From positions 1 to 64,000 of the forward strand of contig JASLLL010000010.1 in NCBI GenBank assembly GCA_030747075.1: 64,000 bases of DNA, given 5' to 3'. The position numbers and the translations under genes were made by a program. Source of the DNA: Gemmatimonadota bacterium (GTDB lineage: Bacteria; ARS69). Positions within the stretch are counted from its first letter, which is position 1. Each line of letters opens with the position of its first letter. Of this stretch, positions 1 through 64,000 are shown piece by piece. The notes below the pieces were generated by a model, which did no database searches, was not told the origin of the DNA, and saw nothing but the letters and a program-made list of their open reading frames with translations.

Positions 1-1
1 G

Positions 2-865
2 GCGATCACGGATATCGAAAACCAAGTCCATGAAGGAATCCGCAAGACGATCCGACGTTTTCGCCTTAGGCCTTACGAGTTCTTCACCGAGGCCGAACTG
101 CACACTTCCCTGCGGCAGGACATCCGCGCTGGACATTCGAAGATCATGACGGCTCGCCCTGGGAACCTGGCCGTAACCCTTGTGCATCAGGAATATCCGA
201 CGAACTTCCGGTACTCGAAGAGTGGCCTTCTCAGGGTAGGGCAAGGCGGACAGATCACCCCTGGATACCGCGGCATTCCTCTCACGGAAACAGATCTGAA
301 CTGCAGGAAGGGTGATCGGGGCCATTTCGACCTGGCCGTCCTTTCCCCCGACTTCCTGGATGACCGTCTCCCAAAGGCGGGGACGTCCAGTGGATCCCTC
401 GAAGAGGGCCTGCGACACGTCATCAACAAGAGGATTAGTCTGGCACAGGAGAGGTTCACGGATAACCCTAGGAAGCATCGTCAGGAACTTCTCTACGCAA
501 TCGAGGTGAAGTACATTCACCTCTTCAATGCTGGGCACAGCAACATGCTGCGTGAAGTGGCCGCTGACTGCGAGAAACTCCACCTAGCCCACGCTCATTC
601 TGGGGGCTTCGTCAAACCGATCTGTATCGTGTTCTGCTCATCTAAGGTGCACAAAGGGCGCGGCAAGAAAGCCCCCCTCGTCGATCAGCTGGCCAAACTC
701 GCTGAGGGACAACTGGGCAGTTACAAGGTTCCAAAGGATGTGGCCCTGATCTTTGTCCGGTCCTTTCTCTCCGAAGGCGATGAGAAGTCCACCCCTCGGA
801 CGATCGTCTCGCCCGCCAAAGGCGGCGAGTCCTGGGTGGGAGCCCTTCGAAGGGCCGTGAAATGA
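2..865 (+). CDS. Hypothetical protein with PD-(D/E)XK nuclease-like core (5' partial)
   Basis: The reading frame is open from the first complete codon of the window, so the start lies upstream; an internal ATG at 146 is unlikely to be the true start because the 48 codons before it read as normal protein. An Asp codon at 329-331 (context GHFDLAVL) and a Glu-Val-Lys at 503-511 (context YAIEVKYIH) resemble the D...ExK core of PD-(D/E)XK nucleases; this is a motif match only. The region between holds a Lys/Arg-rich helix, and the C-terminal third has hydrophobic strands (ICIVFCSS, VALIFVRS) as in such folds. It is followed by 85 bp and then an HExxH gene in the same direction. Codon choice and ACGT content differ from the rest of the window, suggesting recent transfer. 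I do not recognise a named family. Confidence 0.6.
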   Translation, partial: AITDIENQVHEGIRKTIRRFRLRPYEFFTEAELHTSLRQDIRAGHSKIMTARPGNLAVTLVHQEYPTNFRYSKSGLLRVGQGGQITPGYRGIPLTETDLNCRKGDRGHFDLAVLSPDFLDDRLPKAGTSSGSLEEGLRHVINKRISLAQERFTDNPRKHRQELLYAIEVKYIHLFNAGHSNMLREVAADCEKLHLAHAHSGGFVKPICIVFCSSKVHKGRGKKAPLVDQLAKLAEGQLGSYKVPKDVALIFVRSFLSEGDEKSTPRTIVSPAKGGESWVGALRRAVK

Positions 866-950
866 ACTCCTTGAGCCTTCCGCCAGCATACGCAGTTGGT
901 TAACCTTCCCCAGCAATGGAAAGCGGCGAGCGGCCGCAAATGGAGTCCAA

Positions 951-2063
951 ATGAGTGACCGACGGGCCTTTGACGGATTCTGCGCGGGCATCGACGACCA
1001 ACCAAGACCCCGCACCGTTCTGCACGGGGAGCCTGTGGACGAGGAGCACTTCCAGGATCTCTCCAAGGGTCAGTTCCTGCCATTCTGCCCAGACCTGACT
1101 CACCGGTTCGAATACATTGCCTGCAACGACCCGGACGATGAGGGACTTTTCAAGGAACTATTCGGCCAGCGTAGGAAGGTCGCTGAGGAATGTGAAATGT
1201 GGTCCGCGAGACGGCTCATGGACTCCAGCGGAGAGCACATGTATCCAGAGTTCCTGGAACACTTCTATGAGCCTCCGTGCCCTTGTCCGCTGTACCAGCC
1301 AGTTGAAATAGCGGGCACGTACTTCTCCTCGCCGCACCGCATCGAGTACTACAAGGGGGCTCACAAGACCATCACCACGCTCCACGAGCGGTTCCATGCC
1401 TTACATCATCTCACGCCTGACTCCAATGGCGATATTTGGATTGACTTCCCAAGAGCAGGCCGCTTTGCCAAGGAAATGCTCGCGCAACTATTCACGTACA
1501 AATGGATCGAACTCAATCTACCCGACACTCTCCCTGACTTCACACGTCGCACAGACGGGCAGGGCATTCTCTATCAGACCTATCGTGCTTATCAGAATCG
1601 GTCGCCAGATGAGGTTGTGGAGCTGTATTGGGCTATTCGCATGAGAAAGGCCGGGGGATGGCTGGATCGAATGCCACGTAGACGTCTCGGCCTCGATCCC
1701 CGATCCCCATTTCCGAGTGACTCCATCACCTTGCGGTTCAGGACGCCTGCGGGTCGAGAAACTGACGATTCCGCCCAACACTTCATCCAAGCCGTAGGGG
1801 ACCCGATCCTCAAATTGCTCGGCGTGCAACTCGGCACCCCCTCACGCTCCAAGGAACTGGATCCATTCCTCGGGTGGGAGAAGAGCGAGTGCACATCGAG
1901 CATTGTCTTTCCTTCCATGGCACCGCAAGGCTCGGGCAGGCATGAGAATTGGCCCGAGAGAATGAAGACGACGCGAAGACTGGTGGAAGTCCTGAACACT
2001 CTGCGCAAGGCACCAGCATTCATGTCGCTTCGACTCGGTAGGATCCTTATTCCATCCGAGTGA
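951..2063 (+). CDS. Hypothetical protein with HExxH zincin-like motif
   Basis: A 370-residue protein of unknown function. Residues 145-149 read HERFH, an exact HExxH, in a predicted helix (TTLHERFHALHHL); a Glu-containing helix follows about 25 residues later (AKEMLAQLF) and could give the third zinc ligand. This suggests a zinc metallopeptidase fold such as ImmA/IrrE-like or another gluzincin, but the rest of the sequence is not familiar. A GGAG sits about 8 bases before the ATG. No signal peptide or membrane segment is visible, so it is probably cytoplasmic. It lies 85 bp after the nuclease-like gene and may be co-transcribed with it. Like that gene it contains several ACGT tetramers, which are almost absent further right, so the pair may be an imported accessory or defence module. 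Confidence 0.65.
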   Translation: MSDRRAFDGFCAGIDDQPRPRTVLHGEPVDEEHFQDLSKGQFLPFCPDLTHRFEYIACNDPDDEGLFKELFGQRRKVAEECEMWSARRLMDSSGEHMYPEFLEHFYEPPCPCPLYQPVEIAGTYFSSPHRIEYYKGAHKTITTLHERFHALHHLTPDSNGDIWIDFPRAGRFAKEMLAQLFTYKWIELNLPDTLPDFTRRTDGQGILYQTYRAYQNRSPDEVVELYWAIRMRKAGGWLDRMPRRRLGLDPRSPFPSDSITLRFRTPAGRETDDSAQHFIQAVGDPILKLLGVQLGTPSRSKELDPFLGWEKSECTSSIVFPSMAPQGSGRHENWPERMKTTRRLVEVLNTLRKAPAFMSLRLGRILIPSE

Positions 2064-2196
2064 CGCGCTGCCCGCGCGTGCTCACGCCACCCATGTCGCA
2101 CGATATCACCAAACTTTGACCATATCTCCTTTCTCCGGCGCCGCGCATACCGCTTCCTCAATCTCTGGCATCTTCTGGTCGATAATAGGCGAGTTC

Positions 2197-2226
2197 TGGA
2201 CCCGGTAGCCCTCTTGTGGGTAGGAT
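2197..2226 (+). promoter_or_regulatory. Candidate sigma70-type promoter for the multiheme cytochrome gene
   Basis: TGGACC at 2197 and TAGGAT at 2221 are separated by 18 bases. A GGGAGG ribosome binding site precedes the ATG at 2272. The 208-bp gap from 2064 holds nothing else that I recognise. The -35 match is only moderate. Confidence 0.35.
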
Positions 2227-2271
2227 GCCCGGGTCCAGCGTAGTTGGCCTCAAACTGCCAGGGAGGTTCGC

Positions 2272-4359
2272 ATGAACCAGTCATCCAATCCCAGTCCCGC
2301 CGGTCCGAACAGGGCTGAGGAGTGGAAGTCTCGACTCGCGATCTTCGTGTCGGGGCTCCTGCTCTTTGAGACCCTCTCCGGGCTGTCGATCTGGCTTCTC
2401 CCGTTCAGCGTGCCGAATCAGGTTCTTGTCCTTCTTCACACGGTGGGCGGGCTCGTGTTTGTCATTCCGTATCTCGTCTACCAGGTGCGTCACTGGATGG
2501 TCTATCGAAAGAGAGCATGGTCTCACTACATGCTGACCGGCTATGTCGCTTTCGCCGCGATGTTCGCGAACGCGCTGTCCGGTGTCCTGCTCTCGATCCA
2601 GGCGCTGTTCTTCACGCGCATCTCGTACGCGTGGGACACCGTCCACATTGTGACGACCGTGGCGCTCGTGGCCTTCCTCCTTCCGCATGTGGTGCTTCTG
2701 ATGGTCCGTGACCGAAAGGGCCGTTCCGGGAGTGCCGGGGAACTGGTGGACGCGGAGAAGCGCTGGACCTTCGGCGTCCTTGCGTGGACGGTGGGGATGT
2801 TCGTCGTGGCATTTGCCCTTTCCGCGCTCTACACGCCGGTGGAGTGGAACAACGAGTTTCCCGAAGGATACGCTTACGAAGAGGGGAAGAGCCCCTTCCG
2901 CCCGAGTCTGGCCACCACGCTCACCGGCGGCGCCTACGATGACCGGTCCCTGACCGGAAGCGAAGGCTGCGGCACCTCGGGATGTCACGAACAGATCTAC
3001 GACGAGTGGGCCATCAGCGCGCATCGCTGGTCTTCGATGGATCCCGTCTTCCAGACGATCCAGGGGGTCATGGCGCAGCAGAACGGTCCCGAGTCGACGC
3101 GCTATTGCGGAGGGTGCCATGATCCGGCAAGCCTCTTCGCGGGCACGAAGAACATCTTCACCGAGGATCTGTCGAGCGTTCTTGGATACGACGAAGGCGT
3201 CTCCTGCCTGGTCTGCCACTCCATTCGCGAGACGGACCTCAAGGGCAACGCCAACTATGTGATGGCGCAGCCCGAGCGCTATATGTTCGAGACGGAGGAA
3301 GGGCCGAAGGCGAAGTTCCTGTCGGACTTTCTGATTCGCGCCTATCCCGCCAAGCATCTGGAAGTGTTTTCCAAGCGCCTCTTCAAGACGCCGGAGTACT
3401 GCGCGGCGTGCCACAAGCAGTTCATCGACGAAGAGGTCAATCAGGTCGGCTGGGTCCAGCTCCAGAACCAGTACGACAACTGGCGCAAGAGCAAGTGGAA
3501 CCCCGAGGACAATCCGGAAGGCGTGGTGGAGTGTCGCGAGTGCCACATGCCGCTGAACGTCTCCACGGATCCCGCAAGCGGTGACGATCTGGATTCCTAC
3601 AGGACGCTCGACGACGGGAAACACCGCGACCATCGTTTCATCGCGGCCAACAGTTTCGTGCCGAAGCTCCTGGATCTCGAAGGCTGGGAGGAGCACGAAC
3701 GCCTCACGCAGGAATGGATGCGGGGAGAACGCGCCATTCCGGAGATCGACCACAAGTGGCCTTCCGGCCCGGCCGTTTCCCTGGAGATTCTGGCGCCGGA
3801 AGCCGTGGCGCCGGGTGAAGATCTGGATCTTCGCGTGGTCATCACTTCGAACAAGGTCGGACACGACTTCCCGACCGGCCCGCTCGACATCATCCAGGCG
3901 TGGGTCCGCATCGAAGTGACGGACGACGCGGGCCAGGTGGTCTACTCCAGCGGCAACCTTGACGAAGAGCACTTCATCGAGCCGGGAGCGTTCATGTTCA
4001 AGGCGGAACCGGTGGATCGCTACGGGAACCTCATCGATCGGCACAACCTGTGGGAGATGGTGGGTGTGCGGTATCGCCGGGCGATCTTCCCCGGATTCAG
4101 CGATCAGGCGCGCTACCAGTTCCAGTGTCCGTCGGAACTGGCGCAGGTCGGGGGAGCGGATCCCGACGCTCCCATCGGGAAGGACTTCACCGTGGATGCC
4201 ACCGGCGTGGAGGGGGCGCTCCATGTGACGGCCTATCTCGATTACCGCAAGGTCGATCAGTACCTGCTGGACTTTGTCTACGGGGAGGACAATAAGGTCA
4301 CGGCTCCCGTGGTGCGGATGGCGACGGCCGCGGCCACTGTTCGAATCGGGAGCGTGTAG
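2272..4359 (+). CDS. Membrane-anchored multiheme cytochrome with b-type-like N-terminus and five c-type heme motifs
   Basis: A 695-residue protein. Residues about 20-190 contain five hydrophobic spans with membrane histidines (for example LLHTVGG and VHIVTT), resembling a small di-heme cytochrome b. The periplasmic part then has five heme-attachment motifs: CGTSGCH at 233 (CX4CH spacing), CGGCH at 279, CLVCH at 312, CAACH at 377 and CRECH at 421. The last 200 residues form a beta-rich domain without heme motifs. This layout fits a quinol-linked electron transfer protein that passes electrons from the membrane to periplasmic or surface acceptors, in the broad cytochrome c554/NapC-like class; the partner is unknown. 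It is followed 5 bp later by an UnbV-TPR protein, so the two are probably one operon. The ATG has a GGGAGG site 8 bases upstream. Confidence 0.85.
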   Translation: MNQSSNPSPAGPNRAEEWKSRLAIFVSGLLLFETLSGLSIWLLPFSVPNQVLVLLHTVGGLVFVIPYLVYQVRHWMVYRKRAWSHYMLTGYVAFAAMFANALSGVLLSIQALFFTRISYAWDTVHIVTTVALVAFLLPHVVLLMVRDRKGRSGSAGELVDAEKRWTFGVLAWTVGMFVVAFALSALYTPVEWNNEFPEGYAYEEGKSPFRPSLATTLTGGAYDDRSLTGSEGCGTSGCHEQIYDEWAISAHRWSSMDPVFQTIQGVMAQQNGPESTRYCGGCHDPASLFAGTKNIFTEDLSSVLGYDEGVSCLVCHSIRETDLKGNANYVMAQPERYMFETEEGPKAKFLSDFLIRAYPAKHLEVFSKRLFKTPEYCAACHKQFIDEEVNQVGWVQLQNQYDNWRKSKWNPEDNPEGVVECRECHMPLNVSTDPASGDDLDSYRTLDDGKHRDHRFIAANSFVPKLLDLEGWEEHERLTQEWMRGERAIPEIDHKWPSGPAVSLEILAPEAVAPGEDLDLRVVITSNKVGHDFPTGPLDIIQAWVRIEVTDDAGQVVYSSGNLDEEHFIEPGAFMFKAEPVDRYGNLIDRHNLWEMVGVRYRRAIFPGFSDQARYQFQCPSELAQVGGADPDAPIGKDFTVDATGVEGALHVTAYLDYRKVDQYLLDFVYGEDNKVTAPVVRMATAAATVRIGSV

Positions 4360-4364
4360 ACCGT

Positions 4365-6959
4365 ATGTCCGCTCGCCGGAAGCTGATTCGGAAGACGCTG
4401 ATCTTCTGCGCCGCCCCCGTCCTCGTGGTGGGGGCGGCGGTCATTCTGACCCGTCAAACCCCCGATGCCCCGTATGTCGCGGGGAAAGAAACCGACGGGA
4501 TCACCCGCTCGCTGGATCGCGCCGCGGGGGATGGGTCCGCCGAACTCCGTTTCACCGAAGTCACCGCACAGGCCGGGATCGACTTCACACACTTCCCCGG
4601 TCTGCGCACCAGCCAGCTTCCCGAGGACATGGGGGGCGGGGTCGCCTGGGGAGACTACGACGGAGACGGCTGGCCCGACCTCTTCCTGGTCGGATACGCC
4701 GCGCCGATGGGGGCGGATCTCCACACGCCCGAGGCGCGCGCCGCATGCGATCGGCTCTATCGAAACCGCGGGGACGGCACTTTCGAGGATGTCACCCTTG
4801 CCGCGGGAGTGGCGGAACCGCATCGGGGCATGGCGGCGTCGTGGGCGGATTACGACTCCGACGGAGATCTCGACCTTCTCGTCTCCGGCTGGGGCGAACT
4901 CATCCTGCATGAGAATCTGGGGGAGGGGACCTTCCGCAATGTCGCAAGGGAGGCAGGCCTGTCGGGTGACGGATTCTGGGCCGGGGTGTCGTGGGCGGAC
5001 GCGGACCTCGACGGCGACCTCGACTTCTATGTCTGCGGGTATGTGGACTACGAGGCGCTGCCTTACGGCATGTCGCCCCCGACTTCCGGTGCCGCAGAGT
5101 TCCCCTTCACGATCAACCCGTCTTCGCACGACGCTCAGGGCAACCGGTTCTTCGTAAACCAGGGCGACGGGACATTTGTGGACCGGGTGACGGAAGCCGG
5201 CGTGGAGTGCGTGGGCGGGAAGAGTCTGACTTGCGCGTGGGCTGACTTCAATGCGGACGGCCGACCGGATCTGTATGTCGCCAACGATGTCTCCGACAAC
5301 GCCCTGTTCCTCAACCGGGGTGACGGCACTTTTGACAATGTCAGTTATGAAGCGCTGGTCGCCGACTATCGCGGAGCGATGGGCATCGGGATCGGCGACT
5401 GGGACGGCGACCTCGATCTGGACCTCTTCGTGACCCACTGGATCGCGCAGGAGAACGCGCTGTACTCCAGCATGATCACGGATCTGTCGGCGCCGGGCGA
5501 AGAAGCGCCACTGGAGTTCATGGACGATGCCGATCGCGTGGGGCTGGGGCAGTCCGCGCTGGATCTGATTGGATGGGGAACGGGATTTGTGGACTTCGAC
5601 AACGACTCGCGCCTGGACCTGTTTGTCGCCAACGGGAGCACATTCCAGGATCCGAAAGACCTGTCGCGCCTCCTTCCGATGGATCCGCACCTGTACTGGA
5701 ACGCCGGGGCGGAAGAGGGTTTCTTTGAGATCGGGGAGCAGGCGGGGATTCGAACCGACCCTCCCGGCGTGGGACGAGGCGCCGCTCATGCCGACTACGA
5801 TCGGGATGGCGACCAGGATCTGATCATCCTGCGGCACGGGGGGCGCGCACGGCTTCTGCGCAACGACAGCGACGGCGGGCACTGGATCGGGCTCCTGCTG
5901 AAGGCGCGCTCGGGGCACGCGTCGGGGCTGGGCGCGCGGGTGATCGCCTATGCTGGCGGGAAGGCACTCTTGCGGGAAGCGGGGGCGGGGCCGTCGTACC
6001 TGTCGCAGAACGATCCGGAGGTGCGCATCGGACTGGGGGACGCCGCGCTGGTGGACAGCCTGATCGTGTCCTGGCCCGGCGGACCGAGGGAAGCGTGGAC
6101 GCGGCTGGATGCCGACCGGCGCTGGATCGTGGAAGAGGGCGTTCGTCCGAAACCGGTGGGGCCGCGCGTCTCGGATGTCTCCGGGAAGGCGGTCGTCGCG
6201 GACATGCGCACGACCCTCACGCGGGACGAGATCCGTCGGTTCTGGGACCTGCGCAAGCAGGCGGACCGTCTCTTCGGGAGCGCCGACTGGGTCGCGGCGG
6301 CACAGCGGTACGGTGAGATGCTCGCGCTCGACTCCGTTCACGAGGACGCGCTGTACTACCGCGGCAACTGCTTCCTGGAACTGGCGCGTTACCGGGAGGC
6401 CCGGGATGCCTGGGAGGCGCTCACCCGCGTGAATCCGTCGAGTTCACGCGCATGGCTCCAGCTGGGGATCGTGTACTCCATTCCGGAAGCGGGCGGCCTC
6501 TTCGACCTCGCCAGGGCGGCGGCCGCTTTCGAGCAGGCTCACGACATCAACCGTGAGGAGAGCGGGTCGCTTGTCCGCTGGGGCGAAGTGGAGCTCGCGC
6601 GGGGGAATCGGGAGTCGGCCGGGAGGATCCTCCGTGTCGCGCACGAGATGAACCCCCGATCCACCTCCGCGCTGCTGTTGAGCGCGTACCTGGCCCGGGA
6701 GAATGGCCGGGGAGCACGATCGGGGGAGCTTCTGGAAAGGGCGGCGGCCTCCCTGGAGAAGATGGAACAGGTCGAGGGCGTCGCGGGAGAGGGAGACACC
6801 CGCTCGGACAAGCTGAGCGAGTCAGGCCGCAGAGCCGAGAGGCGGCGTCTTTTCTCCGCCTGCGTTCGGCAGCTGGCGCGCGCGCCGCGTCCGCTTGACG
6901 GAGAGGTTCTCTTCGCGTGTGTCGAGGAGGAGATCCGGGAGATGTCCGCGGCTCGTTGA
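4365..6959 (+). CDS. FG-GAP / ASPIC-UnbV protein with C-terminal TPR repeats
   Basis: An 864-residue protein. A basic start plus hydrophobic residues 9-27 acts as a signal anchor. Residues about 60-500 carry repeated Ca-binding loops (DYDGDGWPDLF, DYDSDGDLDLL, DADLDGDLDFY and similar), as in FG-GAP/VCBS beta-propellers. Residues about 505-580 match the ASPIC/UnbV module (HWIGLLL, GLGARV, SWPGG). Residues about 625-790 look like TPR helices (FGSADWVAAAQRYGEM, ALYYRGNCFLELARY). The function of this architecture is not established; it is common in secreted or surface proteins. It starts 5 bp after the multiheme cytochrome, which suggests that the two work together outside the inner membrane. It may also serve as a surface scaffold. 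Confidence 0.85.
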   Translation: MSARRKLIRKTLIFCAAPVLVVGAAVILTRQTPDAPYVAGKETDGITRSLDRAAGDGSAELRFTEVTAQAGIDFTHFPGLRTSQLPEDMGGGVAWGDYDGDGWPDLFLVGYAAPMGADLHTPEARAACDRLYRNRGDGTFEDVTLAAGVAEPHRGMAASWADYDSDGDLDLLVSGWGELILHENLGEGTFRNVAREAGLSGDGFWAGVSWADADLDGDLDFYVCGYVDYEALPYGMSPPTSGAAEFPFTINPSSHDAQGNRFFVNQGDGTFVDRVTEAGVECVGGKSLTCAWADFNADGRPDLYVANDVSDNALFLNRGDGTFDNVSYEALVADYRGAMGIGIGDWDGDLDLDLFVTHWIAQENALYSSMITDLSAPGEEAPLEFMDDADRVGLGQSALDLIGWGTGFVDFDNDSRLDLFVANGSTFQDPKDLSRLLPMDPHLYWNAGAEEGFFEIGEQAGIRTDPPGVGRGAAHADYDRDGDQDLIILRHGGRARLLRNDSDGGHWIGLLLKARSGHASGLGARVIAYAGGKALLREAGAGPSYLSQNDPEVRIGLGDAALVDSLIVSWPGGPREAWTRLDADRRWIVEEGVRPKPVGPRVSDVSGKAVVADMRTTLTRDEIRRFWDLRKQADRLFGSADWVAAAQRYGEMLALDSVHEDALYYRGNCFLELARYREARDAWEALTRVNPSSSRAWLQLGIVYSIPEAGGLFDLARAAAAFEQAHDINREESGSLVRWGEVELARGNRESAGRILRVAHEMNPRSTSALLLSAYLARENGRGARSGELLERAAASLEKMEQVEGVAGEGDTRSDKLSESGRRAERRRLFSACVRQLARAPRPLDGEVLFACVEEEIREMSAAR

Positions 6960-6984
6960 TCCGCCGGCGTGGCGGTGGTAAACT
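6956..6984 (+). promoter_or_regulatory. Promoter for the subtilase gene
   Basis: TTGATC at 6956 and TAAACT at 6979 are 17 bases apart, and the -10 is preceded by TGG, giving an extended -10. It overlaps the stop codon of the UnbV-TPR gene and leaves a leader of about 40 bases before the ATG at 7034. Confidence 0.55.
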
Positions 6985-7033
6985 GGCGAGAAGTACCCCC
7001 CCGGCGGTTTGCCCATTCGCGGAACGAGGTCCC

Positions 7034-10000
7034 ATGCATTCGTCTGCTGTTGTCCTGCGCGCGACGCGCTGTCTGTGTCCCCTTGCCTTTGTGCTGTTCC
7101 TCCTCGTTTCGGTCTCGGCTGCACGCCCCGCGCTGCCCGATCCCGAAGCGAGTACCGGAGTGTCGGCCGAGCCTGTTCGCCCCCTGATCTCGCGCTTCCA
7201 GAGCGATCCGAAGGGCGAGGCGGACCGGCTGCTTCTCTCCAGCGGGTTCTCCTTCCGTACTTCGGTCGGGGAGCCAGTGCTTCCGGCGGAGCTTCGGTCT
7301 TCGGCACCGCTCTCCCCGAACGAGACGGTGTCCCTTCTCGTGCAGGTGGAGGCGCCGGTTCAGGAAGGCGTCGTGCGCGCGATCCGTTCCGCGGGGGCGC
7401 GGATCGAGTCGTTCATTCCGCGGAATGCGTTCCTCGTGCGCGTTCGCGCGGGGGATCGTGCCGCGCTGGCCGCTGTTCCCGGCGTGCGATGGGTGGGAGA
7501 CTACCATCCCGCGTACCGGATCTCCGCACAGGAGTCCACTCGGCTGCCGGGCGGCCGGGCGGACTTCACGCTTCTTCTCTTTGACGACGGAGACACCGGT
7601 GCGGTGTCCGGACGCATCACCGAACTCGGCGGGGAAGTGGAGATGGTTTCCGCCAACGGAATCAACCGCGCCATCCGCTGTCGGGTGGATCGTTCGCGGA
7701 TCGTGGATCTGGCCGCGCATCCGGCCGTGCGCTGGATTGAACCCACGGAGCGCCCACGCTTTCAAAACGCCGATGTGCAGTGGGTGAACCAGACCTTTGT
7801 GAGCGGAGACCGCAAGGTCTGGGACGAGGGCATTGACGGGACCGGGCAGGTCGTCATGGTCGGGGACAGCGGTATCCGAACCAGTCACAACATGTTTCGC
7901 GATGATGCCGTGCCGATCACCGAATGGGGCCAGTTCCCCACGCACCGGAAGGTCATTGCGTACGAGAAGGCCGCGCCTTACGGCGACATTCTCTTCGGCG
8001 ACACTTCCGGCGCGTCGTACCACGGCACGCACACCTGCGGCACAGTCGCCGGGGATGACTCGCCCCACGGGGGCAGCAGCAACGACGGGATTGCCAAGGG
8101 TGCGAAGATCTACTTCGTGGACGCGGGCGGTTCCACCAACGGGCTCTATCTTCCGGGGGATCTGAACGACTACTTCCAGCCCGCCTACGACGGGAACGCG
8201 GGCGGAGCGGCGCGCATCAGTTCCAACAGCTGGGGAAGCACCAGCGCGGGCGCTTATACGATCAGCTGTATGCAGACGGATCAGTTCTCCTGGAGCCACA
8301 AGGACTTCCTCATCTGTGTCTCGAACGGGAACAGCGGAAGCGTGGGTTCGGTCGGGTCTCCGGCGTCGGCGAAGAGCATTCTCTCGTCGGGAGGGACCAA
8401 GAACGGTTCGTGGGCCGGCCAGATCTACACATCGACCAGTCGCGGCCCGACCGTGGACGGCCGCACGAAGCCGACGGTCTGCTCACCCGGGCAGAGCGTC
8501 CGCTCCGCATCCGGGTCGAACGATGCCGGATACCAGTACATGTCCGGGACCTCCATGAGTTGTCCGAACCTCGCGGCTTCCGCCGCGCTCCTCCGGCAGT
8601 ACTTCATGGAAGGGTGGTATCCCACCGGTGGCGCGGTGGCCGCCAACGCGATCACGCCGACCGCGTCGCTGCTGAAAGCGATGCTCGTGAACTCCGGCGT
8701 GGACAACTTCTCCTCGTACTCCATCCCGGACATGAACATCGGGTGGGGGCGCATCCTGCTCGACCAGGTGATGTACTTCCCGGGGGACGGGCGTCGGACG
8801 CTGGTCGTGGACGCCACCGACGGTGTGGCGACGGGCGAAGCGCATGAGTACACCGTTCGCGTGACGGACCCCTCCGAAGATCTGAAGGTCACCCTTGTCT
8901 GGACGGATTACCCGGGTGATCCCGCGGCGGCGGTCCAGCTTGTGAACGACATCGATCTGGAAGTCTCCCACGCGGCGAGCACATGGCTCGGGAATGTGTG
9001 GTCCGGCGGACAGTCCTCCACCGGCGGGTCCGCTGATTCGCTGAATGTGGAAGAGAATGTGCGGCGTGCCACTCCGACGGCCGGGGAGTACACGATCCGC
9101 GTCCTCGGCGCGAATGTGCCCTTCGGGGCGCAGCCCTACGCTCTGGTGGTGAGCGGCGGCATCGGCGGAAGCGCGGGTGTCCTGACGCTGGACGCGTCCT
9201 CGTACGCGCCGTCGCAGGCGGTCGGGATTCGCGTGGAAGACACGGATGCGGGAAGCGTCTCGGTAACGGTGGCATCCACGACGGAACCGGCCGGGGAGAC
9301 GGTGGCACTCACCGGCGGGAGCGGCGTGCACACGGGTTCGGTGGCGCTGTCGCTCGGCGTGGCGGCTCCGGGTGACGGACTCCTCAGCGTCTCGCACGGG
9401 GACGCAGTGACGGTCACCTATCTCGATGCGAACCCGTCCGGGGTCGTGACCGCGGCGGCCATGATCGATGCCGACGACCCGGGCATCGGCGATGTGGCGG
9501 CCGTGGGCCGGGACATCTCCGCGACGATCTCGTGGACGACGGACGCTCCGGCAGACTCCCGCGTGGAGTACGGCACGACACCCGCGCTGGGGAACTGGAG
9601 CACGCTCGACACGCTGCAGGTCATCTCCCATGCGCATGAGTTGAGCGGCCTCAGTCCCCTGACGACCTACTACTTCGATGTGGTCTCGACCGACCACGCG
9701 GGAAACACCGTCCGTGACGACTTCGACGGCGGGCACTACCGCGTCACGACGGGAACGCAGGCGGATGTGCTGCTGGTGATCGCCGATGACACCTTCATTG
9801 AGGACCAGGCGTACGAAGACGCCTTTGCCCGGACGGGCTGGACCTTCAACACCTGGCGAAAGGCGCAGGCCACGGAGCCGGAGGTCGGAGATTCGTCGAC
9901 GGGACTTCGCTCCTACCGCGCCGTCTGGTGGCAGGTCGGCTGGGAGCAGTATCCTCAGTTCCTCCGCCCGGCGCGGGACTCGCTGTCGGTGTACCACGAT

Positions 10001-11455
10001 GGCGGCGGCCGCCTGGCGGTTGTGTCGCACGATGTTTCGTGGGCCTTTGCGAACATGGGTTCGGGGTTCTGGAGTCCGGTGAAGGCGGCGTGGCTGAATG
10101 ACTACCTGCACACGGCATGGAACTCCGACCCGACCACCTGGACCGCCAACATCGGGGTCGCGGGGGATCCCATCAGCGATCCTTACGCAGCCGGCATCTC
10201 CTACACACCCTATCGGGACGGGGGAGCGGGCGACGAAGTGAGCATCGTGGACGGGTCGGGGAGCGGGGCCGCCAGTTGGTCCAACGATGATCTCTTCCCG
10301 GGCGACATCGGCATTCGCTGGGAAAGCGCGTCTCCGAACGGCACACCCGGCGACGGCGTCTGGGGCGGAACACCGACGAAGTACGCGGGGATGTACTTCG
10401 AGTGGTCCCGAATCAACGCGGGCGTCGCGGACGACGCCGACCGCGCGGAGATTCTCGACCGCACGCTGCAGTGGCTCGTGGGCGGAGACCATCCCGATGT
10501 GGCGGTCGTTGGACCCAACGGCGGGGAGGCGGTGTCATCGGGGCCTGTGGACATCTCCTGGACCGCGACGGCGGACGCGGCGACCGGCCGGGCGATCGAT
10601 ACGGTCAGCATTCAGATGTCTGACGACGGCGGGCAGTCGTGGAGCCTTCTGACCGACGCTCCGGGAGCCTCCCCCTATTCATGGGATGTTTCCGCGCTGC
10701 CGACCTCGGATCTCTACCGGGTCCGGGTGGTGGTCACGGACGACGGCGACCCGACCCTCTTCTCCTCCGACGCCTCGGATGGCGTCTTCACCATCGCAAT
10801 CCCCGGGAACGAGACACGCGGTCCCGTGGTGCGCGCCGGTTCTCCCTCGGTGGCGCCGTTTCCCGTGGCGGCTCCCGGGAATGCCGTGCTGACGGCGGTC
10901 GTGTCCGACTCGCTGACCGGGGGGAGTCCCGTGGACGCCGCGGAGTGGAGCGTGGGCGCGGCAGCCGCCGCCGCGGGGAGCGGGACGGCCATGAGTGGAT
11001 CGTTTGGAGCCGTCGTCGTGGCGGTTTCGGACACGGTGGATGCGTCCCTTCTGCCGGTGGGCGATGTGTCAGTTTGGATTCGCGGACGCGACGCGGCAGG
11101 CAACTGGGGTACGGCGAGAGAGTTCCCGATTCGCGTGAACGGCGACGCAACCGGCGTCGCTGTGCACGAAGCCGCCACGGCCTTTTCGCTTTCCCCCTCC
11201 ACGCCGAACCCGTTCCACGGGTCGGTACGGATCGGGTATGCGTTGCCCACTCCGTCGCGGGTGCGCTTGAGCGTCTTCGATGTCGGGGGGCGTCTTGTCG
11301 CGCGACTGCTCGACGGCCCCGTTTCGGCCGGGCGGCACCATGCCGTCTGGGACGGGCGGGACGCGCACGGATCAGTGGTGGCTCCCGGCGTGTACTTCTG
11401 CCGGTACGAGGCGGGTGACTTCCGCGCAGAGGGCAAGCTGGTTCGCGTCCGGTAG
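7034..11455 (+). CDS. Secreted subtilisin-like serine protease (S8) with FN3 and FlgD-like C-terminal sorting domain
   Basis: A 1473-residue exported protease. The ATG at 7034 follows GGAACGAGGT and begins a clear signal peptide; the frame extends further upstream but without a plausible start. The catalytic triad is visible: Asp278 (GDSGI), His330 (HGTHTCG) and Ser507 (GTSMS). Residues about 30-250 resemble an inhibitor-like propeptide. A beta-sandwich like a P domain follows the catalytic region (about 590-720), then a fibronectin type III-like domain near 825-905 (ISWTTDAPADSRVEYG). The final 80 residues are a FlgD-Ig-like module (NPFHGSVRIGYALP, ending in a Lys/Arg-rich strand) of the kind used as a type IX-like sorting signal. 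Likely role: extracellular protein degradation. The gene is convergent with the TPR membrane protein, and the two stop codons lie 6 bp apart inside one hairpin. Confidence 0.9.
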   Translation: MHSSAVVLRATRCLCPLAFVLFLLVSVSAARPALPDPEASTGVSAEPVRPLISRFQSDPKGEADRLLLSSGFSFRTSVGEPVLPAELRSSAPLSPNETVSLLVQVEAPVQEGVVRAIRSAGARIESFIPRNAFLVRVRAGDRAALAAVPGVRWVGDYHPAYRISAQESTRLPGGRADFTLLLFDDGDTGAVSGRITELGGEVEMVSANGINRAIRCRVDRSRIVDLAAHPAVRWIEPTERPRFQNADVQWVNQTFVSGDRKVWDEGIDGTGQVVMVGDSGIRTSHNMFRDDAVPITEWGQFPTHRKVIAYEKAAPYGDILFGDTSGASYHGTHTCGTVAGDDSPHGGSSNDGIAKGAKIYFVDAGGSTNGLYLPGDLNDYFQPAYDGNAGGAARISSNSWGSTSAGAYTISCMQTDQFSWSHKDFLICVSNGNSGSVGSVGSPASAKSILSSGGTKNGSWAGQIYTSTSRGPTVDGRTKPTVCSPGQSVRSASGSNDAGYQYMSGTSMSCPNLAASAALLRQYFMEGWYPTGGAVAANAITPTASLLKAMLVNSGVDNFSSYSIPDMNIGWGRILLDQVMYFPGDGRRTLVVDATDGVATGEAHEYTVRVTDPSEDLKVTLVWTDYPGDPAAAVQLVNDIDLEVSHAASTWLGNVWSGGQSSTGGSADSLNVEENVRRATPTAGEYTIRVLGANVPFGAQPYALVVSGGIGGSAGVLTLDASSYAPSQAVGIRVEDTDAGSVSVTVASTTEPAGETVALTGGSGVHTGSVALSLGVAAPGDGLLSVSHGDAVTVTYLDANPSGVVTAAAMIDADDPGIGDVAAVGRDISATISWTTDAPADSRVEYGTTPALGNWSTLDTLQVISHAHELSGLSPLTTYYFDVVSTDHAGNTVRDDFDGGHYRVTTGTQADVLLVIADDTFIEDQAYEDAFARTGWTFNTWRKAQATEPEVGDSSTGLRSYRAVWWQVGWEQYPQFLRPARDSLSVYHDGGGRLAVVSHDVSWAFANMGSGFWSPVKAAWLNDYLHTAWNSDPTTWTANIGVAGDPISDPYAAGISYTPYRDGGAGDEVSIVDGSGSGAASWSNDDLFPGDIGIRWESASPNGTPGDGVWGGTPTKYAGMYFEWSRINAGVADDADRAEILDRTLQWLVGGDHPDVAVVGPNGGEAVSSGPVDISWTATADAATGRAIDTVSIQMSDDGGQSWSLLTDAPGASPYSWDVSALPTSDLYRVRVVVTDDGDPTLFSSDASDGVFTIAIPGNETRGPVVRAGSPSVAPFPVAAPGNAVLTAVVSDSLTGGSPVDAAEWSVGAAAAAAGSGTAMSGSFGAVVVAVSDTVDASLLPVGDVSVWIRGRDAAGNWGTAREFPIRVNGDATGVAVHEAATAFSLSPSTPNPFHGSVRIGYALPTPSRVRLSVFDVGGRLVARLLDGPVSAGRHHAVWDGRDAHGSVVAPGVYFCRYEAGDFRAEGKLVRVR

Positions 11456-11476
11456 CGGAGGCTACTCCTCTACCGG
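11449..11476. terminator. Hairpin between two convergent genes, covering both stop codons
   Basis: CCGGTAGCGGAG (11449-11460) and CTCCTCTACCGG (11465-11476) pair with one mismatch around a GCTA loop. The left arm contains the TAG of the subtilase gene, and the loop holds the reverse stop of the opposite gene. No T-run follows, so classical rho-independent action is uncertain; it could block read-through in either direction. Confidence 0.5.
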
Positions 11477-13483
11477 CGACGCCCTCTCCGGCGCGAACTC
11501 CGCATCGGTGTACAGCGGCAGGAGCGGAGGCGGGGGGGCTCCCGACGGCGCGTCCTCGAATCGCCCGAGGACGCGCCGGATTCGTTCGTCAACGCGCGCG
11601 GCACGCGCCCAGAAGTCGCGCGCTTCGCCTTCGAGGCCGGCGGTCCACAGAAGGGTCCCGCGGTTTGCGAGCATTCGCGGCTCGACGGGTCGAAGGAGAA
11701 TGCCCCGCTCCGACGCGGCCAGCGCTTCTTCCAGCCTCCCCTGCTCGCCGAGAAGCCGTGCGCCCACGCCCCAGGTCTTCGCCTCCTGCGGGTTGAACGC
11801 GGTGGCCTCACTCAGGAGCGAGTCGGCCCGCGCCAACCGGCCGCGGCTGATGGCACGGTCCGCAAGGTGTCCGCGTGCGCGGCAGGTGGCCGGGTCCTGT
11901 CGCGCCCTCTGGAACGCGCGTTCGGCGGCGTCATGGTCGCGCCGCAGTTCCTCCAGAACGCCGACCCACTCATGCGCGATCCCCAGCCCGGGCGGTTCCG
12001 CGTCCGCCGCCTCCCGGAACGCCTCCCGGGCGGCGTTCCGCTCCCCGCGAGCCTCCGCCAGCCACCCCCGCCGGAGCGCGTTGCGGTAATCCGCCGGGAC
12101 GCCGGTGGCTTCGGGAAGTGCCGGGGTCCGCCGAAGCATCCACAGCGCATCGCCCTTCGTGCGTCGCGGCCCCCGGTGGAAGGAGAGCGGCGCGTAGCGG
12201 TCGAGAAAGGACGGGTTGTCGAAGAGTGCGTGTTCCGCCGGGAGAGACGGGCGGATCCCCTCGCGAAAGACCACGACTCCCGGAGCCTTCGGAAGTCCCA
12301 CGGGAAACACGCGTCCGGTGTGGGGAGTGAGCGGGAAGGTGCGTCTCCCGGAGAAGAGAGACAGCGCTCCGGTGCGCGCCGCGAGAAGTGCGCCGTCGCC
12401 CGAACCGGGGTCCGATCGGAGCCGTGCGCCGATCTGCGCCAGCCGGGTCCCCTCGGCCCGGGCAGCACTTCGGCGCGCGCGGTCCGCGGGCGTCGTCAAC
12501 ACCATGAGTACGAACGGCAGAAGCAGGGCGAAGACTTGCGCGCGTGGAATGTGCGTGGCGTCCGACGAATCGTCGGGAGCGGGGGCCTGCGCCCGCGCCA
12601 CCGCATGAAGGGCCAGCGCGGCGAGTACGGTGAAGGCAGGCAGCAGCACCGGCGACGCCTGCGCGAAGGCCTCCGGCCCGGAGAAGAGGAGCGCCACGCC
12701 CGCGCCGACAGCGGGGGGGATTACGAATGCGGCGGGAATCGCGCGCCGCGCGACTGCGGTCACGACGAGGAAGGGGGCGACCAGGAGCGATCCCCACACC
12801 CAGACCCCGCCCAGCGTCGCGACCGTCGTCGGGAATCCGGGGCCGGGGGCGCTCCAGCCGCCGAGCATCGCCCGCGCGATCTCCAGTCGCGACCCGGCGG
12901 GCAGTAGCAGCGAGAGTGCGGCGATTCCCGCCATGACGCCCGCCGGGATCCACAGCGCGCGCCGACGGCATGGACCGGGCAGCGCACAAGACGCCACGGC
13001 GACCGGCAGGGCGGCCGGTGCCGAGAGAACCGCGGCCGACGCGAGGAGCGCTCCCGTCCGATCCGGCCCGCGCCGAGCGGCCCGCGCGAGCGCGGCCAGC
13101 ACAAGAACCCCCGCCGCGGCGCTTCCGGGATGCGCGGAGAATGACGACGCAATCGCGGGGGGCAGGAGGAGCATCGCAGTGCCGAAGATCGCCGGTGGAA
13201 TGCCGACCCGCTTCCGGAGGACGGTCCACGCGAGAGCGGCCGCGCCACCGAGAGCGAGGGCGCCGGGCAGGCGGAGAGCCGCCTCCGCCGTCGGGGCGAC
13301 CTGATCCGCCATCCCGACGAGGAGCGCCGCCGCGGGAGGTGCGCCTTCGCCCCCGGGGGGCGTGGCATACCCGTGGAGCGATCCACGGAGCAGATCGCGC
13401 CCCACGCGGAGCAGGTGGAAGGGGCTGTCACCAATCGCGGGGAGGTTCCACCCGCGCACCGCCCCGCCCGCGAACGCCACCAC
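11462..13483 (-). CDS. Polytopic membrane protein with C-terminal TPR repeats (glycosyltransferase-like)
   Basis: The N-terminal 350 residues contain around ten hydrophobic spans (VLVLAALARAA, ALLLPFVLMVL and others) in an arrangement like the GT-C / PMT-ArnT type of membrane glycosyltransferase. An early Asp (AIGDSPFHLLRVGRDLL) resembles the first-loop acidic residue of that fold. From about residue 450 on there are TPR-type helices (RGWLAEARGERNAAREAFREA, NPQEAKTWGVGARLL). I chose the GTG at 13483; an ATG at 13615 would overlap the Nudix gene by 97 bp, and the extra residues look like an out-of-frame reading of it. The gene directly follows the Nudix hydrolase on the minus strand. A lipid-linked sugar donor is expected for the family, but the substrate is unknown. 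Membrane topology is clear; enzyme function is a guess. Confidence 0.7.
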   Translation of the reverse strand: MVAFAGGAVRGWNLPAIGDSPFHLLRVGRDLLRGSLHGYATPPGGEGAPPAAALLVGMADQVAPTAEAALRLPGALALGGAAALAWTVLRKRVGIPPAIFGTAMLLLPPAIASSFSAHPGSAAAGVLVLAALARAARRGPDRTGALLASAAVLSAPAALPVAVASCALPGPCRRRALWIPAGVMAGIAALSLLLPAGSRLEIARAMLGGWSAPGPGFPTTVATLGGVWVWGSLLVAPFLVVTAVARRAIPAAFVIPPAVGAGVALLFSGPEAFAQASPVLLPAFTVLAALALHAVARAQAPAPDDSSDATHIPRAQVFALLLPFVLMVLTTPADRARRSAARAEGTRLAQIGARLRSDPGSGDGALLAARTGALSLFSGRRTFPLTPHTGRVFPVGLPKAPGVVVFREGIRPSLPAEHALFDNPSFLDRYAPLSFHRGPRRTKGDALWMLRRTPALPEATGVPADYRNALRRGWLAEARGERNAAREAFREAADAEPPGLGIAHEWVGVLEELRRDHDAAERAFQRARQDPATCRARGHLADRAISRGRLARADSLLSEATAFNPQEAKTWGVGARLLGEQGRLEEALAASERGILLRPVEPRMLANRGTLLWTAGLEGEARDFWARAARVDERIRRVLGRFEDAPSGAPPPPLLPLYTDAEFAPERASPVEE

Positions 13484-13518
13484 CGCCGCAATCCGCCCGG
13501 GGAGCTCCGCGCGACGCT

Positions 13519-13983
13519 TCAGGGGGTCGGGTCCAGGATCTTGCGGGCTGCCGCGAGCACATCGCGCTCCCCTGCGTGGAAGAGAATCCTCCCCCCGAGG
13601 CCCAGCGGAAACCACTTCACTTCCAGCACTTCATGATCGTGGTCTTCCGTCCTGCCCTCCACAAACTCAAGCAGGAAGAAGTGGACCGTCTTGTGGATCG
13701 TCATCCCGCGTCGGTCGTCGTCGTCGCGGGATTTGTAGGTGTAGCGGATGACTGAAAGCGGACGAACGATGCGCCCCAGAAGGCCGGTTTCCTCCCGGAC
13801 TTCACGCAGCGCGGCTTCTTCGGTGGTCTCTCCCTCTTCGATCCGTCCCTTGGGAAGGACCCAGACCGGCCCGCGACGGGAACGCGTGAGCGCCACCATC
13901 GGGGCATCTTCGTCGGCACGGTAGATCACCCCGCCGGCGGAGACTTCCGTGGTCTCGCGAAGAGGTTCCTCAGCTTCTGCCAT
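13519..13983 (-). CDS. Nudix hydrolase
   Basis: A 154-residue protein with a full Nudix box: a Gly-Arg-Ile-Glu-Glu-Gly-Glu segment followed by REVREETGLLG, matching Gx5Ex7REUxEExGU. A preceding strand (GGVIYRADEDAPMVALTRS) and PVWVLPKGRIEEGE resemble Ap4A hydrolase / MutT-like enzymes such as AP4A-type NUDT2 relatives. It probably hydrolyses a nucleoside diphosphate derivative and cleans up dinucleotide polyphosphates or damaged nucleotides. The ATG at 13983 has GGGAGG six bases upstream; a longer frame to 14058 lacks this. It lies upstream of the TPR membrane protein gene and diverges from the YkgJ-type gene at 14140. Confidence 0.85.
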   Translation of the reverse strand: MAEAEEPLRETTEVSAGGVIYRADEDAPMVALTRSRRGPVWVLPKGRIEEGETTEEAALREVREETGLLGRIVRPLSVIRYTYKSRDDDDRRGMTIHKTVHFFLLEFVEGRTEDHDHEVLEVKWFPLGLGGRILFHAGERDVLAAARKILDPTP

Positions 13984-14139
13984 CTCTGCCTCCCGAGCGT
14001 GTGGCGTCACCGTAACAGATCGCGCTGGCCCCGGCACTTGCGATTCCGACTCGCGCACGCCGCCCGGTTTGCCCTATATTGCTGCGCGGACCGGTTCGCC
14101 ATTGTCCGGTGCGCGGGGAAGGGGAACAGGAAGAGGAAC

Positions 14140-14796
14140 ATGACCGAACTGGATGCGAGAAGTCAGGGAGAGATGACCTCCCGTCTGGACGCTCTCTCCA
14201 GAGAGTCCATGGAAGGGGAGGATGTGCTGGACCCTGCCCGGGTGCCCCTGGAGCGACCCAAGGGCCCCTTCGTCATGCCCGACTGTGCCAACTGCACCGA
14301 TACCTGCTGCGTTCACGATGTTCCAGACTCCGGCATTCTGCTCTCGCTTCGGGACATCGCCCAGCTCATGGACAGCGGACTTTCGGATGTGGTTCACGGC
14401 ACCTTCACCTTCAAGCGGACGCGCAAGGGGAAGCTCAAGCCGGAGATCGACACCATGCCCCGACTGGCGAAGAAGGACGGCCTGTGCATCTTCTACGACG
14501 GGGCCACCCGCCGATGCACCGGCTACGGCACCCGCCCCACCATCTGCCGCCGGTTCCCTTACGAGGTCCACTATCGGAGTCGCACCGGGAACCCCTACGC
14601 GCGCTTCATCGGCTGGGCGGACTGCCCCACGGTCACCGGAGGGGAGCATGAGGAATCGATCCTCCAGATGGTCCGGGACGCCGTTCACGACGAGAATGTG
14701 TCGCTGGAAGATGCGGTTCTCCTGGAACAGTGCGTGGACGAACTTCGGGAAGCCGGGTTCGACTTCGTGCTGCCTCCTCCGGATGAGTGCCCCTGA
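14140..14796 (+). CDS. YkgJ-family cysteine cluster protein
   Basis: A 218-residue soluble protein with the conserved Cys pattern of the YkgJ (UPF0153, Fe/Zn-chelating) family: CANCTDTCC near residue 48, then GLCIFYDGATRRCTGYGTRPTICRRFP in segments, each holding one or two Cys, and a final Cys in GWADCP. The cysteines probably bind a metal or Fe-S cluster; the biochemical role of the family is unclear. The ATG at 14140 follows AGGAAGAGG. It is a single gene between a divergent Nudix gene and the nuo promoter. A TATATT at 14075 could be the -10 of its promoter, but I do not see a good -35. Confidence 0.8.
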   Translation: MTELDARSQGEMTSRLDALSRESMEGEDVLDPARVPLERPKGPFVMPDCANCTDTCCVHDVPDSGILLSLRDIAQLMDSGLSDVVHGTFTFKRTRKGKLKPEIDTMPRLAKKDGLCIFYDGATRRCTGYGTRPTICRRFPYEVHYRSRTGNPYARFIGWADCPTVTGGEHEESILQMVRDAVHDENVSLEDAVLLEQCVDELREAGFDFVLPPPDECP

Positions 14797-14820
14797 CTCA
14801 CATTCCTCCCGACTCCACGG

Positions 14821-14848
14821 TTGACGGTTTGCGCTGCCCGGATATTCT
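14821..14848 (+). promoter_or_regulatory. Promoter of the nuo operon
   Basis: TTGACG at 14821 and TATTCT at 14843 are 16 bases apart, close to the sigma70 consensus. It lies just after the YkgJ gene and gives a leader of about 80 bases before nuoA. No other strong promoter is seen until 25617, so all eleven nuo genes are probably one transcript. Confidence 0.6.
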
Positions 14849-14932
14849 ACCTTCAGCCTGAGTGCGGGGGAGGGGCGCGGAAGCGGGTCGAAGGCGCTTC
14901 CCCGAGCCTCCCCGGCCAGTCCGGAGACCCGA

Positions 14933-15406
14933 TTGAGAGAGTCCTACGCCGTCGTTCTCGTGTTCCTCGCGGTGGGCATGGCCTTCGCGTGGGTCAGCAT
15001 TCTCGTGTCCAGGCTCGTCCATCCGCATCACCCCACGCCTGAGAAACTCACCACCTACGAATGCGGCGAGGACCCCATCGGACGCGCCTGGGTTCGGTAC
15101 AACACGCGTTTCTACACGGTTGCGCTTGTGTTCATCATCTTCGAGGCGGAGATTCTCTTCATGTTCCCGTGGGCGGTGGCTTACCGGAAGCTGGGACTCT
15201 TCGCGTTTGTGGAGATGCTCCTCTTTGTCGGAATACTGCTCACCGGGCTCGTCTATGTCTGGGCGAAGGGAGATCTGGACTGGGTGAAGCCCAGCCCTCC
15301 CTTCACGCGCGACGATGCCAGGCTTCCCGATCAGGTCCGAAGATGGGGTGCCCGCCCGGCGCGCCGGGCAGCCCCCGCGGCGGTGTCCGCGGAGGACGCA
15401 TCATGA
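14933..15406 (+). CDS. nuoA: NADH-quinone oxidoreductase subunit A
   Basis: A small membrane subunit of complex I at the hinge between the membrane and peripheral arms. Three hydrophobic spans are visible (residues about 4-26, 60-82 and 88-110). The loop after span 1 has the family motif [10 protein letters not shown], and [18 protein letters not shown] contains the conserved acidic residues of span 2. A polar C-terminal extension of about 35 residues is unusual. The start is a TTG with GGAG seven bases upstream. The stop overlaps the nuoB start (ATGA). It is the first gene of the nuo operon. Confidence 0.93.
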
Positions 15407-16158
15407 GCGGTCCGGACGCACCCCGCCGGGTCGAGGGCATCATCCCGCTTCAGGATGTGCGCGAAGTCGCCCCGAATCCGCCGACCGACAGTGCGCGGTG
15501 GATCGTCACCCGGAAGCCCTACACGACGGGAGTCCACGAAGGCGTTCCGCCTCTGGTTCGCGGGTTTGCGGAGAATGCTCTCGTTCAGAAGCTGGATACG
15601 CTGCTCAGCTGGGGTCGGGCGCACTCGCTCTGGCCCATGCAGTTCGGGCTGGCGTGCTGTGCCATCGAGATGATGGCCGCGCTGGCTTCGCGGTTCGATC
15701 TGTCGCGATTCGGGTATGAGGTGATGCGCGGCAGCCCCCGCCAGTGCGATGTCATGATCGTGGCCGGCACGGTGACCTACAAGATGGGGCTTCGGATCAA
15801 GCGTCTCTACGAGCAGATGGCGGAACCGCGGTATGTCATTTCCATGGGATCTTGCGCCAACTGCGGCGGCCCTTACTGGAAGCACGGCTATCATGTCGTG
15901 AAGGGCGTGGACAAGATCATCCCGGTGGATGTCTATGTTCCCGGCTGCCCTCCCCGTCCGGAAGCGCTCATCGAGGGCTTTCTGGTCCTGAAGGAGAAGG
16001 TCCGCCGCGAGCGACTCCTGGGCTACAAGGTGGAGTCGATGACGGCCGCGGATGTGGAGCCCGGAGAGATGGGCGAGTTCACGCGCCGGGAACGGGAGGA
16101 GGCGCTGGCCGCCGGAGAGTCGGCACCGGAGCAAGCGGAAGGGATGGAAGCCCGATGA
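15403..16158 (+). CDS. nuoB: NADH-quinone oxidoreductase subunit B
   Basis: The peripheral-arm subunit that carries the terminal N2 [4Fe-4S] cluster, which passes electrons to quinone. The ligands are visible as the tandem Cys in GLACCAIEM, the Cys in [10 protein letters not shown] and the Cys in [14 protein letters not shown]. At 251 residues it is longer than the usual 160-220, with about 50 extra N-terminal residues and a charged C-terminal tail. It overlaps nuoA and nuoC by 4 bp each, so translation is probably coupled. Confidence 0.95.
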
Positions 16159-16757
16159 CCGACGCCACGCCCGCGCCGAAGCCGCCGCCGAAGAAGAAGC
16201 CCGCGCCGGAGCCTCCCGCGTGGACGGGCCGGGAGACGGCGGCGTCCATTCTGGCGGCGAAGTACCCGGAGGGCTGCCGGGTGGAGGAGGAGCGCGCGGA
16301 TCCCACGGTGGAAGTGGACGCGGCGCTCTGGCCTGTGGTGGCGCGGTGGCTGAAAGAGGACGCGGCCCTGGCCTTCGAGACCTGCCACCTGGTGACGGGC
16401 ATCGATCGCGGAGCCGAGGCGGACCGTCTGGAGGCGGTGTACTCGCTCTACAGCCGTGTGCGCCGCGAGTGGCTTCATGTGCGTATCCCCACCGGGCGCG
16501 CGGAAGGGGCGGAAGTGCCGAGCGCCGCGGGAGTCTGGCGTGCCGCCGACTGGCACGAGCGCGAGACCTTCGATCTGGTCGGCATCCACTTCACGGAGCA
16601 TCCGGATCCGCGCAGGATTTTCCTTCCCGACGACTGGGAAGGCCATCCCTTGCGGAAGGACTACGACTATCCCGTCGAGTACCACGGCATTCGGGATGTC
16701 TACCGAATGCCCGGCGGCATTCTTGCCCCCGACGCCGACCCGCCGGAGGGAGACTGA
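16155..16757 (+). CDS. nuoC: NADH-quinone oxidoreductase subunit C
   Basis: The 30-kDa-type subunit of the peripheral arm. The family signature is clear near the C-terminus: [14 protein letters not shown], then [22 protein letters not shown]. At 200 residues it is the separate NuoC, not a NuoCD fusion. The first 20 residues are a Pro/Lys-rich tract that is probably disordered. It overlaps nuoB by 4 bp and is followed 1 bp later by nuoD. Confidence 0.93.
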
Positions 16758-16758
16758 C

Positions 16759-17934
16759 ATGACGGCTCCCCCGAAGCGCCGCTCCTACCTCATCGCACCC
16801 GCCCCGGATACGGGCCGGGATCTGGTGACAGAGGAGTTCACCGTCAACATGGGCCCGCAGCACCCCTCCACGCATGGCGTTCTCCGTCTGGAGATTGTCA
16901 CGGACGGGGAGATCGTGGTGGATGCGGTGCCGCACCTTGGGTATCTCCACCGGAACTTCGAGAAACACGCGGAGAACGAAGGCTGGCAGCAGGTGGTTCC
17001 GTACTGCGACCGGCTGGATTATCTGGCGTCCATGAACATGGACCACGGATACGCGCTGGCGGTGGAAAAGCTCGCGGGCATTGAACCAAATCGCCGCGTC
17101 CAGACCCTGCGGGTTCTCTTCGCGGAGCTTCAGCGGATTGCCAGCCACATTGTCGCGATCGGCACCTACGGACTGGACCTCGGAGCCATGACCCCGTTCT
17201 GGTGGCTGTTCCGGGACCGGGAGATGATCCTCGACATCTTCGAGACCGTCTGCGGCGCCCGGCTCCTCTACAACTTCATGTGGGTGGGTGGGCTTTCCCA
17301 CGACCTCCAGGAAGGGATGGAGGACCGAATCCGGGACTTCGTGGACTACTTCGAGCCGAGGCTCCGCGAGGTCGATGTTCTGCTCACGGACAGTCACATC
17401 TTCATCGAGCGGACGGCGGATGTGGGTGTGCTTCCCGCGGAGGTTGCGCTGGAGTACGCCTGCACGGGGCCGGTCCTTCGCGGGTCCGGCGTCGAATGGG
17501 ATCTCCGTCGGGATGAACCGTACGACATCTATCCGGAGCTGGATTTCGACATCGTCGTGGGACAGGGCGCGAAGGGAACGCTCGGCGACTGCTGGGACCG
17601 CTACTGGGTGCGGCTGGAGGAGATGCGCCAGTCGTGCCGGATCATCCGCCAGATTCTCGATCGCGGGATTCCCGAGGGGGATGTTCGGGAGTCGGTTCCG
17701 AAGAAGCTGAAGGTCCCGGCGGGTGAGTGCTACGCCCGCTCCGAGGCGCCGCGCGGGGAACTCGGCTTCTATCTGGCCTCCGGCGGAAAAGACCGCCCGG
17801 AGCGCGTGCGCTGCCGGTCCGGCTGCTTCTGCAATCTCTCCGCGCTGCCGGAGCTCGTGCCCGGCGTGATGCTGGGGGATCTGGTGGCCATCATCGGGAG
17901 CGTCGACATTGTTCTGGGCGAGGTGGACCGATGA
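16759..17934 (+). CDS. nuoD: NADH-quinone oxidoreductase subunit D
   Basis: The 49-kDa subunit that forms the quinone pocket with NuoB. It has GPQHPSTHG near residue 33, LDYLASMNMDHGYALAVE in segments, and the hydrogenase-like C-terminus, here CFCNLSALPELVPG. Its 391 residues are normal for the family. The ATG at 16759 has GGAGGGAG upstream. The stop overlaps the nuoH start (ATGA). Confidence 0.95.
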   Translation: MTAPPKRRSYLIAPAPDTGRDLVTEEFTVNMGPQHPSTHGVLRLEIVTDGEIVVDAVPHLGYLHRNFEKHAENEGWQQVVPYCDRLDYLASMNMDHGYALAVEKLAGIEPNRRVQTLRVLFAELQRIASHIVAIGTYGLDLGAMTPFWWLFRDREMILDIFETVCGARLLYNFMWVGGLSHDLQEGMEDRIRDFVDYFEPRLREVDVLLTDSHIFIERTADVGVLPAEVALEYACTGPVLRGSGVEWDLRRDEPYDIYPELDFDIVVGQGAKGTLGDCWDRYWVRLEEMRQSCRIIRQILDRGIPEGDVRESVPKKLKVPAGECYARSEAPRGELGFYLASGGKDRPERVRCRSGCFCNLSALPELVPGVMLGDLVAIIGSVDIVLGEVDR

Positions 17935-18932
17935 ACCTCACCGGGATCATCTGGCTGGACGGCCTTCTCTTCGCCGGGGTTCTTGCGATCTGTATCGCGG
18001 TGGGTGCGCTGGTGGCCGTGTGGCTGGAGCGAAAGGTGAGCGCCCTTGCGCAGGATCGTCTGGGGCCCATGGAAGTCGGGCGTTACCACGGCGTGCTGCA
18101 GACCATCGCGGATGCGCTGAAGCTCCTCCAGAAGGAGGACATCGTTCCGAAGGCCGCGGATCGATTCCTGCACATTCTGGCGCCCGGTATCGTGATGGGA
18201 GGCGTGATCGCGGCGGCCGTGGTCATTCCCTGGGCGGCCGATGCCATTCCCGCGGACCTCAACATCGGCATCTTCTACTTCGCGGCGATTTCCTCGCTCG
18301 GCGTGATCGGCATTCTGCTGGCCGGGTGGGGGAGCAACAACAAGTGGGCGCTCTTCGGGGCGCTGCGCGCCGTTGCGCAGATTGTGTCGTATGAAATCCC
18401 GGCCGGGCTGGTTCTCCTGGCGGCGGTGATCTTCGCGGGTTCGCTTTCCACCGTGGACATTGTTCAGTCGCAGGCGGGCGGCTTCTGGAACTGGATGCTC
18501 TTCCGCGCGTTCCCGTTCAACTTCATCGGCATGGTTGTGTTTTTTCTGGCCGCCATTGCGGAGACGAATCGCGCGCCCTTCGACATGCCGGAAGCGGAGT
18601 CGGAACTGGTGGCCGGCTACCATGTGGAGTACTCGGGCATGCGGTTCGCCATCTTCTTTCTGGCGGAGTACGGGGCCATCTTCATGGCGGTGGCCATGCT
18701 GAGCGTCGTTTATCTGGGCGGGTGGCACGCGCCGTTCCCGTTCCTGGACTTCCTCCCCGGCGTCTTCTGGATGGTGCTGAAGGTGTTCCTGCTCACGAAC
18801 TTCGTCATTCTGGTGCGCTGGTCGCTGCCGAGAGTTCGCGTGGATCAGCTCATGACAATCTCGTGGAAGTATCTCACTCCCATCGCCTTCGTCTGCGTGC
18901 TGGGCGCGGGCGCGATGGCCCTTCTCCCGTGA
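17931..18932 (+). CDS. nuoH: NADH-quinone oxidoreductase subunit H
   Basis: The membrane subunit that contacts the quinone tunnel, with eight predicted spans. Recognised signatures are ERKVSALAQDRLGP after span 1 and AETNRAPFDMPEAESELVAGYHVEY in segments in the conserved cytoplasmic loop. At 333 residues it has the usual length. It overlaps nuoD by 4 bp and is followed by nuoI after 7 bp. Confidence 0.95.
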   Translation: MNLTGIIWLDGLLFAGVLAICIAVGALVAVWLERKVSALAQDRLGPMEVGRYHGVLQTIADALKLLQKEDIVPKAADRFLHILAPGIVMGGVIAAAVVIPWAADAIPADLNIGIFYFAAISSLGVIGILLAGWGSNNKWALFGALRAVAQIVSYEIPAGLVLLAAVIFAGSLSTVDIVQSQAGGFWNWMLFRAFPFNFIGMVVFFLAAIAETNRAPFDMPEAESELVAGYHVEYSGMRFAIFFLAEYGAIFMAVAMLSVVYLGGWHAPFPFLDFLPGVFWMVLKVFLLTNFVILVRWSLPRVRVDQLMTISWKYLTPIAFVCVLGAGAMALLP

Positions 18933-18939
18933 GGCGCTC

Positions 18940-19599
18940 ATGACGGATACCGCGACTCTCCGGCGAAGGTCACCCGTGGCGGTGTACTTCCGCAATATCG
19001 CCCGGGCCATGGGGACGGCCGTGCAGGCGCTTCTTGTGACGGGAGGGCACCTCTTCACGCGGTCGGTGACCATGCAGTACCCGCGTGAGGTGCCCGAACT
19101 TCCGGCCCGAGCGCGCCATCGGCTGCATGTGATGATCGAAGACTGCATCGGCTGCCGGTTGTGCGAGCGGGCGTGCCCGGTCGAGTGCATCACAATGGAG
19201 ACGATCAAGTCCCCGGCGTCGGTGGACCTCGGAAAGACATCCAGCGGCAACAAGAAGAACTACTGGATGACGGACTACCGGATCGACATGGCGAAGTGCT
19301 GCTACTGCGGACTGTGCGTGGATCCCTGCCCCACCGGGTGCATCACGATGACTCCGGACTTCGAGTACTCGACATCGGACATCGTGGACCATGTGTTCAC
19401 TTTCTCGCGCATGAGTCCCGCGGAGGTGAAAGAGGTCACCGGGCAGGCCGAGGAAGAGGCACGGCGCAAGGCGGAGGAGAAGAAGCGCAAGGCGGAGGAG
19501 CGGGCGCGAAAGGTGGCCGAGGCGAAGGCGGCCGAGGCGAAAGCCGCCGGAGACCCGCCAGCCGGGAAGAGCGCGGATCCTGAAGGAGGGGGCGAATGA
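18940..19599 (+). CDS. nuoI: NADH-quinone oxidoreductase subunit I, with long charged tail
   Basis: The 8Fe ferredoxin-like subunit that carries clusters N6a and N6b. Two complete motifs are visible, CIGCRLCERACP and CCYCGLCVDPCP. After about residue 160 the protein continues in a 55-residue Ala/Glu/Lys-rich stretch made of short imperfect repeats (RRKAEEKKRKAEER, VAEAKAAEAKAAG) that should form a charged helix or coiled coil; typical NuoI lacks it. In a complex without NuoEFG this tail could help dock another electron donor, which is inference. It overlaps nuoJ by 4 bp. Confidence 0.94.
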   Translation: MTDTATLRRRSPVAVYFRNIARAMGTAVQALLVTGGHLFTRSVTMQYPREVPELPARARHRLHVMIEDCIGCRLCERACPVECITMETIKSPASVDLGKTSSGNKKNYWMTDYRIDMAKCCYCGLCVDPCPTGCITMTPDFEYSTSDIVDHVFTFSRMSPAEVKEVTGQAEEEARRKAEEKKRKAEERARKVAEAKAAEAKAAGDPPAGKSADPEGGGE

Positions 19600-20099
19600 G
19601 CGGCGAAGTGCTTCTCTTCTGGGGGACGGCTGCGTGGACCATCCTGTCCGCCATGACGGTGGCGTTTGCGCGGAGCCTCATCTACGCGGCGCTGGGGCTG
19701 TTGGGGACGCTTCTGGGAGTGGCGGTCCTGTACGGGTACCTGGGGTCTCCGTTTCTGGCGGGTGCGCAGGTCATGCTCTATGTGGGCGGCGTGCTGATTC
19801 TCATGCTCTTCGCGATTGTCCTGACCCGGCAACTCGGCGGAGAGGAAGCGCTGGACATTTCGCCCGGGCAGAGGCTGGCGGGGATCTTCGTCGCGATGGC
19901 CGCTTTCGCGACGATCTGGGTGGGGATCGCCGGAATCCGCTGGTCACCGGGAATCCCGGACTTGAGCGGCGGGCCGTCGCCGGAGGATCTGGGGAACGCG
20001 TTCATGACCGACTGGCTCCTCCCGTTCGAGGTGGCCTCCGTTCTGCTGCTGGCCGCACTCATCGGTGCCACCGTGATGGTGCGGAGGAAGAGACCATGA
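19596..20099 (+). CDS. nuoJ: NADH-quinone oxidoreductase subunit J
   Basis: A 167-residue membrane subunit of the proton-pumping arm with five hydrophobic spans. The span-3 signature AQVMLYVGGVLILMLFAIVL contains the conserved Tyr and Gly that form the pi-bulge in other complexes. It overlaps nuoI and nuoK by 4 bp at both ends. Confidence 0.92.
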   Translation: MSGEVLLFWGTAAWTILSAMTVAFARSLIYAALGLLGTLLGVAVLYGYLGSPFLAGAQVMLYVGGVLILMLFAIVLTRQLGGEEALDISPGQRLAGIFVAMAAFATIWVGIAGIRWSPGIPDLSGGPSPEDLGNAFMTDWLLPFEVASVLLLAALIGATVMVRRKRP

Positions 20100-20401
20100 T
20101 CGGACTCGGCCACTTCCTGGGGATCTCGTCGATGCTCTTCGCACTGGGTCTCACGACCATCATGATCCGGCGCAACGCCATCGCGCTCCTCATGGGAATC
20201 GAACTCATGCTGAACGCGGCGGCGCTGAACTTCGTCGCGTTTGCGCGTTTCCGCCCGGCGGGTTCGGAAGGGGATCTGGTCGCGCTCTTTGTCGTCGTGG
20301 TGGCCGTGGCGGAGGCCGCGGTGGCGCTGGGAATCGTGCTCAACATGTTTCGGGCTCTCCGGACGGCGCGTCTGGACGAAGTCTCGGAACTCCGGGGGTA
20401 G
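20096..20401 (+). CDS. nuoK: NADH-quinone oxidoreductase subunit K
   Basis: A 101-residue membrane subunit with three spans. The conserved acidic residues for proton transfer are present in LLMGIELMLNAAALNF and in VVVAVAEAAVALGI. It overlaps nuoJ by 4 bp; 40 bp separate it from nuoL. Confidence 0.93.
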   Translation: MIGLGHFLGISSMLFALGLTTIMIRRNAIALLMGIELMLNAAALNFVAFARFRPAGSEGDLVALFVVVVAVAEAAVALGIVLNMFRALRTARLDEVSELRG

Positions 20402-20441
20402 GGGAGATGACCATCGCTCCCGCCGGGAGGCGGACTGAGGA

Positions 20442-22481
20442 ATGCTGACCACCGGTGGACTGATCCTGGGGATCCCGCTGTTTGCCTTTGTCGTGCAGTT
20501 CACCGTGGGGCGGCGTCTGCCCCGGCAGGGGGACTGGGTCTCGACGGGTGCGGTGTTCGCGGCGTTCCTCCTCTCCATCCCGAACTTCCTGTCGGCGGTG
20601 GCCGCCGGGGGGGCGCGGCCTCTGGACAATCCTCGCTTCGTCTGGATGGACCTCGGGACGGCGAAGCTGTCGCTGGGGATTCTCTCGGACAACCTGATGG
20701 CCGTGATGCTGACGGCGGTCTTGTTCGTCTCCTTCCTGATTCATGTCTACAGCATGGGCTATATGAAAGGAGAGGAACGGTACAACCGGTTCTTCGGATA
20801 CCTGAGCCTTTTCATCTTCTCGATGATGGGCATCATCATGGCCGACAGCCTGCTCGGGCTCTACATCTTCTGGGAACTCGTGGGCGTGTCGTCCTACTTC
20901 CTGATCGGATTCTACATCGGGAAGCCCTCTGCCAATGCCGCTGCGAAGAAAGCGTTCATCACCAACCGGGTCGGCGACGCATTCATGTTCGTGGGAATCG
21001 CCATTGTCTTGAACGCGACCGGGACGCTGCACCTGCCTTCCGTGTTCACCGCCGTGGCGCACGGAGATCTGTCCGGAGGGACGCTGACGGCCGCCGGGTT
21101 GTGTCTCTTCATGGGAGCGGTCGGCAAGTCCGCGCAGTTCCCGCTTCATGTGTGGCTTCCGGATGCCATGGAAGGCCCGACTCCGGTGTCCGCGCTGATC
21201 CACGCGGCTACGATGGTTGCGGCGGGCGTGTACTTCGTTGCGAGGATGTACCCGGTTCTCACGCCGGATGCGTTGCTCGTGGTGGCGTACATCGGGGGCA
21301 TCACCGCCATCATGGCCGCGCTGATCGCCGTGACGCAGTTCGATATCAAGCGCGTGCTGGCTTACTCCACCATGAGCCAGCTCGGCTACATGGTGATGGC
21401 GCTCGGCGTGGGCGCGTACACAGCCGGTTTCCTGCACCTGGTGACGCACGCCGTGTTCAAGGCCCTGCTCTTCCTGGGGTCGGGCAGCGTGATCCATGCA
21501 GTCCACACCCAGGACATGCGGGAGATGGGCGGCCTTTCAAGAAAGATGCCGGTGACTTACGGGACCTTCCTCGTCGGGACGCTCGCGCTGGCGGGGATTC
21601 CGTTGACTTCGGGGTTTGTGTCGAAGGATGCCATCCTTGCGGGGACCCTCGCTTTTGCCGGAGAGCACCCGGCGCATCTGCTCCTGCCGATCATGGGATT
21701 CGCGGCGGCAGGGCTCACGGCGTTCTATATGTTCCGTCTCCTGTTCATGACCTTCTGGGGAAAGCCCGCAGACGCACAGCGGCATGCCCACGCGCATGAA
21801 AGTCCCGCCGTCATGACCGGTCCGTTGGTCGTGCTGTGCGTCTTCTGCTTCTACGCGTTCTTCACATTCCCCAGCGGAAACCCCTTCGGTGGCGAAGGAT
21901 GGTTCCACGAGCTCATCCATGCGCCGGAGTCGGTGGCTGTCGCAAACGCGCACGATGCCGCGCACGGCGGAGGACATGGCGAGGTCGCGCACTCTTCCGG
22001 TGAGCATCACGGTTCCGCGCATTCCATTGCGATGATGCTCAGTCTTCTGATGGCTGCGGGCGGGATCGTCCTGGCCTGGCTGACCTACGGGCGACGCCTC
22101 ATTCGCGCGGAGGTGCTGGCGGCTCGACTCGGGCCCGTCTACCGACTGGTGCGGGACAAGTTCCGCTTTGATGAACTCTATGCCGCCACGGTCATTGCGC
22201 TCGTCCGCGTCTTGCGCGAAGGCCTGGCGCGTTTCGATGGCGCTGTGATCGACGGCATTGTGAACGCCACGGCGCCGGTGCTGCGCTTCTTCGCTTCAGT
22301 GAGTGGAGGAGTGGACCGGTACGGGGTGGATGGTCTTGTGAACGGAGTCGCCTCTGTCGTCGAGCGTCTTGGAGACTCTATGCGTCGTCCGCAGACCGGA
22401 CGGATTCAGAACTACCTGGCCGTGTCCGTCGGCCTGCTCCTGCTGATCGTGTTGACGAGCGTCCTTGCGGGCGCCAGATAG
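20442..22481 (+). CDS. nuoL: NADH-quinone oxidoreductase subunit L
   Basis: The distal antiporter-like subunit of complex I with its own proton channel and a C-terminal lateral helix. Signatures include WELVGVSSYFLIGFY, the channel Lys region GAVGKSAQFPLHVWLPDAMEGPTPVSALIHAATMVAAG (read in segments) and KRVLAYSTMSQLGYM. Its 679 residues are a normal length. A His-rich loop near residues 500-530 (HDAAHGGGHGEVAHSSGEHHG in parts) could bind a metal and is not typical. The start has GGGAGG about 11 bases upstream. Confidence 0.95.
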   Translation: MLTTGGLILGIPLFAFVVQFTVGRRLPRQGDWVSTGAVFAAFLLSIPNFLSAVAAGGARPLDNPRFVWMDLGTAKLSLGILSDNLMAVMLTAVLFVSFLIHVYSMGYMKGEERYNRFFGYLSLFIFSMMGIIMADSLLGLYIFWELVGVSSYFLIGFYIGKPSANAAAKKAFITNRVGDAFMFVGIAIVLNATGTLHLPSVFTAVAHGDLSGGTLTAAGLCLFMGAVGKSAQFPLHVWLPDAMEGPTPVSALIHAATMVAAGVYFVARMYPVLTPDALLVVAYIGGITAIMAALIAVTQFDIKRVLAYSTMSQLGYMVMALGVGAYTAGFLHLVTHAVFKALLFLGSGSVIHAVHTQDMREMGGLSRKMPVTYGTFLVGTLALAGIPLTSGFVSKDAILAGTLAFAGEHPAHLLLPIMGFAAAGLTAFYMFRLLFMTFWGKPADAQRHAHAHESPAVMTGPLVVLCVFCFYAFFTFPSGNPFGGEGWFHELIHAPESVAVANAHDAAHGGGHGEVAHSSGEHHGSAHSIAMMLSLLMAAGGIVLAWLTYGRRLIRAEVLAARLGPVYRLVRDKFRFDELYAATVIALVRVLREGLARFDGAVIDGIVNATAPVLRFFASVSGGVDRYGVDGLVNGVASVVERLGDSMRRPQTGRIQNYLAVSVGLLLLIVLTSVLAGAR

Positions 22482-22492
22482 GGAAGGGACTC

Positions 22493-23977
22493 ATGCCGGT
22501 GCTGTCAATCATCACATTCTTCCCGCTGCTGGGGGCGCTGGCCGTCCTCTTGGCGCCTCGGGAAAGAGACGACCTCGTCCGGTGGATCGCTGTGGTGGCA
22601 ACCGCCGTTCCCCTGGCGATCTGCCTCTGGCTCCTGCCCCGGTTTGACCCGGGTCTGGCCGGAGCGGTCACGGAGACGAGCTTCCAGTTCGTGGAGCATC
22701 TTCCGTGGATCCACCAGTTCCATGTGGAGTACTTCATTGGTGTGGACGGGCTGTCGTTCCCGTTCGTCGTCTTGACGGCGCTCATCTCGTTTGTCTGCAT
22801 TTTCGCGTCCTGGGGGATTGATCGCGGCGTGAAGGGCTACTTCGCGCTCTTCCTCCTCCTGGAAACGGGAATGCTGGGAGTCTTCGTCTCGCTGGACTTC
22901 TTCCTGTTCTATGTATTCTGGGAAGTCATGCTCCTTCCGATGTACTTCCTGATCGGCGTGTGGGGCGGTCCGCGACGCGAGTATGCGGCCATCAAGTTCT
23001 TCCTCTATACGCTGCTTGGCTCCGTGCTGATGCTGATCGGGATGATCGCGGTCTACTTCTCCTCGGAGCCGCACACATTCAATATGCTGACGCTGATGGC
23101 GGAGTCGGGGCGCTGGAGCGTGGAGTTCCAGAAGTGGATCTTCCTGGCATTCTACATCGGGTTTGCCATCAAGATTCCCGCCTTCCCGTTCCACACATGG
23201 CTTCCCGATGCTCATGTGGAAGCGCCGACCCCGATCTCGGTCATTCTTGCGGGCATTCTGCTGAAGCTGGGAACCTACGGGCTCTTGCGGATCTCCTTCC
23301 CGATGCTCCCCGCGGCCACCGTCTGGTTCGCTCCCGCGCTTGCGCTCATCGGGGTGGTGAACATTGTGTACGGGGCGCTCTGCGCGATGGCGCAGAAAGA
23401 CCTGAAGAAACTCGTGGCGTATTCGTCCATCAGCCACATGGGGTTTGTGATGCTCGGCATGGCGTCTCTGACTCCGCACGGCATGAACGGCGCCGTCTTC
23501 CAGATGGTGAGTCACGGCATGATCACCGCCATGCTCTTCCTTCTGGTCGGCGTGATTTATGATCGTGCACACCATCGGAACATTGACGGCTTCGGCGGGC
23601 TGCTCGTCCAGATGCCGGTATACGGTGGCGTCGCCGTCGTTGCTTTCATGGCCGCTCTCGGGCTTCCGGGCATGACCGGGTTTATCGGCGAGGCACTCTC
23701 GCTGCTCGGTTCCTTCCAGGTCTTCCGGGTGCTGACCATGTTTGCTGTCTCGGGGATCGTGATTACGGCGGCGTATGTCCTGTGGACGGTCCAGCGCGTC
23801 TATCTCGGCAAGGGCCGGGATGAATACGCCGTGTTTCCGGATCTCTCGGGCCGGGAGGCGTTCACTCTGTTCCCGCTGATGATTCTGGTGATTGTCTTTG
23901 GTGTGTACCCGGCGCCTTTGCTGGGTCTCATGCGCACGACTCTCCAGGAGATTCTCCGCGTGATCGGTCAGGGATAG
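22493..23977 (+). CDS. nuoM: NADH-quinone oxidoreductase subunit M
   Basis: The second antiporter-like subunit. Visible signatures are FYVFWEVMLLPMYFLIGVWGG, the channel segment FAIKIPAFPFHTWLPDAHVEAP, and KKLVAYSSISHMGFVMLG. About fourteen spans fit in 494 residues, the normal length. It starts 11 bp after nuoL with an AGGGAAGGG site. Confidence 0.95.
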   Translation: MPVLSIITFFPLLGALAVLLAPRERDDLVRWIAVVATAVPLAICLWLLPRFDPGLAGAVTETSFQFVEHLPWIHQFHVEYFIGVDGLSFPFVVLTALISFVCIFASWGIDRGVKGYFALFLLLETGMLGVFVSLDFFLFYVFWEVMLLPMYFLIGVWGGPRREYAAIKFFLYTLLGSVLMLIGMIAVYFSSEPHTFNMLTLMAESGRWSVEFQKWIFLAFYIGFAIKIPAFPFHTWLPDAHVEAPTPISVILAGILLKLGTYGLLRISFPMLPAATVWFAPALALIGVVNIVYGALCAMAQKDLKKLVAYSSISHMGFVMLGMASLTPHGMNGAVFQMVSHGMITAMLFLLVGVIYDRAHHRNIDGFGGLLVQMPVYGGVAVVAFMAALGLPGMTGFIGEALSLLGSFQVFRVLTMFAVSGIVITAAYVLWTVQRVYLGKGRDEYAVFPDLSGREAFTLFPLMILVIVFGVYPAPLLGLMRTTLQEILRVIGQG

Positions 23978-23989
23978 GAGGGCGCGAAA

Positions 23990-25456
23990 GTGACCAACAT
24001 GGAGAGCCTGCCTCGCTATCTTCCCGAGTTCACGCTCTGCGTGGCACTTCTGGCTGCCGTACTGGTGGATGCCGTGCGACGGGAACGCGGGGCGGTCCTT
24101 GCCGCGTGGATCACGATTGTGGGCGCGCTCGCCGCGGCCGGGCTCACCATCACCGGGTCCGCGGATCCCGCACCGGTTCGTGTCTTCTCCGGGATGGCGG
24201 CCCTCTCTCCGTTCGTGGACTTCTTCCGTGTGTTCCTGTCACTCACCGCCGTGGCCGCGGCCGCCTTTGCTCTGCCGCATGTGCGTCCGGGCGGTGCGCT
24301 CTTTGGTCGCGGCGCCGAGTTCTTTCCGCTCCTGATCGCGACCACGCTCGGCGGTTTCCTGCTGGCGGGAGCCACCCACCTGGTCATGGTTCTTCTGGCG
24401 CTGGAGATCATCTCGATCCCCTCGTATGTGATGGCGGGGCTTTGCGCGGACGATCGCCGGGGCGCGGAGGCGTCGGTCAAGTATGTGATCTACGGCGGGT
24501 TTGCCACGGGAGCCATGGTCTTCGGGTTCTCGCTGCTCTACGGGATGACGGGATCGCTGGACCTCGGAACGATCGGCACGGCGCTCGCGGGCCGTCCGGA
24601 GAGCCCGGGGTTGTGGATCGCCGTCCTGCTCTCGCTTGCCGGCGCCGGATACAAGATCAGCATGGTGCCGTTCCACCTCTGGGCACCGGATGTCTACGAA
24701 GGCTCTCCGACTCCCGCGGTGGCGTTCTTCTCGATCGGGCCGAAGGCGGCCGGAATCGCGCTCATGGTTCGGCTGGCGTTCGGGCTGGGTGGAGGCGGCG
24801 GTTCCTTCCCCTGGCCGACGCTCTTCGCGGTGCTGTCCGCGCTGGCGATGATTGTCGGCAACGCGGCCGCGCTCGTCCAGAAGGACACGAAGCGTATGCT
24901 CGCCTACTCCGGGATTGCGCACGCAGGGTACCTGTTGCTGGGGCTCGCCGCATTCGACCAGTTCGGCCTTCAGGCGATGCTCCTCTATCTGGTGGTGTAC
25001 GGTCTGGCGAATCTCGGCTTCTTCCTGGTGATCGACATGGTGGAACGCTCCGGCCGGGACTCCTCCATCGACTCGTTCCGCGGGCTGGGCTGGCGGGAAC
25101 CGATGGTGGGTGCGCTCCTCGCGATCTGTCTGTTCAGCCTGACGGGGCTCCCGCCGACGGCGGGGTTCATCGGAAAGGTCTTCGTGTTCGGAGCGGTGAT
25201 CCAGCACGGGATGTGGAATCTGGCTGCGCTCGGACTCCTCACCTCCGTGGTGAGCCTCTTCTACTATGTGCGCGTGTTGCGTGCGCTCTACCTGGAAGGC
25301 ACCGCCGAGGAGCGCGCCCCGTCGCCGGACGGGAAGCGTCTCGGTCCCGTGCCGCTGCTTGCCGTGTTCGCCGTGCCGGTGCTCGTCCTGGGTCTCTGGT
25401 GGGGTGGACTGGTGGACATCGCAGCGCACGCCGCCCGCATTCTGGGAATGGGCTAG
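23990..25456 (+). CDS. nuoN: NADH-quinone oxidoreductase subunit N
   Basis: The third antiporter-like subunit and last gene of the operon. GTG start preceded by AGGAGG. Signatures include LALEIISIPSYVMAGL, GAGYKISMVPFHLWAPDVYEGSPTP in segments, and KRMLAYSGIAHAGYLLLG. Its 488 residues are normal. No nuoE, nuoF or nuoG follows; the next gene is a secreted BNR-repeat protein with a separate start region. Confidence 0.95.
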   Translation: MTNMESLPRYLPEFTLCVALLAAVLVDAVRRERGAVLAAWITIVGALAAAGLTITGSADPAPVRVFSGMAALSPFVDFFRVFLSLTAVAAAAFALPHVRPGGALFGRGAEFFPLLIATTLGGFLLAGATHLVMVLLALEIISIPSYVMAGLCADDRRGAEASVKYVIYGGFATGAMVFGFSLLYGMTGSLDLGTIGTALAGRPESPGLWIAVLLSLAGAGYKISMVPFHLWAPDVYEGSPTPAVAFFSIGPKAAGIALMVRLAFGLGGGGGSFPWPTLFAVLSALAMIVGNAAALVQKDTKRMLAYSGIAHAGYLLLGLAAFDQFGLQAMLLYLVVYGLANLGFFLVIDMVERSGRDSSIDSFRGLGWREPMVGALLAICLFSLTGLPPTAGFIGKVFVFGAVIQHGMWNLAALGLLTSVVSLFYYVRVLRALYLEGTAEERAPSPDGKRLGPVPLLAVFAVPVLVLGLWWGGLVDIAAHAARILGMG

Positions 25457-25464
25457 CCCCTCTC

Positions 25465-25484
25465 GACGCGCTCGGCGAGGCGTC
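25465..25484 (+). terminator. Possible weak hairpin after the nuo operon
   Basis: GACGCGCT and AGGCGTC pair with a one-base bulge around a short loop, 8 bases after the nuoN stop. No T-run follows, so it is only a weak terminator candidate. Confidence 0.25.
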
Positions 25485-25616
25485 ATCAGGCTTCGTGCGT
25501 CCGCTTCTTCTCGGCAAGTGGAGCCGCTCCGCCCTCCGTTGGAGTCCGGGCACCCCCGTTGTGCTACCATGGTCGGACAGATTCGTCCTCCTCCATCCCA
25601 CCCCCGGGAGGCTTCG

Positions 25617-27158
25617 ATGCCGCGGTCTCTGCTCCTGCGTGCTCTTTGCATACCCGCGTTCTGCGTCGCTGTCCTTGCCGCTCCCGCGGTCCCTGCGCTC
25701 GAGTTCGATCCGCCAGGCCCGCTGGGATCTTCGCTCGTACACTCCTGGAACCAGCGACCGCGACTCCTTCCCGCGCCGGGCGGAGGGTTCCTCGTCGCTT
25801 GGGCCGGAGGTGCGTCCACCGGCGCGGAGGCACTGCTGTGCGCGACGGCTCCCGAAGGCGGGTCGTACACGACCGCCGTGTTGCTCTCGCAGGGTTTCGA
25901 CGGCGTTCGCATCGGAGCCGGCGACGGTGTGACGCTGCACGCGTCCGGCAACACGGTGGTCGCCGGGTGGGAGGGAACGGACTTCTACAACCGCCCGGTC
26001 TGGTTCGCAAGGTCCACGGATGGCGGAAGTTCGTGGGAGGCGGCGCTTCGTGCCGACCCGGATATCACGGGCGAACGCGCCTACGCGGTCGCCGCGCCCT
26101 TCCCGGACGGACGGGTGGCGGAAGCATGGATCGTGTACGAAGAGGGAACCGGCACTCCGGACATCGAGTGGACCGCACAGGATTCGACGGGGGCGTTCGG
26201 CCCGCCCCTTTCCCCGGCGGTGCTGTCCCCGGCGATTCCCTGCGAGTGCTGCAACCCGGATCAGGTCGTGCTGGACGACGGGCAGACCGTGCTGATCGCC
26301 TACCGGAACAACGATTCCAACCGACGGAACATGTATGTGGCCCGCTCGACAGACGGGGGAGCGTCGTTTGTGTCCTCGACGAAGCTCGACACGGGCAACT
26401 GGTTCTTCCCCGCCTGTCCCTCCACCGGCCCCGCGATTGCGCACGACGGGCAGGATGTGGTGATCGTCTGGAAGAAGTCCCCCGGGAACTCGCATCACAT
26501 CTGGTCGGCGCGGAGTTCGGACGGGGGGAGTAGCTGGAGTACGAATGTACAGATCGACGACAGCGACGGCTCGACGGGCGCAAACTACCCGGCCATTGCC
26601 ATGCGCGGTGCCGTGGTCGTGGCCGTCTGGGAGGCGCGAGATCCGGTGACCGGGCACCCCGAGGCGTGGGGAGTCGCGTCCACCGATGCCGGGGCCACCT
26701 GGGGAGTCCCGGCGATGGTCCCCGGGGACGGGGCGAACAAGGCGCTGAGCCAGACCACCGTTGCGATTTCGCCCTCGCTGGAGGTGGAGCTGGCCTGGCG
26801 GGACTCCCGCGACGGACCCTCGTACATCTACCGGACGCGCGGCAGCCTGGGGGCCACCGGCGTGGATGTTGCGGTTCCGGCGGGGTCGGACGCCCCCTCG
26901 GCCCGGCCCAATCCGTTCGCAGGCGGCACGACCATCGAGTTCCAGCGGTCGGAATCCGGCGTCGCCCGCTTGACGGTCCACGATGCGTCCGGGCGCGTGG
27001 TGGCCCGGCTCCCGGGAGTGGCGCCCGGTCCCGGGGTCGCGCAGGTTCGCTGGGACGGGAAGGACACCGCCGGGAAACCGGTCGCCGCCGGGGTGTACCT
27101 TCTCCGGCTGGAGTCGGCCGGAGGAGTCTCCACCGGGCGAGTGACCCGACTCCGGTAG
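25617..27158 (+). CDS. Secreted BNR/Asp-box repeat (sialidase-like fold) protein with FlgD-like C-terminal domain
   Basis: A 513-residue exported protein. A signal peptide begins at the ATG at 25617, which has GGGAGG upstream. At least four Asp boxes (STDGGSSW, STDGGASF, SSDGGSSW, STDAGATW) define a sialidase-type beta-propeller. A dense Cys motif, PCECCNP, near residue 207 with a later Cys in FPACPSTG may bind a metal or form disulfides; it argues against a classical sialidase, whose Arg triad I cannot identify. The last 80 residues form a FlgD-Ig-like sorting module (NPFAGGTTIEF to GRVTRLR). Substrate unknown. It stands alone between the nuo and suf operons; TACCAT at 25565 preceded by TGC is a possible extended -10. 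Confidence 0.8.
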   Translation: MPRSLLLRALCIPAFCVAVLAAPAVPALEFDPPGPLGSSLVHSWNQRPRLLPAPGGGFLVAWAGGASTGAEALLCATAPEGGSYTTAVLLSQGFDGVRIGAGDGVTLHASGNTVVAGWEGTDFYNRPVWFARSTDGGSSWEAALRADPDITGERAYAVAAPFPDGRVAEAWIVYEEGTGTPDIEWTAQDSTGAFGPPLSPAVLSPAIPCECCNPDQVVLDDGQTVLIAYRNNDSNRRNMYVARSTDGGASFVSSTKLDTGNWFFPACPSTGPAIAHDGQDVVIVWKKSPGNSHHIWSARSSDGGSSWSTNVQIDDSDGSTGANYPAIAMRGAVVVAVWEARDPVTGHPEAWGVASTDAGATWGVPAMVPGDGANKALSQTTVAISPSLEVELAWRDSRDGPSYIYRTRGSLGATGVDVAVPAGSDAPSARPNPFAGGTTIEFQRSESGVARLTVHDASGRVVARLPGVAPGPGVAQVRWDGKDTAGKPVAAGVYLLRLESAGGVSTGRVTRLR

Positions 27159-27279
27159 GTTCGGCTACGCGCCATCGCTGTGGGATGCCCGGGAAGAAAC
27201 ACCGGCCGACGAGTCTCCCCGAGCCGGTTGCGACTTCGCACGATGCCCTCGATTTCACCCGTTCCGGTCCCCTTTTCCC

Positions 27280-27308
27280 TTGAATCAGTACAGAAATGGT
27301 ACTACTTT
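27280..27308 (+). promoter_or_regulatory. rrf2-suf promoter with palindromic operator in its spacer
   Basis: TTGAAT at 27280 and TACTTT at 27303 are 17 bases apart. The perfect inverted repeat AGTAC-N7-GTACT at 27287-27303 fills the spacer. A repressor bound there would block RNA polymerase; the Rrf2 protein encoded 60 bp downstream is the obvious candidate. The site is also locally AT-rich. Confidence 0.5.
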
Positions 27309-27368
27309 GGTCGGGACTGGATTTCGTGCAGGAAAAACCCCTCTGGGCCCGAAAATCGGAGGATCCCG

Positions 27369-27911
27369 GTGTTCGCCTTCACCCGAAAGACGGATTACGC
27401 GCTCGTGGCGCTCGCCGGACTGGCGGAAAGGGCCGCTCGCGGGGGCGGGGTCTCCAGCGCGAGGCTCATCGCGGCGGATTACGGGATTCCGCTTCCGCTT
27501 CTGATGAATGTCCTGAAGGACCTCGTGCGGGGCGGGGTCGTGGAATCGGCTCGCGGGGCCAGGGGCGGGTACTTCCTGGCGCGGGACACGGACGGGATCA
27601 CTGTGCGCCATGTCATGGAGGCCATCGAGGGACCCGTGAAGGTCACGCTGTGCTGCGATGACGACGAGGACCCCGCCTGCCCGGAGTGCCATGTACAGGT
27701 GCGCTGCCCCATCACGGATTCCGTGCGCCTCCTCAATGAGCAGATCCACGATTACCTCAGCCGGATCACCCTCACGGACATTGTCGAAGGGCGTGTGGAG
27801 AGCGTGAGTCCTCCGGCGCCGGGGAGGCCTTCACAGAGTTCGCCTTTTCGCGTCTTGCCGTCCACCCGCACTGCCCGGGTTCGCGGGAAGGACTCATCGG
27901 GAGAGAAATGA
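27369..27911 (+). CDS. Rrf2-family transcriptional regulator (IscR/SufR-like)
   Basis: A 180-residue DNA-binding regulator at the head of the Fe-S assembly operon. The N-terminus reads [19 protein letters not shown] from a GTG at 27369 with GGAGG upstream, matching the usual Rrf2 start; the longer frame to 27180 is rejected. The winged helix ([25 protein letters not shown]) and wing ([10 protein letters not shown]) are clear. Cys95, Cys96, Cys104, Cys107 and Cys113 form an expanded version of the three-Cys cluster site of IscR. It probably senses Fe-S status and controls its own promoter, where an inverted repeat lies in the spacer. A 45-residue disordered tail follows. It overlaps sufB by 4 bp. 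Confidence 0.9.
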
Positions 27912-29356
27912 ACGAGAACCGAAATGTCGTGGAGGAGTTTGCGAACCGCAAGTACCGCTATGGGTTCGTGACGGACATCGAACAGGATTCGCTTCCCCCC
28001 GGACTCGACGAAGGGGTGGTCCGCTTCATCTCCGAACGCAAAGGGGAACCGGACTGGCTCACCGAGTGGCGGCTCAAGGCGTATCGCAAGTGGCTCACCA
28101 TGAAGGAACCGGACTGGGCGAAGATCCAGTACGCGCCGATCAACTACCACGACATCATCTACTACTCCGCACCCAAGAAAGAGGGCGACGGCCCGGCGAG
28201 TCTGGATGAAGTGGACCCGAAGCTTCTGGAGACCTATGAGAAGCTCGGGATTCCTCTGGAGGAACAGAAGGCTCTCTCAGGAGTCGCGGTGGACGCCGTG
28301 TTCGACAGTGTCTCGGTCGCCACGACTTTCCGGGCGAAGCTCGCGGAACTCGGCATACTCTTCTGCCCGCTGTCGGAAGCGGTGAAGGAGCACCCCGAAC
28401 TGGTTCGAAAGTACCTGGGGTCGGTGGTCCCGCACTCGGACAACTTCTTCGCGGCGCTCAATGCGGCGGTGTTCAGCGACGGGTCATTCGTGTACATCCC
28501 CGAGGGCGTGCGCTGCCCGATGGATCTCTCCACCTACTTCCGCATCAACGCGGCCTCCACCGGGCAGTTCGAGCGCACGCTGATCGTGGCGGACAAGGGA
28601 AGCCAGGTCAGCTATCTGGAGGGTTGCACCGCGCCGATGCGCGACGAGAACCAGCTTCACGCGGCCGTGGTGGAACTGGTGGCTCATGAAGACGCAAACA
28701 TCAAGTATTCCACCATCCAGAACTGGTACCCCGGAGACGAAGACGGGCGTGGCGGGATCTTCAACTTCGTGACGAAGCGTGGCCTTTGCCGTGGAGCGAG
28801 GAGCCGCATTTCGTGGACGCAGGTGGAGACGGGGTCCTCGATCACCTGGAAGTACCCCGGATGCATCCTCAAGGGCGACGACTCAGTCGGAGAGTTCTAC
28901 TCCGTCGCGCTGACCAGCAACTGCCAGCAGGCGGACACCGGCACGAAGATGGTCCATGTCGGGAAGAACACGCGCAGCACCATCGTCTCCAAGGGCATCT
29001 CGGCCATGCGCGGGCAGAACACTTATCGCGGGCAGGTCAAGATCCAGAAGAGCGCTCGCAACAGCCGCAACTTCACCCAGTGCGATTCCATGCTGATCGG
29101 AGACCGCTGCGGCGCGCATACCTTCCCGTACATCGATGTGCATAACACGACCTCCCGCATGGAACACGAGGCCACGACATCGAAGATCGGAGAGGACCAG
29201 ATCTTCTACTGCCACCAGCGCGGGATTGAACTGGAAGATGCGGTGTCCATGATCGTGAACGGATTCTGCAAGGAGGTATTCCGGGAACTCCCGATGGAGT
29301 TCGCCGTAGAAGCCCGGAAACTGTTGAATGTGAGTCTGGAAGGAAGCGTTGGCTGA
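27908..29356 (+). CDS. sufB: Fe-S cluster assembly scaffold SufB
   Basis: A 482-residue subunit of the SufBC2D scaffold on which new Fe-S clusters are built. The N-terminus ([19 protein letters not shown]) and the core ([39 protein letters not shown], read in segments) are typical, as is the C-terminal [20 protein letters not shown] stretch with conserved Glu and His. Length is normal. It overlaps the Rrf2 gene by 4 bp; 49 bp with a small GC hairpin (29376-29389) separate it from sufC. Confidence 0.95.
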
Positions 29357-29405
29357 CGCAACCCGTGACGGAACGCCGCCCGAGGGCGGAGGAGCAGAAT
29401 AGACA

Positions 29406-30176
29406 ATGCTGGAGATCCGCGATCTGCACGCGTCCGTGGAGGGCACGAAGATCCTGAAGGGAGTGGACCTGACCGTGAAGGCCGGGGAGGTTCACTCCAT
29501 CATGGGGCCGAACGGTTCCGGGAAGAGCACGCTGGCACAGGTGCTTGCCGGGCGGGAGACCTACGAAGTCACCGGCGGGCAGGTTCGTCTGGGCGGAGAG
29601 GACATTCTGGAGATGGAGCCGGATGTCCGTGCGCGTGAAGGCCTCTTCATGGCGTTCCAGTATCCGGTCGAGATCCCCGGCGTCAGCAACATGGAGTTTC
29701 TGAAGACTGCGTACAACTCCATCCGGAAGCATCGCGGGGAGAGCGAACTCGACGCCATGGACTTCCTCACGCGGGTGCGTGAAAAACTGGCCACCGTGGA
29801 AATGGACGAGGAGTTTCTTCGTCGCTCGGTCAATGCCGGGTTCTCAGGCGGCGAGAAGAAGCGCCACGAGATTTTCCAGATGGCACTCTTGGAGCCTCGG
29901 CTTGCGGTTCTGGACGAGACGGACTCCGGGCTGGACATTGATGCGCTTCGTGTCGTGGCAGGCGGTGTGAACTCGCTTCGTTCCGGGGACAACGCGATCG
30001 TGCTGATCACTCACTACCAGCGACTCCTCGATTACATCGAGCCGGATTTCGTTCATGTTCTCATGGACGGGAGGATCGTGCGTTCCGGGGGGAAGGAACT
30101 GGCGTTGAAACTGGAAGAGCACGGCTATGCCTGGGTGGCGGAAGAGGTGGCCGCCGGGAAGGGAGCAGCCGGATGA
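29406..30176 (+). CDS. sufC: Fe-S cluster assembly ATPase SufC
   Basis: The ABC-type ATPase of the SufBCD complex. Walker A is GPNGSGKST, the signature is [13 protein letters not shown], Walker B is [14 protein letters not shown], and the switch His lies in [10 protein letters not shown]. At 256 residues it is a soluble single ABC domain without membrane spans. It overlaps sufD by 4 bp. Confidence 0.96.
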
Positions 30177-31497
30177 CCGTGGCGGAACGATGCCCGAAGA
30201 GCTGGCTCTCGGCGATCGGCGCGCAGGCCGAAGAGAGCGCGGCTCCGGAGTGGCTTCGTGAATTGCGCAGGCGCGGCGCGGAGTCCTTCGCGGCCGGCGG
30301 GTTCCCGTCGGCCTCGGAGGAGGACTGGCGATTCACCGACATCTCGACGCTCGTGGCCACGCCCTTCCGTCTTGCGGAGACTCCCGCAAGAATCGCCGAT
30401 CCTGCCGCGCTCGGCGTTCCCGGGCTTTCCGGGGCGCGCTTCGTGTTCGTGGACGGCATCCTTGCGCAAGGGGCGTCGCGCATGGGTGGACTGCCCGCGG
30501 GTTTCTCCGCGCGGCCTTTCGCGGAGGCGGCTGCCGATCCCGAAAGTGGACTTGCGCAGCATCTCGGCGCCTCGCTGGACGCGCGTTGCGACGGCTTCGT
30601 CGCGCTGAATACCGGACTCATGAACGACGGCCTCCATCTCCGCGTGGACCAGGGCGTGCGCGTGGCGGACCCCGTACACATCCTTCATGTGTCCACGGGC
30701 AAGGGCGCGCCGACAATGTCCCACCCGCGCCACCTGATCGTCGCGGGTGCGGGCGCCTCGCTGACCGTCGTGGAGGAGTTCGTGTCGGAAGGCGGGGAGA
30801 AGGCGTTTACCAACGCGGCTACGGAAATCGTGGCCGAAGCCGGGAGCGCGGTCCGGCACTACCGCCTGGTTCGCGAGAACCCGCAGAGCTTTCATCTGGC
30901 CACGCTTGCCGCGCGTCAGTTTGAGGATAGTCTCGTGGAGGCCCATGTCGCACTACTCGGGGGTGCGCTGGCACGCTGCGACATTCGGCCCATGCTTCTC
31001 GGCGAACGGTGCCGGACGCTGGTGAACGGTGTCGGTTTCGGTTCGGGGAACCAACGGCATGATCTGAGAGTCCGCGTCGGGCATTCCCGCCCCCACGGAG
31101 AGAGCCGACAGTACTACCGGAGCGTTCTGGCCGACCGCGCCCGCAGCGTGTTCACCGGGCGGATTGTGGTCGATGAAGGGGCGCAGAAGACGGATGCCGT
31201 ACAGACGAATCGCAATCTCCTGCTTTCGGAAGACGCGGTCGCCCGGGCGCATCCGCAGCTTGAGATCTTCGCCGATGATGTCAAGTGCACGCACGGCGCG
31301 ACCATCGGAGAACTGGACGCCGAAGCGATCTTCTACCTGCGATCGCGAGGGATCCCGGAAGCACAGGCCCGCCGACTCCTTGTGTACTCCTTCGCGGGGG
31401 AGATTCTGGACCGGATGGAGGTGGATCCCGTGAGAGAAACCCTGCGCGCGCTTCTGGAGAGCCGCGTATCAGAGGCCCTCGATCCGGGAGGTGACCA

Positions 31498-31501
<4 letters not shown>
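30173..31501 (+). CDS. sufD: Fe-S cluster assembly protein SufD
   Basis: The SufB-like partner in SufBC2D. The conserved C-terminal part is clear: [21 protein letters not shown] in segments, then [27 protein letters not shown], where the conserved Cys and His are visible. The N-terminal 150 residues vary, as is usual for SufD. 442 residues. It overlaps both sufC and sufS by 4 bp. Confidence 0.94.
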
Positions 31502-32775
<1,274 letters not shown>

Positions 32776-32778
32776 CCG

Positions 32779-33237
32779 ATGGAGTCGGATCTTCGGGATC
32801 TCTATCAGGAGATGATCATGGATCATGGAAGAAGCCCCAGGAACGTCGGGGATCTTCCGGAAGCGGATGGCACCGCGGAGGGGTACAACCCGCTGTGCGG
32901 CGACCGCATCCGTGTGCAGGTGAAGCTGGATCCGGAGGGCGGCGTGGAGGACATCCGCTTCTCGGGTTCCGCCTGCACCATCTGCACGGCCTCGGCATCC
33001 ATGATGACCGACTGCGTGAAGGGGAAGTCGTCGGAAGAGGCGCGTCGCCTGTTTGAGGAGTTTCGGGGTCTCGTGGCTCCGGAAGAAGTTGCGGCATCCG
33101 AAGGGGCACTCCCCGCGAAGCTCTCCGTGTTTGCGGGCGTACGGGAGTTCCCGATCCGCATCAAGTGCGCGGTGCTTCCATGGCACACGATGAAGGCCGC
33201 GATGGAAGAAGAGTCGGGAGAAGTCACCACGGAATGA
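32779..33237 (+). CDS. sufU: SufU-like sulfur acceptor / scaffold protein
   Basis: A 152-residue NifU N-terminal-like protein. Cys40 and Asp42 (NPLCGDRI), Cys66 (SACTICTAS) and Cys130 (IKCAVLPW) match the Zn-binding and acceptor residues of SufU; the spacer between the second and third Cys includes the insertion typical of SufU rather than IscU. It probably takes the persulfide from SufS. Its stop overlaps an ATG in the sufT frame by 4 bp. It contains one of only two ACGT tetramers found right of 2063. Confidence 0.92.
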   Translation: MESDLRDLYQEMIMDHGRSPRNVGDLPEADGTAEGYNPLCGDRIRVQVKLDPEGGVEDIRFSGSACTICTASASMMTDCVKGKSSEEARRLFEEFRGLVAPEEVAASEGALPAKLSVFAGVREFPIRIKCAVLPWHTMKAAMEEESGEVTTE

Positions 33238-33272
33238 GCACGGGCATCGCATTGCCCGGCGGGAGAAGAAGC

Positions 33273-33605
33273 ATGACGGAAAGCGGAAACCGGCCATCTC
33301 CACAGGAGATGCGGGAGAAGATCGTGGCCGCCCTCAAGACGGTCTTCGATCCGGAGATTCCCGTGGACATCTGGGAGATGGGACTCGTGTACCGGCTGGA
33401 TGTGACGGAAGACGGGGTGGTGTCCATGGAGATGACGCTGACTTCACCGATGTGCCCGGTGGCGGAATCGCTGCCGGAGGAAGCGCGCCAGAAAGCCGCG
33501 CAGGTTGAAGGCGTGGAGCGCGTCAGCATGGAACTGGTCTGGGAGCCACCGTGGGGACCGGATCGAATGTCGGAATCGGCGAAGCTGGCCCTGGGGATGT
33601 TCTGA
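33273..33605 (+). CDS. sufT: SufT-like DUF59 / MIP18 family protein
   Basis: A 110-residue iron-sulfur carrier-type protein. DPEIPVDIWEMGLVYRLDV and TSPMCPVAESLPEE contain the family's conserved acidic residues and Cys. It probably helps deliver clusters to target proteins. I chose the ATG at 33273 with GGGAGAAG upstream; an ATG at 33234 that overlaps the sufU stop is also possible and would add 13 residues. It sits between sufU and the second desulfurase. Confidence 0.9.
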   Translation: MTESGNRPSPQEMREKIVAALKTVFDPEIPVDIWEMGLVYRLDVTEDGVVSMEMTLTSPMCPVAESLPEEARQKAAQVEGVERVSMELVWEPPWGPDRMSESAKLALGMF

Positions 33606-33619
33606 GGCCGGGAGGAAGA

Positions 33620-34819
33620 ATGGGCGCGAACCCTCCGATCTACCTGGACGGGCACTCCACCACTCGCGTCGATCCGCGTGTCCTGGAAGCGATGATCCCC
33701 TTCATGGAGCGCGCCTACGGGAACGCGTCCAGTCGTACGCACGCCCTCGGCCGCGAGGCCATGGAGGCGGTGGATCGTGCCCGGGAGCAGGCGGCGGGGC
33801 TCATCGGCGCTTCCCCGCGGGAGATCCTCTGGACGAGCGGCGCCACCGAGAGCGACAACCTTGCGGTCCTGGGTGCGGTCCGCGCTCTTCGTTCGCGCGG
33901 AGACGGGGTCGTGACTTGTGTCACCGAACACAAGGCTGTTCTCGATGCCTGCGCGGTTCTGGAGCGGGAGGGCTGTCGGGTGACGCGTCTGCCCGTGGAC
34001 TCCTGCGGCGTGCTGGATCTGGATCGCCTTGCAGATGCTCTCGACGGGCGGACCGTGCTCGTCTCGATCATGGCCGCGAACAACGAGACGGGCGTGCTGC
34101 ACCCGGTGGGGGAGATCGCGAGCATTGTCCATGAGCGCTCTCCTGCGCTCTTCCACACGGATGCGGCGCAGGCGGCGGGACGCGTCGCGCTCGATGTCGA
34201 AGCGGCCCGGATTGATCTCCTGTCGCTCTCCGCGCACAAGATCCACGGGCCGAAGGGAACGGGGGCGCTCTTCGTGCGCCGTCGTCGGCCGACCGTTCGT
34301 CTGGAACCGCTGACGCACGGCGGAGGACAGGAACGCGGGATGCGCTCCGGGACGCTGAATGTCCCGGGGATCATCGGCATGGGAGAGGCGCTGGCGATGG
34401 CGGCGGAATGCGGGGAGGCCGAGTCGGTGCGAATCCGGGAACTGCGCGACCAACTGCACGAGCGGCTCCTCGCGGATCTCGACGGCGTCCACCTCAATGG
34501 GCATACGGAGCGGCGCCTGCCGGGCAGCCTGAATGTCTCGTTTGACGGGGTGGATGCGGAAGAACTGCTCGTCGGTCTTCCGGAAGTGGCCGTTTCCACG
34601 GGGGCGGCCTGCGCGTCGGCCAGCATCGAGGCGAGCCATGTCCTTCGCTCGATGGATCTGCCCGAGGGACGAGCGCGCTCCTCGGTTCGGTTCGGCGTGG
34701 GGCGGTTCAACACGCGGGAGGAAATCGATCGCGTGGCGGAGAGGGTCGTGGACCGCGTGCGGCGGCTTCGCAGCGGTCGCGGTCAGGTTGTGGGCGGTGA
34801 ATCCGGAGGGATGATGTGA
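33620..34819 (+). CDS. Cysteine desulfurase, NifS/IscS-like (type I)
   Basis: A 399-residue PLP enzyme, different from SufS. Residues YLDGHSTTRVDP, TSGATESDNLAV, Lys207 in SAHKIHGPKG, and Cys331 in the flexible loop STGAACASASIEASHV identify the type I (IscS/NifS) group. All key residues are present, so it should be active. A second desulfurase inside a suf operon is unusual; it might feed sulfur to tRNA thiolation or cofactors, or serve the SufA carrier that follows. ATG at 33620 with GGGAGGAAG upstream. It overlaps sufA by 4 bp. Confidence 0.93.
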   Translation: MGANPPIYLDGHSTTRVDPRVLEAMIPFMERAYGNASSRTHALGREAMEAVDRAREQAAGLIGASPREILWTSGATESDNLAVLGAVRALRSRGDGVVTCVTEHKAVLDACAVLEREGCRVTRLPVDSCGVLDLDRLADALDGRTVLVSIMAANNETGVLHPVGEIASIVHERSPALFHTDAAQAAGRVALDVEAARIDLLSLSAHKIHGPKGTGALFVRRRRPTVRLEPLTHGGGQERGMRSGTLNVPGIIGMGEALAMAAECGEAESVRIRELRDQLHERLLADLDGVHLNGHTERRLPGSLNVSFDGVDAEELLVGLPEVAVSTGAACASASIEASHVLRSMDLPEGRARSSVRFGVGRFNTREEIDRVAERVVDRVRRLRSGRGQVVGGESGGMM

Positions 34820-35223
34820 GCGGAGCAGAGGTGATGACCATTACCGCGATGGCAGCCCGGATCATTCAGGAGAAGGCGGACCGATACGGAACACCGGGAA
34901 GTCCCCTTCGGGTGAAGGTGGTCGACGGGGGGTGCTCCGGAATGAGTTACCACATGGAGTTCGATCCGCACGCGCCCCGGGACGGGGATGCGGTCGTGGA
35001 GCGCGACGGGGCCACCGTTGTCGTGGACGAGCATTCCGCCGAATACCTGCGTGGCTCCGAACTGGACTTTCAGCGGACGCTGATGGAGCAGCGGTTTGTC
35101 TGGACCAACCCGAACGCTACGGGAACCTGCGGATGCGGCGAGTCCTTCTCCGTGCTGGTCAGTCCACCGGACCCAGCGGATCCAGCGTCACGGAACGATA
35201 GATGTCGGTCGCGGCGGCCTTGA
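34816..35223 (+). CDS. sufA: A-type Fe-S carrier (SufA/IscA/ErpA family)
   Basis: A 135-residue HesB-like protein that carries Fe-S clusters to apo-proteins. The three ligand cysteines are visible: VVDGGCSGMSYHMEF and TGTCGCGESFSV. The GTG start overlaps the desulfurase stop. The tail runs about 20 residues past the usual end, and its last 65 bp overlap the 3' end of the opposite gene at 35159. It ends the Fe-S operon. Confidence 0.92.
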   Translation: MSGAEVMTITAMAARIIQEKADRYGTPGSPLRVKVVDGGCSGMSYHMEFDPHAPRDGDAVVERDGATVVVDEHSAEYLRGSELDFQRTLMEQRFVWTNPNATGTCGCGESFSVLVSPPDPADPASRNDRCRSRRP

Positions 35224-35512
35224 GCACCGTTCCGTGACCCTCGACGACGCCGACGCCCGTCCCCTGCGCGAGTTCACGAGCGCGGTTTGCGATGACCGCG
35301 TTGGGCGGGCACGCGATGAGGCGTCGCAGGTTCTTCTTGCCCGGAATGCCGCGCGCGCGTGCGAGAAGCTCCGGCGTTAGTTCTTCTTCCGTTCCGGCAA
35401 TGACGATGGCCCACCCGTTCCCGGCAAGATCCGCCCCGGCCGGTCCCCCCGGCGAGACTCCCAGTTCACGGGCCAGACTCTCGGCGATCTTTTCATGCGT
35501 CCACTCGGTCAT
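35159..35512 (-). CDS. Hypothetical protein
   Basis: A 117-residue soluble protein that I do not recognise. It begins with a helix (TEWTHEKIAESLARELG), then a hydrophobic strand (GWAIVIAGTEEEL), a basic segment (GIPGKKNLRRLIACPPNAVIANRARELA) and a Gly-rich end. The ATG at 35512 has GAGGAGGG upstream, which is good support for translation. A longer frame to 35797 runs antisense across the polymerase gene and is rejected. Its 3' end overlaps sufA tail to tail by 65 bp, and its start faces away from the polymerase gene at 35633, so the 120-bp gap probably holds two divergent promoters. Confidence 0.6.
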   Translation of the reverse strand: MTEWTHEKIAESLARELGVSPGGPAGADLAGNGWAIVIAGTEEELTPELLARARGIPGKKNLRRLIACPPNAVIANRARELAQGTGVGVVEGHGTVLKAAATDIYRSVTLDPLGPVD

Positions 35513-35597
35513 GGCACCCTCCTCGGCGACTCCTGCACGGTATCCCTGCGACCGCGGCGCGTCCACCCGCAGAACGAACGGACCGCGCAGGATTTGC

Positions 35598-35626
35598 TGG
35601 AGACCCAGACAGATGTCTGGTAGTCT
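35598..35626 (+). promoter_or_regulatory. Promoter of the translesion polymerase pair with a 16-bp palindrome
   Basis: TGGAGA at 35598 and TAGTCT at 35621 are 17 bases apart, and the -10 carries the extended TGG. The perfect palindrome CCAGACAGATGTCTGG (35605-35620) fills the spacer. The ATG at 35633 is 7 bases after the -10 with no ribosome binding site, so the mRNA may be leaderless. A LexA-like damage repressor is the natural candidate. Confidence 0.55.
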
Positions 35627-35632
35627 GCCCAT

Positions 35633-36853
35633 ATGAGCACTCGCCGACCTCTCCGTTGCGTCGCCCATGTGGATGTAGACGCCTTCTTCGCATCGGTGGA
35701 GCAGCTGCGCAATCCCAGGCTGCGCGGCAAGCCGGTGGCGGTGGGGTCGGGGGTGATTGCGAGTTGCTCGTACGAGGCGCGGGCGTTCGGGTGCCACGCG
35801 GGCCAGCCGTTGTCTTCGGCGCGGCGCGCGTGCCCGGGGCTGGTCGTGCTGGACGGAAGCGCCGCCGTGTATGCGGCGTTTGGGGATCGCGTGTTTGCCG
35901 TGTGCCGTCGCTTTTCACCGCAACTGGAGACGCATCTCGACGAGGCCGTTCTGGAGCTGACGGGCACCGAGCGTCTGTGGGGTGACGCCCGGGCCGTGGC
36001 GGAACGCATTCGCCGGGAAGTGCGCCGGGAGACGGGGCTTGCGGTCACGGTCGGTCTGGGACGCAATCGCCTGGTCGCGCGGGTGGCCACTCGTCTTGCG
36101 AAGCCGGACGGCGTGGGCCTGATGGAGCCGGGGACGGAGGCCGCACGGATCGGTGCGCTGGCCGTGGCGGAACTGCCGGGTGTGGGACCGAATACCAGCG
36201 CTGTTCTTGCGGAGTTGGGCATACGGAGCGTCAGGGACTTGCGTCGTCTCAGCCGGGAGGAACTGGCGACGCTTTTCGGCACGCGCGGCGGGGCGCTCTA
36301 CGAGCGGTGCCGCGGGCGTGACTCGCGTGCGGTAACCCCGCGCGAGGTGCCGCGGAGCATCTCGCGGGAGACGAGCTTCCATTCGCCGGTGACCGACGCC
36401 GCAAAGATCCGCGCCATGCTGCACTACCTCGTGGAGCGTGCGGGGCGAACCACGCGGGACCTGGGCCTTCGCGCGCGCACCGTGGCGGTTCATGTGCGTG
36501 CATCCGGCGGGCGACGCGTGAGTGCCTCCCATTCGCTGGCGCAACCCGAAGCGACCGATCGTGCCTTCTTCGCCGCAGCCGACCGGCTCTTCGCGCGTAC
36601 CCGTCCGCATCGAGTGGCGCTGCGGGCAGTGGGCGTGTCGCTGTCGCGGCTTGTTCCGGAGGGGCCGACGCAGCTGGACCTGCTGGACCATGGAGCCGTC
36701 GAGATCGCGGAGGATCTGGCTTGCGGCGTCGATGCAGTGCGCCGCCGGTTCGGGCAGGGAGCCCTCGTTGTGGGCCCGTCGGTGTCACTTCTGTCGGCTT
36801 TCCCCTGCGACGCAGACGGCTTCGTCCTGCGAACGCCCAGCCTCACGCAGTGA
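35633..36853 (+). CDS. dinB: Y-family DNA polymerase (DinB / Pol IV-like)
   Basis: A 406-residue translesion polymerase. The palm residues are intact: Asp14 and Asp16 in VDVDAFFASVEQ, and Asp103-Glu104 in HLDEAVLELTG, so unlike ImuB it should be catalytic. The fingers motif SYEARAFG, helix-hairpin-helix LPGVGPNTSAVL and a little-finger domain with SISRETSF are visible. Gln347-Leu-Asp-Leu-Leu resembles a beta-clamp binding motif. It lies 7 bp upstream of dnaE2, a pairing like the imuB-dnaE2 mutasome but without imuA. Expression is probably damage-inducible through the palindrome upstream. Confidence 0.92.
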   Translation: MSTRRPLRCVAHVDVDAFFASVEQLRNPRLRGKPVAVGSGVIASCSYEARAFGCHAGQPLSSARRACPGLVVLDGSAAVYAAFGDRVFAVCRRFSPQLETHLDEAVLELTGTERLWGDARAVAERIRREVRRETGLAVTVGLGRNRLVARVATRLAKPDGVGLMEPGTEAARIGALAVAELPGVGPNTSAVLAELGIRSVRDLRRLSREELATLFGTRGGALYERCRGRDSRAVTPREVPRSISRETSFHSPVTDAAKIRAMLHYLVERAGRTTRDLGLRARTVAVHVRASGGRRVSASHSLAQPEATDRAFFAAADRLFARTRPHRVALRAVGVSLSRLVPEGPTQLDLLDHGAVEIAEDLACGVDAVRRRFGQGALVVGPSVSLLSAFPCDADGFVLRTPSLTQ

Positions 36854-36860
36854 GGGTGCC

Positions 36861-39800
36861 ATGACCTTCGCTCCGCTGCGGGTTCACAGCCACCACTCGC
36901 TCTTGTGGGGCACCGCGTCGCCGCGGCGGCTCGTCGAAGCGGCAGCGGATCTGGGGTGCAAGACGCTTGCGCTGACGGATCGGGACAGCGTCGCGGGGCT
37001 GGTGGAGTTTCTGGACGCCGCGGAGGAACACGGCGTGCGCGCGCTCGTGGGGGCGGAGATTACCGGAGAGCATCCCATGCTTCTTCTGGCGCGGGACTCC
37101 TCGGGGTACGAGTCCATGTGCCGTGTCGTCACGGACCGGAAGACTGCCGCCGTATTCGACCCGGCGTCGTCGCTGGCCGAAGCCCCCGGTGGAGTGCATG
37201 TCGTGTGCGGGCGGCCGGACACGGCGCGTGCACTGGCGGATGTGGTGGAGCGGGGTTCGCTCTGGGTGGATCTCCCCGCGCGGGGAAGGCGGGGCATCGC
37301 GCCGGTCGCTCTGCGGCGCGCGGCCGTGCAGCTCGGAGTCGGGCTTGTCGCGACCGGTCGTGTGTCACTGGGCAGTTGCGCGGATGCGGGGGCGCATGCG
37401 GTTCTCCGCGCGTCGGCGGAGGGGCGTCTCGTGGGAGACAGCCCCCTTGCCGGGTATGCGCAAGGGGCGGATGTCCTCGGGCGGCCGGAGAGCATGGGTC
37501 GGGGCTGGGAAGACGCTCCGGACGCGCTTCTTGCGAACCGGCGCGTGGCCGATTCGTGTTCGGTGGAGCTTCGACGCGGCACGCCGGTCTTTCCGCGCGC
37601 TCCCATGCCTCGGGGAATCACTGCGGGAGAGCATCTCCGAAGCCGGTGTCTCGAAGGACTGCGCTCGCGCGGCGCGGCTCCGAACGGAGAGGTGCTGCGC
37701 CGTCTGAATCACGAACTGGATGTCATCGGGCGCCTGGGCTTTGCAGACTACTTTGTGATCGTGGGGGACATTGTGCGGGCGGCCCGCGCATCGGGCATCC
37801 CCACGGTCGGGCGTGGCTCCGGGGCCGGCTCGCTCGTGTCGTGGGCGCTGGGCATCACGAATGTGAACCCGCTGCGCTACGGCCTGATGTTCGAGCGGTT
37901 TCTGCACGAGGGGCGGGCCGACTGCCCGGATCTGGACATCGACCTGTGCTGGAAGGGTCGGGATCGCGTCATTGATCATGTGTACAGAACCTACGGGCGG
38001 GACCGGGTCGCCATGATCTCGACGCATGTGCTGTTCCACCCGCGTTCCGCCTTCCGCGAGGCGGCTCGTGCGCACGGGGTTCCCGTGGCGCGGGTGAACC
38101 GGCTTTCACGACTTCTGCCGTCCGCATGGGAAGATGGCGGGGTCGCGCGCGCCGTCCGTGCCGATCCCGCGCTGGCCCGCGCGTTCGGCGCGGAAGATCC
38201 GCAGATGGCGAAGGTGCTGGAGGTCGCGGACGCGCTGGAAGGGCTTCCGCGACACCTGGGGATTCACAGTGGCGGAATCGTGATCGGGGACCGGCCGCTC
38301 GTCGCGTATACGGGAATGGAGCGTGCGTCGAAGGGGATCATCGTCACGCAATATGAGATGCGCTCGATTGAGCGCGTCGGCCTGGTGAAGATCGACCTTC
38401 TCGGGAACCGCGCTCTCTCCACATTGCGTGAGACCGCCGCGTTTGTGGAGCGCTCACGGGGAGTGCGCGTGGATCTCGATCGCGTTCCGGACGGGCACGC
38501 GGGAGCGGCCCGCCTGCTTGGGGCGGGGGAGACACTGGGCGCGTTTCAGATCGAGTCCCCCGGAGTCCGGAACCTGCTTCGCCAGCTTCAGCCGGTGGAC
38601 CTCGACGGGGTGATTGCGGCGCTGTCGCTCATTCGACCCGGCCCCGCCGGATCCGGCATGAAGGACCTCTACATTGCGCGGGCGCATGGAGAGACGCCCG
38701 TGACCTGGCACGACGGCCGCCTTCGCGCCGTCCTGGCCGAGAGCCACGGCATCCTCCTCTACGAAGAAGATGTGATTCGTGTCGCGTCCGTGATCGCGGG
38801 GATCAGCCCCGGAGACGCCGACGGGCTTCGCCGGGCCATCGCCCGGGCGGAGTCGGACCCGGAGCGGGACTCGCTGGGTCGCTGGTTTGTGGAGCGCGCC
38901 GTGCGAAACGGAACGGACCTCGCTGCCGCGCGCGCGGTGTGGAAGGAACTGGCACGGTTTGGCGCCTACGCCTTCTGCAAGGCGCACGCTGCCGGGTATG
39001 GTGTGCTGGCGTACCTGTCCGTCGTCATGAAGGCGGACTACCCGGTGGAGTTCACGGCCGCGCTTCTCAATCATCATCAGGGAATGTACCCGCTGCGCGT
39101 TCATGTGGAAGAGGCACGCCGACGCGGTGTGCGCATTCTGGGTCCCTGCGTGCAGCACTCTCAGGCGGGGGCTACCGTGGAAGACGGCAGCGTCCGCCTG
39201 GGGATCAGCGGGGTCGCGGGCGTGTCGGACCGAACCGTGCACGCGGTGGTCTCCATCGGTGAGCGTTCGGCGGAGCGCCGATACACGGGCATGGCGGACC
39301 TGCTCCGCCGCGCGCGTCCGTCTTTCCCGGAAGCGTCGGCCCTCGTGCGGTGCGGGGCGTGCGACGCATTCGGCGAGAATCGATCCGTACTGGCATGGCG
39401 ACTTCGGGCGTCATCCGGACGACGAACGAAGCGGCCGTCTCCGACCGCGCCCGGCCTGTTCGACGCGGCGTGCCCGGTACTCCCGGATCGCGCACCAGAT
39501 CTCCCGGCGCCCGATGTCCGGGAGCGGGCGGCCGCAGAAACCGAACTCCTGGGATTCCCGCTGGAAGCGCACGCGCTGGCCGCGTGCGCGCGCGAGCTTC
39601 GTCAAGAGGGGGTCACTGCCGCGGCGCGTCTTGCCGGGCGAGCCGGGCGGCGCGCACGAGTCGCGGGGATTCCGGCCACACGGCGAACGGTGGCGGCGCG
39701 CGGCGGACGCCGGATGCTCTTCCTCACGCTGGAGGACGACACCGGTCTGGTGGAGTGCACGCTCTTTCCGGATGTGTATCGCCGCCACCGGGAACTGGCG

Positions 39801-39965
39801 CGTTCCGGGCGAGCGGTGGTGGCATCGGGTCGCGTGGAGGACCGGCGGGGAGCCCTCACGCTGGTCGTGGACGGGCTCCGGGCGCTGGAACAGGCGGACA
39901 GGCCACAGGTTACGGAAGAAAGCTCACAAAACGCGCGAAGTTCGGAACGCTCGTATCCCGGATGA
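36861..39965 (+). CDS. dnaE2: Error-prone DNA polymerase III alpha subunit, DnaE2/ImuC type
   Basis: A 1034-residue C-family polymerase, the short form typical of DnaE2. Catalytic acids are present: Asp359 and Asp361 in PDLDID and Asp512 in VKIDLLGN. The N-terminal PHP domain is degenerate: RVHSHHS lacks the first metal His and ALTDRDSVAG has Arg where His is usual, so proofreading-type activity is unlikely. Helix-hairpin-helix and C-terminal OB fold (MLFLTLEDDTGLVECTLFP in parts) are recognisable. It is the second gene of the two-gene operon with the Y-family polymerase. Role: mutagenic bypass of DNA lesions. Its last 56 bp overlap the opposite gene tail to tail. Confidence 0.92.
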   Translation: MTFAPLRVHSHHSLLWGTASPRRLVEAAADLGCKTLALTDRDSVAGLVEFLDAAEEHGVRALVGAEITGEHPMLLLARDSSGYESMCRVVTDRKTAAVFDPASSLAEAPGGVHVVCGRPDTARALADVVERGSLWVDLPARGRRGIAPVALRRAAVQLGVGLVATGRVSLGSCADAGAHAVLRASAEGRLVGDSPLAGYAQGADVLGRPESMGRGWEDAPDALLANRRVADSCSVELRRGTPVFPRAPMPRGITAGEHLRSRCLEGLRSRGAAPNGEVLRRLNHELDVIGRLGFADYFVIVGDIVRAARASGIPTVGRGSGAGSLVSWALGITNVNPLRYGLMFERFLHEGRADCPDLDIDLCWKGRDRVIDHVYRTYGRDRVAMISTHVLFHPRSAFREAARAHGVPVARVNRLSRLLPSAWEDGGVARAVRADPALARAFGAEDPQMAKVLEVADALEGLPRHLGIHSGGIVIGDRPLVAYTGMERASKGIIVTQYEMRSIERVGLVKIDLLGNRALSTLRETAAFVERSRGVRVDLDRVPDGHAGAARLLGAGETLGAFQIESPGVRNLLRQLQPVDLDGVIAALSLIRPGPAGSGMKDLYIARAHGETPVTWHDGRLRAVLAESHGILLYEEDVIRVASVIAGISPGDADGLRRAIARAESDPERDSLGRWFVERAVRNGTDLAAARAVWKELARFGAYAFCKAHAAGYGVLAYLSVVMKADYPVEFTAALLNHHQGMYPLRVHVEEARRRGVRILGPCVQHSQAGATVEDGSVRLGISGVAGVSDRTVHAVVSIGERSAERRYTGMADLLRRARPSFPEASALVRCGACDAFGENRSVLAWRLRASSGRRTKRPSPTAPGLFDAACPVLPDRAPDLPAPDVRERAAAETELLGFPLEAHALAACARELRQEGVTAAARLAGRAGRRARVAGIPATRRTVAARGGRRMLFLTLEDDTGLVECTLFPDVYRRHRELARSGRAVVASGRVEDRRGALTLVVDGLRALEQADRPQVTEESSQNARSSERSYPG

Positions 39966-41367
39966 CTTCGCGGGATGTCGCGTCGAAGATCGTCACGCTT
40001 CCGGGGTTCTTCTGCCCACCGGGTGTCGGGTGGTGCCCGGCCGAGTCGTCGTCGTTGGCGTTGGACACATAGACGCGGCTCCCGTCGGGCGTGAAGGAGA
40101 TCCCGATCGGCCGCCGGAGGATGTTCATGGGCATCCCGTTGCTCATGTCCATGGTGGGCTGAAGAGTGGCGAGGACCGAGGGCGCATCCGCGGATGTCAC
40201 ATCCACCACGGAGACGGATCCCTCGACCCAGTTGGCCACCCACAGTTCCGTCCCGCCCGGGGCCAGCGTCAGGTGCCAGGGTGTGTCGCCGACATCCACC
40301 GACGCGGTCCATGCATAGGAGGCGGTATCCATCACGAAGACCTTGTCCGTGCCGAGCGTCGAGACAAAGAGGCGGGAATCATCGGCCGAGAGCACGCACT
40401 GCTGCGGCTGGTGTGCTTCCGTGCCTGCCGGAATCGCGATGCCCTGCTTGACAACGGCAGGTGCGGGCGTGGTCCGGTAGATCGTCACATTGTCGGTCAG
40501 GATGTTGGTGACATAGACGAGGCTTCCATCGGCAGTCATGTCGAGTCCGTGCGGAACCTCCGCATTCGGGATCGTGAACGAGTGCGTCTGCGTCAGTGTG
40601 GAGGGATCGAATACGCGAACCGCGTTGTCGCCGCTGACCTGATCGAAGTTCGTGACCCACAGCTGCGACCGATCCGGCGTCAGCATCATGAGCGCGGGGA
40701 AGGTCCCTGCTTCTCCCGTGCGGAGCAGTTCGTAAGTGTCCGCGTCATACACGCGCAGGTTGTCCGTGGCGGTTTCGAAACGCGAGACATAGACCTCGCG
40801 CGCGGCCTCATCCACGAAGACGGAATGCGGGGCCACCACTTCGATCAGTCGGATGAGTTGATTCGACTCCATGTCCAGAACCGCGACGGCGTCTTCACCC
40901 TGACAGGCGACGAAGGCCTTCCTGGTGGACGCGGAGTACATCGCCGTTCCGTCATCGGTGGAGGCGCCCTGCTCGATCCAGCAGCGGAGGAGTTTCATGT
41001 CCTCCTCGGAGAGGGGATCCCCACCCAGGGGCATCCGGGGTTCGATCCGTCCCTGGATGCGCTGGAGGAGCGGGCTTTGCTCCGCCGCGTAGGGGATCGT
41101 GACAGAGCCTGTCGTGCTGCCGTCCGCCAGCTTCCCGTACGAAGTGAGCTGCAGTCCGGCGGCGTTCCCGGTTTCGTCATGGCAGCCGACGATGGAGCAG
41201 TTCTCCTGGAGGACCGGAAGGACGCTCCCGGAGAATGCGAGGTCTCCGGGGGGGTCACAGGCGTCGTCGCCCGGGCCGGAGCCGCTGTCACCACAGCCGG
41301 CGAAGAGGACGAACGCGGCGAAGAGGGCGGCGGGATGGATCTTGCGGAGAGCGGGCGGCTGGTTCAT
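39910..41367 (-). CDS. Surface lipoprotein with cytochrome c-like domain and YVTN-type beta-propeller
   Basis: A 485-residue lipoprotein. The signal peptide ends in a lipobox (LFAGC). Residues about 45-135 form a small cytochrome-like domain with CSIVGCHDE (CX4CH spacing) and PRMPLGGDPLSEEDMKLLRCWIEQGA in segments, resembling the Planctomycete-type cytochrome c domain. The rest has seven or more blades of the YVTN/NHL kind (PDRSQLWVTNFD, DGSLVYVTNIL, DDSRLFVSTLG, GTELWVANW). The ATG at 41367 is the first good start after a promoter with perfect TTGACA. Probably an extracytoplasmic redox or binding protein; partner unknown. Tail to tail with dnaE2. Confidence 0.82.
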   Translation of the reverse strand: MNQPPALRKIHPAALFAAFVLFAGCGDSGSGPGDDACDPPGDLAFSGSVLPVLQENCSIVGCHDETGNAAGLQLTSYGKLADGSTTGSVTIPYAAEQSPLLQRIQGRIEPRMPLGGDPLSEEDMKLLRCWIEQGASTDDGTAMYSASTRKAFVACQGEDAVAVLDMESNQLIRLIEVVAPHSVFVDEAAREVYVSRFETATDNLRVYDADTYELLRTGEAGTFPALMMLTPDRSQLWVTNFDQVSGDNAVRVFDPSTLTQTHSFTIPNAEVPHGLDMTADGSLVYVTNILTDNVTIYRTTPAPAVVKQGIAIPAGTEAHQPQQCVLSADDSRLFVSTLGTDKVFVMDTASYAWTASVDVGDTPWHLTLAPGGTELWVANWVEGSVSVVDVTSADAPSVLATLQPTMDMSNGMPMNILRRPIGISFTPDGSRVYVSNANDDDSAGHHPTPGGQKNPGSVTIFDATSREVIRDTSVPNFARFVSFLP

Positions 41368-41421
41368 TCGGGAGATCCTCGAAGCTTGGTAGGTAAAGTC
41401 GATACCGGCAGACTGCCGCGA

Positions 41422-41450
41422 ACTATGGCCAGCGGGCATTGCGTTGTCAA
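41422..41450 (-). promoter_or_regulatory. Promoter for the propeller lipoprotein
   Basis: On the minus strand TTGACA (complement of 41445-41450) and CATAGT (complement of 41422-41427) are 17 bases apart. It is the only perfect -35 hexamer seen in the window. Confidence 0.6.
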
Positions 41451-41537
41451 CGAACCACGCACTCGATGGCGTGCGCGGGTTTTCTCTGGCGAAGTCGCCC
41501 CCGCCGGGCCAGACTCGGCCGAATCGACGCGGGAGGG

Positions 41538-42074
41538 ATGAGTGTGAAGCGAAAGGTTCACTCCGGGAGGATTCTCGACTTCTTCGAGGAGGAAGTCCAG
41601 CTCCCCAACGGCGCGGTCGCCACGCTGGAGTTCGCGCACCATCCGGGAGCGGCCGCGGCCGTGCCGCTTCACGAAGACATGTCCGTCACCATGCTGCGGC
41701 AGTACCGCCATGCGGTGGGCGGATGGATTTGGGAGATCCCCGCAGGCAAACTGGACTTTCCGGATGAAGAACCGCTGGATTGCGCCCGGAGAGAACTGGC
41801 GGAAGAGGCCGGGCTGGCCGCCTCGGAGTGGAAGAAGCTCGGGTCGATTCTCACGACCCCCGGCTTCTGCGACGAGGTCATCCACCTCTATCTGGCGCGC
41901 GGGTTGTCGGATGTGCCGGTGGCCCACGAGCGCGATGAAGTGATCGAAGTCCACCGCATGGCGCTGGCGGAAGCCGTCGCTTTGATCCCGACGGAGGAGA
42001 TCCGCGACACCAAGACGGTTGCGGCTCTTCAGGCGACGGTGCTTCTTCTTGCAAAGGGGAGTCCCGGAGGCTGA
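41538..42074 (+). CDS. Nudix hydrolase, ADP-ribose pyrophosphatase-like
   Basis: A 178-residue Nudix enzyme. The box AGKLDFPDEEPLDCARRELAEEAGL (read in segments) fits Gx5Ex7REUxEExGU, with the G replaced in context by AGKLDF as in ADPR pyrophosphatases. WIWEIPAG just before it and the downstream TTPGFCDEVIHLYLARGL match that subfamily. Expected reaction: ADP-ribose to AMP and ribose 5-phosphate. The ATG at 41538 is directly behind GGGAGGG; a GTG at 41544 has better spacing and could be the true start. It heads the group 41538-45036. Confidence 0.87.
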   Translation: MSVKRKVHSGRILDFFEEEVQLPNGAVATLEFAHHPGAAAAVPLHEDMSVTMLRQYRHAVGGWIWEIPAGKLDFPDEEPLDCARRELAEEAGLAASEWKKLGSILTTPGFCDEVIHLYLARGLSDVPVAHERDEVIEVHRMALAEAVALIPTEEIRDTKTVAALQATVLLLAKGSPGG

Positions 42075-42165
42075 CCCGCGCAGGAGATTCCTCTCGACCG
42101 GATGTCTCCATCCGTCGAAAACTCTGGAGAAGCGGCCCTGCCGGGTCGCGGGAAGGGAGGTCCAC

Positions 42166-42687
42166 ATGGCGGGAGCCATTCCGAAGCGGAGCGTGTTGGT
42201 TCGCATTCGCATGGCTGACGGGGAAACGCGCGAGGGGATGCTCTACCTCGACTACATCGACGCGATCCATCGAGGAGAGCAGACGCTGCTCGACAAGCTG
42301 AACGATGATTACCCGTGGTTTCCTCTCGGCGATGCCACGGACGGAACGACCGGAATCGTGAATCGAAGCCAGGTCGTGCTGGTGGAACCGGGGAAGGGCA
42401 CTCCCGCGGAGGCTCTGCGCACTCCGGCCACGGGGACCTTCCGCGAAGAGTCCGTGACGGTCGAACTCTCCGGCGGCGAGAAGATCCACGGGCGCGTCGC
42501 CATGGATCTGCCGGAGGAGTTTTCCCGCGTGTCCGACTTTCTCAACTTCCCGGAGTGCTTCTTCGCGCTGGAGACTTCCGACGGACCGGTGCTGATTGCG
42601 AAGGATCACCTGTTCCTTCTCACGCCGCATGAGGACCCGCCGCCCATGCCGGAGACTCTCGACACGGAGACGGGCAGGAACGCGTGA
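42166..42687 (+). CDS. Hypothetical protein with an internal duplication
   Basis: A 173-residue soluble protein. Two similar halves can be aligned: residues about 9-75 (VLVRIRMADGETREGML ... IVNRSQVVLVE) and 94-160 (VTVELSGGEKIHGRVAMD ... VLIAKDHLFLL). Each has beta strands, a GE-G turn, and a hydrophobic end after a central Leu-Asn/Phe segment. This looks like a duplicated small beta domain; no catalytic residues are evident. I do not recognise a named family. GGAAGGGAGG precedes the ATG. It overlaps the rhomboid gene by 4 bp, so the two are translationally coupled. Confidence 0.65.
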   Translation: MAGAIPKRSVLVRIRMADGETREGMLYLDYIDAIHRGEQTLLDKLNDDYPWFPLGDATDGTTGIVNRSQVVLVEPGKGTPAEALRTPATGTFREESVTVELSGGEKIHGRVAMDLPEEFSRVSDFLNFPECFFALETSDGPVLIAKDHLFLLTPHEDPPPMPETLDTETGRNA

Positions 42688-43889
42688 AGGGGGCCTTTCC
42701 GGAACCCGTGACGCCGGAGAGTGCCCCCCGGGGGCGCCGGTCGGTGGTTCGACCCAGTGTCCCGGGACCGGTCGTTCTGCGGCCGGCGAAGATGACGCGC
42801 TTCCTCCTGGTTGCCATTTCCGGATGGTATGCCGTCATGGTCCTTGCCACGCTCGCGACCCGCAGTGAGGGTGGACTCGGCGTTCTCCTGAAGGTGGACC
42901 GGGCGGTCCTTCTGCACTTCGGCGCGAATCACGGCGCTCTGGTTCGCGCGGGAGAAGTGTGGCGGCTGGCCACTTCCTGCCTCCTGCATGCCAATGCCGT
43001 CCATCTCGTCGCGAACGGATTCGCGCTCTTCGTACTTGGGCGGAATCTGGAGGCCTTCTATGGAGCGTGGTCGCTCTTGTTTCTCTTCCTGATCTCCGGG
43101 ATTGCCGGGTCTGCTGCCAGCGCCTTTCTTTCAGAGACCACCTCCGTTGGAGCCTCCGGGGGGATTTTCGGACTGCTGGGCGCGTCGCTGGTCTTCTCCT
43201 ACCTCCACCGCGACCTTCTTCCGAAGCGTGTGATCCGGATCATGGGGACGGCGCTCGTGCCGTGGGTGGTCTTCAATGTCGTCGTGGGGATGTTCTTCCC
43301 GGTCATCGACGCCAACGCGCACATCGGCGGTCTTCTGGCGGGTGCGGCGGTGGCATTCTACCTCCCGGTTCCGGCGGTGGAGGAGGCGCTCGGCAGAAGG
43401 CGGGACGGTCCGGGAAGAGCGCTGGGCGTGTGCGCGCTCGGGCTGATGCTGGTTTCGCTCATGGCGGGTCGCCCGACTCTCTCCCGAATGGTCGGAAGCG
43501 ATCGCGCGCGGTGGGATTCGCGAGTGATGGCCATCATTGCGGTGGGCGAGAGGGCGCAGGATATGCGGGTCGTGAACGAGCGCCTTCGGCGGGAACCGGA
43601 TGTGCCGTCGCTCTGGCGGGAGCGCGCTCGCCTTCACGCGAGGTCCGCGCTCTGGGTGGCGGCGCTGGAGGACTACCGGCGAGCGGTTCGCCTCGCGGGG
43701 GAGGCCGTGGATCCGCTGGAGGCCGTGGATCGCTATCTGCGTGCCGCGGCACTGGCCGCGACCGGGGAGACCGAGGCCGCGGAAGCAGCGTTCGAGCTGG
43801 CACTGCGAGCCGACCCCACGGACCCCGGACGGGAATCTGCGGAGCGGGTGTTGCGCAAGGCCGGGATTCCGATCCCGTTGCTCCGTTAG
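42684..43889 (+). CDS. Rhomboid-family intramembrane protease with C-terminal TPR-like region
   Basis: A 401-residue membrane protein. The catalytic dyad is Ser158 in GASGGIFG and His213 in NAHIGGLLAG. HANAVHLVANGFALFVLG carries the conserved His and Asn of span 2. Six core spans cover residues about 40-235. After a seventh hydrophobic stretch the last 130 residues are soluble helices with Ala-rich TPR-like repeats (ALWVAALEDYRRAV, ATGETEAAEAAFELALRADP). It probably cleaves membrane-anchored substrates; the TPR part may recruit them. GTG start, 4-bp overlap with the gene before it. Confidence 0.88.
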   Translation: MKGAFPEPVTPESAPRGRRSVVRPSVPGPVVLRPAKMTRFLLVAISGWYAVMVLATLATRSEGGLGVLLKVDRAVLLHFGANHGALVRAGEVWRLATSCLLHANAVHLVANGFALFVLGRNLEAFYGAWSLLFLFLISGIAGSAASAFLSETTSVGASGGIFGLLGASLVFSYLHRDLLPKRVIRIMGTALVPWVVFNVVVGMFFPVIDANAHIGGLLAGAAVAFYLPVPAVEEALGRRRDGPGRALGVCALGLMLVSLMAGRPTLSRMVGSDRARWDSRVMAIIAVGERAQDMRVVNERLRREPDVPSLWRERARLHARSALWVAALEDYRRAVRLAGEAVDPLEAVDRYLRAAALAATGETEAAEAAFELALRADPTDPGRESAERVLRKAGIPIPLLR

Positions 43890-43893
43890 CCGA

Positions 43894-45036
43894 ATGGGCT
43901 TCCTCCCGCGCATCTATCTCGCCTCGCTTCTGGCTGATTTCGCACTCTATCTGGCCTATGCCGCGGTTCCGTTCCTGGCCATCGGACTGGGGGCCGGGCC
44001 GCTGGTTCTGGGGCTGCTCCCTGCGGTGTCGGCCCTCTTCTACATGGGTTCCGCAGCCGTCTCCGGTCGGCTTTCGGACCGCGTCTCTCGGATCGTGCTG
44101 GCCCGGTCGGGCTGCGTCGCTTTCGCGCTGGCCTGTGTCGCAATCTCGACCGCGCCCACCGTTCCGCTTCTCATTGCGGCGGTCCCGCTGGGAGGGCTGG
44201 CCATGGGAATGTTCTGGTCGCCGCTTCAGGCAGCGCTATCGGACGCGGCGGGCCGAGACCGTCTCACGGGGTCGGTGGCCATCTTCAACATTGCGTGGAG
44301 CCTCGGGAAAGGGCTCGGGTTTCTGGTCGCCGGGTACGCGATGATCATGGGCGGACCCTCCAGGGTGATTCTATGGGCGCTCGTCCCGGTGCTCGCGACC
44401 GCCGCGCTTCTTCCCGGGCGATGCGTGCGCGATGCCGCGCCGGGCGCTCCAGGGCCTCACCCCGAAGAGACAGAGGCCCCGCACACGGACTCGCCGCTCC
44501 TGCGCATGGCGTGGATGACCAACGCGCTGGCGTTCGGGATCGGGAACGCCCTCAACGCGCACGCTCCCCGGTTCCTTCTTGAGCAAGGCGCGGATGAACG
44601 GGACTTCGGGCTCTTTCTCGGCGCAGTGTTCGGGATTCAGACGATTGCCGTGGCGGCCTTCTTTCGATTGCGCCCCGGGCGGTCCTCGCTACTGGCGTCG
44701 CATCTGCTGTCGGCGGCAGCCCTCGTGCTCTTCGTCGTGGCGACCTCGACCTTTGGGCGCATTCTGGCCGCAATCCCGCTCGGGGTGGGACTCGGGCTGG
44801 CCTATCACTCTTCGATCCACGCCAGCCTCGACCGGCCGACAGGTCGGGGAGCCGCCGCGGGAATGCACGAGACTCTCCTGGGTGCCGGGAACTCCGCCGT
44901 CCCCCTCATCGGAGGAGCGGCGGCCGCATTGTCCGGTTCGCTGGCTGCTCCGTTCGTCATGTGTCTGGTGCTTCTGGCGGTCTCGGTCGTCTGGATCGGG
45001 GCATGGCGCCCCTCCCGGCCTCGTGAAGGAGTGTAG
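43894..45036 (+). CDS. Major facilitator superfamily transporter
   Basis: A 380-residue protein with about twelve hydrophobic spans. The loop between spans 2 and 3 has GRLSDRVSRIVLARSG, matching the MFS signature (GxLSDRxGRRxxL-like). A central hydrophilic loop near residues 175-205 separates two six-span halves. Substrate cannot be predicted; drug or metabolite efflux is possible. The start lies 4 bp after the rhomboid gene and has no clear ribosome binding site, which suggests coupling. It ends this gene group. Confidence 0.82.
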   Translation: MGFLPRIYLASLLADFALYLAYAAVPFLAIGLGAGPLVLGLLPAVSALFYMGSAAVSGRLSDRVSRIVLARSGCVAFALACVAISTAPTVPLLIAAVPLGGLAMGMFWSPLQAALSDAAGRDRLTGSVAIFNIAWSLGKGLGFLVAGYAMIMGGPSRVILWALVPVLATAALLPGRCVRDAAPGAPGPHPEETEAPHTDSPLLRMAWMTNALAFGIGNALNAHAPRFLLEQGADERDFGLFLGAVFGIQTIAVAAFFRLRPGRSSLLASHLLSAAALVLFVVATSTFGRILAAIPLGVGLGLAYHSSIHASLDRPTGRGAAAGMHETLLGAGNSAVPLIGGAAAALSGSLAAPFVMCLVLLAVSVVWIGAWRPSRPREGV

Positions 45037-45079
45037 GCGACTCCGCCATCACACCGGGATCAGAGCGACTCATCCGCGG

Positions 45080-45108
45080 TCCACACGCAGCCCTGTCTCT
45101 GGTAGGAT
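45080..45108 (+). promoter_or_regulatory. Promoter for the exonuclease-UDG pair
   Basis: TCCACA at 45080 and TAGGAT at 45103 are 17 bases apart; the -10 is preceded by TGG (extended -10). A GGGAGA site precedes the GTG at 45136. Confidence 0.45.
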
Positions 45109-45135
45109 GGCACCCCACGCTCTCCGGGAGACGCC

Positions 45136-45708
45136 GTGACTGCCTCGCTTCGAACAGCACGCTTCGCCGTCCTCGACTTTGAGACTACCGGGCTCTCTCC
45201 GAGGCAGGGTGCGGAGATCGTCGAAACGGGGGCGGTGCGGTTCGGAGGGGAAGGTTCAGGCGATACCTTCTCCCGGCTTTCGCGCCCACGGAATCCCATT
45301 CCCCCCATGGCCACACGCATCCACAACATCACGGATGACATGGTGGCGGGAGAGCCTCCCTTCGCGGAGATTCTCCCGGAACTACTGAGCTTTCTGGGCG
45401 ATCGGATTGTCGTGGCGCACAACGCACCGTTCGACCTGGGGTTTCTCCGCGCCGCCATGGCGAGTGCCGGGCTGCCTCCTCTTTCGAATCTTGTGCTGGA
45501 CACGGTGCAGCTCTCGCGGAGAGTTCACCCCGCGTCTCCGAACCATCGGCTGGACTTCCTCTGCCACCATCACGATATCTTCCGGGAGGCGGGGCATCGA
45601 GCGCTCGATGATGCGCTCGCCACGACGGAACTTCTGCGAATCCTGCTGGAGGCGGCTCCGAGTGAAGTGCTCGACGAGTACTCCGAACTCGTCGAGGCGC
45701 GCGCGTGA
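45136..45708 (+). CDS. DEDDh 3'-5' exonuclease (DnaQ / PolC epsilon-like)
   Basis: A 190-residue single-domain exonuclease. Exo I is VLDFETTGL (Asp, Glu), Exo II is VAHNAPFDLGFL (Asp), and Exo III is GHRALDDALAT (His, Asp), so all DEDDh residues are present. It could be the proofreading subunit of the replicase or a repair exonuclease; the stand-alone size suits either. The GTG start follows GGGAGA. It overlaps the uracil-DNA glycosylase gene by 4 bp, which points to a shared DNA repair role. Confidence 0.9.
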   Translation: MTASLRTARFAVLDFETTGLSPRQGAEIVETGAVRFGGEGSGDTFSRLSRPRNPIPPMATRIHNITDDMVAGEPPFAEILPELLSFLGDRIVVAHNAPFDLGFLRAAMASAGLPPLSNLVLDTVQLSRRVHPASPNHRLDFLCHHHDIFREAGHRALDDALATTELLRILLEAAPSEVLDEYSELVEARA

Positions 45709-46265
45709 CCGCGCTGGCGGATGTGCGTACGGGACTCGGCGAGTGCGATCGCTGTCCCCTTCATGCAACGCGCGGGAGGCTGGTGTTCGGAACGGGAAAC
45801 CCGGAGGCGGAACTCGTCCTTGTGGGGGAAGCTCCCGGTGCGCGCGAGGATCGGGACGGGCTTCCGTTTGTCGGAGCGGCGGGGAAACTCCTGGACGCGA
45901 TGCTTTCCCGCATCCGGCTCACTCGCCGGGACATCTACATCGCCAATGTCCTGAAGTGCCGCCCCCCGGACAACCGAAACCCCCGTCCGGAGGAGATTGA
46001 GCAGTGCGTTCCTTTCCTGTTTGAGCAACTCGGGGCCATTCACCCTCAGGTTGTGGGAACACTGGGGAACTTCGCCACGCGCACGCTGCTGGAAACGCGC
46101 GAGGGGATCACGGCACTGCGTGGCCGGGAGTTCTCGGTGCGAGGGTTCCGAGTGGTGCCCATGTACCATCCGGCGGCCGCTCTCCACAACGGCTCTCTCC
46201 GCCCGGAGATCGAAGCGGACTTTCTCCGACTCGGCCGGATTCTGGGGTGCGCTCCGGTCGCCTGA
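45705..46265 (+). CDS. Uracil-DNA glycosylase, family 4 (Fe-S type)
   Basis: A 186-residue enzyme that removes uracil from DNA. The family-4 cluster ligands begin with Cys14 and Cys17 (CDRCPLH), with later Cys in VLKCRPPDNRNP and EIEQCVPF. The active-site segment GEAPGAREDRDGLPFVGAAGKLLD (in parts) and the intercalation motif MYHPAAALHN are present. Its Fe-S cluster would be supplied by the suf operon. GTG start overlapping the exonuclease stop. Confidence 0.94.
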   Translation: MTALADVRTGLGECDRCPLHATRGRLVFGTGNPEAELVLVGEAPGAREDRDGLPFVGAAGKLLDAMLSRIRLTRRDIYIANVLKCRPPDNRNPRPEEIEQCVPFLFEQLGAIHPQVVGTLGNFATRTLLETREGITALRGREFSVRGFRVVPMYHPAAALHNGSLRPEIEADFLRLGRILGCAPVA

Positions 46266-46292
46266 CTCAGAGCGGAATCGCACGCTCAGGTT

Positions 46293-46301
46293 TGGTATAC
46301 T
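46293..46301 (+). promoter_or_regulatory. Extended -10 promoter element before the UnbV protein gene
   Basis: TGGTATACT: an extended -10 with TATACT at 46296. No convincing -35 lies 16-18 bases upstream. The TTG start at 46331 is about 23 bases after the expected transcription start. Confidence 0.4.
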
Positions 46302-46330
46302 GGGCACGGACTGCATCCTGGAGGCTCACC

Positions 46331-48913
46331 TTGCGCCGCATTCTTCCTCTGCTTCTGCGTTCCGTCGTGTGGTGGTTGCCGCTGCTTCCGTCGTCGTCGG
46401 GAGCGGTGTTCGTGGAGAGGGCGGCGACTCTCGGCGTGGACAGTACCGTCTGCATGACCTATGCGGCGGGGTTTGTCGACTTCGATGGAGATTGGGATAC
46501 GGATCTCTATGTGGGTCGGCACTGGCGCGATCCTTCCATCCTCTATCGGAATGACGGGTCCGGCATGATGACCGATGTGTCTCAGCACTATGGCGTGGGG
46601 TACAGCGATCGTCACGATGCCCGGTGGGCCGACCTCGACGGGGACGGCCTGCCGGACCAGTACATCATTCACGGAGCAGGAGGGGGGACGGGCTTCCAGG
46701 AGAACGAGTTGTTCTGGAACGAGGGGAACGGCGTGTTCATGGACGGAGCGGTTGCGGCGGGTGTGGGCGACGGCTACGGACGGGGCCGGGAGCTTGGGGT
46801 GGCGGACTTCGACCGGAACGGATTCCTGGACTTCTTCGTGGGGAACGACTACCGCCCGGGGTCCACGCGACCCAACCGGCTCTTCTGGAATCTGGGCAAT
46901 CGCCTGTTCTCCACCGACCCGGGCGGGGGTGACCTCTTCATGGCCCGCAATCATGTGTCCGCCGTGGACTACAACGGCGACTTCTGGCCGGACCTGATGC
47001 TGACCAATCCTCACGCGCAGCCCGGGGAACTCTATCGAAACGAGGCCGGATCGGGCTGGACGAACATCACCGCGACCGCGTTTCCGAATGAGCCTGAAGC
47101 ACTGGGGATGGCGCAGGGGATGGCGTGGGGGGACATGGACAACGACGGCGATCTCGATCTCTTTGTTTCCGCGGGAGTCCGTGGCATGTGGGATTTCGTG
47201 GGGCTGGAGGCCGACTCCGTGCGGTGGTATCTGGAGTGTGAGATCGGGGAGACGAAGCGCGTCGACGCGGTTGTGGTTGCGGACTCGGTGACGATTCGCG
47301 CGGTGGCGTCGGACTTTCACCCGCTGACCTTTCATGTCGGAGCACTCGGGCTGGTTCCGCCGGACTTCCCGGCGACCTTCGCGATCGCGGACATTGTGGG
47401 TGAGCCGGTCGATCCCGGCGAAGGGGGACTGTTCCTGTGGAGCGATCCGGGCGCGTCGTCGGACACAGTCCGGGTACGCCTCTCCGGCGGATCGGCGAAG
47501 GGCCTCCTTGCGGGAGGATCGCTTCGCTTTCCCGGCGGGGCCATTCTCTCCGTGACCGCCGACTCTCTGTCGCCTCCTCCGCCCTACGCGTTCGCCTCGT
47601 GGCAGAACGGTCTGTTTGAGAATCGGGGGGACGGGACATTCGCCGAGTCGAAGTCGGGGTTCCGCGATCTGGACAACCCCTCGTGGAATACGATGGGCGC
47701 CGCGTGGGTGGACTACGACAATGACGGCTGGCTGGACCTCTACCTGTGCAACGGCGGGACCATCGAGACCGGCAACCAGCCGAATGTGCTCTTGAGGAAC
47801 ACGAACGGAACATCCTTCCTGGATGTGACGACCGCAGAGGGGGTCGCTGGCTCCACGGTGGGAATGACGGATGGCGCGTGCTGGGGAGATGTGGATGGCG
47901 ACGGCGACCCGGACCTCTTTGTGACGCACGGCGCGGAGCACCCGCCGGATGGCGTCGGGCCGCGCGAGCTGTTTCTGAATGAAGGAACCCGCGGGAACTG
48001 GGTGGTTCTTCGTCCGCGCGGGATGGTCTCCAATGTGACGGGAGTGGGGTCCGTCTTCCGTGTTGTCACGGGAGGACGCGAGATCTGGAGAACGCTCCTC
48101 GGGGAAAGCGAGAACGGTTTCCACTCGACCCCGGAGGTGCGCGTCGGCCTCGGCGTGGAGACGGTCTGCGACACGGTGGAGTGCTTCTGGCCGTCGGGTG
48201 TGGTGGACCGGTGGACGGCGGTCTCCGGCAACGCCTCCTATCTTGCGATCGAAGGCGGAGAGCTTCGCGCCGCCGGCCCGCCTTCGCTGGAGATCACGCC
48301 GGCCGTCATCGCGGACACACTGGTGGCGCGCGAGTTCCGGAGCTACGGCGTGGACCTTGCGAATACCGGGGCAGCGGCAGCGGACTTTTCCGTATCGATC
48401 GAGGATTGCACCGGGGGCGCCGTTTCGTGGGTGACGGTCTCTCCGTCGGCGAGCGCCGTCTGGCCTGCCGGGACCCGGAGCGTTGTGCTGAGTGCGGATG
48501 CCTCCTTCGCGACTGCGGGAGATTATTGCCTCCGGGCGGTGTTTGCATCGTCCGATCCGGCGGGGCCGGACACGCTCGACATTTCCCTGACCGTGAACGA
48601 ACCCGAGACGGGAGTCTCTCTTTCTGAAGGGGCTCCCGTTCGCTTCGCGTTGGGTCGACCGCTGCCGAATCCATCGCGCGCAGGTGTCCGGATGGAACTG
48701 GCTCTGCCGCAGGCAGGGGAGGTGGATGTCGCGGTCCTTGATCTGCAGGGTCGGCGGGTTGCCACGCTGGCGCGGGGACGCCGACCGGCGGGGAGGTCCA
48801 CGCTCGTCTGGACCCCCGGCAAGGGCGACCTGCGGCCCGCGCCCGGTGTCTTCTTCGTCCGTGCGAGCTGGAAGGGTCTCACTTCCTCCAGAAAAGTCGT
48901 TCTGATCCCCTGA
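46331..48913 (+). CDS. Secreted FG-GAP / ASPIC-UnbV protein with FlgD-like C-terminal domain
   Basis: An 860-residue exported protein. The TTG at 46331 with GGAGG upstream starts a signal peptide (LRRILPLLLRSVVWW). Two groups of Ca-binding FG-GAP loops are visible, residues about 40-300 (DFDGDWDTDLY, DLDGDGLPDQY) and 440-550 (DYDNDGWLDLY, DVDGDGDPDLF), split by an inserted beta domain without such loops. Residues about 555-640 match ASPIC/UnbV (GVGSVFRV, CFWPSGVV). A further Ig-like domain and a FlgD-Ig-like C-terminus (LPNPSRAGVRMELALP, ending KVVLIP) follow. Probably a cell-surface or extracellular adhesive protein; function unproven. It resembles the protein at 4365 but has the sorting module in place of TPRs. 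Confidence 0.84.
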   Translation: MRRILPLLLRSVVWWLPLLPSSSGAVFVERAATLGVDSTVCMTYAAGFVDFDGDWDTDLYVGRHWRDPSILYRNDGSGMMTDVSQHYGVGYSDRHDARWADLDGDGLPDQYIIHGAGGGTGFQENELFWNEGNGVFMDGAVAAGVGDGYGRGRELGVADFDRNGFLDFFVGNDYRPGSTRPNRLFWNLGNRLFSTDPGGGDLFMARNHVSAVDYNGDFWPDLMLTNPHAQPGELYRNEAGSGWTNITATAFPNEPEALGMAQGMAWGDMDNDGDLDLFVSAGVRGMWDFVGLEADSVRWYLECEIGETKRVDAVVVADSVTIRAVASDFHPLTFHVGALGLVPPDFPATFAIADIVGEPVDPGEGGLFLWSDPGASSDTVRVRLSGGSAKGLLAGGSLRFPGGAILSVTADSLSPPPPYAFASWQNGLFENRGDGTFAESKSGFRDLDNPSWNTMGAAWVDYDNDGWLDLYLCNGGTIETGNQPNVLLRNTNGTSFLDVTTAEGVAGSTVGMTDGACWGDVDGDGDPDLFVTHGAEHPPDGVGPRELFLNEGTRGNWVVLRPRGMVSNVTGVGSVFRVVTGGREIWRTLLGESENGFHSTPEVRVGLGVETVCDTVECFWPSGVVDRWTAVSGNASYLAIEGGELRAAGPPSLEITPAVIADTLVAREFRSYGVDLANTGAAAADFSVSIEDCTGGAVSWVTVSPSASAVWPAGTRSVVLSADASFATAGDYCLRAVFASSDPAGPDTLDISLTVNEPETGVSLSEGAPVRFALGRPLPNPSRAGVRMELALPQAGEVDVAVLDLQGRRVATLARGRRPAGRSTLVWTPGKGDLRPAPGVFFVRASWKGLTSSRKVVLIP

Positions 48914-48917
48914 TTCA

Positions 48918-48947
48918 GGCCGATCAACCCCCCACGGCCGCATTTTT
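48918..48947 (+). terminator. Candidate terminator after the UnbV protein gene
   Basis: GGCCG (48918) pairs with CGGCC (48935) around a 12-base loop, followed two bases later by a run of five T. The stem is short, so strength is doubtful. Confidence 0.35.
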
Positions 48948-48950
48948 CCC

Positions 48951-48979
48951 TTATCCAAGAGTGGACATCGGTCTAGAAT
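48951..48979 (+). promoter_or_regulatory. Promoter for fdxA
   Basis: TTATCC at 48951 and TAGAAT at 48974 are 17 bases apart; the -10 matches five of six consensus bases. It leaves a leader of about 75 bases before the ATG at 49063. Confidence 0.5.
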
Positions 48980-49062
48980 GGCCACGATTTGCGTCGGGCG
49001 TCTCGCTTGCGAGGCAGCCCGGAACCTGTGTGTTTTCAGACTCACCATGAGGACCGGTTGTC

Positions 49063-49401
49063 ATGACCTATGTCGTTGCGGAGCCTTGCGTTCGCTGTAA
49101 GTACACCGATTGCGTGGCCGTCTGCCCCGTCGAGGCATTCAAAGAAGGCAAGAACTTCCTCGTCATCGATCCAGACATCTGTGTCGATTGCGACCTTTGC
49201 GTTCCGGAATGTCCCGCGGACGCGATCTTCTCGGAGGACAATCTCCCCGAGAAGTGGGAGGCGTACACGGAGATCAACGAGCGATACTCTCAGGAGTGGC
49301 CGGAGATCTCTGAACAGAAGGAACCCCTTCCGGACGCCGACGAATGGAAGGGCGTCGAGGGCAAGTTGGAGCACCTGGATGCAGGGGCCTTCGAGGAGTA
49401 G
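49063..49401 (+). CDS. fdxA: 7Fe ferredoxin (FdxA type)
   Basis: A 112-residue ferredoxin with one [3Fe-4S] and one [4Fe-4S] site. Cys9, Cys12, Cys17 and Cys21 ([14 protein letters not shown]) and Cys40, Cys43, Cys46 and Cys50 ([12 protein letters not shown]) match the Azotobacter FdI pattern, with the long C-terminal tail of that class. It is a low-potential electron carrier; in a cell whose Nuo complex lacks NuoEFG it is a possible electron donor, which is inference. Single gene with its own promoter and a strong hairpin behind it. Confidence 0.94.
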
Positions 49402-49433
49402 GACTCCGCAGGCTCTGGCCCGGTCCAATCCGC

Positions 49434-49461
49434 GAACGGCCCGCCTTCGGGAGGGCCGTTC
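49434..49461 (+). terminator. Strong hairpin after fdxA with UUCG loop
   Basis: GAACGGCCCGCC (49434-49445) and GGAGGGCCGTTC (49450-49461) pair with one mismatch around a TTCG tetraloop. There is no T-run. It could end fdxA transcripts or protect the 3' end; the next gene starts 19 bases later. Confidence 0.55.
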
Positions 49462-49479
49462 CGCTCGGGGGGTGGGTCC

Positions 49480-50382
49480 GTGAATGTTCTCGATTCAGCG
49501 ATCGCGGCGGTCGTCCCACGGCTTCCTCAGTCCGTGGTGGGTCGCGTTTCCAGGAAGTACATCGCCGGAGAAACACTGGACTCCGCGCTGGATGCCACGC
49601 GCGCGCTGAACCAGTGCGGGATGTCGGTGACGCTGGATGTTCTCGGCGAGAACATTGACAGTGCGGGGCAGGCGGATCCCACGGTGAAGACCTACCGGGA
49701 CGCACTGTCCGAGATGGACTCCCGTTCGCTGGACGGGAACATCTCCATCAAGCTGACGCATCTGGGACTTCGCGTGGATCGCGCAGCCTGCGAGGCGAAC
49801 GCCCGCGCCATCGTGGCGGATGCGCATCGCCGGGGGATCTTTGTCCGGGTGGACATGGAAGACTCCGGCACGACGGACGCCACGCTGGAGGTGTTTCGCG
49901 AACTCCGGTCTGAGTTCAGCGGAGTGGGGATTGTCCTGCAGTCGGCGCTTCGGCGAAGCGAGGCCGATGCTCGCGCGCTGGCCGCAGAGGGAGCGCGGGT
50001 CCGGGTCTGCAAGGGGATCTACCGCGAACCGAAGGCCATCGCCTTTCAGGATGCCACGGAGATTCGACACTCCTTCCTGCGGCTTGTGGACATCCTTCTG
50101 GGACACGGCTGCCATGTCGCCATTGCCACGCACGATGACGAACTGGTCGAGAAGTCCGGGCACCTTCTGGAGGAGCGAGGTGGCTGTGACGGGAGCTACG
50201 AGTACCAGATGCTTCTTGGCGTGCGCGAAGACCTGCGGCGGGACCTCGTGGCTGCGGGGCACCCGATGCGCGTCTATGTTCCGTTCGGGCAGGACTGGTA
50301 CGCTTACTCCATCCGCCGCCTGAAGGAGAATCCCCGGATCGCGGGGCACATCGCGCGCGCGATGCTGCGGAGACGCGGGTGA
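49480..50382 (+). CDS. Proline dehydrogenase (monofunctional)
   Basis: A 300-residue FAD enzyme that oxidises proline to pyrroline-5-carboxylate. The barrel signatures GNISIKLTHLGL, VRVDMEDSG, RVCKGIYREP, VAIATHDDEL, YEYQMLLGVRED and the C-terminal RVYVPFGQDWYAYSIRRLKENP (in segments) are those of the short Thermus/Deinococcus-type PRODH. The P5C dehydrogenase partner is not in the window. GTG start with a G-rich site just upstream. The stop overlaps a GTG that begins a signal-peptide-like fragment. Confidence 0.93.
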   Translation: MNVLDSAIAAVVPRLPQSVVGRVSRKYIAGETLDSALDATRALNQCGMSVTLDVLGENIDSAGQADPTVKTYRDALSEMDSRSLDGNISIKLTHLGLRVDRAACEANARAIVADAHRRGIFVRVDMEDSGTTDATLEVFRELRSEFSGVGIVLQSALRRSEADARALAAEGARVRVCKGIYREPKAIAFQDATEIRHSFLRLVDILLGHGCHVAIATHDDELVEKSGHLLEERGGCDGSYEYQMLLGVREDLRRDLVAAGHPMRVYVPFGQDWYAYSIRRLKENPRIAGHIARAMLRRRG

Positions 50383-50462
50383 TCTCCGTGTGTCCCCGTC
50401 CTGCGCTCGCCGCAGTTCTTGCGCTCGGGCTGCTGGTTCCCTCGCGGGCCGGCGCCGGTTGA
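50379..50462 (+). other. Signal-peptide-like fragment ending in an early stop
   Basis: A GTG overlapping the proline dehydrogenase stop (GTGA) opens 27 codons that read as a clean signal peptide (ALAAVLALGLLVPSRAGAG) and then hit TGA. A second in-frame TGA lies at 50478. The same frame reopens and continues as the beta-rich protein at 50517. It looks like the start of an exported protein now broken, or a sequencing error. Confidence 0.4.
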
Positions 50463-50516
50463 GGCGTGCGCGGGCCCTGACCCGGGTCCGGTTCGCCGGT
50501 CGGCGGCGCGAAATCC

Positions 50517-51200
50517 ATGGCATTTCGTATGATCCGGGGGGCGGCCCCGGAGCTTTCCGCCGCGCTGCGTTCACTCGACGAGAGCATCGCCGTGGAATTC
50601 GCCGGGACGATCGGCATCGGCGGCAGTCTCCGCGCGAAGGTCACGCTCCCGTGGGGACCGCGCGGAGGCTGCTTCGACCCGTTGGTGACGCTGGCGCGAC
50701 CGCTCTATCCCGGCGGACTTTCCCCGCTTCTCGGCAGCGTGGTGGTGGAGGGTGGACTCACGCTTCCCGTGGGCCGACACACCCGTTCCGTCCCGCTCAC
50801 CTTCCCTCACGATTCCGACGACAACCCCGGGTTGATCCTCGGCGGGCGGGGAGTCCGTCGCCTGCGCGGTGCGCTTCGCGCATCGGGTTCACTGGATCTG
50901 CGGGTGCCGCTTGGCAGGGGAAGTCGCCGCGGTCGCCTGGCGATGGCGGGAGGGGATCTCACCTGGCGATTCTGGAGACCGGGGCTCGAAGTCAGCGCGG
51001 GCGTGCTCGGCGTGAGGCAGGATGGCGGAACGGTGGCACCCCGCAAGCACGCGGCCCTCCTCGTTGTCGGCGTGGCCGGTGCGGCGCGTGGATTCCCGCC
51101 GGGGAAGTGGTGGTGGCGGCTGGAGGCGGAATCTCGGGTTCTCGGGGAAGCGTCCCGCGGCCTTCGCCTGTCCGCGGGGCGGCGGTTTCACGGAAGGTAG
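50517..51200 (+). CDS. Hypothetical beta-rich protein, possible remnant of an outer membrane protein
   Basis: 227 residues with alternating hydrophobic and polar strands and many Gly and Arg (SIAVEFAGTIGIGGSLRAKVTL in parts, WWWRLEAESRVLG), ending in a strand with aromatic character (LRLSAGRRFHGR), as in outer membrane beta barrels. There is no ribosome binding site at the ATG at 50517 and no signal peptide. The signal-peptide fragment at 50379 is in the same frame, separated by two stops, so the whole 50379-51200 may be one decayed gene. A second ATG is at 50529. Function unknown. Confidence 0.45.
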   Translation: MAFRMIRGAAPELSAALRSLDESIAVEFAGTIGIGGSLRAKVTLPWGPRGGCFDPLVTLARPLYPGGLSPLLGSVVVEGGLTLPVGRHTRSVPLTFPHDSDDNPGLILGGRGVRRLRGALRASGSLDLRVPLGRGSRRGRLAMAGGDLTWRFWRPGLEVSAGVLGVRQDGGTVAPRKHAALLVVGVAGAARGFPPGKWWWRLEAESRVLGEASRGLRLSAGRRFHGR

Positions 51201-51208
51201 TCCGCTGC

Positions 51209-51237
51209 TTGCCCGGCGCGCCTTTCCGGCGTATCCT
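51209..51237 (+). promoter_or_regulatory. Promoter for the adenosine deaminase operon
   Basis: TTGCCC at 51209 and TATCCT at 51232 are 17 bases apart. The ATG at 51273 has AGGAAGGG upstream. Three overlapping genes to 56769 probably share it. Confidence 0.5.
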
Positions 51238-51272
51238 CCCCGGTTATTCGGACCAGATCAGGAAGGGATGCC

Positions 51273-52385
51273 ATGACACTCTCCACGGATGTTCTTCGCA
51301 GAATGCCGAAGGTCCTGCTTCACGATCATCTCGACGGCGGTCTTCGCCCGGGAACCGTGATCGAACTGGCGGGCGAGGCGGGTTTCGAACTGCCGACCAC
51401 CCACGAATCCGACCTTGAGAAGTGGTTTCACGAAGGAGCCATGTGCGGAAACCTGAGTCAATACCTTCAGGGATTCTCGGCGACCACCGGTGTCATGCAG
51501 ACTTCGGAGGCGCTGGAGCGCGTCGCCGAAGAGATGCTGGAGGACATGGCAGGCGACGGCGTCGCTTATGTGGAGACGCGCTTCAGCCCGCTCTTCCACA
51601 CGGAAGGCGGTCTCAAGCACGACGAGGTGGTGGAAGCCGTCATCAAGGGACTGGAGCGCGGGCGTGAACTCTACGGCGTTCGCTGGGGGCTCATTCTCTG
51701 CGGGATGCGCAGTATGGACCCCATGACATCGCTTGCGATTGCGGAACTGGCCGTGGCTTACAGGCATCGCGGTGTGGTCGGGTTCGATCTGGCCGGGGAC
51801 GAGATGGGACATCCGCCGAAGGATCATCTGGAGGCATTTCAGTACATTCATCGCGAGAACTTCAACATTACCATCCACGCGGGGGAAGCGTTCGGGAAGG
51901 AGTCCATCTGGCAGGCGCTCCAGTACTGCGGCGCGCATCGGATCGGCCACGGAACGAGGCTTCGGGAAGATCTCTTTCTTGAGCAGGATCGCGTGGTCGG
52001 AATCGGATCTCTTGCCGGATACATCCTGGACAAGCGCATTCCCGTAGAGATCTGCCTCACTTCGAACATCCATACCGGCGCGACGAAGTCGTACGACGAC
52101 CATCCCTTCCCGTACTTCTTCGAGAAGAGATTCCGCGTCACGCTGAACACGGACAACCGGCTGATGAGCGATGTCACCATGACTGGGGAGTACGAGGCTG
52201 CCCACCGGGAGTATCGCCTGGACTTCACGGACCTGGAGAAGATCTCCATCAACTCCATGAAGAGCTCGTTCCTGCCTTACCGGGAGCGGCTTGCCGTCAT
52301 CTACGATGTCCTCAAGCCGGGTTTTGCCAGGTTGCGGCAGGAACTCGGGATCCCGATGCCTGCGTCAGCCGTCATTCTCCATTGA
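51273..52385 (+). CDS. add: Adenosine deaminase family protein
   Basis: A 370-residue metal-dependent deaminase. Zinc ligands are visible: His17 and His19 in LLHDHLDGG, His202 in IHAGEAF (with the catalytic Glu), and Asp294 in LNTDNRLMSD; the catalytic HGTRL is present. Expected reaction: adenosine (or a related nucleoside) to inosine and ammonia. HDHLDG in place of the usual HxHLxG is within family range. First gene of an operon; its stop overlaps the next start (TTGA). Confidence 0.92.
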   Translation: MTLSTDVLRRMPKVLLHDHLDGGLRPGTVIELAGEAGFELPTTHESDLEKWFHEGAMCGNLSQYLQGFSATTGVMQTSEALERVAEEMLEDMAGDGVAYVETRFSPLFHTEGGLKHDEVVEAVIKGLERGRELYGVRWGLILCGMRSMDPMTSLAIAELAVAYRHRGVVGFDLAGDEMGHPPKDHLEAFQYIHRENFNITIHAGEAFGKESIWQALQYCGAHRIGHGTRLREDLFLEQDRVVGIGSLAGYILDKRIPVEICLTSNIHTGATKSYDDHPFPYFFEKRFRVTLNTDNRLMSDVTMTGEYEAAHREYRLDFTDLEKISINSMKSSFLPYRERLAVIYDVLKPGFARLRQELGIPMPASAVILH

Positions 52386-53794
52386 GTCGGATTCCCGCCG
52401 GCGTTGCCCACGCGACACCGGCCCGGCCGCTCCCGAGTGCGGTGGCCATTCCCGTGAGCCGCGATGCGGGACGCGGGCTCTTGGTGCTGGCCGGGCGGAG
52501 GGATCCCCGGGCCGGATTCCTGGGCGGCTTCCATGCGTTTCCGGGCGGAGTGCACGAGGAGTCGGACGGGGAGCTCATCCCCGGGGCGGAGGAGGAAGTC
52601 CTTCGCCGGACGGCGGCCCGGGAACTGCTGGAGGAAACCGGGCTCCGTATCGATCCGGCAGACCTGCTGGACGCCGGGCGGAGAATCACGCCGCCTTTTT
52701 CGAGCCGCCGTTTCGATTCACGGATGTATCTGGCGCCCTTTGCGGAACCGCTGCTCCCGTCACCCTCGACCGCGGAACTCTCCGACCTCCACTGGACCCG
52801 GCCCGCCGACCTTCTGACCCGATGGGAGAGGCGTGAGATTCGTGTCTCGCCGCCGCTCTTGCCACTCTTGCGGGAGATGGTGCGGGATTCGTCGGGGAGT
52901 CCGCGGGATCTTGCGGGTCGGCTGCGATCCGTGAACGAAGAGATCGAACAGGTCGGGGCGAGTGCTGAGTTTGCGCCGCATGTTCATCTCATCCCGCAGG
53001 CCACCCCGACGCTTCCGCCCGCAACGCACACCAACTGCTATCTGGTGGGCTCGCGGGAGTTTGTGGTGATCGACCCGGGAAGCGCCCGGGCGGACGAGGC
53101 CGAGCGGCTTCGCGCGCACATTGCCCGGCGCGTGAAGGAAGGCGGTCGTCCGGTGGCCATCCTGGGCACCCACCACCACCCGGACCATGTGGCGGGAGTA
53201 GAGGTGGTGGCGAACGAGTGGGAGTTGCCGGTTCGTATGCATCGCCTCACATGGGAAGCGTGGGGCGGCATTCCTCCGCAGGGTCTGGACCGGCAGGATC
53301 TGGAGGATGGTGCAGAGATCCATCTCTCCGGTGGGGAACGCTTGCGCGCACTGCACACCCCCGGGCATGCCGTGGGGCATCTCTCGTTTCTGGAGGAACG
53401 CGCGGGCGCACTCTTCGCGGGGGATCTGGTGAGCGGAGCTTCGACGATACTCGTTGAGTCGGCACCGGGGGGGCTCGTTCGGTATCTGGCATCCCTGGCG
53501 CGCATCCGCGATCTGAACGCGACCACGCTCTTCCCGGCGCACGGCACTCCCATGACGGCCCCCGCCGCGGACATTCAGCGCGTGATGGATCACCGCCTGG
53601 ATCGGGAGCGTCGCATTCTTGCTGCGGTCGTCTCGGGTGCGCGCACGGTGGACGAGGTCGTGGGTGTCGCGTACGACGATCTGCCCGATTCCGCGCATCC
53701 TCTGGCCGCGCTTCAGGCCGGTACGCACCTGATGAAACTGGAGGACGAGGGTCGCATCAGCCGGGACCCCTCCGGCACATGGAGCCCGGCGTGA
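52382..53794 (+). CDS. Nudix hydrolase fused to metallo-beta-lactamase hydrolase
   Basis: A 470-residue two-domain protein. Residues about 15-165 are a Nudix domain with FPGGVHEESDG and TAARELLEETGL; the box has a 15-residue insertion between its Gly and REL parts, as in NUDT19-like CoA hydrolases. Residues about 200-470 are an MBL-fold hydrolase with THHHPDHVAG, HTPGHAVGHL, FAGDLVSG and PAHGTP, followed by a winged-helix-like tail as in LACTB2-type enzymes. Both active sites look intact. CoA or nucleotide clean-up is likely, but the substrate is open. TTG start overlapping the deaminase stop; its own stop overlaps the next GTG. Confidence 0.88.
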   Translation: MSRIPAGVAHATPARPLPSAVAIPVSRDAGRGLLVLAGRRDPRAGFLGGFHAFPGGVHEESDGELIPGAEEEVLRRTAARELLEETGLRIDPADLLDAGRRITPPFSSRRFDSRMYLAPFAEPLLPSPSTAELSDLHWTRPADLLTRWERREIRVSPPLLPLLREMVRDSSGSPRDLAGRLRSVNEEIEQVGASAEFAPHVHLIPQATPTLPPATHTNCYLVGSREFVVIDPGSARADEAERLRAHIARRVKEGGRPVAILGTHHHPDHVAGVEVVANEWELPVRMHRLTWEAWGGIPPQGLDRQDLEDGAEIHLSGGERLRALHTPGHAVGHLSFLEERAGALFAGDLVSGASTILVESAPGGLVRYLASLARIRDLNATTLFPAHGTPMTAPAADIQRVMDHRLDRERRILAAVVSGARTVDEVVGVAYDDLPDSAHPLAALQAGTHLMKLEDEGRISRDPSGTWSPA

Positions 53795-56769
53795 CCTCCC
53801 GCCGTCTCACGCCAGTTCTTCTCCTGTTCTTCCTCTCGGGAGCCAACGGGCTTCTCTATCAGGTGGTCTGGGTGCGGCAGTTCGTGCATGTCTTCGGCGC
53901 GACGGTGCTGGCCGTGTCGACCGTCCTGGCCGCATTCATGGGAGGGCTTGCGCTGGGCGGTGCCTGGGGCGGGCGCATCGCGAGGCGCCTGCGCCGTCCT
54001 CTCCGAACCTATGGCTGGATGGAACTGGGGCTTGCGCTCTACGCGGGAGCGGTCCCCTGGATTCTCGTGCTGCTCGACCCGGTGTACGGGGCGCTCAACG
54101 CGAAGCTCGGCGGGTCTTTCTGGATGCTGTCCACCGTCCGATTCGCACTGTCCACCCTGGTTCTCGTGCCTCCCACCTTTGCGATGGGAGCCACGCTGCC
54201 GATTCTCGCGCGGTATGCGGAGGGCGGGAATCGAGCGGCTTCCGGAGTGGCACGCCTGTACTCCGTCAACACGCTGGGGGCGGTGGCGGGGACGGTGGCG
54301 ACCGGCTTCGTTCTTCTGCCGGAAATCGGGGTCTTGCGGACGCTGGCGCTCGGGGTGCTGGTGAATCTCCTTCTTGCGGTCACCGCAATACTCCTTGGCC
54401 GCCGCGAAGAGGCGGGTGCTCCGCGCACTCCCGAAGCCCCGCGTGCCGGAGAGACCGTCGTTCGCGCGATCCCCGGCAGCCTGATCCTTCTGACGGCCGG
54501 AGTGCTGGGCTTTGCGGCGCTCTCCTCCGAGATCCTCTGGACGCGGGTCTTGTCACTGGCTCTTGGCGGAACGGCGTATTCGTTCGTGATTGTGCTCGCG
54601 GTGTTCCTGCTCGGGATTGCGGGGGGGAGCGCATGGGCGGCGCACCTCTTGCGGGGCGGGGGGAGCCGGGCGCAACGCGTGTTCGTGGCGTGCCCGGCCG
54701 CCATCGCGTGGCTCACGCTGGCGCTGCTCCCGGTGTTCGACCGTCTCCCCGGGCTTTTCATGGAGCTGTCGGCCCGTGGTGGAGGCTGGGCAGGGGGGAT
54801 TGCCGTGCGCGCGGTCGTGGCGGCCATTCCGCTTCTCCCGCCCACATTCCTCTCGGGGGCCGCCTTCCCGCTGGCGGTGGGGATCCTGCGCCGGGATGGC
54901 GTGAGTCGTTCGGTGGGCGATGTCTACTCGGCCAACACGCTCGGCGCGATTCTCGGATCCTGGGCTGCCGCTTTCGTCTTGATTCCCGCGTTCGGCCTGC
55001 GCGGAGGACTCCTGTTCGGCTCGGCGGTCCTGACTGCGTCAAGTGCTGTTCTGCTGCTCGCGCTCGGGTCCCGACGAACTGCCGGAATGTCTGTGGCTCT
55101 GATTCTCGTCACAGCGGCCGGGATGGTAGGTCTCCCCGACTGGAATCGTGCGCGGCTGACCCGGGGTGGCTTCGCCGTGGCCGTGGATCTCCGGCGTTCC
55201 GGCGCGGCCGAGCTGGGCGAGGAGCGAGGCGAGGTGGTCTTTCTGGAGGAGGGCATCACTTCCACGATCACCGTCCGGCGCTGGGGGGGGGATCTCAGCA
55301 TGCAGATGAACGGCGTGACCGAAGCGAGCAACACGAAGGATCTGGTTACGCAGGTTGTGCTCGGCGGTCTGGGGGCGATCCTGCACGAAGGGCCGCAGGA
55401 TGTGCTGGTGATCGGACTGGGAAGCGGGATTACGGCCGCGGCCGCCGCCAGTCATCCCGGCGTGGAGAGTGTGGACTGCGCGGAAATCTCCGAAGCCGTC
55501 ATCCGGGGTGCCCGCTGGTTCGATGAAGATGCCGACCACATTCTGGACGATCCGCGTCTCCGCATGATTGTCGGAGATGGCCGGAATCACCTGCGCCTGA
55601 CGGATCGCACCTATGACCTCATTGTGTCGGAGCCGTCGAATGTGTGGAACTCGGGAGTCGGGGCGCTGATGACGGCGGAGTTCTTCGAACTGGCGTCCGA
55701 GCGACTCAACCCCGGCGGCATTCTAGTTTCCTGGATTCAGGGGTACTCGTTGTCGTCGGAAGCCCTGCGATCCGTTCTGGCCGCCGCCCGGGGGAGTTTC
55801 CCCAGGGTGTCGTTGTGGATGGGTGGATGGGGCGACTTCATGATTGTCGCGGGAGATGCCCGGTTTGGGATCGATGGGGAGCGCCTCCTTCGCAAGGGTC
55901 GCAATCCCGAGGTCGGCAAGCTGCTCGCGCGCATGGAGACGCCGGACCTGCTCAGCCTGCTTGCGAAGAACCTCCTGGCCGGAGATGCGGTCGACCGGTT
56001 TGTGGACGGGTTCCCGGCGAACTCGGACGACAATCTCTACCTGGAGTTCGAGGCCCCCCGCCTGATCCACAAGGACACCATGCCCGAGCTCTTCCGGCGG
56101 TTGCAGCGGAATGCAGGCGGCACGGAGCAGCTGCTCGTGAACGCCCCCCCCGGACTGGCGGAGGCTCTTCCCGGTGTCCGCCGCGCGGCGAGTCTCGATA
56201 CGGCGGCGCGCCTCTCTTTCCGAGCAGGGGAAGGCGTGGAGGGAATGCGCCAGGCGGAGGAAGCCTACCGCCTCCAGCCGGCCTCTCCGTCAACGGCCCG
56301 GCTTCTGGCCATCGCATTCACCGGGCGGGGAGAGGCGCGAATGCGTCAGGGGCAGTCGCGGGAAGCGGCGGAAGACTTCCTGCGGGCGGTGGAACTGAGT
56401 CCGGCGGATCCGGCGCCCTTCGCGAATCTGGCACGACTCCATCGTGGCGAAGGCCGGTGGACGACGGCGTGCGAAGCCTCGGACGAGGCCCTCCGGCGTG
56501 CGCCGCGGAATCCCGACTACCTTGCGCAGCGTGCCGAGCTTCACTTGCGCATGGGCGAATCGGAAGAGGCGGCCCGCCTGGCGCGGGCTGCGCTGGAGCG
56601 AAGCTCCGGGAACCGGGAGGCGTTCATCGCGCTGGGGCAGGCCCTGGATCGCCTGGGGAGGGGGGCGGAGGCAGACGGCGTGTGGGCGACAGCGCTTCGC
56701 CGCTTTCCGGAGGATCGGGACCTGGCCCATCGGGCGGCGAAACGGTCGCTTCAGCCGGATCCGGAGTGA
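53791..56769 (+). CDS. Membrane spermidine synthase-like protein fused to TPR repeats
   Basis: A 992-residue three-part protein. Residues about 1-430 hold twelve or more hydrophobic spans in an MFS-like arrangement (NGLLYQVVWVRQF is typical of this fusion family). Residues about 450-680 are a spermine/spermidine synthase-like methyltransferase fold: MQMNGVTEAS, VIGLGSGITAAAA, IVGDGRNHL, VSEPSNVWNSGV. The last 210 residues are TPR helices. The aminopropyl acceptor is uncertain and polyamine synthesis unproven for membrane forms. I chose the GTG at 53791 (GGAG upstream, 4-bp overlap) over an ATG at 53779. It is the last gene of the operon. Confidence 0.88.
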   Translation: MTSRRLTPVLLLFFLSGANGLLYQVVWVRQFVHVFGATVLAVSTVLAAFMGGLALGGAWGGRIARRLRRPLRTYGWMELGLALYAGAVPWILVLLDPVYGALNAKLGGSFWMLSTVRFALSTLVLVPPTFAMGATLPILARYAEGGNRAASGVARLYSVNTLGAVAGTVATGFVLLPEIGVLRTLALGVLVNLLLAVTAILLGRREEAGAPRTPEAPRAGETVVRAIPGSLILLTAGVLGFAALSSEILWTRVLSLALGGTAYSFVIVLAVFLLGIAGGSAWAAHLLRGGGSRAQRVFVACPAAIAWLTLALLPVFDRLPGLFMELSARGGGWAGGIAVRAVVAAIPLLPPTFLSGAAFPLAVGILRRDGVSRSVGDVYSANTLGAILGSWAAAFVLIPAFGLRGGLLFGSAVLTASSAVLLLALGSRRTAGMSVALILVTAAGMVGLPDWNRARLTRGGFAVAVDLRRSGAAELGEERGEVVFLEEGITSTITVRRWGGDLSMQMNGVTEASNTKDLVTQVVLGGLGAILHEGPQDVLVIGLGSGITAAAAASHPGVESVDCAEISEAVIRGARWFDEDADHILDDPRLRMIVGDGRNHLRLTDRTYDLIVSEPSNVWNSGVGALMTAEFFELASERLNPGGILVSWIQGYSLSSEALRSVLAAARGSFPRVSLWMGGWGDFMIVAGDARFGIDGERLLRKGRNPEVGKLLARMETPDLLSLLAKNLLAGDAVDRFVDGFPANSDDNLYLEFEAPRLIHKDTMPELFRRLQRNAGGTEQLLVNAPPGLAEALPGVRRAASLDTAARLSFRAGEGVEGMRQAEEAYRLQPASPSTARLLAIAFTGRGEARMRQGQSREAAEDFLRAVELSPADPAPFANLARLHRGEGRWTTACEASDEALRRAPRNPDYLAQRAELHLRMGESEEAARLARAALERSSGNREAFIALGQALDRLGRGAEADGVWATALRRFPEDRDLAHRAAKRSLQPDPE

Positions 56770-56787
56770 ACGGGAGAATCCTCTGTG

Positions 56788-56823
56788 CCGGGGCTTGACG
56801 GAGAGGGTTAAGCCCGGTAAACA
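56788..56823 (+). promoter_or_regulatory. dtxR-feo promoter overlapped by an inverted repeat
   Basis: TTGACG at 56795 and TAAACA at 56818 are 17 bases apart. The arms CCGGGGCTT (56788-56796) and AAGCCCGG (56810-56817) pair with a one-base bulge and span the -35 to -10 region. It could be the operator of the DtxR-type regulator; it could also act as a terminator hairpin for the gene before it, but no T-run follows. Confidence 0.45.
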
Positions 56824-56862
56824 TAATGAAGTTCACCACTACCTCCGCGGAGAGACGAGCCC

Positions 56863-57420
56863 ATGAAAGTCTGGAAACGGTTCAGCCAGAAGGAGATCAC
56901 CCACTCCATGGCCCATTACCTCCAGGCCGTGGCCGCGCTGAAGCGGGAGAAGGGGCACGCGCGCGTCGGGGACATCGCCGGGAAGCTCGGCGTGTCGAAG
57001 AGCGGCGTCACGAGCATGCTGCGCTCTCTCCAGGGTCGGGGTCTGGTGGATCACGAGCGCTACGGCTGTGTGGAACTCACCACCGAGGGCGTGCGCTTCG
57101 CCCGACAGACGGAAGCCAACCGGCGCATCCTCACGGTTTTCTTCAGCGAGATTCTGGGCGTCACGCCCCGGGCTGCGGACGAAGACGCTTGCATGATTGA
57201 GCACCTCGTGAGCCCGGAGGCCATGAATCAGCTTCTACGCCTGACCACGCTGGTGCAGTCGGATGACCCGGTGGCCACGGCCTTCCGCGAGGCATTTCGC
57301 GAGTACCGCCAGACTTGCAGTGTGGGTGGAGAGGACTGTGGAATCTGTGAAGACACCTGCCTCCGGGAGACTTGGTGCGAGGACGCAGACCGAACGGATT
57401 CCGGAAGGGGTGAAGGATGA
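56863..57420 (+). CDS. DtxR/MntR-family metal-dependent regulator with C-terminal Cys cluster
   Basis: A 185-residue regulator that heads the feo operon. The N-terminal winged helix (YLQAVAALKREKGHARVGDIAGKLGVSKSGVTSMLRSL in parts, GLVDHERYGCVELT) is typical, followed by a dimerisation domain with metal-site residues (CMIEHLVSPEAMNQL). Five cysteines, Cys152, 159, 162, 166 and 172, crowd the C-terminal tail, where typical MntR ends and DtxR has an SH3-like domain. They could bind Zn or an Fe-S cluster and add redox or iron sensing. Likely role: iron-dependent repression of feoAB. It overlaps feoA by 4 bp. Confidence 0.88.
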   Translation: MKVWKRFSQKEITHSMAHYLQAVAALKREKGHARVGDIAGKLGVSKSGVTSMLRSLQGRGLVDHERYGCVELTTEGVRFARQTEANRRILTVFFSEILGVTPRAADEDACMIEHLVSPEAMNQLLRLTTLVQSDDPVATAFREAFREYRQTCSVGGEDCGICEDTCLRETWCEDADRTDSGRGEG

Positions 57421-57662
57421 CGCATTTCACCCACCCCCGGACGCTGGACAAGGTGCCCCCCGGTACCGAAGCCGTGATTCAGGAAGTGGGCGGTCTGCCG
57501 GAGGGTTCGCGTCGCCTGATGGAGCTGGGGCTCGTTCCCGGAACGCGCGTGCAGGTCATCCGCCGGGCGCCGCTGGGTGACCCGCTGGAGATTCGCGTCC
57601 GCGGGACTCACTTGTCTCTGCGCCTGTCGGAGGCAGCTGAAGTCTATGTCTCACCAGCCTGA
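57417..57662 (+). CDS. feoA: Ferrous iron transport protein A
   Basis: An 81-residue SH3-like protein. LPEGSRRLMELGLVPGTRVQVIRRAPLGDPLEIRVRGTHLSLR (read in segments) is the FeoA signature. It assists FeoB-mediated Fe(II) uptake at the inner membrane. Its start overlaps the DtxR stop and its end overlaps feoB by 17 bp. Confidence 0.93.
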   Translation: MTHFTHPRTLDKVPPGTEAVIQEVGGLPEGSRRLMELGLVPGTRVQVIRRAPLGDPLEIRVRGTHLSLRLSEAAEVYVSPA

Positions 57663-59877
57663 GAAGGAGACTGCGGCCCCCCGGCTGGCCCGCGTGGCTC
57701 CACGGCCCACACCGAATCCGGAAGAGCGGTCGGTGGCCATTCTCGGCAATCCCAACTCGGGGAAGACCACCCTTTTCAACGCACTCACCGGTCTTAGACA
57801 GAAGGTCGGGAATTACCCCGGTGTGACGGTGGAAAAGAAGATCGGCCGCTGCGAGCTTCCCTCCGGAGGCGCGGTGGATGTTCTGGATCTTCCGGGGACA
57901 TACAGTCTGCGGCCCGGATCCCCGGATGAGATGATCGTGCGGGATGTTCTGCTCGGCCTCCAGCCGGATACTCCCAGCCCGGATCTTGTGGTGTTCGTCG
58001 TGGATGCCACGCGCCTTGACCGACATCTCTTCCTTGCCATGCAGGTCATCGAACTGGGTCGACCGGTGATCTTCGTGCTCAACATGATCGACGAAGCGGA
58101 GAAGCGCGGTTTCTCCATCGATGCCCCGGCGCTGGAGCGGTTGCTCGGGGTGCCGGTGGTTCCGATCTCCGCGTCGAAGGGAATCGGCATCGGAAACCTG
58201 CGGCGGGCCATGGAGCGTCCGGTGGAACCGTCCACCGCGACCTTCCGGCAGTGGCCCCCGATGGTGCGGAAGGTCCTTGCGTCTCTGTCGGCACGCCTCC
58301 CCCGCAGAGGGCTCCTCTCCGACGCCGGGCGGCTCGATCTGGCGATGGCGCTGCTTCTGGACGACGGCGAGGATGATGCGCTGGGCCGTTACACCCCTCC
58401 GGAGGTTCAGGACGATCTTCCGGTTCTGCGCTCCCGGCTGGACGCGGCGTTCCCGGAGTGGCAGTCCCACGAACCGGTGGGGATCTACGACGCCATCGAA
58501 GAGGTGATGACGGCCGCTGTACGGAGCCCCGACGAAGAAGTCGACAGCGTACGCGAGCGCATCGACCGCGTCCTCACTCACCGAGTCGCCGGGCCGGTGT
58601 TCTTCGCTGTGCTGATGGGGACCGTCTTCCTCTCCGTGTACGAGTGGGCGGCCCCGTTCATGGACCTCATCGATTCCGGCGTCGGCTCTGTCGGCGGGCT
58701 CCTGACCGGAGTTCTGCCGGAAGGGCCGATACGATCACTGGTGGTGGACGGCATTCTCGCGGGCGTGGGCGCCATGGTGATCTTCGTGCCGCAGATCGCC
58801 ATTCTCTTTCTGTTCATCGCGATCATGGAGGACTCCGGCTACATGGCACGCGCCGCGTTCATCATGGATCGGCTCATGGGGAGGGTTGGGCTTTCGGGGC
58901 GCGCGTTCATTCCGCTGCTCTCCTCCTTCGCTTGCGCCATTCCCGGAGTCATGGCGACGCGCACCATTGCGCACCGCCGCGATCGTCTGGCGACGATGAT
59001 GATTGCGCCGTTCATGTCGTGCAGTGCGCGTTTGCCGGTGTACGCGCTTCTCATCGGCGCCTTTGTTCCTCATCGCATGATCGGGATCTTCCCGATGCAG
59101 GGGCTCACGCTCTTCGCCATGTACATCCTTGGGATTCTCATCGCGGTGGGCGTGGCATGGACGCTGAAGCGAACAGTTCTCCGGGGCGGCAAGCCGCTCT
59201 ATGTGATGGAGCTGCCGCCGTATCGAATGCCGTCCATACGCTCCGTCACCGGCATTGTCCTGGAGCGGAGCGTGCTCTTCCTGCGAAAGGCAGGCACCGT
59301 GATTCTTGCGGTGTCCATCATCCTCTGGTTCCTGGCGTCGTACCCGAACGGCGGGCCCACGGTGGGTCCGCTGCAGGAGCAACGGGTTGCGGCGGAGACC
59401 AGGGGAGACACGGAGGCGGCGGCGGAACTGGAGGGGCGGATCGCCGGAGAAACACTTCGGAACTCGTTTGCGGGGCGGGCCGGGCGTTTTCTCGAGCCGG
59501 TGATCGAGCCGCTCGGGTTTGACTGGCGCATCGGGATCGGACTCATCACCTCGCTGGCGGCTCGCGAGGTCCTGGTGTCGACCATGTCCACGGTCTTCCA
59601 TCTGGGGGACTCGGACGAGGACTTCGTTTCGCTGCGAGAGAAGATGCGCACCGCGACGGATCCGGAAACGGGGGAGCGTGTCTACACCACGCTGACCGCC
59701 GTGAGCCTGATGGTCTTCTTCGTCCTGGCCTGCCAGTGTCTGGCCACGCTGGCGGTGGTGCGGCGGGAGACGGCTTCCTGGCTCTGGCCGGCCTTCATGT
59801 TCGTGCTGATGAACTCGCTGGCCTGGGTGGCTTCATTCGTCGTGTATCAGGGCGGGCTGCTTCTGGGACTGGGGTGA
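57646..59877 (+). CDS. feoB: Ferrous iron transporter FeoB
   Basis: A 743-residue inner membrane Fe(II) transporter. The G domain begins with GNPNSGKTT at Gly34, then VTVEKKIG, DLPGTYSL and NMIDEA for guanine binding. The membrane core (about 320-740) has the Gate motifs with Cys in FACAIPGVM and MSCSARLPVY. I chose the ATG at 57646, which overlaps feoA; the GGAGG lies 12 bases upstream. Length and order are normal for FeoB. It works with FeoA and the small Cys protein that follows. Confidence 0.95.
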   Translation: MSHQPEKETAAPRLARVAPRPTPNPEERSVAILGNPNSGKTTLFNALTGLRQKVGNYPGVTVEKKIGRCELPSGGAVDVLDLPGTYSLRPGSPDEMIVRDVLLGLQPDTPSPDLVVFVVDATRLDRHLFLAMQVIELGRPVIFVLNMIDEAEKRGFSIDAPALERLLGVPVVPISASKGIGIGNLRRAMERPVEPSTATFRQWPPMVRKVLASLSARLPRRGLLSDAGRLDLAMALLLDDGEDDALGRYTPPEVQDDLPVLRSRLDAAFPEWQSHEPVGIYDAIEEVMTAAVRSPDEEVDSVRERIDRVLTHRVAGPVFFAVLMGTVFLSVYEWAAPFMDLIDSGVGSVGGLLTGVLPEGPIRSLVVDGILAGVGAMVIFVPQIAILFLFIAIMEDSGYMARAAFIMDRLMGRVGLSGRAFIPLLSSFACAIPGVMATRTIAHRRDRLATMMIAPFMSCSARLPVYALLIGAFVPHRMIGIFPMQGLTLFAMYILGILIAVGVAWTLKRTVLRGGKPLYVMELPPYRMPSIRSVTGIVLERSVLFLRKAGTVILAVSIILWFLASYPNGGPTVGPLQEQRVAAETRGDTEAAAELEGRIAGETLRNSFAGRAGRFLEPVIEPLGFDWRIGIGLITSLAAREVLVSTMSTVFHLGDSDEDFVSLREKMRTATDPETGERVYTTLTAVSLMVFFVLACQCLATLAVVRRETASWLWPAFMFVLMNSLAWVASFVVYQGGLLLGLG

Positions 59878-59882
59878 AGGCG

Positions 59883-60092
59883 ATGTCGATCGGGGCACAG
59901 GACGCCGTCGTTCTTCTGGCGGCACTCGGAGCGGGAGCCTGGCTCTTCGCGAGATGGCGCGGCAGGCGTCGCCGCTCCCCGGGGTGCGGATGCTCCTCCT
60001 GCCCGGCAGCACCGCCCGAAGACGGTGCGCCGATACGGATGCCGGAGGGGGTTACTCGGGCGGGGAAGCAAACGCCTCCATCAGTTCGGTGA
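59883..60092 (+). CDS. Small FeoB-associated Cys-rich membrane protein
   Basis: 69 residues: an N-terminal membrane span (AVVLLAALGAGAWLFARW), a basic stretch, then GCGCSSCP, the hallmark of the FeoB-associated Cys-rich (P12-like) proteins. It starts 5 bp after feoB. The cysteines may bind Fe(II) or sense redox state. Its last 41 bp overlap the end of the convergent MmgE/PrpD gene. Confidence 0.8.
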   Translation: MSIGAQDAVVLLAALGAGAWLFARWRGRRRRSPGCGCSSCPAAPPEDGAPIRMPEGVTRAGKQTPPSVR

Positions 60093-61428
60093 TGGTCGGG
60101 GCGTTCTCGGCATCGTGAATGGCTGCCTCTGCCGCCGCTATCCTGTCTGAGGAAAGCACTCCCTTCGAGAGCGCGTGGAACTTGGCTTCCATTTGCGCGT
60201 CGGTCATGGGGTTTCGCGGATCTCCCATGGGATAGTCCATTCGCTGCGTATGGGTCTTTCCGTCCGTGGTCGTGATGGAGACCTCGCACGGCTGGAGAGC
60301 CGGGAAGAGCTCTTCGAACTCCGCCTTCGCCTCCACCCGGATCTTCGCCATGAGCGGCCGAAGCTCCGGATCCACGATCCGTTCCCGTTCGAACTGCGCG
60401 GTCGTTACGCTGCCGTCGGCCAGCGCGGCCGCAATGCAGTAGGGCAGCGAGTGGTCCGCCGTTTCCCGGGAGCGCGGGTCATACTTGCTGGGATCGGAGA
60501 GGATCTCGGCAGCTCTCGCGATGGTCTGAATGCGGACATCAGAGATGTTCTCCGGGCGCAAGTGGTGTTCTTCGCGGAGCGCCAGCGTAACGGTCAAGGG
60601 CGTGTGGATGAGAGCCTCCACGGGGAACGCCTTCATGGAGCACTGGAGAATGCGCCAGGACTCCCCGAGTCCTTCCGTGACGATGTCCCACTTCCAGTCC
60701 TTGCTGATGCAGTGGCCGAGGCCTTCCCGCCCTTCGAAGATCGGTTCCGGCCCGACATAGCCCCGCTCCGCGAGGAGCGCTCCCTCAACTCCCGAACGGC
60801 AGGCCATGGGGTCGACCGTGTTCTTCATCATGGTGAGATTCCCCGCCGTCACCGACCCGAAGCTCCCGGAGTGCGAGGCGGAGATGCCCACCGCCGCGAT
60901 GGTGCGCTCGACATCCAGTCCGAGCATCCGGGCGGCGACGAAGGGGGATGCGAACGCCGTCAGCGTGGCATGGTGCCAGCCGACCTCGCGAATGCCGGGG
61001 AATGCGGCTTCGCAGAGGCGCATCTCGATCTCATGGCCCAGGACAATGCCGACGATGAGATCGCGTCCCGTCAGGCCTTTCAGCTCTCCCAGTGCCATGG
61101 CGGCCGGGAGGATGTCCGACGGATGGGAGGGATCCTGCTTCCAGTAGATGTCGTTGTAGTCGAGCGCGCGAACCATGAGAGAGTTCAGGAAGGACGCATG
61201 GAGTGCGGAGGTCTTCGCGCCGGACCCAATGAGCGTGGCCTGCGGCGTCCCGCCGGAATCGAGAAGCACCGAGGAGGCAATCTCCACATCTTCGGTCTGG
61301 TACCCGCCGAGGGCGCATCCCACGGAGTCGTAGAGGAAGCGCTTTGCGCACTCGACCGCCTCGGCGGGAAGTGCATCGAAGTCGAGCGTGTGGGACCATT
61401 CGGCGAGTGTTCGGCTGACGCTTTGCAT
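60052..61428 (-). CDS. MmgE/PrpD family protein (2-methylcitrate dehydratase-like)
   Basis: A 458-residue enzyme of the MmgE/PrpD fold. Signatures: KRFLYDSVGCALGGY, SFLNSLMVRALDYNDIYW, HPSDILPAAMALGE and GWHHATLTAFASPFVAARMLG (in parts). Members include 2-methylcitrate dehydratase, iminodisuccinate epimerase and cis-aconitate decarboxylase; prpB and prpC are not adjacent, so the substrate is open. The ATG at 61428 follows GGGGAA; a longer frame to 61506 overlaps the glgC tail and is rejected. It lies 28 bp after glgC on the same strand, so co-transcription is possible. It ends against the feo operon. Confidence 0.87.
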   Translation of the reverse strand: MQSVSRTLAEWSHTLDFDALPAEAVECAKRFLYDSVGCALGGYQTEDVEIASSVLLDSGGTPQATLIGSGAKTSALHASFLNSLMVRALDYNDIYWKQDPSHPSDILPAAMALGELKGLTGRDLIVGIVLGHEIEMRLCEAAFPGIREVGWHHATLTAFASPFVAARMLGLDVERTIAAVGISASHSGSFGSVTAGNLTMMKNTVDPMACRSGVEGALLAERGYVGPEPIFEGREGLGHCISKDWKWDIVTEGLGESWRILQCSMKAFPVEALIHTPLTVTLALREEHHLRPENISDVRIQTIARAAEILSDPSKYDPRSRETADHSLPYCIAAALADGSVTTAQFERERIVDPELRPLMAKIRVEAKAEFEELFPALQPCEVSITTTDGKTHTQRMDYPMGDPRNPMTDAQMEAKFHALSKGVLSSDRIAAAEAAIHDAENAPTITELMEAFASPPE

Positions 61429-61456
61429 GGTAGTTCCCCGGAACCCGCTGGGCGGG

Positions 61457-62722
61457 TCAGATTTCGGCCCCGTCCGGGACCGCGTAGTTCTTTGGAATGA
61501 CGACAATGCCGTCCCGGATGAAATGGAAGTCGTGGTCTTCGTACATGCCCGCTGGCTTGGGAGTGATGCGGACGCCTTCGCCGATCCGTGCGTTCCTGTC
61601 GATCAGCGCTCCTTCGATGTGGCTGCCGCGGCCAATGCCGAGAGGAGGATCTCCCTGCTGCCGGGGGAGGTCTCCTTCGTAGCCGTCGGCACCGAACATG
61701 ACCGTTCGTGTGAGTGACGCGTCCGGGCTCACGACGCTGCGAATCCCGATGACGGAGCGATCGATGACCGATCCGTGCAGGTAGCTTCCTTCGCAGATCA
61801 TGGACTCCCGGACGGAGCACCCGGTAATCCGTGTCGGCCCGAGGAAGCGGGGGCGCGTGTACACCGGTGCTCCGGGCGTGTGAAAGACGAACGGGGGCTC
61901 CGACGCCGCGAGCGCAAGGTTGGCTTCGTAGTATGCGCGGATCGTCCCGATGTCTTCCCAGTACCCGCGGAAGATGTGCCCGCGTGCATCCTGTTCCTCC
62001 ACCACTCGCGGCAGGACATCCCGGCCGAAGTCGACATTCCCGACACGCGTCACCACATCCCGCAGGACATCGAAGCGGAAGAGGTAGATCCCCATGGAGG
62101 CGGGATAGACAGGGTCTGTATCTCCCTTCTCGCGGAGACCCGAGGGGAGTTCGTGGCCCGCAAGAAGGTCCGGAGACTCCGGCTTTTCCAGAAAGGAGAG
62201 AATGCGGCCGGACGGGTCGAGCTTCATCAGCCCCAGTGCGGAGGTCCGGTCCTCGGAGACCGGCGTGGCTGCCACCGTCACGGCCGCCCCGGTGGAGCGG
62301 TGCTGGCGAATCATGGGTCCAAAGTCCATGCGGTAGATCTGGTCGCCGGAGAGGATGAGGACATCGCGCGGCCGGTAGCCCTCGATGTGGACGAGCGACC
62401 GGCGGACTGCGTCGGCGGTTCCCTGAAACCAGTCCTTCTCCTGCACGGTTTGCTCTGCCGCAAGACTCTGCACAAAACCGCGCTGGAACGGGCCGAACTG
62501 GAATGTGCGGAAGATATGCGCGTTGAGAGATGCGGAGTTGAACTGCGTGATGACGAAGATCCGCGTGACGCCGGAGTTCAGGCTGTTGGAGACGGGAATG
62601 TCCACAAGGCGAAACTTGCCGCCCAGCGGGACGGCAGGCTTGGAGCGGTAGCGGGTGAGCGGGTCGAGGCGGGTTCCCCGACCCCCCCCCAGCACGAGGC
62701 AGAGGACATCGTTTCTACGCAT
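61457..62722 (-). CDS. glgC: Glucose-1-phosphate adenylyltransferase
   Basis: A 421-residue ADP-glucose pyrophosphorylase. GGGRGTRLDPLTRYRSKPAVPLGGKFRLVDI (in parts) is the nucleotide site, IYRMDFGPMIRQH and EKPES lie near the sugar site, and the C-terminal left-handed beta helix (GCSVRESMICEGSYLHGSVI in parts) is complete. It makes ADP-glucose for glycogen. It lies between fbp and MmgE/PrpD on the minus strand, 85 bp after fbp, so gluconeogenesis and glycogen storage appear linked here. Confidence 0.95.
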   Translation of the reverse strand: MRRNDVLCLVLGGGRGTRLDPLTRYRSKPAVPLGGKFRLVDIPVSNSLNSGVTRIFVITQFNSASLNAHIFRTFQFGPFQRGFVQSLAAEQTVQEKDWFQGTADAVRRSLVHIEGYRPRDVLILSGDQIYRMDFGPMIRQHRSTGAAVTVAATPVSEDRTSALGLMKLDPSGRILSFLEKPESPDLLAGHELPSGLREKGDTDPVYPASMGIYLFRFDVLRDVVTRVGNVDFGRDVLPRVVEEQDARGHIFRGYWEDIGTIRAYYEANLALAASEPPFVFHTPGAPVYTRPRFLGPTRITGCSVRESMICEGSYLHGSVIDRSVIGIRSVVSPDASLTRTVMFGADGYEGDLPRQQGDPPLGIGRGSHIEGALIDRNARIGEGVRITPKPAGMYEDHDFHFIRDGIVVIPKNYAVPDGAEI

Positions 62723-62807
62723 GGGCCGATCCTAGCGGATTCCGCCCGGCGCGCCACCCCAAAGGCGTGCGTTCCGGCGGCTTCCGCGCCGATCCTTTGC
62801 GCGGGAG

Positions 62808-63836
62808 TCACTTCGTGCGTGGCGCGTCCTTCAGGAATGACTCCGCGTGTAGAACATCTTCCCGGCTTCCGATGAACAGCGGCACGCGCTGGTGGAGCGC
62901 CTCAGCCTGAATGTCCAGGACGCGCTCCGTTCCCGTGGAGGCGAGGCCGCCCGCCTGTTCCGCGATGAACGCCATGGGTGCCGCCTCATAGAGCAGGCGG
63001 AGCTTCCCTCGCGGGGGGGCATCGGGGCGCTTCCGGTCCATCGGGTAGGCGAAGATCCCGCCCTTGAACAGCGTGCGGTGGAAGTCCGCCACGAGCGATC
63101 CGATGTACCGGTGCGAGTATGGGCGACCCTCGGACGGGGCATCTCGCTTGAGATCCTCCAGCCAGTTTCGAGTCTCTTCCGACCAGTACGCGGCGTTGCC
63201 CTCGTTGATGCTGTAGATCTTCCCCCGATCCGGCATGCGGATGTCTTCGTGCGACAGAAGGAACTCCCCGACCGATGGATCCAGCGTGAACCCGTGGGCG
63301 CCGTCCCCTGCAGTGTAAACGAGCATCGTGGAAGCTCCGTAGAGGATATACCCGCCCGCGATCTGTTCGCTTCCCTTGCGGAGGATGTCCGAAGCCTGCC
63401 CGACCGGACCGTGGGTCACTCGGCGATGGATGGACCAGATGGTGCCGATGGACACATTCACATCGATGTTGGATGAACCGTCCAGCGGGTCAATGGCCAC
63501 CGCATACTTCCCCGGGCGGTCCTTCCGGGAGGTGTTCGGGAGGATGATGTCCTCGTTCTCCTCCGACGCGATCACCGCCACGAAACAGTCCTGTCCGAGT
63601 GCGCGGATGAACTGCTCGTTCGCGTAGATGTCCAGCTTCTGGACCTGTTCGCCCTGAACATTGGTTTCGCCCGTGGCACCGAGGATGTCGATGAGACCGG
63701 CTTTGTTCACTTCGCGGCTCACGATCTTCGCGGCCAGGACGATCTGGTTGAGGATTTCGGTGAACTCTCCCGTCGCCTCCGGGTGGAGCTTCTGCTCCTC
63801 CAGAATGAAACGGTTGCAGGTGATTCCCTTGCGCAT
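62808..63836 (-). CDS. fbp: Fructose-1,6-bisphosphatase class I
   Basis: A 342-residue enzyme that converts fructose 1,6-bisphosphate to fructose 6-phosphate in gluconeogenesis. The metal site AVAIDPLDGSSNIDVNVSIG (in parts), SEENED, and the substrate region YIGSLVADFHRTLFKGGIF and LRLLYEAAPMAFIAEQAGG (in parts) are typical. The ATG at 63836 has GGAG just upstream; the longer frame to 63905 is rejected because it runs through the promoter. First gene of the fbp-glgC-MmgE group. Confidence 0.95.
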   Translation of the reverse strand: MRKGITCNRFILEEQKLHPEATGEFTEILNQIVLAAKIVSREVNKAGLIDILGATGETNVQGEQVQKLDIYANEQFIRALGQDCFVAVIASEENEDIILPNTSRKDRPGKYAVAIDPLDGSSNIDVNVSIGTIWSIHRRVTHGPVGQASDILRKGSEQIAGGYILYGASTMLVYTAGDGAHGFTLDPSVGEFLLSHEDIRMPDRGKIYSINEGNAAYWSEETRNWLEDLKRDAPSEGRPYSHRYIGSLVADFHRTLFKGGIFAYPMDRKRPDAPPRGKLRLLYEAAPMAFIAEQAGGLASTGTERVLDIQAEALHQRVPLFIGSREDVLHAESFLKDAPRTK

Positions 63837-63880
63837 GATCTCCGGTCCCGGTGGAGGTGGCTCTCCAGATCCCGCACCGC

Positions 63881-63909
63881 ATGATAGAGGGAGAGTCACA
63901 GGCACTCAA
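63881..63909 (-). promoter_or_regulatory. Promoter for fbp
   Basis: On the minus strand TTGAGT (complement of 63904-63909) and TATCAT (complement of 63881-63886) are 17 bases apart. It lies back to back with the promoter at 63919. Confidence 0.6.
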
Positions 63910-63918
63910 CTGTGCCGT

Positions 63919-63948
63919 TTGACGCGCCCCCCGTCCACGGGATACCTT
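63919..63948 (+). promoter_or_regulatory. Promoter for the gene that begins at 63990
   Basis: TTGACG at 63919 and TACCTT at 63943 are 18 bases apart. The -35 is good, the -10 weak. It diverges from the fbp promoter. Confidence 0.4.
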
Positions 63949-63989
63949 GGTCCCCGTTTTCGAACTGTCGACCGAACCTGGAGGACCTC

Positions 63990-64000
63990 ATGTACTTCGC
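63990..64000 (+). CDS. Start of a protein-coding gene (3' partial)
   Basis: An ATG preceded by CTGGAGGACCTC, a good ribosome binding site, opens at 63990 and runs off the window after three codons (Met-Tyr-Phe). The product cannot be predicted. Confidence 0.45.

Follow-up and report, generated by a model that had tools for sequence, protein, structure and literature searches.

How restriction and suicide enzymes that are toxic to their own cell are restrained or triggered is an open question. The left end of a Gemmatimonadota contig raises it in a compact form: do two adjacent genes, originally predicted to be an imported pair coding for a nuclease-like and a HExxH protein, belong to a defence module, and what would a peptidase do in it? 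The window, i.e., the whole stretch of DNA that was analyzed, corresponds to the first 64 kb of an 83.7-kb contig from a 2.67-Mb genome. Since base 1 of the window is also base 1 of the contig, the contig cannot be extended leftward. The features discussed below are as follows.

2..865, + strand: ORF1, nuclease-like protein of 287 aa, truncated at its 5' end by the contig start (open reading frame and motif)
329-331, 503-505, and 509-511, + strand: candidate PD-(D/E)XK residues D110, E168, and K170 of ORF1 (sequence motif)
942..945, + strand: Shine-Dalgarno-like GGAG, 5 nt ahead of the ORF2 ATG (read from the sequence)
951..2063, + strand: ORF2, predicted gluzincin-type metallopeptidase of an undescribed family, 370 aa, complete (motifs, alignment, and tree)
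1293..1655, + strand: conserved peptidase core of ORF2, residues 115 to 235 (alignment; AlphaFold2 confidence is high over these residues only)
2224..2319, no strand: right boundary zone, where similarity to the relative G004 resumes, upstream of the multihaem cytochrome gene at 2272-4359 (alignment with G004)

Two genes at a contig edge

The core of ORF1, HFDL...AIEVKY, is of the PD-(D/E)XK type, with D110 and E168-V-K170 lying on successive hydrophobic strands. The ExK core announced by the original prediction is indeed present at nt 503 to 511, together with a matching upstream D110 that had been overlooked, and the gene is, as stated there, cut by the window edge, its frame (nt 2 to 865) being open at the 5' end. 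A strict pattern, D-hhh...hhEhK[YWF], matched ORF1 alone among the 334 open frames of 100 aa or more in the window, 6 of 20,000 shuffles of ORF1, and a single one of 364 genes in the loci of ORF2 relatives, that of locus L022; because it was composed after the ORF1 and L022 sequences had been seen, these two matches are suggestive and not a test. Homologues of ORF1 were found neither in plasmids (one match, at E 8 only), phages, or viral contigs nor in samples of 386, 43, and 385 genomes, the first and last of which overlap heavily. A degenerate EYPT...GHFD pattern gave no match either, and the places with weak matches were attributed to chance. ORF1 is probably a nuclease, an identification that stands at the level of the motif because the protein has no detectable homologue.

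ORF2 carries the exact zinc motif that had been reported, HERFH (1383-1397), within a core that also comprises an LGxY-type strand, D157/G160/W163, and a glutamate helix, E175-M-L-A178 (E175-xx-A178; 1473-1484). HExxH plus ExxA, the glutamate helix giving the third metal ligand, is the gluzincin signature (PMC7213743), and both elements are present in ORF2. ORF2 is likely to be an active peptidase. Neither protein has a family match in Pfam, NCBIfam, PADLOC, PHROGs, or PDB, in line with the earlier remark that both fall outside familiar families, and neither matches a component of the anti-phage systems in PADLOC 2.0. The two genes lie on the same strand, 85 bp apart. No promoter- or terminator-like site was found on the + strand of this gap, whose length is compatible with separate transcription.

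With GC contents of 0.574 and 0.567, ORF1 and ORF2 are the lowest among the listed ORFs of the contig, and their GC3 (0.68 and 0.65) compares with a mean of 0.749 (standard deviation [sd] 0.071) for the 50 other ORFs. By codon likelihood, ORF2 scores about 2.2 sd lower than these ORFs do on average. The claim of an atypical composition therefore holds for GC content and for the ORF2 codon score, but "unlike everything to their right" was overstated: ORF1 falls short by no more than about 1.1 sd, and scores as low or lower also occur in several other ORFs, of which some are probably spurious. At the opposite contig end, a long open frame without a Pfam match (L007:18283-19677; contig 82283-83677) also shows low GC3 and a low codon score; it may be a further piece of acquired DNA where the contig breaks off, or it may be spurious.

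Both genes are absent from all four family-relative genomes compared, three of which are incomplete or partly contaminated. The multihaem cytochrome gene is conserved in G004 (71%), where an S9-type peptidase occupies the place of ORF2, and in G001 a TerC-like gene lies ahead of the cytochrome gene (both gene names are readings of the sequence). Housekeeping synteny, the earlier test against import, is thus not what the relatives show: the flank holds other genes there, and the cytochrome gene is kept. This supports horizontal acquisition of ORF1 and ORF2.

A scattered zincin family and its neighbourhoods

The sole match of ORF2 in a search of 386 diverse genomes was weak (E 0.0018) and fell in a SIR2-type protein, at its C-terminal domain; it then led to a plasmid relative and to the motif HExxHAxxHxxxDxxGxxW. 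Scanned as DNA over 84,980 genomes, this motif yielded 55 loci, in 51 of which it lies within an open frame of appreciable length, and 44 of these 51 fell outside a Bacillota group that was set aside. The assembled family counts about 45 loci scattered over many phyla. phmmer started from ORF2 reached L037 (6e-21), L022 (2e-20), L012, and L034. The genome pattern matches L041, L050, L053, and L056 were ascribed to chance, as was the viral match L004, a motif frame without a related protein; when viral contigs were scanned by alignment, no relative could be confirmed. The Bacillota group (L013, L023, L024, L030, L035, L045, and L048), left out of the main alignment because of its different core, is a separate family of about 280 aa with HEFGHAAHH...QEG; L013 (3637-4482), the member scanned, has no Pfam match.

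In 37 aligned members, HExxH and the other motif residues are invariant by selection, being part of the search pattern, while G122, Y124, E175, and A178 are invariant without having been imposed by it. In the tree, the window ORF2 forms a clade with L037 and L022 (support 100/99) within which a search of 356 more genomes placed no new member, and it lies in a six-member group with support of 95/93. Taxa are mixed, as expected for transfer. Among 34 members, Peptidase_M78 gave no match above the cut-off (best 0.017, in 5 of 34, ORF2 having none), nor did SprT-like (best 0.00025, with subthreshold matches in 13 of 34), and M48 appeared once only, below threshold. The third-ligand position is Glu in this family, in contrast to His in SprT.

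Structure prediction, which had been proposed as a check on both proteins, was informative for the zinc protein in part. AlphaFold2 modelled ORF2 residues 115 to 235 with high confidence, as a helical core with a hairpin, and 200 residues fell below pLDDT 50, so that Foldseek with the full model returned spurious matches only. The relative L031 was modelled well throughout (pLDDT 89), and its best solved match was 3cmn (probability 0.87, E 0.1); M1 aminopeptidases were among the weak matches ranked after it. A family profile also ranked 3cmn first by sequence, with LGxY and HExxHA aligned (one annotated-plasmid row was left out of the alignment used for folding). These models support, without proving, a zincin fold for the ORF2 family.

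Restriction systems recur among the genes around the family members. Zincin genes belong to type I operons in L010, L011, L016, L017, L038, and L052, where overlap with hsdS or hsdR is frequent, and accompany SNF2 helicases and Eco57I-type methylases (L008, L028, L036, and L059). Others are near an SNF2-Mrr protein (L020), a type III res gene (L063), or MmeI (L062), or occur with DEAD/MZB and AAA_21 (L057) or a DrmE-like protein (L064); Fic is a neighbour in L037 and L060, and HipA is one in L037. In addition, the zincin is fused to SIR2 in L006 and, as judged from similarity to that locus, in L040, L051, and L054; its fusion partner is a ParA-like domain in L029 and, judged in the same way from L029, in L015. 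Relatives of 16 chosen restriction/defence proteins were found in 23 of 45 family loci versus 1 of 28 control loci, a comparison inflated by the fact that the 16 queries were taken from the family loci themselves; when only gene types present in at least two family loci are counted, about 17 of the 45 remain. No relative of the 16 proteins was found elsewhere in the 84-kb contig itself. With relatives lying within restriction/defence systems or fused to their components, the proposed defence link of the gluzincin-type protein is supported, and the family is very probably defence-associated.

Several loci deserve mention in their own right. The SIR2-zincin fusions at L040:3223-6078 and L054:342-5271 adjoin hsdR-like genes, which suggests that SIR2 effectors have become part of type I restriction loci. 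In both L015 (1082-4581) and L029 (1837-5146), the ParA/MinD-like ATPase-zincin fusion comes after two small genes whose families are common to the two loci, likely a three-gene module in two phyla. In L034 (2314-7064), an ORF2-group zincin with HEAT-like repeats lies behind a pair of Clp/AAA-like ATPase genes and one small gene, all on one strand; this arrangement may couple an unfoldase with a peptidase. Mobile-element genes adjoin two further ORF2-group zincins, namely, a DDE transposase (Pfam) at L046:1484-2848 and, by our reading of the sequence, a transposase-like remnant at L012:1073-1615.

Roles considered for the gene pair

The pairing of a nuclease with a peptidase, which had been compared to layouts of anti-phage systems, finds an echo in the clade of ORF2 itself. 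In L022, an ORF2-type zincin and a PD-(D/E)XK-like domain with FDL...IEMKY, which shares the FDL...IExKY core seen in ORF1, form one protein, although homology between this domain and ORF1 is not detectable. The echo is partial: no nuclease like ORF1 adjoins L037, a member of the same clade, and no nuclease partner was seen in the locus sequence examined for L012, L034, and L046. A metallo-beta-lactamase/RNase-type gene begins 2 bp after the L022 fusion gene (2606-3910) and may be a further component of that module.

We tentatively favour the explanation that ORF1 and ORF2 are a horizontally acquired defence module in which a gluzincin peptidase controls a PD-(D/E)XK-type nuclease. ORF1 would be the toxic effector and ORF2 its dedicated metallopeptidase. 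Because the factor common to the partners of the family is an effector dangerous to its own cell, we interpret the peptidase as exerting proteolytic control: ORF2 might, by analogy, work as a switch that cleaves the nuclease, or an inhibitor of it, and thereby sets its activity. We infer that both proteins would be catalytic, that they would interact, and that the pair would act against phages. Control could be exerted in two directions. The likelier, again by analogy, would be a safety role in which the nuclease is removed when self DNA is endangered, as ClpXP destroys HsdR in restriction alleviation (PMC4231737) and as ShdB lowers the level of ShdA in Shield (PMC10270631); the alternative would be activation triggered by infection.

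A broader and more doubtful extension is that members of this mobile, undescribed gluzincin family plug in generally as proteolytic controllers wherever a defence effector is toxic to its own cell, be it a type I/III restriction nuclease, an SNF2-methylase system, a SIR2 protein, or a PD-(D/E)XK nuclease. The family would then be a counterpart of ClpXP alleviation that is encoded at the locus itself, and the window would hold its minimal two-gene form. If so, the recurrence of one peptidase domain alongside numerous unrelated effectors, to some of which it is fused, would be a testable common answer to how such enzymes are held in check or set off, and a new handle on defence systems missed by current libraries.

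Somewhat unlikely, in our view, is that the peptidase itself is the trigger or the killer, sensing phage and then either cleaving and activating the nuclease or cleaving an essential host protein. Lit, and CapP cutting CapH, are precedents, and the fusions to SIR2 and PD-(D/E)XK-like domains would fit processing in cis. However, a type I restriction enzyme requires no proteolytic activator, and one would not expect a killer that acts on its own to follow DNA-cutting partners so broadly. It is improbable that two unrelated acquired genes with separate functions met by chance at the contig edge, as the 85-bp gap, the lack of a detectable ORF1 homologue, and the lack of a partner in L037 might suggest, but the L022 fusion combines the same two kinds of domain. 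We consider it more improbable still that a mobile element supplied ORF2 as its peptidase for antirestriction or for DNA-protein crosslinks (ArdC/SprT-like) and that chance placed it beside ORF1. The subthreshold SprT-like matches would agree with such a role, ArdC is a gluzincin acting against HsdRMS, and a phage-type integrase adjoins the zincin in L062. Yet the third ligand differs from that of SprT, and zincin genes sit inside complete restriction operons, overlapping hsdS or hsdR, which is unexpected for an antirestriction gene. Finally, that ORF1 and ORF2 are housekeeping genes of the lineage, conserved in synteny, is hardly credible given their atypical composition and their absence from four family genomes with other genes at the flank, and its only foothold is that the relatives compared are few and partly incomplete.

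Returning to the favoured module of a nuclease and its controlling peptidase, we compared it with the closest known systems.

Comparison with known systems

The ORF2 family is absent from the databases checked, and no published description of it was found in a literature search of partial coverage; among known descriptions, we could not find a distinct gluzincin family that has such a range of associated effectors and is fused to SIR2 and a PD-(D/E)XK-like domain. Zincins next to restriction systems are already known singly. Indeed, in the island of Escherichia coli carrying the RptR type I R-M system and DarTG, a zinc peptidase gene lies next to type I restriction (PMC12255303), but it is annotated as M48, which ORF2-family members match only once and below threshold. 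A zincin-like domain is also occasionally fused to pPIWI-RE proteins (PMC3702460).

The best structural and sequence-profile match of the family, 3cmn, is a solved putative hydrolase of Chloroflexus aurantiacus; the match is not significant alone (TM about 0.4, 12% identity), and 3cmn has no known function or defence link. Lit, CapP, and IrrE (M78-like) resemble ORF2 in being HExxH peptidases, with roles in conflicts with phages or in the control of stress, Lit cleaving EF-Tu (PMC3506569) and CapP degrading the repressor CapH (PMC12255303), but family members match M78 (IrrE/ImmA/CapP-like) only below the cut-off and ORF2 does not match it at all. ArdC is likewise a gluzincin with HExxH and the glutamate helix ExxA that acts on type I restriction (PMC7213743). 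It differs as a plasmid antirestriction protein with a single-stranded DNA-binding domain, and its peptidase activity is not needed (PMC7213743). Shield shares the logic of a small peptidase-like protein, ShdB, that lowers the level of a toxic nuclease-like effector, ShdA (PMC10270631). However, ShdB resembles M15 peptidases and not HExxH gluzincins, and Shield is one system, whereas the ORF2 family extends across many effectors.
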